Shown in pieces: positions 1 through 25,035 of a stretch of DNA of 25,035 nt. How positions within the stretch are numbered: the first letter of the stretch is position 1; every line of letters starts with the position of its first letter. Both the position numbers and the translations under genes were made by a program. Under the pieces are notes generated by a model. The model was given only the letters and a program-made list of their open reading frames with translations, was not told where the DNA came from and made no database searches. Source of the DNA: a virus; IMG/VR virus record IMGVR_UViG_3300037796_000048, positions 1 through 25,035 of that record; one strand, given 5' to 3'.

Positions 1-38
1 CCCATCCTGCCTGGTTCGTGAAAGCCGCGAATCAAAAC

Positions 39-67
39 TTGACGAGTTCGGCGCTTACGAGTATAAT
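39..67 (+). promoter_or_regulatory. Sigma70-type promoter of tRNA-Asn
   Basis: TTGACG (39-44) and TATAAT (62-67) are separated by exactly 17 bases, a near-consensus housekeeping promoter. Transcription would begin about 7 bases after the -10 box, so the tRNA (from 83) has almost no leader. No other gene lies between the promoter and the tRNA. Confidence 0.85.
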
Positions 68-82
68 ACTCGCCGCAAAGAT

Positions 83-154
83 TCCTCGGTAGCTCAATGG
101 TAGAGCGGCCGGCTGTTAACCGGTAGGTTGAAGGTTCGAATCCTTCCCGAGGAG
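83..154 (+). tRNA. tRNA-Asn (anticodon GTT)
   Basis: A full cloverleaf can be drawn: a 7-bp acceptor stem (83-89 with 147-153), D-arm (92-106), anticodon stem 108-112/120-124 with loop 113-119 and anticodon GTT at 115-117, a 5-base variable region, and T-arm 130-146 with the usual TTCGAAT loop. The discriminator base is G154. The CCA end is not encoded (CCT follows). An integrase gene starts 160 bases downstream and reads away from it, so the 3' half of this tRNA is the likely attachment core (attL). A second copy of the 3' end is not present in the window, so attR would be outside it. Confidence 0.95.
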
Positions 155-206
155 CCTCAGACCACACGGGCAACGCCGCAAACCATCCGTACTATCGCCG
201 GTAGGC

Positions 207-280
207 CATCGTTGGCACACTCGCTCACCCGCGACCTAACGATGTACCGAAAAGCGCCCTCTACACCCTCGCGGCGCTTT
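207..280 (+). promoter_or_regulatory. Inverted repeats between tRNA and integrase
   Basis: Two inverted repeats lie in the tRNA-integrase gap. One is CATCGTT (207-213) against AACGATG (238-244). The other is AAAGCGCC (251-258) against GGCGCTTT (273-280), a perfect 8-bp stem with a 14-base loop. The second could end tRNA transcription, although the following T-tract is short. Either could be an integrase arm-type or regulator site. The sequence does not decide between these. Confidence 0.35.
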
Positions 281-295
281 AGAACATACGTTCTA
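280..295 (+). promoter_or_regulatory. LexA-like SOS box upstream of integrase
   Basis: GAAC (282-285), four bases ATAC, then GTTC (290-293) match the Gram-positive-type LexA operator GAAC-N4-GTTC. The symmetry extends one further pair on each side and then to outer TA. It sits 20 bases before the integrase start and just ahead of its Shine-Dalgarno, where a bound repressor would block transcription. The pattern is seen directly. LexA binding and DNA-damage control of the integrase are inferred. Confidence 0.5.
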
Positions 296-315
296 ATCTA
301 CCGGAGGCCATACGG

Positions 316-1317
316 ATGCAAACAGACATCACCTTCGAGCAGGCCGTCGAGGGCTACCTCCTCGACGCTCGTGCGCGCCAGTTATCGCCGCGCACCATCG
401 CCGATTACCAGAATTCATTCAACCATTTCCGCCGCTGGCTCGACGGCGCGGATCCGCGCATCGCGGAGATCGACGCCGACGAGATCCGCCGCTTCCTCGA
501 CTGGCTGGGCAACTCGCGCGCGCCCCACGGCGGCGCTGCGGACCGCGAGCCGGTCGAACTCTCGCAAAAATCCATCCTCAACATCCATACCGCGCTCTCG
601 GCGCTCTGGACCTGGGCCACGGCCGAGGGCTACGCCGACGATCACATTGTGCGCGCCGTGAACGTCAGAAGGCCCGATCCGCCCGCCATCGAGCCTTTCT
701 CTCGCGACGACGTGCAGGCGCTCCTGGAGGCCTGCGATTACACCGACAAATACGACCGCCCCGGCAAATCCCCCTGCCGCAACCGCCGCCCCACCGCCGC
801 CCGCGACCGCGCGCTGATCCTCACTTTCCTCGATACCGGCGCGCGCAACGGCGAGATTTGCTACAGCCCGCGCCTGGATAAGCCCGGCCTGCTCGTCGGT
901 CAGGTCGACCGGCGCAATTTGAGCATCAAGGTCACCGGAAAGGGCGATAAAGAGCGCGTGCTGCGCATCTCCCACCGCACGATGAAGGCCGTGTGGGAAT
1001 ACCTCCTGGAGCGTGACGCGCGGCCCGAGGATCACCTCTTTCTCTCCTCAAGAGGCCACAAGCGCCCGCTGACCACGGACGCTTGCTATCATCTCATACA
1101 TCGCCTCGGCGAGCGCTGCGGCATTGACGCCTATCCGCACCGCTTCCGGCATACCTTCGCTATTAATTTTTTAAGGAATGGCGGCAAGACGCTGGAACTG
1201 CAGCAGTTCCTGGGCCACGCCAGCCTGAAGATGGTCAAGCGCTACGTGGCTATCGCCCAGGTCGACCTGGACGAAGCCCACAAACGCGCCTCGCCGGTCG
1301 CTAACTGGCGTCTGTAG
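316..1317 (+). CDS. int: Tyrosine site-specific recombinase (phage integrase)
   Basis: Integrates and excises the phage by strand exchange at the attachment site. Residues about 5-115 form the N-terminal core-binding (SAM-like) domain, and residues about 125-325 the catalytic domain. All the family's active-site positions can be seen: Arg177 in TGARNGE, Lys209 in GKGDK, His275 and Arg278 in HRFRHT, His301 in LGHAS, and nucleophile Tyr310 in VKRYV. The ATG at 316 has a GGAGG Shine-Dalgarno at 303-307 with 8-base spacing. The gene lies just after tRNA-Asn, which is typical of tRNA-targeted prophages, and is preceded by a LexA-like box. Its 3' end overlaps the converging small coiled-coil gene by 17 bases. 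At 333 aa it is of normal length and looks intact. Confidence 0.97.
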   Translation: MQTDITFEQAVEGYLLDARARQLSPRTIADYQNSFNHFRRWLDGADPRIAEIDADEIRRFLDWLGNSRAPHGGAADREPVELSQKSILNIHTALSALWTWATAEGYADDHIVRAVNVRRPDPPAIEPFSRDDVQALLEACDYTDKYDRPGKSPCRNRRPTAARDRALILTFLDTGARNGEICYSPRLDKPGLLVGQVDRRNLSIKVTGKGDKERVLRISHRTMKAVWEYLLERDARPEDHLFLSSRGHKRPLTTDACYHLIHRLGERCGIDAYPHRFRHTFAINFLRNGGKTLELQQFLGHASLKMVKRYVAIAQVDLDEAHKRASPVANWRL

Positions 1318-1540
1318 CCTCGTCCTGGTCCGGTGGCTCGGCGTACATCACGACCGAGCCATCGGACTTTTGTTTGAGCCGGTAGTCGGCCTCAGGGAGA
1401 CCGTACTGCTGGCGTAACATCTCCAGTTGCTCCTGCTGCGCCTCCTGGATCTCCTGCAGCATCTCCATCGCCTCCTGGCGCTGCTGCGATAGCGCCGCGA
1501 AAACGCGGCGCTGTGCCGCTGATAATTTCTGCTCGATCAC
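1301..1540 (-). CDS. Small coiled-coil protein, last gene of the late operon
   Basis: A 79-residue protein. Residues about 1-45 are rich in Gln, Glu, Met and Leu with heptad spacing, giving a strong coiled coil. The C-terminal half is short and acidic. It starts with GTG in a GTGA overlap with the stop of the tail hub/fibre gene, so the two are translationally coupled. The pairing suggests a role with the fibre, such as a chaperone, trimerisation partner or tail-tip accessory protein, but no family is recognised. The stop codon lies inside the 3' end of the converging integrase gene. The strict stop/start overlap and its end-to-end fit make it more likely to be real than a shadow. Confidence 0.75.
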   Translation of the reverse strand: MIEQKLSAAQRRVFAALSQQRQEAMEMLQEIQEAQQEQLEMLRQQYGLPEADYRLKQKSDGSVVMYAEPPDQDEATDAS

Positions 1541-4500
1541 GTCGTATCCTCCTCGATATAAACCAGTTGCTCACCGCTCAACTTCTCGACTAAACGTGCC
1601 AGCCGCATCATATCGACCTCAACTACGCGCCCGCCTCGCTTGCTGTGGTAGCACCACGCCATCGGCTCGCTTGGCTCCACCAGGTCAAACGTATGCGGCG
1701 TCAGGGTGGTCTTGTTGCCCGCGTCATCCATCCCAATCAATTCATCGCTATTCGCGTACAGGCAGGCGTCTCCTATGAAGAACGCCGGGTCGGGATGGGA
1801 CCGGTTGCCAAATGCAGCATAGCCGCTTTGATATGTATCGCCATCGCGATCGCACTTCCACAGGGCATCTATCAATCCGTCGTCTGGATTGGGTGAAATG
1901 GTGAAATCGCTGGCCTTTATTTTGAATCCCAGCGCCTCAGATTTAGAATTATCCCACGCCTTGGCTCCGACCTGATTGCCGGACACCCAGTACTTTCCAT
2001 AGTCGTCATCTGCGGGGTCTTTGTACAAAAATTCTATTCCGTCGTATGATGTAAAAATTCCGGTGGTGAATGCGCCGAGGCCGATGCTCCCGATCTCGTT
2101 GCTGCTATCGTCGAAAAACTGTATATACTCATCGCGCGATATTTTTACCGTGCCGCCGCCCGCTGTGATCGCCCCGTCGGTCCCGATCCCCCATTCTTTC
2201 GTGGCATCGCCGTCCCCGAAACAATCAAACGTGCCCTCGCTCTGATCCCACAAAATCGCAGCAGACCCCGCTTTGTTGTGGCCTAATACGAGGTCACTCT
2301 TATCGATCGTGAAACCGCCCCAGGCCACGCCATCCTCCAGCGCCAGCCCGAAGGCCGCGTCGCCACCGGCATCGTAGGCATACCACCCGCTCCCGTCGAT
2401 GCGCGTCCGCGCGCCAGTCGTGCTCGTCGCAAGCGAGAACCGCCCGTCCAGGATGTACAGGCCGGGCGCGTCGTGTGCACCCGTGTCCACCAACGGCGCG
2501 TCGCGGTGGTACAGGGCGGCAACTTCTTCGGCGGTGAGGATGGAACCTAGGCTGGCGAACTGGCATATCGCACCATTCAGTTGAGAAACTGTTTGCCCGA
2601 TGTACGCTGTAGTTGAACTGATAGACGGCGCTGAATATGTAGAATCGGTGCCTGCCAGCTCTCCATCGAGGTATACCTTCACTGAACTGTCAAACGTCAC
2701 GACTAGCTGGTGCCAATCTCCCTGCTCACTACCAGACAGAGAGACGCTTATACTTGTCTGCTGTGCGCTGCCCGTGTATGAATAGACGCTGACATTATTT
2801 CCGCTGGAAGTTAACTCCACATAGACTGATTCCGTATTATACGCATCCCACCAGCGGAATATCCCATGCGTCCCAGCGCTGCCCGCGTCGTACGGCATTT
2901 GGAAATTGATAACGATAGTGCCAGAAGAAAGGTCAACAAGGTTGCTAGGGTCAAACGTTACAGATGTAGCAGACCGAGTGCTCTGGCTTTGATGTGCTGT
3001 CCCGCTCCAGGAATACCCCGCGCCCAGCGAGCCGTCACAATAGCTGGTAGCTCTCGATTTTTGCTCCAACTGGACACCTGTAATCCATATCCCCAAATTG
3101 TTCGGATCATCTTGGGTCTGGAAATGGAGCACGTTGCTGGAATCCCCAACAGCGGATGCAGAAGCTGTTAGCGTGAACCTCTGCCAATAATCGCGTACTG
3201 TGACGCCGCCAAAGTCTACGAGTGTAGGATATGCACCTGAATTTTGGAAAATGTCTACATCTACACTCCGCGGTGACGACCAGCTTTCGGTTTTCGCCCA
3301 GAATGTGATGGTGTAATCGTTTGTGTTCGGCAAAGCAGTGCCCAGGCTGTGCCGCCTGCTGTAAACCCCGCTGCCGCCAGTCGAGGTGTGAAAATGAAAG
3401 CACTCACTATACAGTTCAGGAATCCCATCTTCATCGGTGTCGCGAGATAAGCTGATGCTCCCGCCATTCGTCCAGGAACCCCAATCAGCTGTATCTACAG
3501 CAGCGCGCGGATTTGTGACTAGATTTGTCGTGCCTTCTTCCACCATCAGCGCCCGCGTCCCCGGCCCCGCCACGGTGTGGAACGCGCCGCTAATCTCCGC
3601 CTCCTGCCCGCGCAGCGAAGTCCAACTATCCGCGTCGATCGGACAATTGGGGCCCAGGAGGAGTAGCCCATCGGCCTCGCTGAAAATCCCTGCATCTCCC
3701 AGATCGATCTGATTCGCCTTGATCTTATCAATTTCACCAGCACTATTCCACACGATCGGCTCGTACGAGCTGCTTCCAATCTGCCCGCTGCCATCCACGT
3801 CAAAATGGGCCGTCAGCACGTCACTGGCATTGAACACGCGGATGCCATCCGTGCTATCCTGCACCACCCGCGCGCCGCTCGCCGCCGTGCGGATCGTCGC
3901 GCCGGTGATCGTGCCGGCCGTGATGCTCCCCATATCCGCCGCGATGGCGCTGAGCTGGCTCACGTTCATCTCGCCGGCCGTGATCGTGTTCGCCGCGATG
4001 TTATTCGCCGTGATCGTGTTCGCCGCAATGTGGTCCGTCGTGATCTGGCCCAGTGCCGTGCTCGTCTGCGCCGCCCAACTCCCCGCGTTCCCCGACGTGT
4101 CCACGGCTCTCACCCGATACCAGAACGTATCCTGATTAGAGACCTCAGAATTCGTGAAGTCCTGGTCCACATAGAAATTTAGCCGCGCCTGCGCAATCGT
4201 GCTCCACGCTCCTGGCGAGCCGCCAGAATCGTCCGCCCGCTGAATCTCGTAGTACGCCAGATCCGCTTCGCTGTTCTCGTCCCACGAGAGCCCCACGAGC
4301 GTCCGGCTGCTCGCCGCGCTCAAACCGCTTACCTGCGCCGGCGCGCTGGAATCAGCCGCCGAGGTGAATGAGTACGCCGAGCCGCCGCCGTAGTCCCAGG
4401 CCGAATCATTCCCCGTCCAATCCTCGGCCCGCACGCGCACGTAATAGGTGGTATTCCCCAGCAAGCCCGTGAACCGCTCGCTGCGATCCCCGCCCGCCGG

Positions 4501-5757
4501 GTGGACGCGTGTGGTCACGTCCGAGGAGAAATCGCTCTGCGTGCTCAGTTGCACCTCGTAGTGATCCAGGTCGCTGTCCGTGACCTCGCTCCAGGTCACC
4601 TCCGCCCACACGATCTGCTTGCCATCGGCGTCCTCGCTCACGCCAGTGGAGATGTTCCCCGCGCCCAGCGCGTTCGGCGCGCTCGGCGCGTCGGTGTCGA
4701 ACACCGTATCGCTCACGCTGTTCACCTGGTCCTCGACCCGCGCCAGCATCATCTGCTGCGTCCGGGCCGTGCGTGCAGGCTCGGCGGGCTCACTACCCAA
4801 AATAAGATCGTAACGCCGCGTCTCCGCGTCGTCGCTGATCACCGTCATCCGCAGTTCGCGTATGTAGAGCGTCTCTGACGACAGCCCCCAGGTCTCGTGT
4901 GTCACGTCAATGCTCATCCCGGCCCGCAGCCCGTCGCGATGAATATGCAGTTCGTACGTCTCCTTCGGCAGAGCGTGCTCTGCCAGGATCGCCTCGCCGC
5001 GGTCCGTCACGCCCTGCGCCGTGGTGATGCGCTGGTCACGGCTCACGGTCTCCCGCTCACCGTACGCGCTCACGCTGGCCGCATCCTCCACCCAGCCGCT
5101 GACCTCCTTGCCCTTGACGTAGACGCGGTTCGCCAGTTCGGCCGCGCTGCGGATGCGCCGGAAGCCGCCGAAGGGATAGGTGTTAGCGTAATCCGGCGAT
5201 GTGCTCAGGTCAAACGCCGCCGCCTCGGCCTCGGTGCTGAACCAGTGGAAGTTTTTGTCGTAGTCGACGTAATACCGCGCCCCCGTGCGGCTCGCCAGAT
5301 CATCCAACACCTCGCGCAGCAGCATCCCGTCATACGCCACCGCTTCCATCGAGGCGTCGAGGGTGCTGACGTGCGTCGTGCTGTCAATGGCGCTCAGGTA
5401 CGTGGTGAATAAATCATCAATGATATCCGCGTCCGAGGTGCCTGCCGCGTAACTCTCGCCCGACACTCCCACCTCATCCAGCAGGATGTTATTGTCCTGA
5501 CAGATGACGTGCCATTCTTTCGCCACGCCATCGGCCGTGTCCTCCACGTCCACCACCTCGCCACTGAACAGCGTGGTGCCGTCGTCGTCAATGGTGATGG
5601 CGTCTTTTTCCGTGATGCCCACCGTGCCGCTGTGGTCGCGCACGTCGAACTCGCACAGCGCCACCGCATCCGTCGCCACCTCCTCCAGGTAGATGCTGCG
5701 CACCTGGACGTAATCGGTGATGTCGTTCCCGCCAACCGTAATCGTCAACCCTGCCAA
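1537..5757 (-). CDS. Tail hub/receptor-binding fibre fusion with FN3, CBM-like and LamG domains
   Basis: A 1406-residue tail-tip protein. Residues about 1-340 resemble a baseplate hub of the gp27/gpD type. Two fibronectin type III-like domains follow (about 350-465 and 470-565). Next is a low-complexity stretch with repeated NTITANNIAA-like units (about 570-640), common in phage host-specificity proteins as a shaft. Then come a carbohydrate-binding-like beta-sandwich (about 750-920, TNLVTNP to QLEQ), a LamG/concanavalin-like domain (about 930-1085), and a C-terminal region of beta repeats ending in an acidic helix. The start is TTG, chosen because AGGAGG lies 5 bases upstream; it follows the tape measure stop by 13 bases. 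By position and domains it forms the tail tip and binds a surface glycan. The 2550-3500 part is visibly poorer in GC than its flanks, suggesting an acquired receptor-binding segment. Confidence 0.9.
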   Translation of the reverse strand: MAGLTITVGGNDITDYVQVRSIYLEEVATDAVALCEFDVRDHSGTVGITEKDAITIDDDGTTLFSGEVVDVEDTADGVAKEWHVICQDNNILLDEVGVSGESYAAGTSDADIIDDLFTTYLSAIDSTTHVSTLDASMEAVAYDGMLLREVLDDLASRTGARYYVDYDKNFHWFSTEAEAAAFDLSTSPDYANTYPFGGFRRIRSAAELANRVYVKGKEVSGWVEDAASVSAYGERETVSRDQRITTAQGVTDRGEAILAEHALPKETYELHIHRDGLRAGMSIDVTHETWGLSSETLYIRELRMTVISDDAETRRYDLILGSEPAEPARTARTQQMMLARVEDQVNSVSDTVFDTDAPSAPNALGAGNISTGVSEDADGKQIVWAEVTWSEVTDSDLDHYEVQLSTQSDFSSDVTTRVHPAGGDRSERFTGLLGNTTYYVRVRAEDWTGNDSAWDYGGGSAYSFTSAADSSAPAQVSGLSAASSRTLVGLSWDENSEADLAYYEIQRADDSGGSPGAWSTIAQARLNFYVDQDFTNSEVSNQDTFWYRVRAVDTSGNAGSWAAQTSTALGQITTDHIAANTITANNIAANTITAGEMNVSQLSAIAADMGSITAGTITGATIRTAASGARVVQDSTDGIRVFNASDVLTAHFDVDGSGQIGSSSYEPIVWNSAGEIDKIKANQIDLGDAGIFSEADGLLLLGPNCPIDADSWTSLRGQEAEISGAFHTVAGPGTRALMVEEGTTNLVTNPRAAVDTADWGSWTNGGSISLSRDTDEDGIPELYSECFHFHTSTGGSGVYSRRHSLGTALPNTNDYTITFWAKTESWSSPRSVDVDIFQNSGAYPTLVDFGGVTVRDYWQRFTLTASASAVGDSSNVLHFQTQDDPNNLGIWITGVQLEQKSRATSYCDGSLGAGYSWSGTAHQSQSTRSATSVTFDPSNLVDLSSGTIVINFQMPYDAGSAGTHGIFRWWDAYNTESVYVELTSSGNNVSVYSYTGSAQQTSISVSLSGSEQGDWHQLVVTFDSSVKVYLDGELAGTDSTYSAPSISSTTAYIGQTVSQLNGAICQFASLGSILTAEEVAALYHRDAPLVDTGAHDAPGLYILDGRFSLATSTTGARTRIDGSGWYAYDAGGDAAFGLALEDGVAWGGFTIDKSDLVLGHNKAGSAAILWDQSEGTFDCFGDGDATKEWGIGTDGAITAGGGTVKISRDEYIQFFDDSSNEIGSIGLGAFTTGIFTSYDGIEFLYKDPADDDYGKYWVSGNQVGAKAWDNSKSEALGFKIKASDFTISPNPDDGLIDALWKCDRDGDTYQSGYAAFGNRSHPDPAFFIGDACLYANSDELIGMDDAGNKTTLTPHTFDLVEPSEPMAWCYHSKRGGRVVEVDMMRLARLVEKLSGEQLVYIEEDTT

Positions 5758-5770
5758 AGCGCCCTCCTGT

Positions 5771-8353
5771 CTATGCGATCATCCGCCCGCCGCGCAGCAC
5801 CTTCGAGCGCTCGATCTCCTGCGCGATTCTGCGAATGTCACGCTCGCTGCGCACGCTCCCACGCCCAAAGTGATTCGAGATCTGATAGACCACTCGCTGC
5901 CCCCCGCCGCCCGACTGCCGCGCCAGCATCCGGCTGCGCGTGTTGGAATAGACCCGCGAGCCCTGCGGGAGATCGACGATCTCCGGCCCGGCCTCGCCCA
6001 CCAACATCAGCCCGCCCATCCAGTGCGGCGTGCCCCGCGCCAGCCCCTGGGTATAGCCGCCGTACGTCTGGATGGTCGACGCATTGATCGTACCGGTGTT
6101 CATCGTGCTGGAATTGATCGTGCTGATATTCATAATCAGATCGCTCGGGATATTTTTCCAGGGTTCATTGGCGTTGTTGTAATAGATGTCGATTGAACGG
6201 GAGCCCGGCAGCGACTCCCAGGGCCGGTTGGATTCGCTGTAATCGACGCTGACGTCGATGTTGCCTGGAATATCCTCAATCGCGCTGCGCGTCTCCTCCG
6301 CCGCCGCCTCGGCCTGCTCGAGGCCGCTGTAGTCGAAGTCGGTCCTGACGTCCCGCGGCACATCCCGCAGCGCCCCGCTGTAGCCATCCACGTCCCGCGT
6401 CGCTGCCTCGGCCTCGTAGCCCGCGTCGGAAAGCGCGGCGTGGAAATCCATCGTCGCCCGTTCGGCCCGGCTCGTGGTCCCCGTCAGACCTCCCACGTCC
6501 CGATCCAGCCGGTCCGACCGTTGACCGGTATCGACCATCTCATCGCCCAGGCCCCGGACGCTCTCGATGTGCTCCAGCGTGAGTCTCTCATTCTCGTGCA
6601 ATCCGTCGCGCAGGCTCTCATACGTCGCCAGGCTCTCATCAGCCGCCACCGTCGCCACGTTGTGCGACGATTCTAAATCATCGAATGCCGCCTTGAGTTG
6701 CTGCGCGCTGATCTCCCCCTCACCAAACATCGCCACCAGCGCCTTCGCCTTGATCGTGTGCTGGATCTCGGCGTCGGTCGCAATGCCCAGTTGCTGCGCC
6801 AGTAGCGCCAGCGATTCCACACTGGCCCCGCTCGCCAGCGCCAGGTCCCACAACTCCTGATCGTTGAACGTCATCTGCCCAAAAGCCGAGGCTACCGATT
6901 GCGATGTCACCCCCAGTTCATCCAGGCTCATCCTGGAACTATCCGCCGCCTCCGCCTGCGCCTGAAGCCCGTCGCCCGCGCCGCGCGCCGCCCGTTCCAT
7001 CTGCTGCGCCCGCTCCACGTACGGTGGGATAGCATTCGCCACCTGCGGAATCTCGCCACGCTGCCTGAACAGCACGTTGTAGAGCGCCTCGCCGCCGTTT
7101 ACCACTGCATTCAGCGCCGGGACCAGCGTCGTCAGCGATTGCCGCCAGCCCGCCTGCGTTTGCTTGACCTCGCTGTATTCGCTCTGGAGCGTGTTGGCCG
7201 TGTTGACGATTTTGGTCAGCGCGCTGTCGTGCCTGCCCATCGGCGCCAGAGACGCCACCGTGGTCCGTTTGAAGCGCTGCAGCGCCGGACCCAGCCCCCC
7301 CTCCATCGCCTCCGTCGCCCGATCAGAGGCCCCGGCCAGCCCGTCAATCGCCTCTTCAGCCTGCCCCGCCGCCACGAAGACATCGCCCCCCACATCTTCC
7401 CATTTGGCGCCAAACAGGGCCGCGCCAGCCCGCGCGCGCAGCGTCTTATCGTCCACGTTCGCCAATGCCCGCGTCGCCTCGCGCATCGCATCGCGCACCG
7501 TGACCTCGCCGTCCTCGTACTGCTCGTAGAGATCCTCGGTGTTGACCCCGATCGCCTCCAGCGCCTCGACTGCCGTGTCCTCCGCCGCGGAGAATCGGAT
7601 GCCGAACTCGCGCACGCCATCGGCCACCACATCTGTGTTGTACGCGCCCGCCTCCAGGCCCGCATTCATCACCTGGAGCGTCTCCTCAGCCGTAAAGCCC
7701 AGGCGGCTAAAGTCGCTGCTGTACTCGCGAACCGTATCGGAGAGATCGCCCATCCGGTTCAGACCCATCTGCGAGCCCCGCACGATCAGGTCAAAGGCCT
7801 CCTCAGAGGACGCGCCGAAATTCGTCATCAGGCTAGAGACCGCCGCCGTGCTCTCCCCCACGTCCATCTCCAGCGCATCGGAGAGCGTGAGGGCCTTCTG
7901 CGTCGATTCCTCCAGCGCCGCGCCGGTCTCGCCCGTGACCTGCTCCACGTTCGCCATCGCCCGCGCGATCTCGTCCACGCTCTGCCCGTAGCCCGCGCGG
8001 AACGTGTCCGTGGCCACATCGCGGAACGCAGCCAGTTCAGACGCAGAAGCGCCCGTCTGTACCTGGACGCGGTTCATCGCCGCATCCATATCCTGGCTGA
8101 ACTGCCAAGCCTGCTGCGCCAGATCCGCAAACAGCGCCCCGGCCCCCAGGATCGCCCCGGCCCCCAGCGCCATCCCCAGCAGGTCCACACTCTCGCTGGC
8201 CTCGTCCACGCCCTCGGCCGCCCGCTCCGATTCCTCCCCGGCCTGTTCCGCCTGCTCGGAGAAATCCGCCAGCCCGTCCGTCGTGCCCTCCAGCACGCGA
8301 GACGCATCATCCCGCGCCTCAAGCACAATCTCAAGCGCTGCCCTGCTTGCCAT
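5771..8353 (-). CDS. Tail tape measure protein
   Basis: Sets tail length and occupies the tail tube lumen before DNA ejection. The 860-residue protein has the typical plan: a helical Ala/Glu-rich N-terminus, a hydrophobic segment (LLGMALGAGAILGAGALFA) near residue 65-85, long helical regions with MANVEQVTGETG-type PhageMin tail signatures, and a C-terminus with the VGEAGPEIVDLPQGSRVYSN pattern found at the end of many tape measures. A Thr/Ser/Asn-rich insert (MNISTINSSTMNTGTINAS) comes before the end. The ATG at 8353 has AAAGGG about 7 bases upstream and is preferred over the upstream in-frame TTG at 8371, which lies in the hairpin region. It follows the tail chaperone genes, as in most siphophages. 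Confidence 0.95.
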   Translation of the reverse strand: MASRAALEIVLEARDDASRVLEGTTDGLADFSEQAEQAGEESERAAEGVDEASESVDLLGMALGAGAILGAGALFADLAQQAWQFSQDMDAAMNRVQVQTGASASELAAFRDVATDTFRAGYGQSVDEIARAMANVEQVTGETGAALEESTQKALTLSDALEMDVGESTAAVSSLMTNFGASSEEAFDLIVRGSQMGLNRMGDLSDTVREYSSDFSRLGFTAEETLQVMNAGLEAGAYNTDVVADGVREFGIRFSAAEDTAVEALEAIGVNTEDLYEQYEDGEVTVRDAMREATRALANVDDKTLRARAGAALFGAKWEDVGGDVFVAAGQAEEAIDGLAGASDRATEAMEGGLGPALQRFKRTTVASLAPMGRHDSALTKIVNTANTLQSEYSEVKQTQAGWRQSLTTLVPALNAVVNGGEALYNVLFRQRGEIPQVANAIPPYVERAQQMERAARGAGDGLQAQAEAADSSRMSLDELGVTSQSVASAFGQMTFNDQELWDLALASGASVESLALLAQQLGIATDAEIQHTIKAKALVAMFGEGEISAQQLKAAFDDLESSHNVATVAADESLATYESLRDGLHENERLTLEHIESVRGLGDEMVDTGQRSDRLDRDVGGLTGTTSRAERATMDFHAALSDAGYEAEAATRDVDGYSGALRDVPRDVRTDFDYSGLEQAEAAAEETRSAIEDIPGNIDVSVDYSESNRPWESLPGSRSIDIYYNNANEPWKNIPSDLIMNISTINSSTMNTGTINASTIQTYGGYTQGLARGTPHWMGGLMLVGEAGPEIVDLPQGSRVYSNTRSRMLARQSGGGGQRVVYQISNHFGRGSVRSERDIRRIAQEIERSKVLRGGRMIA

Positions 8354-8368
8354 ATATCGCCCTTTCGA

Positions 8369-8407
8369 CAAAAGAGCATAGGTGTTAAAACGGTCACCTA
8401 TGCTCTT
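8369..8407 (-). terminator. Hairpin between tail chaperone and tape measure genes
   Basis: A perfect 13-bp stem (8372-8384 with 8395-8407) and a 10-base loop. Read on the - strand, the stem ends in CTCTT followed by TT and then G, so it has a weak intrinsic-terminator shape. It lies entirely between the GT stop (8413) and the tape measure Shine-Dalgarno, in the middle of the late operon. A partial terminator or processing site that sets chaperone-to-tape-measure ratio would fit. The stem is seen directly; the function is inferred. Confidence 0.6.
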
Positions 8408-8412
8408 GTATG

Positions 8413-8980
8413 CTATCGCAGTTTATCCCGCAGCCGCGCCTCGCGCTTCTCCACCACGGCGCGCTTCGTCAGGATCGTTCGCACCTTCGCTACCATCTGC
8501 GGGCTCGTTTCATACAGCAATTCATACTCCGTCCACCCCGTTTCCAGCAGCAACATCGCATCCGTCGCTCCTGCTGGCAACGCGCTGCCGCGCTCAAGCG
8601 CCAGTTCCACCCGCTCCGCGAAATGTCTCGCGCTCGTCCTCCCCCATCGTCTCGTTAAACGCCTGGATCTCGGCCAGGATAAAATCGCCGTCGCGCTCGT
8701 CCAGCGCCCGCACACTCTCCATCGTCACCGGCACTTCCTCGCCATCCGGCCCCGTCCAGCGCACCACCGCGCGGAGAATCGTCAGATTGTTGATTGTCTC
8801 CAGCAACTCGCCCCGCACGCCCGCCTCCTGCGGCTCGACGCCTAATTGCTGGCACACCTCCACGTACTTCCCCGTCAGGAACTTCCGATCGCCGTATGCA
8901 AAGCGCCGGATCTCCGCTTCCTCCTCCTCGGCCCACCAGTCCGCCTCGATCACTTTGGTGACATCCGTAAATCCTGGCAT
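8413..8980 (-). CDS. GT tail assembly chaperone, frameshift product
   Basis: The frame that stops at 8413 has no convincing start or Shine-Dalgarno of its own, overlaps the end of the upstream chaperone ORF, and lies just before the tape measure gene. This is the classic G/GT arrangement. The downstream frame is +1 (equivalent to -2) relative to G, not the common -1. At codons 120-121 of G the bases are UUU_CGC (from 8623 downward); a +1 slip of tRNA-Phe from UUU to UUC would join ...ERETF to AERVELALERG and give a fusion of about 188 residues. A run of five G's about 24 bases earlier (around AUG_GGG_GAG) is an alternative -2 site. GT proteins recruit tail tube subunits to the tape measure. 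The frameshift is inferred from arrangement and sequence. Confidence 0.7.
8594..8980 (-). CDS. G tail assembly chaperone, zero-frame product
   Basis: A 128-residue acidic helical protein (start MPGFTDVTKV) located between the tail tube and tape measure genes, where siphophages place the tail assembly chaperone. It keeps tape measure soluble during tail assembly and is not part of the virion. The ATG at 8980 has an AGGGGG Shine-Dalgarno 5 bases upstream, just after a heptamer repeat array. The last eight codons after Phe120 lie beyond the proposed frameshift site and are replaced in GT. I assign it by position, size and frame arrangement, since chaperone sequences are poorly conserved. Confidence 0.8.
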   Translation of the reverse strand: MPGFTDVTKVIEADWWAEEEEAEIRRFAYGDRKFLTGKYVEVCQQLGVEPQEAGVRGELLETINNLTILRAVVRWTGPDGEEVPVTMESVRALDERDGDFILAEIQAFNETMGEDERETFRGAGGTGA

Positions 8981-9000
8981 ACCTGCCCCCTCTTAATCCT

Positions 9001-9027
9001 TACTCCCTACTCCCTACTTCCTGCCTA
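9001..9027 (-). repeat. Heptamer repeat array 1
   Basis: About three to four units of a seven-base repeat (TACTCCC on the + strand, GGGAGTA on the - strand) with some drift (TACTTCC). The array holds the stop codon of the tail tube gene and fills the gap to the G chaperone start. It is one of six similar loci in the window. Confidence 0.85.
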
Positions 9028-10053
9028 CGTCGGCAACGCGCTCACGTCGTTCAGCACCGCGCACTCAAAAACCTTTCCGTAACCGCTATTGTAGACTCCA
9101 TACGCCGGGACCGAGATGATGCTCTGGCCGTCATCGTCGTCGATCATCGGCCAATGCTCATAACGGATCGCCTGATCCAGTTGCAGGTACGGCGGATTGT
9201 CCTGCCCGCTGTCCAATTCCGTCTGACCATTGAGTTCAATCCGCACCAGCCGCGTGTTGCGGCTGCGGTAGTGCCCCCGTTCCGTCTCGGCGTCGCTCCC
9301 GGCCTTATAGACCAGTTCGAGCTCCGGGGCCTTCCTCCCCTCGCTCACCGCGCCAAACGTCAGCGAACCGTCCGCCGTCGGGAACGCAAAAAGACCCGTC
9401 TCCAGCGTCCAGGTGAACGCCCGTAGCAGCCCCGTCTTTTGCGTGCTACCCATCGTCCCGCCGTCATCGTCAATGTAGATCTTCGCCAGGTTAAACGGCG
9501 CCAGTTGCACGCTCTGTTCGCTCAGCCCGCCCGTGAAAGATGTCTCGCTTTTCTCGTCCCCCACGATCGAGACTGTCGCCTCGACCACGCCGTCAGCCTC
9601 GCCGCTGATCTCGATCTCCGTCGCGAAACAAAACCCCGCCTCGAACGCCTGATCGTCGTCGCCGAACTCAAACGTGAATGTCTCGATACCGTTCGCCTGA
9701 TCCGGCGTGTTCGCTCCCGTCAGCGAGGGCGCGAACGTCCACAGGTACGCGTTCGGCTCATTCGTGCTGTCCGGCTGCGTCGGCGTCACATTCCCGCGCA
9801 CACCCATCAGAAGCGGCCAGAGGATGTGCCGAAAATTCAGGTCAAACGTCCACGCCAGCGAGACCCGCTTGCTGACGAACTCATCGTCCTCGTGGTACAA
9901 CGCCAGCGAGTTGCGGTCGTACTCCGGCCGGTGCAACTCATTCTCGTCCTCGAATGCCAGGACACCGCGCAGTACCTCTACCGCCGCCTCGGCCGTGCCG
10001 TGCGTATCCTCTGCGTTACTCGCATAAATCCGTCGGAATGCTTTAAGCCCCAT
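9025..10053 (-). CDS. Major tail tube protein
   Basis: A 342-residue beta-rich protein that should polymerise into the tail tube. Its N-terminus MGLKAFRRIYAS and the region with NLAKIYIDDDGG and TWTLETGLFAF are of the kind seen in large siphophage tail tube proteins. It sits directly before the G/GT chaperone pair and tape measure, which is the strongest support. The ATG at 10053 has GGAGG 6 bases upstream, within the end of the preceding gene, which it overlaps by 11 bases. The stop codon lies in a heptamer array. The sequence match to the family is only moderate; the position is very consistent. Confidence 0.85.
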   Translation of the reverse strand: MGLKAFRRIYASNAEDTHGTAEAAVEVLRGVLAFEDENELHRPEYDRNSLALYHEDDEFVSKRVSLAWTFDLNFRHILWPLLMGVRGNVTPTQPDSTNEPNAYLWTFAPSLTGANTPDQANGIETFTFEFGDDDQAFEAGFCFATEIEISGEADGVVEATVSIVGDEKSETSFTGGLSEQSVQLAPFNLAKIYIDDDGGTMGSTQKTGLLRAFTWTLETGLFAFPTADGSLTFGAVSEGRKAPELELVYKAGSDAETERGHYRSRNTRLVRIELNGQTELDSGQDNPPYLQLDQAIRYEHWPMIDDDDGQSIISVPAYGVYNSGYGKVFECAVLNDVSALPT

Positions 10054-10546
10054 CGTCTCCCTCCAGTCTCTGCTCTACTTCTGCCTCTCGGCTGATTGCC
10101 AGCGCCTGCTCGCGCCAGTCCCTCATCTGCCGCGCGCTCACGCGCGGGATCGTGTCCGCCATCTCCTCCAGGCGCACGTCCGTCATCCCCGCCAGGTCCC
10201 AGGCCGCGCCTATGTCGCGCTCCCGCAAACACGCCGCCGTCTCCGGCCCGATGCCCGTGATCTGCGTCAACGCGCCGTGCTCCTCGCAGCGCAGCCCCCA
10301 GGCCGCCACCGGCTCCCGGCAGCGCGCGCCCCCGTACAGCGGCGCGCCGCAGAACGGCTCCATCTCCGCCAGGTTGACCGGCGCGTACAACCCCGATTGC
10401 GCGATCTCCTCCTGCGTGATCCCCTCCCGCTCCTCGACCTCCATCAGGTCCCGCGGGTACAGGTCCCGGGCCGGGACGCCCATCAGGTACTCGCCCTCGC
10501 GCCCGATCCACTCAAACGCCTTGTGCGCGTCGGTAATCTCGCTCAC
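10043..10546 (-). CDS. Cys-knuckle and helix-hairpin-helix protein of the neck/tail region
   Basis: A 167-residue protein with an acidic helical N-terminus. At residues about 63-91 it has a CGA...G.RC..P....RC..HG pattern (Cys-Cys-Cys-His, probably zinc-binding), like the HGGxSTG-type knuckles found in phage proteins. It is followed by ITGIGPETAACLRERDI, a helix-hairpin-helix of the DUF4332 kind, with a second HhH-like repeat after it. Such domains usually contact nucleic acid, which is unusual between a tail terminator and a tail tube gene. The GTG start at 10546 is preceded by an AGAGGAG Shine-Dalgarno and overlaps the glycosyltransferase gene by 35 bases. It may be a tail accessory protein; its exact role is unknown. 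Confidence 0.7.
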   Translation of the reverse strand: MSEITDAHKAFEWIGREGEYLMGVPARDLYPRDLMEVEEREGITQEEIAQSGLYAPVNLAEMEPFCGAPLYGGARCREPVAAWGLRCEEHGALTQITGIGPETAACLRERDIGAAWDLAGMTDVRLEEMADTIPRVSARQMRDWREQALAISREAEVEQRLEGDDGA

Positions 10547-11135
10547 GTCTCCTCTTCCCCGGCAGCCAGGCTCGCTTGGCTCGCTGCCGCTCCACGCTCC
10601 GCAGGTGGCTCAGATGCAACAAATACGCCTGCTCCCGCGCCACCCGCACCCAGTCCTCGTGCCAGATCAATGTCTCGTCACGCCAGAGGTGGTGATGCGC
10701 GCCGTAGTAGCGCGTATGGCCGAGGTGTTGAAAGATACGCGGCACCCACGACCATCCGCCACCCCGTCTCTGAATTCGCAGCGCATACACCCGCCCGTGC
10801 TCGAGATCGGGCAACTCCCCCAGCAACCTTTCATCCGCATCGATTTGAAAATACCAGTCTCCCTCGTTCCCAATGAGATAAGCATTCCTTTTCTCCACCT
10901 CATCGCGCCAGCAGCGCCGCCTAGAGCCACGCTCAGGCGCGGGAAACCACGAAACACCGTAAGTTTCGGCGATCTCCCGCGTAGCGTCGTCTGAGGAGGC
11001 CGCTCTGTGCGGAAAATCGGCGTAAGCGCCGTCGACCACCACGATCTCGTCCACGAACGGCCTCTGCAGGCTCTCCAGGCAGCCCGGCAGCATCTGCTCC
11101 TCGTTGTAGGCGATCACGCACGCTCTCAGCGTCAC
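10512..11135 (-). CDS. Family 2 glycosyltransferase-like protein
   Basis: A 207-residue GT-A enzyme expected to transfer a sugar from a nucleotide-sugar to an acceptor. CVIAYNEEQMLPGCLESL at the N-terminus is the GT2 nucleotide-binding start, EIVVVDG follows, and WYFQIDADERL (Asp99-x-Asp101) supplies the metal-binding DxD-type motif. It is shorter than many GT2 enzymes (about 230-300 aa) but has the full N-terminal catalytic half and a basic C-terminus. It starts at GTG in a GTGA overlap with the gp37-like tail gene, so it is translated with structural proteins. A role in glycosylating virion proteins or a host surface glycan is an inference. Confidence 0.85.
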   Translation of the reverse strand: MTLRACVIAYNEEQMLPGCLESLQRPFVDEIVVVDGAYADFPHRAASSDDATREIAETYGVSWFPAPERGSRRRCWRDEVEKRNAYLIGNEGDWYFQIDADERLLGELPDLEHGRVYALRIQRRGGGWSWVPRIFQHLGHTRYYGAHHHLWRDETLIWHEDWVRVAREQAYLLHLSHLRSVERQRAKRAWLPGKRRRERDYRRAQGV

Positions 11136-11584
11136 GTCGTAAACTCCCCACTCCCGTCGTACGATACATCTTCTACCACCCGCACCGTGACGCGGGAAAA
11201 GGCGAACTGCGGCACATCCCCGCCGTCATCGGAATACAGCGGCTCGGAAGCCGCGCTCACGTATGCGTTTTTGATCTCGCTCTGTCCGCCCAGCGTCGGA
11301 TTCTCACCGATGGCGTCTACGACTGCCTGGCGCGCAGCGGTGAAATCGGCGTAGGAATCATCGAGGAGACGCCCTAAAACCACCACCGTGTGCTCCCAGG
11401 TGACCTTCACCTGGGACCAGCCGCCCGACCGCTCCGCTGAGATGATCTCCCCCGGCAGAATCACCGCATACGGCGCGCTCCCTCGATCCAGGACGCGGAA
11501 GTCCCCCAGCGTCACGTCGGCGTCGTCGAAGTCGCTCGCCTGGATCAGATCTTGAATGTAGCCCTGGATCGCCGCGTCGCCCAT
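11132..11584 (-). CDS. Tail terminator / Mu gp37-like protein
   Basis: A 150-residue protein between the connector (gp36-like) and tail tube genes, where Mu-like and siphophage genomes place the tail terminator or head-tail joining protein. The fold signature is alpha/beta: an N-terminal helix (IQGYIQDLIQASDF), a strand region with YAVILPGEIISAER, WEHTVVVLGRL, and FTAARQAVVDAI. The ATG at 11584 uses GGGAG of a heptamer repeat as its Shine-Dalgarno, 7 bases upstream. It ends in a GTGA overlap with the glycosyltransferase. The function rests mainly on position and length. Confidence 0.65.
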   Translation of the reverse strand: MGDAAIQGYIQDLIQASDFDDADVTLGDFRVLDRGSAPYAVILPGEIISAERSGGWSQVKVTWEHTVVVLGRLLDDSYADFTAARQAVVDAIGENPTLGGQSEIKNAYVSAASEPLYSDDGGDVPQFAFSRVTVRVVEDVSYDGSGEFTT

Positions 11585-11643
11585 ATCCCTACTCCCTACC
11601 TAGCCATCCTAAGCCTGTCGAAGGATGGCCCTACTCCCTGCCG
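11584..11643 (-). repeat. Heptamer repeat array 2, interrupted by a palindromic element
   Basis: CCCTACTCCCTACC (about 11587-11600) and CCCTACTCCCTGCC (about 11629-11643) are halves of one heptamer array split by a 27-base palindrome. The left part supplies the Shine-Dalgarno of the gp37-like gene and the TAG stop of the sulfotransferase gene. Confidence 0.8.
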
Positions 11644-12234
11644 TATATGCCCCGCCGCCTCCTGGACCACCTCGCTCGGCGGGAACCCGTCACCCGCGCC
11701 AAACACAAACCGCGCCAGCCGACACGCCTGCAGCATCGGATCGACCCGCGTCACCGCCCACCACACGTCCAGCACCGGCCCCTCCCAGGCCGCCAGCACG
11801 CGCATCAGCGCCGAGTACCGCCGTCTGTACCAGTGCCGCGCCTGGTGGTACTCAGCGCCATACGCTCGCTGATACGACGCGATGCACGCCTCCCGCGGCC
11901 GCGTCGCTGTCACCAGCAGCACCTCATCGCAGACCAGTTGTAACAGTGGTAGCGCCTCGCTGGCGATCTCCACGAAAGCCGGGATTTTGAAACCCCACAG
12001 CGGCTGCTTGCTCAGCGCAGCGAAGACCGGTCGGAACGCCTCCACCGGCTCGCGTCCCGCCACCACCCGCCGCGTCAGCGTCATCAACCGCGCGTCCTCG
12101 AACGTGCCCCAGGGATTATTGCCATCCGCTTCCACGAACGGCGCGCCCATCGGCACGCCCAGGAGGTGCAGCATCCCCGCCGTCGCGGAGGTCCCGCTCC
12201 GGCCCGTCCCCAGCACGCACACGCACCGGCTCAT
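11596..12234 (-). CDS. Sulfotransferase-like protein
   Basis: A 212-residue P-loop enzyme expected to transfer sulfate from PAPS to an acceptor, probably a glycan. The N-terminal VLGTGRSGTSATAGML (P-loop near residues 8-16) matches the 5'-phosphosulfate-binding loop. LLVTATRPREACIASYQR matches the 3'-phosphate-binding motif with its Arg and Ser. The ATG at 12234 is in an ATGA overlap with the connector gene and is preferred over an upstream in-frame codon at 12249. The last ten or so codons (SFDRLRMAR) come from a palindromic repeat and a heptamer repeat, so the native C-terminus has been replaced. Its place among neck genes, one gene from a glycosyltransferase, suggests a shared glycan-modifying role. 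Confidence 0.85.
   Translation of the reverse strand: MSRCVCVLGTGRSGTSATAGMLHLLGVPMGAPFVEADGNNPWGTFEDARLMTLTRRVVAGREPVEAFRPVFAALSKQPLWGFKIPAFVEIASEALPLLQLVCDEVLLVTATRPREACIASYQRAYGAEYHQARHWYRRRYSALMRVLAAWEGPVLDVWWAVTRVDPMLQACRLARFVFGAGDGFPPSEVVQEAAGHIRQGVGPSFDRLRMAR
11603..11629 (-). repeat. Palindromic repeat element, copy 1
   Basis: GCCATCC (11603-11609) and GGATGGC (11623-11629) flank a 13-base loop containing TCGA. Copy 2 at 20204-20230 is the same over 22 of 27 positions, and one change in the stem is compensated on the other side. Here it encodes the last residues of the sulfotransferase gene. Confidence 0.85.
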
Positions 12235-12743
12235 CAGCCCGTATCCCACTCGATGATGTTATTGCCCATCTGCTGCCGGTCGAACATCGGGTGGAGTTCG
12301 TCGCCGCTATCATCCTCCGTCCGGCACGCCAGCCCGTCCGTCAGGTGCCGCGTCCGCGTCGCGCCCAGCGCCTCGAACCCGGAGGCGTGCGATGCGATGA
12401 ACTCCTCCGCCTCCTCGATGATGGCGGATCGCGCCCGCCGCCCGCGCAACTCCGTGCTGCCCGGCGCGTACGGCCCGGCGCCGTTGGCCGCGTGGCAGAG
12501 CTGCGCGGCCTGGTCAACCGCGAAGTCATCCAGCGCCAACTTGGCATCAGCCTGGCTCACTGGCACCTCGAAGCCCGCCTGCGCCAGCAGCACGTTCAAG
12601 ACGCCCGAGACGCGGTCGATGAATTTCTCCACCTGCGTCAGCGTCGGCCGCGTGTCCGCGTCGTAACTGCCGTTATCCGTGTAGCGCAGCGTCAGCGCCT
12701 CTACCTCAGCCACGCTCCCGTAGGAATTGCTCCCGATTGCCAT
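12234..12743 (-). CDS. Head-tail connector, Mu gp36 / gp6-like
   Basis: A 169-residue mostly helical protein. Its N-terminus (SNSYGSVAEVEALTLRYTDN) and following VEKFIDRVSGVLNVLLAQAGFEVP, then a long helix with ALDDFAVDQAAQLCHA, fit the DUF1320/gp36 and gp6-type connectors. These attach beneath the portal and prepare the head for the tail. The C-terminal third (about 115-169) is extra. It has GAGG 7 bases before the ATG at 12743, which follows the previous stop by one base. It is in the expected position between capsid genes and the tail terminator. The assignment is by pattern and synteny. Confidence 0.75.
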   Translation of the reverse strand: MAIGSNSYGSVAEVEALTLRYTDNGSYDADTRPTLTQVEKFIDRVSGVLNVLLAQAGFEVPVSQADAKLALDDFAVDQAAQLCHAANGAGPYAPGSTELRGRRARSAIIEEAEEFIASHASGFEALGATRTRHLTDGLACRTEDDSGDELHPMFDRQQMGNNIIEWDTG

Positions 12744-12744
12744 A

Positions 12745-13119
12745 TCACCGCCTCACATAGACGTAGACCGTCACCGCCGCGTCAAACGCATTGCATTGCG
12801 CCACGCTCACTTTCACCGTCCCGCTGATCGGGATCGGGCGGTACGTGCTCCGCCCCGTCCCGGCGGTGTCGGTCTCCTCGATGGTCGGATAGAACCAGGC
12901 GTCCGTCGCGGAATCATCCTTGTCCACCAGCGTGATCTCCGGATGGTCGTCGTCGCTCTCACACACCACATCGATGTCGCTGGTCGCTGGCGCGCTGCCG
13001 TTCCAATCCACATAGATCGCCACCACCTCGCCCACCAGCGCCCGCGCGCTAGCCTGCGAGCCGGACGCCGAGCCATCGCTGCCGGTCGTCTCTACCGCGA
13101 TCTTCTCAGTCGTGATCAT
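12745..13119 (-). CDS. Small beta-rich structural protein
   Basis: A 124-residue acidic protein with alternating hydrophobic strands (VVAIYVDWNG, GTVKVSVAQCNAFDAAVTVYVYVRR), giving a likely single beta-sandwich or jelly roll. No family is recognised. It overlaps the previous gene by 14 bases and is followed by the connector gene after one base, so it is in the head operon. A head decoration or stopper protein would fit. The ATG at 13119 fits the operon spacing. Confidence 0.7.
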   Translation of the reverse strand: MITTEKIAVETTGSDGSASGSQASARALVGEVVAIYVDWNGSAPATSDIDVVCESDDDHPEITLVDKDDSATDAWFYPTIEETDTAGTGRSTYRPIPISGTVKVSVAQCNAFDAAVTVYVYVRR

Positions 13120-13417
13120 CTAGCGCCTCCTCCACATCCCCCACCAGCACCCGGCCCTCCTCGCCGCTGCCCGGCACCAGCGAGGTCAGATCAACGTCGT
13201 GCTCCTCCGCCAGATCCCGCGCCGCGTTGGTCGCGTCCACCGCCTCGGGCTCCGGCGCGTCCATCTCCTCGATAGTCAGCAGCAGCGAGTTGCGCATCTC
13301 CTTGTTGATGTGTCCCTCGGCCATCACCGTGCCGCTTTTCGTGAACTCACGCCCCGCGACGCGCACGCGCGCCCAGCGATGATCCTCCCGCACCTTGACG
13401 TTATATCGTTTTGCCAT
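13106..13417 (-). CDS. gp35-like protein with C-terminal peripheral-subunit-binding-like domain
   Basis: A 103-residue protein that takes the place of Mu-like gp35 between capsid and gp36 genes. The N-terminal half (MAKRYNVKVRED to NSLLLTIEEM) resembles FluMu gp35/HI1506-type proteins. Residues about 62-100 (AARDLAEEHDVDLTSL, then GSGEEGRVLVGDVEEAL) closely follow the peripheral-subunit-binding (E3-binding) domain of dihydrolipoamide acyltransferases. The start is placed at 13417, because AGGAGG lies 7 bases upstream; a longer in-frame ORF reaches into the previous gene without support. In a phage this small domain probably binds a capsid partner, but that is inferred. Confidence 0.75.
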   Translation of the reverse strand: MAKRYNVKVREDHRWARVRVAGREFTKSGTVMAEGHINKEMRNSLLLTIEEMDAPEPEAVDATNAARDLAEEHDVDLTSLVPGSGEEGRVLVGDVEEALDDHD

Positions 13418-13427
13418 CGCTCGCCTC

Positions 13428-14039
13428 CTACTCGTTGCCGATAGCGCACCACTGAACGGTGCCCCCAGCCGTAGCCGCACTGGCATCATCCTGCCAGACA
13501 TTGACCACAATATCGCCGGAAGTCCCATCCGGTGCATCGACGGTCACGAACCACGGATCCCCTGCGCCAGTACCTGGATCGCTGCCCAACGCGGCGATGC
13601 CAAATGTGACGGTCGTGATATCGCTCACCGTCACCGTCTGGTTAGCACCCGTGATCACCTCTGAGCCACATTGAATCTCATAACTCTGCGATGCATACGC
13701 CAGTGGGTAGAGGCTGTTGCTGCCGTACTGAAGTGCACCAGTTACATTCAAATCGTCTGTCACAGTCACCGCGCCCGTGCCGCTGCTCAGGTTCCCGTCC
13801 ACGTCAAGCGTGCTGTTCAGCGTCGCCGCGCCATCGGCGTTTAACGTCCCGGCCACGTCCGTGTTGCCCGCGTCGGTGACGGCGAAGATCTCCGTCCCCG
13901 TGCCATCCTCCAACCGGAGCGCATAGCCGCTCACGCTCATCACCTGATATTCCGTCCGCGTCTCCAGGTACGCCACCACGCCAGCAACCGCCAGCACCGT
14001 TACTAAAACCGCAATCGCAACCCTATGCCACGTTTTCAT
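13428..14039 (-). CDS. Membrane-anchored beta-repeat protein in the head operon
   Basis: A 203-residue protein with an N-terminal signal-anchor (HRVAIAVLVTVLAVAGVVAYL, residues about 5-25) and no lipobox. Beta repeats follow (AGTLNADGAATLN, STLDVDGNL, VTVTDDLNVTGAL) of the kind that form beta-helical or trimeric fibres, then a globular C-terminal part with Cys-Gly and Trp-Cys near the end. The ATG at 14039 is preferred over an adjacent GTG, since AAGGAGG is 7 bases upstream. That Shine-Dalgarno continues from a heptamer array. The start lies within the end of the CHAT-like gene (17-base overlap). A membrane anchor is odd for a head protein; surface display or exclusion functions are possible. 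Confidence 0.8.
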   Translation of the reverse strand: MKTWHRVAIAVLVTVLAVAGVVAYLETRTEYQVMSVSGYALRLEDGTGTEIFAVTDAGNTDVAGTLNADGAATLNSTLDVDGNLSSGTGAVTVTDDLNVTGALQYGSNSLYPLAYASQSYEIQCGSEVITGANQTVTVSDITTVTFGIAALGSDPGTGAGDPWFVTVDAPDGTSGDIVVNVWQDDASAATAGGTVQWCAIGNE

Positions 14040-14586
14040 CACCCACCTCCTTACTCCCTACTCCATACTCCCTACTCACCACCGCAAACTGAGCCGCGTC
14101 GCGATCGCTCGCCCGCCAGCCCGTCAGCCGCAACCGCCAGCGCGCCGCTTGCAACGCCCGCTCCACGCCAGCGCCCAGACGCATCAACCGTATCACCCAC
14201 TGCACCAGGAGATCGGCCCCCACCACCCGCTCCGCTGCCGCCACGTTCTCCCCGGGACCGGCGATGACCAGCGCCGCCCCCGCTTCGTAGAACGCTCGCA
14301 CCATCGCGCCATTCTCCGCACCGTAGCACGTCGCCGCCACCACCACCGCGCCCCCCAGGTCCGCTCGCGTCACCTGGATCGGCGCCAGCGCCATCGTGCC
14401 CTCATCGTTGTACCACGCCGTGCTGTGCGGCTTGCCGTGCAGCCGGAAGTACAAAAGGTCATATCCCTCCAGCCACTGCGGATCGAACCTGGAGGCCCGC
14501 ATCGGCGGCGATGTGAGCGGCGATGCGTCAAGCGCCGCCCCCACCGCCAGCCGTGCGCTGTACGTGCAGTAGGCCAGGATCTTCAT
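14023..14586 (-). CDS. CHAT/caspase-like cysteine peptidase
   Basis: A 187-residue protein with the marks of a clan CD (CHAT or gingipain-like) peptidase. DLLYFRLHG carries catalytic His50-Gly51 after a hydrophobic strand. VVVAATCYGAENG carries catalytic Cys87 after the next strand. AFYEAGAALVIAGPGENVA and LGAGVERALQAARWRL match the conserved C-terminal part of CHAT domains. It has no signal peptide. The ATG at 14586 lies six bases after the capsid stop; an in-frame extension to 14778 would run inside the capsid gene and is rejected. The 3' end passes through a heptamer array and has VSREYGVGSKEVG as its tail. The gene sits between major capsid and a membrane-anchored protein, yet a Mu I-type protease already exists here. 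Substrate and role are unknown. Confidence 0.8.
   Translation of the reverse strand: MKILAYCTYSARLAVGAALDASPLTSPPMRASRFDPQWLEGYDLLYFRLHGKPHSTAWYNDEGTMALAPIQVTRADLGGAVVVAATCYGAENGAMVRAFYEAGAALVIAGPGENVAAAERVVGADLLVQWVIRLMRLGAGVERALQAARWRLRLTGWRASDRDAAQFAVVSREYGVGSKEVGDENVA
14051..14078 (-). repeat. Heptamer repeat array 3
   Basis: Four units (TTACTCCCTACTCCATACTC and onward) inside the 3' end of the CHAT-like gene. Read on the - strand it encodes the SREYGVGSKEVG tail and runs into the AAGGAGG Shine-Dalgarno of the next gene. Confidence 0.85.
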
Positions 14587-14591
14587 CGCGC

Positions 14592-15482
14592 CTACGTATT
14601 GCCCTGCGCCGCCAGGCGCCAGTCGCCGTAATACATCTCGTAGCGCGCGTGCCACTGCCAGTAGTAGATCCCACCCTCTTCCTGCTGCGGATCGAACCAC
14701 ATCGCGTTCAGTGTCGGCGATTTGCGCATCACGACCAGGATCGGCTTGATCTCCTCGCTGCTGGCGGCCAGATACCAAGCCGCGCTGTCCAACTGCGGAG
14801 AGGTCAGCAGATCGTAATCGCCGCTGTACGGGTTTTTCTCATTGTTGGCGGTATCGTATGCTTTGGGGTTACCGACGATCTGGAACGCGGTCCGCTTCAG
14901 GTCCGGCGCGCAGACCAGAAGGTCGTGGTTGTAGTTGACGTACTCGCCCTGATCATCCACGAATTTCTGCGCCGCCACCTCGACCGTCTCGAAGTTATCC
15001 AGCGAGAGCGCCAGCGTGAACTCGTTGTCCTGGTTTGTCTGGTAGTGGGCACCCTCGTCCACGTGGTCGTTGTCGAAGAAGTGCTGACCGTCGTAGCAGA
15101 GCCCATACGTCGCGCTGTCCCCGCCGTTCAACACCGTGAAGACACGGTTGTTGATATGCTTGTCGAAGTTGCGCCCGGCCTGCCGCGCCTGCGTCTCCAG
15201 CGAGTCGGTTTGGTCGTCATCGATGGCATTCTGGCTGATCTTGACCGTCACATACCAGTCCTGCGGTTTGACCGCAATGTTTTTCTCGATCATATCCTGA
15301 ATGACCTGTGGGTTCTTGGTCGGCATCGGCGCCGAGCCCAGGTCCACTACATCCATCGAGCCGCTGTCCATCTGCACCATCTGCGCGATGCGCCGCCACG
15401 TCTGCGGCGCATCCTTGAATGCGCTCAGAAAGCCGGTCTTCACCCCGACCGTCAAATGCTTTGGAACATTGCCTGTTAACAT
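14592..15482 (-). CDS. Major capsid protein, Mu gpT-like
   Basis: A 296-residue major head subunit of the Mu gpT family. Typical elements are the N-terminal helix (PKHLTVGVKTGFLSAF), the E-loop region, CYDGQHFFDNDH in the middle (the gpT signature of D-G-x-x-F-F-x-x-x-H), and the C-terminal ILVVMRKSP and YEMYYGDWRLAAQG. The ATG at 15482 has AGGAGG five bases upstream, formed by the edge of a heptamer-type array. It is preceded by the decoration protein and followed within six bases by the CHAT-like gene. No N-terminal prodomain is seen, so cleavage, if it occurs, would be by the separate I-type protease. Confidence 0.9.
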   Translation of the reverse strand: MLTGNVPKHLTVGVKTGFLSAFKDAPQTWRRIAQMVQMDSGSMDVVDLGSAPMPTKNPQVIQDMIEKNIAVKPQDWYVTVKISQNAIDDDQTDSLETQARQAGRNFDKHINNRVFTVLNGGDSATYGLCYDGQHFFDNDHVDEGAHYQTNQDNEFTLALSLDNFETVEVAAQKFVDDQGEYVNYNHDLLVCAPDLKRTAFQIVGNPKAYDTANNEKNPYSGDYDLLTSPQLDSAAWYLAASSEEIKPILVVMRKSPTLNAMWFDPQQEEGGIYYWQWHARYEMYYGDWRLAAQGNT

Positions 15483-15488
15483 ATCCTC

Positions 15489-15519
15489 CTCCTACTTCCT
15501 ACTTCCTACTTCCTACTTA
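15489..15519 (-). repeat. Heptamer repeat array 4 (TACTTCC variant)
   Basis: Four units of the variant TACTTCC fill the gap between decoration protein and capsid genes. On the - strand (GGAAGTA) the array leads straight into the AGGAGGAGG Shine-Dalgarno of the capsid gene. Confidence 0.85.
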
Positions 15520-15531
15520 TTTCTTACCGGC

Positions 15532-15996
15532 CTACGCGCCAGAGCAGACGTTCGGCGTGCTCAGTCGCACGTATGCGTAGCCATCACGCACCCGATGCAA
15601 CTTTCCAATCTCCGGGTTGTCCGCCGCCGTCTCGCTTAGCGTGTCGCTGTCGCTCATATACACCGTCTTACCCAGATCGGCGTTGTCGAATACGCTGGAC
15701 TTGAACCCGACGATGGTCGGCTGGACGTAAACCTCGATCTCGCTGTCGATGTCGCTCTCAGAGGCGCCGCTTTCGATGCTCTTCTCCTCGGCTGCGATTC
15801 CCACGAAAACATCAGTCGCCGCCACCGCCTCGTCCCCATCGTCCCAGTGCCAGAGTTTGGTCGTATCCTTGCTCTGGTTGATCAGCATCGGGTGGCCCTT
15901 GTAGATCGTCTGCGCCCCCGAACTGCTCAGATGAAACGTCTCCACATACGCCTCGCCCCAGATGCGCAAGGGCGCGTTGCCTGTCAAATCAGCCAT
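15532..15996 (-). CDS. Head decoration protein-like
   Basis: A 154-residue beta-rich acidic protein just before the major capsid gene. Pattern GAQTIYKGHPMLINQ, then VFVGIAAEEKSIESG, then VYVQPTIVGFKS resembles the DUF2190/decoration family that stabilises the expanded capsid. The ATG at 15996 has GGAGG seven bases upstream, which is the end of a heptamer array. Location and size agree with a capsid-decorating or capsid-stabilising role. Confidence 0.75.
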   Translation of the reverse strand: MADLTGNAPLRIWGEAYVETFHLSSSGAQTIYKGHPMLINQSKDTTKLWHWDDGDEAVAATDVFVGIAAEEKSIESGASESDIDSEIEVYVQPTIVGFKSSVFDNADLGKTVYMSDSDTLSETAADNPEIGKLHRVRDGYAYVRLSTPNVCSGA

Positions 15997-16002
15997 CGTT
16001 AT

Positions 16003-16044
16003 TCCTCCCTACTCCCTACTCCCTACTTCTTACTCCCTATTCCC
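16003..16044 (-). repeat. Heptamer repeat array 5
   Basis: About five to six units (CCTCCCTACTCCCTACTCCC and onward, then TACTTCT, TACTCCC, TATTCCC). It contains the stop codon of the protease-scaffold gene and gives the Shine-Dalgarno of the decoration gene. It is the longest array in the window. Confidence 0.88.
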
Positions 16045-17263
16045 GATCCTCAAACTCCGTCAGATCGTACTCGCTCATCTCGCCGAGCTCGGCCGCGTTG
16101 ATCTCAAAGAACTCCTCAAGGTCGTGACCGGCCTCCAGCCAACTTTCCAAATGCTTGCGCATCCCTGCCGGCAACTCCTGAGCACCGCCCTGCCCCTCGC
16201 GGCTGCTGCCACGCTCAGAGAGATCCACGTAGCCCGCCTCCAGCACCTCCCGCCAGGCCTCGCGCTCATCCTCGTCCATCTGCGCCATCAGTTCCGCCAC
16301 CTGCTCCGGGTCCGCCGCCAGATTGACCTCCTCGGCGAATTCCGTCAATTCGGTAACCGTCTCGCGCTCGGCCAGATAGGCAGCCTCCACCTCTTCCCGC
16401 ACCTGCTCGCGCAGTTCTGCGCGGGTACGCTCCTCCTCCTCCATCTCCGCCAGGACCTCCTCGCGGATCTGCTCCCTCAGTTCCTCCTCGTTCACAGCCT
16501 CCTCCTCTCCGTTACTTGCCTGCTGATCCAGGACCTCTTCCTCCGCATCCTCCTCCGCCGCCTCGACCTGCTCGAACACGCCGCGCACGGCGCTGACGAT
16601 GCGCTCAATCAAACTCTCCTGTAATTCCATCGTATAGCCTCCCTCGGCCAACTCCACCGGTTGCAAACCCTTCACCGCCGGGAAATTGACCAGACTGATG
16701 CTCTTCAAAACCTGCCGCGCCGTGTCGATCGTCGCGCTCAGGTACCGGTACACCCGCTCCCCGACCAACTCCTCGCCCAGCGAGTTCCAGTCCACCCGCG
16801 CCAGCAGTCGGTCGCCGCGCCGCCAAACCTCCGTCACCCAGCCCGCGGCCTCGCCTTTTTCGTGATCGACGTCGATCGGCACCTCCTGACCCGCCGCGCC
16901 AGCCTTGAAGTTCGCCACCAGCGCCGCCAGGTCCTCGCGCGTCACCTCCACCTCACGCCCGTGCGCGTCCGTGAACACGCCCACCCGCAGGAACTCGACC
17001 GGCTGGCCCTCCTGGAGGTGCGCCTCGGCGAACAGGAACTCCCCGGCCTCGGCATCCTCCTCCTTCTTCACCCAGCGCCCATCCTCGACCTCGTACAGAT
17101 CCTTGAACCGCGCGATAGCCGCCGCCCAGGGATTCTCTGGCCCGTCCTCCGCCTCCTCCATCGCGTCGGCCCACCCCGCGATCACGTTCGCCTGCTCCAG
17201 CGTCACCCGCGGCTCGATCCCCTTGATCGCCTCGTTTACCTCGTCCCACTCGCTGTATGGCAT
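16037..17263 (-). CDS. ChaB-like, Mu I-type protease and scaffold fusion
   Basis: A 408-residue head maturation protein with three parts. Residues about 1-70 look like a ChaB domain (ANVIAGWADAME, PWAAAIARFKDLYEVEDGRW). Residues about 88-208 match the Mu gpI protease family: VPIDVDHEKGEAAGW (Asp133, His134), VYRYLSATID, and SLVNFPAVKGLQPVEL. Residues about 215-408 are highly acidic and coiled-coil, the internal scaffold around which the procapsid builds. In Mu the scaffold is made from a nested start in the same gene; METs near the junction (YTMELQES, about residue 212) may serve here. The ATG at 17263 has GGGGTG upstream. Confidence 0.88.
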   Translation of the reverse strand: MPYSEWDEVNEAIKGIEPRVTLEQANVIAGWADAMEEAEDGPENPWAAAIARFKDLYEVEDGRWVKKEEDAEAGEFLFAEAHLQEGQPVEFLRVGVFTDAHGREVEVTREDLAALVANFKAGAAGQEVPIDVDHEKGEAAGWVTEVWRRGDRLLARVDWNSLGEELVGERVYRYLSATIDTARQVLKSISLVNFPAVKGLQPVELAEGGYTMELQESLIERIVSAVRGVFEQVEAAEEDAEEEVLDQQASNGEEEAVNEEELREQIREEVLAEMEEEERTRAELREQVREEVEAAYLAERETVTELTEFAEEVNLAADPEQVAELMAQMDEDEREAWREVLEAGYVDLSERGSSREGQGGAQELPAGMRKHLESWLEAGHDLEEFFEINAAELGEMSEYDLTEFEDRE

Positions 17264-17272
17264 AAATCACCC

Positions 17273-17713
17273 CTAGCCGACGGAGTCGGCCACCCTCTCC
17301 ACCACATCCAGCCCCACCTGCGCGATCATCGGCTCGATCTTGCCCACGTGCTCGCGCACCACGTCCTCGGTCGTCTGCCACCTGCCGCGATGCACTGGCC
17401 TCTGCTCGCCTTCCTTCTGCACCTTACGCGCGTACGGCATCGCGTTCTCAATCCGCGCCTCGAGCACGTGTCCGCTCACCGTCACCCGCGGCTGCGCCGA
17501 TGTCCAGGCCCGGCCCAGTTCTCGCCTCCGCCGGTAACTGCTGCCCGCAGGCTGGGGCGGGTAATCGGCCGCGTACGTGCCCAGGAGCAGCAAGGCCCTG
17601 TGGACCGTATCCCGCAGATCGTCCCGCAGCCCGCCGGTCGCCTCCTGCTCCAATGCCTCCCGCAGCCGCTCCAACTCCCGCTGGAATTCCTCCAGATTTT
17701 TAATCTCGGTCAT
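17273..17713 (-). CDS. Virion morphogenesis / gp10-like (Mu gpG type) protein
   Basis: A 146-residue protein with an N-terminal coiled coil (EEFQRELERLREALEQEA), then LLLLGTYAADYPPQPAGSSYRRRRELGRAW, VTVSGHVLEARIENAMPYARKVQ, and PVHRGRWQTTEDVVREH. This is the layout of the gpG/HK97 gp10 group of tail completion and neck proteins. It begins with an ATGA overlap with portal-MuF and is followed by the protease gene. Mu genomes place gpG at the same point after gpF. Confidence 0.8.
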   Translation of the reverse strand: MTEIKNLEEFQRELERLREALEQEATGGLRDDLRDTVHRALLLLGTYAADYPPQPAGSSYRRRRELGRAWTSAQPRVTVSGHVLEARIENAMPYARKVQKEGEQRPVHRGRWQTTEDVVREHVGKIEPMIAQVGLDVVERVADSVG

Positions 17714-19713
17714 TGCACTTCACTCAATTGCTTGCCCAGGTATTTCTTCTTCTCCGCACCCACGATCATCTTGTGCAACTCACCGCACCCGTTCACCCGG
17801 CCCCACGGCGTGCTCAGCGGCCGCTTGCACACCCGCTCATCCCGGGCCGTGTACCACACGATCACCCAGTCGCCATTGTCCAGGAGCATCGGGTGCGTGG
17901 AGCACCGACAGCGCGGATGCGCGGGCGCCTTGTAGCGCGTCCTCGGCAGCCCGATCCGCTGGCGCGTGATGTCATTCGCCTCGTCAAACGCGCGCGTCAC
18001 CTCCGTGCTGGCGATCAACTCCGCTCGCCGCGGCCCGAACACCGGCGCCAGCGTCCGCGTCAACTCATCCAACTCCGCGCCCGTCTCGATCCACGAGGCC
18101 ACCGCCTCCCGGACCGCGTTGCGCGTCGTCATCGTCACGTTACTGATCAACTCGCCCGCGTACTGCCGCGCCCAGGCTGCCGCTTCCTCATTCACCCCGG
18201 CCCAATCGACCCCGCCGCCGACTTCCTCCTCCACGTCGTCCGTCGCCATCGAGATCAGGCGCTGCACAGCCTGCACCAGCCGCCCCAGGAACTCCTTCCG
18301 CAGCCGCGCGCTCTCCTCCTGCCAGAACGCGTCGTCGTCCGCCACGTCCCGGTCCCGCTCCACCGCCTCAACCACGCGCTCCTGCTGCTCGTCCAGGAAC
18401 TGGCGTAAATCGTCGCCTAACTCATTCTCAATCCGCGCCCGCTGCTTCCGCCGCCCCTGCTCCGCAAACTCCGCCAGCCCCTCCTCATCCTCATCCTCCA
18501 CGCTCTCCTGCTCGTCTACTCCATACTCCCTACTCCCTACTCCCGCCGTTGGCATTCCGGTTCTCTTCCTGATCCAATTCTCATCCTCCGGCGTCCACGT
18601 CAGCAAGTCGCCCACCTGCTGCAGCCAGTTGCCCAATTGCCCCAGCGCGGGCTTCTCTACCTTCGTGTGCGTCAGGCGCGCCCGGCCCTTGATCTGCGGG
18701 TTGTACTGCAGCAACCGCGGCACTGCGAAGCGGTTGACCACGCTCGCCAGCCGGTCCAGCGTCCCGTCCGTGGCCATCAAAAAGAGCTGCGATTTGTCGC
18801 TCCCCAGCGCCCACGAGCCGGTCTGGCCCGTGCCCAAATTGATGAAGTCCGCCAGCATTGTTTGGAGCATCAGCAGCCGATAATACCGAATCGTGCTCAA
18901 TAGCGCCTCGGCGTTGGTGTTGCTCACGCTGGTCAACGAGAAATTCACGCCGCTCGGCACGCTCACGTACTGCTTCGCGTCCACCGCGAGCGCCTGGCCC
19001 ACGCTCTCGACCTGGCTCTGGTCCTCGCTGCTCGGCTTCTCCTCGAACTCGAAAGTCGGCAGCCCCACGAACGACCGCTGCCAGCCGATACCGTTGATGA
19101 TCTGCAGATTTTTCAAGTAATACCAGGTCTCATAGAGCGATTCCAGCAGCGCCAGCCCCTCCGGATTCCCCCCGTCCCGCTGGAACGTGAAATGGAGGCT
19201 CTTCTGGATCGGGATCGTGATCTCCTCGTAGTCCGGCGCCGGGCGCTGCACCAGCGCCTGGAGCCCGCCGGTCTCGTCGAACTGCCACTTGTGGAAGGAA
19301 CTCTGCCGGCGCACGGCCCACTTCCGCCAGCCGATATAACCCTCGCGCTCCTCGCGCCGCTTGTAGCAGATCTCCAGCCAGGACCAGCCGAACATCACGC
19401 ACGTCAGCGCGTCCTCGATGGCGTCGGCGGGCGTATGGCTCATATCGTGCAGACAATCGTCCAGAAAATCCGCCGCCGCCCGGTCCTCCGCGCTCTCACT
19501 CTCCGGCTCGAAGTACCACTGGGCGGTGCGAGAAAGCATCACCAGCGCGTTCCACATCGTTCGGATCGTCGGATCGCGCCTGCGCATCTCATCATACACA
19601 TCATACACTGCGGGCCACTCCAATTTTGATGTATAAGACTCGGAGACCTGCCCCGCGAACTCCAGTAGCCCCGTCCTTCCGACCTCATTCATCGTCAGCG
19701 GTATCCGTACCAT
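17710..19713 (-). CDS. Portal protein (DUF935/gp29-like) fused to MuF-type head protein
   Basis: A 667-residue fusion. Residues about 1-375 are a Mu gp29-like portal (RRRDPTIRTMWNALVMLSRTAQW, GWSWLEICYKRR, FINLGTGQTGSWALGSDKSQ). From about residue 405 a long acidic helical linker leads to a MuF-like head morphogenesis domain (VTMTTRNAVREAVASWIE, AELIASTEVTRAFDEAN). Near the end, HPRCRC comes before WYTARDERVC, the reverse of the usual order. The ATG at 19713 is chosen, with GGGAG four bases upstream; an upstream GTG at 19755 lacks a Shine-Dalgarno. A heptamer array (18515-18544) is inserted in frame in the linker at about residue 390-400. In Mu these two proteins are separate. Confidence 0.9.
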   Translation of the reverse strand: MVRIPLTMNEVGRTGLLEFAGQVSESYTSKLEWPAVYDVYDEMRRRDPTIRTMWNALVMLSRTAQWYFEPESESAEDRAAADFLDDCLHDMSHTPADAIEDALTCVMFGWSWLEICYKRREEREGYIGWRKWAVRRQSSFHKWQFDETGGLQALVQRPAPDYEEITIPIQKSLHFTFQRDGGNPEGLALLESLYETWYYLKNLQIINGIGWQRSFVGLPTFEFEEKPSSEDQSQVESVGQALAVDAKQYVSVPSGVNFSLTSVSNTNAEALLSTIRYYRLLMLQTMLADFINLGTGQTGSWALGSDKSQLFLMATDGTLDRLASVVNRFAVPRLLQYNPQIKGRARLTHTKVEKPALGQLGNWLQQVGDLLTWTPEDENWIRKRTGMPTAGVGSREYGVDEQESVEDEDEEGLAEFAEQGRRKQRARIENELGDDLRQFLDEQQERVVEAVERDRDVADDDAFWQEESARLRKEFLGRLVQAVQRLISMATDDVEEEVGGGVDWAGVNEEAAAWARQYAGELISNVTMTTRNAVREAVASWIETGAELDELTRTLAPVFGPRRAELIASTEVTRAFDEANDITRQRIGLPRTRYKAPAHPRCRCSTHPMLLDNGDWVIVWYTARDERVCKRPLSTPWGRVNGCGELHKMIVGAEKKKYLGKQLSEVQ
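18515..18544 (-). repeat. Heptamer repeat array 6, in-frame within portal-MuF
   Basis: Four units (TACTCCATACTCCCTACTCC and onward) inside the coding sequence. On the - strand it encodes GVGSREYGVDE between the portal and MuF parts. The unit is seven bases, so three units give seven codons. The array keeps the frame open. Confidence 0.9.
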
Positions 19714-19770
19714 CTCTCTCCCAATGTTTAGTCCGCTTACCCAACTGGTCAACACATTTAACGCTCAACG

Positions 19771-19941
19771 TGGTATACTTACCATTGAGCAACCAACTCA
19801 TCGGCAGGGGCGTTTTTGCGTTTCTGGCACAATCGCATACAATACACCTGTGAGCCCGTGGTGGAATGCGCCCCGTCGAGTTGGTTGCTCCCGGAAGCGC
19901 GAAAGCCGCGGGCTCGCGCCATCGAGTAAAGGAGCAACCAG
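19771..19941 (+). promoter_or_regulatory. Promoter and structured leader of the 82-aa gene
   Basis: TGG-TATACT (19771-19779) is an extended -10 promoter, so RNA would begin near 19786. Immediately after it is GAGCAACCAACTC (19787-19799). Its perfect inverted partner is GAGTTGGTTGCTC (19878-19890). A third segment, GGAGCAACCA (19931-19940), covers the Shine-Dalgarno and is complementary to TGGTTGCTCC (19882-19891). The middle segment can therefore pair either with the 5' end (13 bp, leaving the ribosome site free) or with the ribosome site (10 bp). A small GC-rich hairpin lies between (about 19897-19919). A second weaker promoter (TTGCGT 19816, TACAAT 19838) would make RNA lacking the first segment. 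The repeats could instead be DNA operators. Confidence 0.55.
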
Positions 19942-20190
19942 ATGAAGACCCGTAGCATCGATCCGAGCCTCGTCACCGTCGAACTCACCGCTCACGAGTG
20001 CGACCTCATCGCCCGCGCCCTTTACGCCCACACCGACCGCGCGGTCGAAACCGACGCCCAACTTAGCCAGATTCAATCCCTCTCCGATTCCTTCGAGCTC
20101 GCCTCCATCCTCGCCGCCGCCCTCTCCCACCTGCCGATGGATACCGTCACACGCCTCCGCGAAGAACTGAAGCCCTCCATCCTCGCCTGA
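19942..20190 (+). CDS. Small helical protein, antisense moron-like gene
   Basis: An 82-residue mainly helical protein (VELTAHECDLIARALYAHTD, then LADSFELAS-like helix and TRLREELKPS). No family is recognised. It is the only + strand gene within the late region. The ATG at 19942 has AAAGGAG seven bases upstream, so the start is clear. It has its own promoter and leader, diverges from the portal gene and converges with terminase, whose stop is 15 bases away. Such isolated small genes are typical phage morons or small regulators. The Shine-Dalgarno is in an inverted repeat, implying translational or transcriptional control. Function unknown. Confidence 0.75.
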   Translation: MKTRSIDPSLVTVELTAHECDLIARALYAHTDRAVETDAQLSQIQSLSDSFELASILAAALSHLPMDTVTRLREELKPSILA

Positions 20191-20198
20191 TCTCCCCC

Positions 20199-20235
20199 GT
20201 CTGGTCATCCTAAGCCCTTCGAGGGATGACCAGAC
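20199..20235. repeat. Palindromic repeat element, copy 2 / terminator-like hairpin
   Basis: GTCTGGTCATCC (20199-20210) and GGATGACCAGAC (20224-20235) form a perfect 12-bp stem with a 13-base loop. The inner 27 bases (20204-20230) match copy 1 at 11603-11629 in 22 positions. It stands between the convergent 82-aa and terminase genes and can act as a terminator in both directions, though T-tracts are lacking. It also encodes the last codons of terminase (HPSKGLG and stop). Confidence 0.85.
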
Positions 20236-21833
20236 AATTCCCTCGCCATCTCACTGAATCCCGCCCCGCCGATCTCCCCAAACGCATCCCACCGGCTGCG
20301 CACGTCCGGCGCCTGAGGCACGTCAGAGAAGGCCACCACCGCCGGGAGCATCTGCACCGCCCCGCTCACCGCGTCCACCTGATCGTCGTGCTGCCCCCGC
20401 GGGAACGCCAGTGCCTCCGCAATAAAATCATCGTTCCACGGCGCCCGCACCATCGCCACCAGCCCGTCCTCAATCCGGCTGGCCCACACGTTGGCCCGCA
20501 CTTCCTTGTTTCCTACCTTGCGCGGGTCCACGCCAGAGATCGGCACGCCCGCCAGGGCCTCGTCGCGCTGCAACTCCTGGAAGTAGCCGCCCTGCTGACC
20601 GCTCACCTCAATGCCCTGCTCCACCTCGGCCCCGTCGCGCTGCATCGTCGCCACCATCCGCGGCCTCGCATCCGCCCACGGCCCCGGGAACCGCGCTATA
20701 TCTAAAATGTACAGCCGCCCCTCAGAGGAGCGACCGACCTTCGCGCCGACGATGTAATCCGCGCTCTCGCGCCCGCTCACGGCCAGATCCCAGTAGCGCG
20801 CCACCCGCAAGCCCTCCGGCGCCTGATCGACAACCGGGATCTCGTTCGCCTTAATCAGCGCCCCTTCCAGTTGGCGCGGTCGCTGCTGGTACAGCGCGTC
20901 CCAATCGTAGCCGCCCAGGTTGGCACGGATCGCATCCAGCGCCTCCCGGTCGAATTTCCCCGCCCACAGCGCCTCGCCCGGCTCCCGCCCCAGCGGATCG
21001 CGGCTGATCCAATAGCCCTGCTGCACCGCCTCCTTCACCTGCTCCTGGAACGCCTCCTCGTCGCCATCCGGCTGCGCCCACTCCTCCGCCAGCGCCGGGA
21101 GCGAGAGGATCTCCCACCGGTCGCCACCCTCCAGCATCCGCCGGATCAGGCGCCCCGCCAAATCATCCGAGTGCCAGCGCTGATGCATCAGCACAATCGC
21201 GCCCGCCTCCTCCAGTCGTGTGTAGAGCGTGCTCCGATACCACGCATCTACCTTGTCCCGCGTTGCCTGCGATTCCGCGTCGTTGCGATCCTTGAACGGA
21301 TCATCAATCACGGCCAGGTCCGCCCCCCGCCCAATGATCGAGCCGCCCACGCCCGCCGCCACCAGCCCGCCCCGGTGACCCTCGATATTCCAGGCGTCCA
21401 CCGCCCGGCTTTCCGTCGAGAGCAACACCGGCTCCTGCTGGCTGCTCCGCGCCCCGAAAACCGCCTGGAATGGCGTATCCTTCACGATCTCCCGCACCCC
21501 GCGAGAGAAATCGTACGCCAGCGAGCCCGTGCAACTGGAGAGAATCACCCGCTTGTCCGGATTCCGCCCCAGGAACCAGGCCGGGAACCGTTTGGAGACC
21601 AACTCACTCTTGCCGTGACGCGGGGGCATAAACACCATCAGCCGCCCGATGCCCTCCTCGCCGCCGGTCCGCACGTACCGCTCCACCTCCTCCAGGTACT
21701 CGGCCAGCAGCCGATGCACCCCCGCCGCCTGGTACCGCCGGTACGTGTACCACGCAAACGCGATCAAATCCCGCCGCGCCAACTCCCGGCGAGCAAGTTC
21801 CTTTCTGGTCTCCTCCACGCGATCGTTAGTCAT
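20205..21833 (-). CDS. terL: Terminase large subunit
   Basis: A 542-residue ATPase and nuclease that cuts concatemeric DNA and drives it into the procapsid through the portal. Walker A is PPRHGKSE (residues 70-77) and Walker B VIDDP (175-179). The C-terminal RNase H-like nuclease has its acidic residues in RYWDLAVSG (Asp) and in HDDQVDA near the end. The ATG at 21833 overlaps the small subunit stop by eight bases; an in-frame ATG at 21842 is equally possible, and a TTG at 21857 is less likely. The C-terminal HPSKGLG is encoded by palindromic repeat copy 2. Full-length and apparently active. Confidence 0.95.
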   Translation of the reverse strand: MTNDRVEETRKELARRELARRDLIAFAWYTYRRYQAAGVHRLLAEYLEEVERYVRTGGEEGIGRLMVFMPPRHGKSELVSKRFPAWFLGRNPDKRVILSSCTGSLAYDFSRGVREIVKDTPFQAVFGARSSQQEPVLLSTESRAVDAWNIEGHRGGLVAAGVGGSIIGRGADLAVIDDPFKDRNDAESQATRDKVDAWYRSTLYTRLEEAGAIVLMHQRWHSDDLAGRLIRRMLEGGDRWEILSLPALAEEWAQPDGDEEAFQEQVKEAVQQGYWISRDPLGREPGEALWAGKFDREALDAIRANLGGYDWDALYQQRPRQLEGALIKANEIPVVDQAPEGLRVARYWDLAVSGRESADYIVGAKVGRSSEGRLYILDIARFPGPWADARPRMVATMQRDGAEVEQGIEVSGQQGGYFQELQRDEALAGVPISGVDPRKVGNKEVRANVWASRIEDGLVAMVRAPWNDDFIAEALAFPRGQHDDQVDAVSGAVQMLPAVVAFSDVPQAPDVRSRWDAFGEIGGAGFSEMARELSGHPSKGLG

Positions 21834-22452
21834 CCGCTCCATCTGGCAACTGTGCAATCGACGCCAGATCCTCCTCGCTCACCTCGCTCCAATCAGCGAC
21901 CTCGCCCGCCACCACCCCGACCTCCTGGCGCTTGACGTAATCGCCCAGCATCTCCAGCGCCAGTTTACGGTCGCTATGGCTGCGCGGGTTCGGATCGCTC
22001 GCGCTCTCGATCAGCGCCGCGTAAATCTCGGAGCGCGCTTTCGCCAGCGCCGAGGCCGTCAGCGCCTTGATCCGCGTCTGCATCGCCGGATTCTCGGCCT
22101 TCCACTGACTGATCACCCGGTCGGAGGTCAGCCCCAGCACCTCCGTCGCCAGTTCGTGCTGGTACCGCGGCCTGCGCTGGTCGGCTGGCTGCGCCGCCCA
22201 CAACATATAGACCGCCTGCCGCCAGCTCCAGCCTTCCTCCAGCAGGTCCCAGTAATCATCCATCCACGGCCCGGCCTCGTGCTGTGCCTCGAATACCCGC
22301 CTTGCCCTCCGGCTGCGCAATTGCGCCTCCGTCAGCGCGTCCGCCTCACCCTCCATCCCGGGCAACGTCTGGACTGGCGATTCAGCGCCCGAGGCCTCAT
22401 AACCCTCGCCCGCATCACCGTCGACCAACTCCAACCAATCTCGATCAGCCAT
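21826..22452 (-). CDS. terS: Terminase small subunit-like
   Basis: A 208-residue DNA-recognition protein. The centre (WSWRQAVYMLWAAQ, YQHELATEVLGLTSDRVISQWKAENP) is a helix-turn-helix resembling the phBC6A51-type homeodomain of phage small terminases. A C-terminal helical stretch (ALTASALAKARSEIYAALIE) probably oligomerises. N-terminus and C-terminus are acidic; the latter likely contacts TerL. It precedes terL with an eight-base overlap and follows the phosphoesterase with an eight-base overlap, so it is coupled on both sides. Assigned by HTH and position. Confidence 0.82.
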   Translation of the reverse strand: MADRDWLELVDGDAGEGYEASGAESPVQTLPGMEGEADALTEAQLRSRRARRVFEAQHEAGPWMDDYWDLLEEGWSWRQAVYMLWAAQPADQRRPRYQHELATEVLGLTSDRVISQWKAENPAMQTRIKALTASALAKARSEIYAALIESASDPNPRSHSDRKLALEMLGDYVKRQEVGVVAGEVADWSEVSEEDLASIAQLPDGADD

Positions 22453-23359
22453 CGTAAAATTGCCTCATAATCCGCGCTGCCAGCGGCAAATACTCCACAC
22501 CCACCATCCGACCATCCCAAAAAATCACACTCACCGCCGTCGTCCGCCGCGGCTTCGGAAAGCCCCGCGAGCGCGCGTAGCGGTCGTGAACCTTATAACT
22601 CCCACACATCACGGCCATACAATCGCGCCCCCCGGCGCTGAATCCACGCGCAAAGCCGCCCTCGTGCGTATGCGCCCCGACACCCAGGTCGAAATCCTGA
22701 TCCCACTTCGCCGCCCGCTCGATGCCGTGGCTCGGGTTATAGATCGAACTACCCTTCCACTTATGCCGCACCCGCACGCGCCACGCCGCATCGCCTACCT
22801 CCAGCCGGAACCGGCAATCATCCTCGTCGTAAAGCACGCTCGGCGCCACCGAGGTCAACACCTCGCGGAAATAATCGACCCCGCTCAATTTATGCACCCA
22901 GGCGTCGTGATTGCCGCGCACCGCCACCTTCAACCTCGGCCCCAGCGCCTTCAGGTAGCGCTTCAAAAGCACCCACTCATCCGGGATCGTCAACCGCGCC
23001 TCCAGCCGCTCGCTGCGCATCTGCTCCAAAATGAATTGATCGACCAGATCGCCCACCGTCCCGGCCCACATCCCCGGCGTCTCCGCGATGATCTCCGCTT
23101 CCTCGAACACCCGCGGATAATCGATCCCCTTCCCGCCCAGGTGCAAATCCGCGATCCAGACCAAGCAAATCGGCCCGCTGTCAAAGTGCAATCGCTGGCG
23201 CTCACGCTGCGCCAGGTGCTCCTTCGTCTGCTCCCATTCCTCGACCGCCCGGCGGTAAACCTCATCCTCATCCGGGACCGTCAGAGCCGCCACGCCCTCA
23301 ACCTCTGGCGTCGCCGGTCGCTGCCCGTCGCTCCCTAACAGGCGCGAGATGATACCCAC
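22445..23359 (-). CDS. Calcineurin-like metallophosphoesterase
   Basis: A 304-residue metal-dependent phosphatase or nuclease. All family motifs are seen: DLH (Asp71, His73), GD (103-104), GNHD (149-152), His199 in VRHKW, and AHTH (229-232). It begins with GTG at 23359, seven bases after the M23 stop. The N-terminal 60 residues are helical and not part of the fold. It lies between lysis and terminase genes and overlaps terS, so it is late-expressed. A role in DNA processing at packaging is possible; a phosphodiesterase acting on nucleotide signals is another option. The sequence does not tell which substrate is used. Confidence 0.9.
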   Translation of the reverse strand: MGIISRLLGSDGQRPATPEVEGVAALTVPDEDEVYRRAVEEWEQTKEHLAQRERQRLHFDSGPICLVWIADLHLGGKGIDYPRVFEEAEIIAETPGMWAGTVGDLVDQFILEQMRSERLEARLTIPDEWVLLKRYLKALGPRLKVAVRGNHDAWVHKLSGVDYFREVLTSVAPSVLYDEDDCRFRLEVGDAAWRVRVRHKWKGSSIYNPSHGIERAAKWDQDFDLGVGAHTHEGGFARGFSAGGRDCMAVMCGSYKVHDRYARSRGFPKPRRTTAVSVIFWDGRMVGVEYLPLAARIMRQFYDG

Positions 23360-23365
23360 GTCAGG

Positions 23366-24130
23366 TCACTTCGCCACCATCAAATCCACCAGATCGCCGC
23401 CCAGCACCTCGCTCAGGATGCGCAGCGGATCAACCCACCGCACCTCCGGATGCCGGAACCACCAGTGAGCCTCCCGCGGCGTCAGCGTACAATCCAGATG
23501 GAGATGATCGCCCCCCTGACCCAGCGTGTAATCGCCCAGCGCCCCCAGGTGCTGCCACGTCTCCACCGTATCGCCCTGGTTCAGGCCGCGGAACGTCCTG
23601 TCGTTCGCCAGGTGCCAGTACCGCCAGTACAGCAAATCGCCCGGATGGATAATCCAGCGCTTCGACCGCACGCGCCCATCCCACCAGTCAGCCCGCACCT
23701 CCAGCTCGTCACGCGTCCACGGTGTCGCGATGATCACGCTGCCCAGGTAACTATCAGACCACGACACGCGATAGACCTCGCCGCTCGCCACCGCAAACAC
23801 CGGCTGCCCGCGGTCCACGTCACCGTATGGCCATACAGCCAGATTGATATCCACGCCCGGATGCTGATAACCGCCGTTGCCACGCCCCGTCAGATCGTGA
23901 ATCGCCGCGCAATAATAATCCGCAGGCTCATACCGCTCCCGATCCGGATACACCTCCGGTCGATTGACGCCCACCGGCGCATCCCACGCCACCGCCTGCT
24001 CACCCATCGCCAGCGTCGTCAGCCGGTCCGCCTGCTGCGCCAGATACTGCGAAAGCGCGTCGGCGTCATCGACCGCCTCGCGCAGGCCCTGCGCTATACT
24101 CATCATCTGCTGCTGCCCCATCCCGTTCAC
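23366..24130 (-). CDS. M23-family metallopeptidase, probable endolysin
   Basis: A 254-residue peptidase expected to cut peptidoglycan cross-links. The zinc ligands of the M23 (LytM) fold are present: His90 and Asp94 in HPGVD, and His209-x-His211 in GDHLHLD, with His173 in WRYWHL as the additional active-site His. The fold spans about 70-225. The N-terminal 45 residues are helical. It has no signal peptide, so it would depend on the holin encoded upstream. The GTG at 24130 lies in a GTGA overlap with the preceding gene; an ATG at 24121 is an alternative. A virion-associated lysin is less likely given the neighbours. Confidence 0.88.
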   Translation of the reverse strand: MNGMGQQQMMSIAQGLREAVDDADALSQYLAQQADRLTTLAMGEQAVAWDAPVGVNRPEVYPDRERYEPADYYCAAIHDLTGRGNGGYQHPGVDINLAVWPYGDVDRGQPVFAVASGEVYRVSWSDSYLGSVIIATPWTRDELEVRADWWDGRVRSKRWIIHPGDLLYWRYWHLANDRTFRGLNQGDTVETWQHLGALGDYTLGQGGDHLHLDCTLTPREAHWWFRHPEVRWVDPLRILSEVLGGDLVDLMVAK

Positions 24131-24480
24131 CAGTCATCCCTCCTCGGACGTTCCGGGCGTTCCGGTTCGTACACTGGCTCGCGGCCTAAATCACAAACCT
24201 GATGATACAGTTGAAGCGCTCCGCGATAGAGATCGTCAATCCAGTCCCACAAACTCTCGATCTCCTGCCGCTGGCGGCGCGATTGCTCCTCCAACTCATC
24301 GACCCGCTCCCGCAATGGCCCCAGCAACTGCGTGCTGGCGCTGGATACCATCGCCGCAGCGTCAATCTCCGCCCCCTCCTCGGCCGCCTCCGCCTCCGTC
24401 CGCGAGCGCCGCCAGGACACCACCAGCGTCCCCACCGACACTACCGCCGAGACCGCGGCCACAATCGCCTCGACGCTCAC
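24127..24480 (-). CDS. Membrane/coiled-coil protein of the lysis cassette
   Basis: A 117-residue protein with one N-terminal transmembrane helix (about residues 4-22), an Ala/Glu-rich region, a coiled coil (about 52-80, LLGPLRERVDELEEQSRRQRQEI), and a basic tail rich in Pro-Glu-Arg. It sits between the LLH-type holin and M23 genes: the GTG start is one base after the holin stop, and the stop overlaps the M23 start. A partner of the holin, antiholin, or spanin-like component is plausible. No family is recognised. Confidence 0.72.
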   Translation of the reverse strand: MSVEAIVAAVSAVVSVGTLVVSWRRSRTEAEAAEEGAEIDAAAMVSSASTQLLGPLRERVDELEEQSRRQRQEIESLWDWIDDLYRGALQLYHQVCDLGREPVYEPERPERPRRDDW

Positions 24481-24481
24481 G

Positions 24482-24955
24482 CTAGCCTCCCGCGCGCCGC
24501 TTCGGGAACTGCCGGTTAACCTCAGCCTCGATCAGCGTGCGGATCAACTCGGCGTGCTGGTCCAGATCCAGGATATACCCCCGAGCCGCCAGTTGCTCCT
24601 CCAGCATCGCAATGGCCGCCTCCAGTTTGTCGCCGCCATACGCCTCCAGATCGTCAATCAGCCCTCGCTGCTCAGCCGCCCGCACCGCGTGATGGACCAT
24701 CTGCTCCAATTCGTACCACCACTCGCGCTCGCGCATCCTTTGGAGGCGCTTCTTGTACTCTCGCAGCGCCAGCCCGGCGATGACTGGCACCGCCACCTCC
24801 AGGACCACCAGCAAACCCGTCTCAATCATCCCGGAGACCAGAACGCCCCCCGCCCGCGCCGAAGGCGCCTTCGGCGAGCACGAAGGAACCGCCACGCCCA
24901 CCAACAAACTCAATAACACCGCCAGCACCGCCACCGCCTTCTGCTTCCCGTTCAT
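24482..24955 (-). CDS. LLH-family-like holin with N-terminal signal/lipobox
   Basis: A 157-residue membrane protein. The N-terminal hydrophobic segment ends in VAVPSC (Cys26), which looks like a lipobox. A second membrane segment follows (about 43-64). The remainder, with WYELEQMVHHAVRAAEQ, GGDKLEAAIAMLEEQL, GYILDLDQHAELIRTLIEAEV, fits the cytoplasmic part of phage holins of superfamily 6 (LLH type). The ATG at 24955 has AGGAGG upstream; the longer ORF using a TTG at 24979 has none. Holins form the membrane lesions that let the lysin reach the wall. The lipoprotein-like N-terminus is not usual for this family. Confidence 0.78.
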   Translation of the reverse strand: MNGKQKAVAVLAVLLSLLVGVAVPSCSPKAPSARAGGVLVSGMIETGLLVVLEVAVPVIAGLALREYKKRLQRMREREWWYELEQMVHHAVRAAEQRGLIDDLEAYGGDKLEAAIAMLEEQLAARGYILDLDQHAELIRTLIEAEVNRQFPKRRAGG

Positions 24956-25035
24956 TGCCCCTCCTGTCCCTACACACAAAAAAGCGCGCCGCCCGAGAGC
25001 CTCTCATCTCTCAAGCATTTTCCCCACACACGTGG

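Follow-up and report, generated by a model that had tools for sequence, protein, structure and literature searches.

A predicted minimal clan CD cysteine peptidase encoded beside an anchored, mostly fibre-like protein in uncultured phages

Work on peptidases of the CHAT and C25-like kinds has dealt with their part in bacterial defence and cell death. We know of no role for such an enzyme in the structural operon of a tailed phage, and a literature search for such a role found none. Several described systems can nevertheless be compared with the phage locus presented here. Among the CHAT proteases (PF12770), which include SAVED-CHAT and Csx29 of Craspase, Csx29 (H615/C658) makes one cut in Csx30, a protein encoded in the same locus (PMC10028731), and this provides a precedent for the limited cutting of a partner encoded at the same site. 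The phage peptidase has the fold, the register of the catalytic dyad and the C-terminal helices in common with these proteases, and it resembles Csx29 in its pairing with a protein encoded alongside, but it corresponds to the catalytic half only, has no TPR or SAVED sensor, and is located in a phage head operon. The gingipain family C25 (PF01364) can be reached from the phage peptidase through TPR proteins of Chloroflexota, although the phage protein differs from it in lacking a Pfam match, a signal peptide and the N-terminal subdomain A, which is absent from all the phage proteins (171-195 aa). Finally, a Mu I-type prohead protease (phrog_976) is encoded in the same head module, but as a separate gene found only by its own profile, while the peptidase has no match to phrog_976.

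The window, meaning the whole stretch of DNA analysed, has 25,035 bases and is a virus record of IMG/VR. The peptidase open reading frame was confirmed on the minus strand at 14023..14586, with the ATG at 14586 and the stop codon ending at 14023, and encodes 187 aa. It begins 5 nt past the end of the capsid gene (15482..14592) and overlaps the downstream partner gene by 17 nt. The dN/dS values of seven pairs of close relatives fall between 0.26 and 0.36, which indicates a real gene under purifying selection. The last ~13 residues (about 175-187) are unconserved, have a pLDDT below 50, and are in part encoded by a tandem heptamer repeat of the TACTCCC type (CTCCATACTCCCTA, 14047..14077, plus strand); since this tail is modelled as disordered and coincides with the repeat, it should be disregarded. 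Tandem heptamers of the same type are present at 8997-9036, 11577-11599, 14047-14077, 15490-15518, 16005-16044 and 18516-18544; they lie in intergenic stretches or where genes end, and some of them lengthen reading frames.

In regard to the assignment of the protein, direct searches of Pfam, PHROG, NCBIfam and PDB sequences with the 187-aa protein gave no usable match. The Pfam CHAT model recognised none of 16 family members and found nothing in three phage contigs, no phage protein passed the Pfam C25 cut-off, and head-protease PHROGs gave no match to the window protein and only weak, scattered matches to other members. Structure and profile comparisons were more informative. The AlphaFold model built from 22 sequences (pLDDT 88.5) contains the caspase-like sheet expected from the sequence-only reading, with strand 44-48 preceding His50 and strand 81-84 preceding Cys87. 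The best Foldseek matches in the PDB were DdvA, SAVED-CHAT and Csx29 (prob 1.00), together with another bacterial complex, 7x8a, and separase followed lower (prob 0.98); a search of BFVD added a single unnamed structural neighbour, A0A1P8DJ94 (prob 1.00, E 4.7e-3). The profile of the phage family matched CHAT at 95.9% (E 5.5e-9), with His aligned on His and Cys on Cys, over positions 120-262 of the 289-position CHAT alignment only. Two elements considered conserved at the outset, GAALVIAG and ERALQAARWRL, were recovered in this comparison, where AALVIAG and ALQAARWRL of the window protein align with the corresponding CHAT elements. Similarity to Peptidase C14 (PF00656) was not significant (0.5%, or 15.5% with the combined phage and TPR profile), and a response-regulator control profile gave 0.1-0.2%, i.e. 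a null result.

The predicted catalytic histidine, His50 (codon 14437..14439, minus strand), and the predicted nucleophile, Cys87 (codon 14326..14328, minus strand), lie just past these two strands, in the contexts RLHG and ATCYG. Both are retained in all 24 distinct phage contigs, comprising a 22-sequence alignment and two further contigs. The initial reading had picked out His50-Gly51 (RLHG) and Cys87 (AATCYGAENG); His50 and Cys87 proved invariant, but Gly51 is replaced by R in three loci (L010, L016, L024) and by S in three others (L018, L026, L028). Such retention should not be taken for granted, since among 19 Chloroflexota TPR relatives examined four have lost the Cys and one the His. 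As judged by the predicted fold, the profile comparisons and the invariant dyad, which agree with each other, the window protein belongs to the clan CD cysteine peptidases (CHAT/caspase/separase fold). The original assignment was thus borne out, even though Pfam CHAT does not detect the protein, and neither of the two outcomes named at the outset as refuting it, a fold lacking the caspase-like sheet or homologues in which His50 and Cys87 vary, was observed.

By sequence profile, the phage peptidase has its nearest cellular relatives in the C-terminal domains of TPR proteins from Chloroflexota (L070-L088). Their C25-like catalytic domain is shared with the phage family profile at 99.8% (E 1.4e-27), including the elements SPP, YFxLHG, ACYGA and GADLL. 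Unlike the phage protein, they are 800-1000 aa long and contain TPRs as well as what looks by eye like a subdomain A of gingipain type; they have no adjoining fibre gene and are often located beside another TPR protein, in tandem, of 1300-1600 aa. Of four TPR relatives scanned with Pfam C25, two passed its cut-off (L072 and L074, the latter with E 7e-16). The phage profile compared directly with C25 gave no significant match (E 0.49), while the combined phage and TPR profile reached both CHAT (97.6%, E 4.8e-12) and C25 (92.6%, E 4.5e-7). We therefore treat the phage protein as a new, minimal family of CHAT/C25-like type that consists of the catalytic half only and lies outside CHAT and C25 in the Pfam sense, because both Pfam models are blind to it and its nearest relatives are C25-like TPR proteins.

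Iterated scans of IMG/VR revealed relatives of the peptidase on 24 further contigs; the 24 distinct phage-type contigs considered above are those left after removal of near-duplicates, with the window counted. No relative was found in named phages or plasmids, where the plasmid matches were at chance level (E 5-9), and a first scan of genome contigs for the peptidase also found none. In a profile search of 400 Chloroflexota genomes, one phage-type copy was found, on a small contig of a single genome (L069/L109, E 1e-46), and 27 other genomes held peptidase-like domains of mostly large TPR proteins (E down to 1.8e-18). A second scan of genome contigs, with the terminase, identified one Chloroflexi MAG (L029) carrying a related terminase with a different capsid and with neither the peptidase nor the tagged fibre. 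The viruses carrying the peptidase are uncultured and their hosts are probably Chloroflexota, the host group guessed initially, as this phylum is the source of the sole cellular phage-type copy, in a peptidase profile search limited to Chloroflexota, and of the sole related terminase in genomes.

What the sequence-only reading did not include is the partner of the peptidase. In the window, it is the downstream gene at 13428..14039 (minus strand), which encodes a fibre-like protein with an N-terminal hydrophobic segment, predicted to be a membrane anchor or signal (VAIAVLVTVLAVAGVVAY, 13968..14021, minus strand), followed closely by the motif YQVMS (13935..13949, minus strand). A peptidase neighbour with an N-terminal anchor or lipobox is present in all 23 readable loci, L021 being left out of this count as its contig ends too early. 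The anchor comprises ~18 hydrophobic residues, and several partners have a lipobox (L018, L019, L026, L027/L028). The passenger is fibre-like in every partner with three exceptions, L109 and the two truncated ones L018 and L019, whose passengers are not callable as fibres. Some partners end in a Phage_depo_C beta-sandwich (E 5.4e-10 in L011, E 6.7e-7 in L010); elsewhere, fibre-like denotes repeat-rich beta sequence judged by eye. In many loci the peptidase and partner genes overlap. A Q-x-M form follows the anchor in 20 of 23 partners and is missing in the divergent loci L109, L189 and L191, for which reason it was dropped as a universal processing tag. A second anchored structural protein was observed in two loci, L010 (9560-10066) and L024 (5533-6063), where homologues of the window gene 12745-13119 have gained a fibre-type anchor and an EYQVM start.

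Automatic scoring found a hydrophobic N-terminus in 16 of 18 neighbours and in 9 of 219 other ORFs (Fisher p 1e-16). The neighbour was defined as the more hydrophobic of the two flanking ORFs and related loci were taken as independent, so this p value overstates the evidence, although the effect is still large. Both neighbours missed by the scoring are on contigs cut inside the partner, and their visible start carries the anchor; the five loci outside the automatic scoring are likewise anchored, which completes the count of 23. Searches in the opposite direction, starting from fibre N-termini, returned peptidase-bearing contigs exclusively (10/10 and 3/3, i.e. 13/13).

The capsid context of the pair is less constant. 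In the window and in most relatives, the pair follows a Mu-type capsid protein (Mu gpT type, phrog_371; E 2.7e-37 for the window gene at 14592..15482, minus strand), in the order MCP-peptidase-fibre. In L015, L028 and L189 it follows a fused protease-capsid protein (phrog_29592/133/4523) and in L191 an HK97-type capsid (phrog_10), and in these four loci the fibre gene precedes the peptidase gene. The position directly after the capsid gene, pointed out initially, is accurate for the window but incidental for the family, in which the constant partner is the anchored fibre-like protein. A link of the peptidase to capsid type was rejected, as three capsid families occur, and the three families together with both gene orders are better explained by a functional linkage between peptidase and fibre than by linkage to the capsid. 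The branching of the peptidase tree is not resolved well enough to date the capsid swaps.

Since the enzyme, wherever found, adjoins the gene of a membrane-anchored, mostly fibre-like protein, the two proteins probably work as a pair, one not previously described. We propose a two-gene late cassette composed of a peptidase, predicted to be active, and an exported or anchored fibre. The peptidase would be a minimal, catalytically intact single domain with no separate regulatory domain; it would make a limited cut in the fibre protein, or in a protein acting with the fibre, and this cut may control how the fibre matures, is assembled or leaves the membrane. The most likely candidate for the substrate is the fibre itself. 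This reading, of a single-domain clan CD peptidase with the dyad His50/Cys87, paired in the late head operon with an anchored fibre and cutting either it or a co-acting protein, is the one we tentatively prefer, while stopping short of calling it probable. The main objection to the fibre as substrate is topological, with a cytosolic enzyme and an exported partner: the N-terminus of the peptidase forms strand 1 of the fold and no export signal is recognisable, while the anchor would place the fibre outside, which would restrict contact between the two to the stage before export, to the membrane or to lysis. The absence of Q-x-M, the obvious candidate cut site, from L109, L189 and L191 also counts against cutting of the fibre. 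Moreover, the linkage might be due merely to both genes being late morons.

It is also possible, if doubtful, that the pair forms a mobile cassette exchanged between phages with different capsids, in which the minimal caspase-like peptidase would process or release the anchored, exported fibre for display or shedding at the host surface. Given that work on such peptidases has concerned bacterial defence and cell death, the persistence in a phage family of a seemingly active copy, invariably next to a protein that is exported or anchored, points to a hitherto unrecognised step in phage assembly, release or surface behaviour. The pair supplies a ready substrate candidate, which makes the proposal directly testable.

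Alternatively, the peptidase could be a cytosolic anti-host effector that cuts a host defence component, an anti-sigma factor or another regulator, with the fibre acting as an independent surface moron, e.g. in superinfection exclusion. Anti-defence action was one of the roles conjectured in the initial reading, along with capsid processing and injection. The enzyme's lack of an export signal fits such a role, Chloroflexota are rich in CHAT, C14 and C25 proteins, and one bacterial CHAT peptidase does act by cutting a regulator (PMC10028731). We regard this explanation as unlikely, as it accounts neither for the anchored protein adjoining the enzyme in 23/23 loci, nor for the fibre searches that returned peptidase contigs only, nor for the location in a head operon.

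Lower still is the probability that the enzyme is a second protease of head maturation, acting on the capsid protein or on a cargo protein packaged in the virion. In every Mu-type locus the peptidase gene is indeed flanked by the capsid gene on one side and by downstream structural genes on the other, but the window already encodes a head protease, the Mu I-type enzyme noticed from the start (16037..17263, minus strand; phrog_976, E 1.3e-21), and the fused-capsid phages have theirs within the protease-capsid protein. The peptidase is, in addition, retained beside three capsid families, and in L015, L028, L189 and L191 the fibre gene separates it from the genes on the capsid side.

A non-hydrolytic function of the dyad, either in a sortase-like transpeptidase or ligase that couples the exported fibre to a second protein or in a purely binding protein, appears very improbable. 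Clan CD includes transpeptidases (legumain-type ligases, PorU), and an additional cysteine, Cys7, is invariant in the 22-sequence alignment of the phage peptidases; against this, an acceptor motif was not found, the enzyme is apparently cytosolic, and the conserved dyad argues against mere binding. That a Rossmann-like or flavodoxin-like protein merely happens to look like a peptidase can practically be dismissed: flavodoxins appeared in the Foldseek lists mostly with the first, poorer model, whereas the list of the better model is led by CHAT and separase chains, with flavodoxins down to a TM-score of about 0.34, and the CHAT profile is in register at both catalytic residues while the control is null.

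Several other genes of the window were observed. A structural-module gene at 13106-13444 (minus strand), with homologues in most related loci, encodes an E3_binding domain (PF02817, E 1.2e-8), which is the peripheral-subunit-binding domain of 2-oxoacid dehydrogenase complexes. Visual inspection of the head-tail module also suggested a family 2 glycosyltransferase and a protein resembling sulfotransferases (10512-11135 and 11596-12249, minus strand), and a tRNA-Asn(gtt) is located at 83-156 (plus strand), near the left end of the record.
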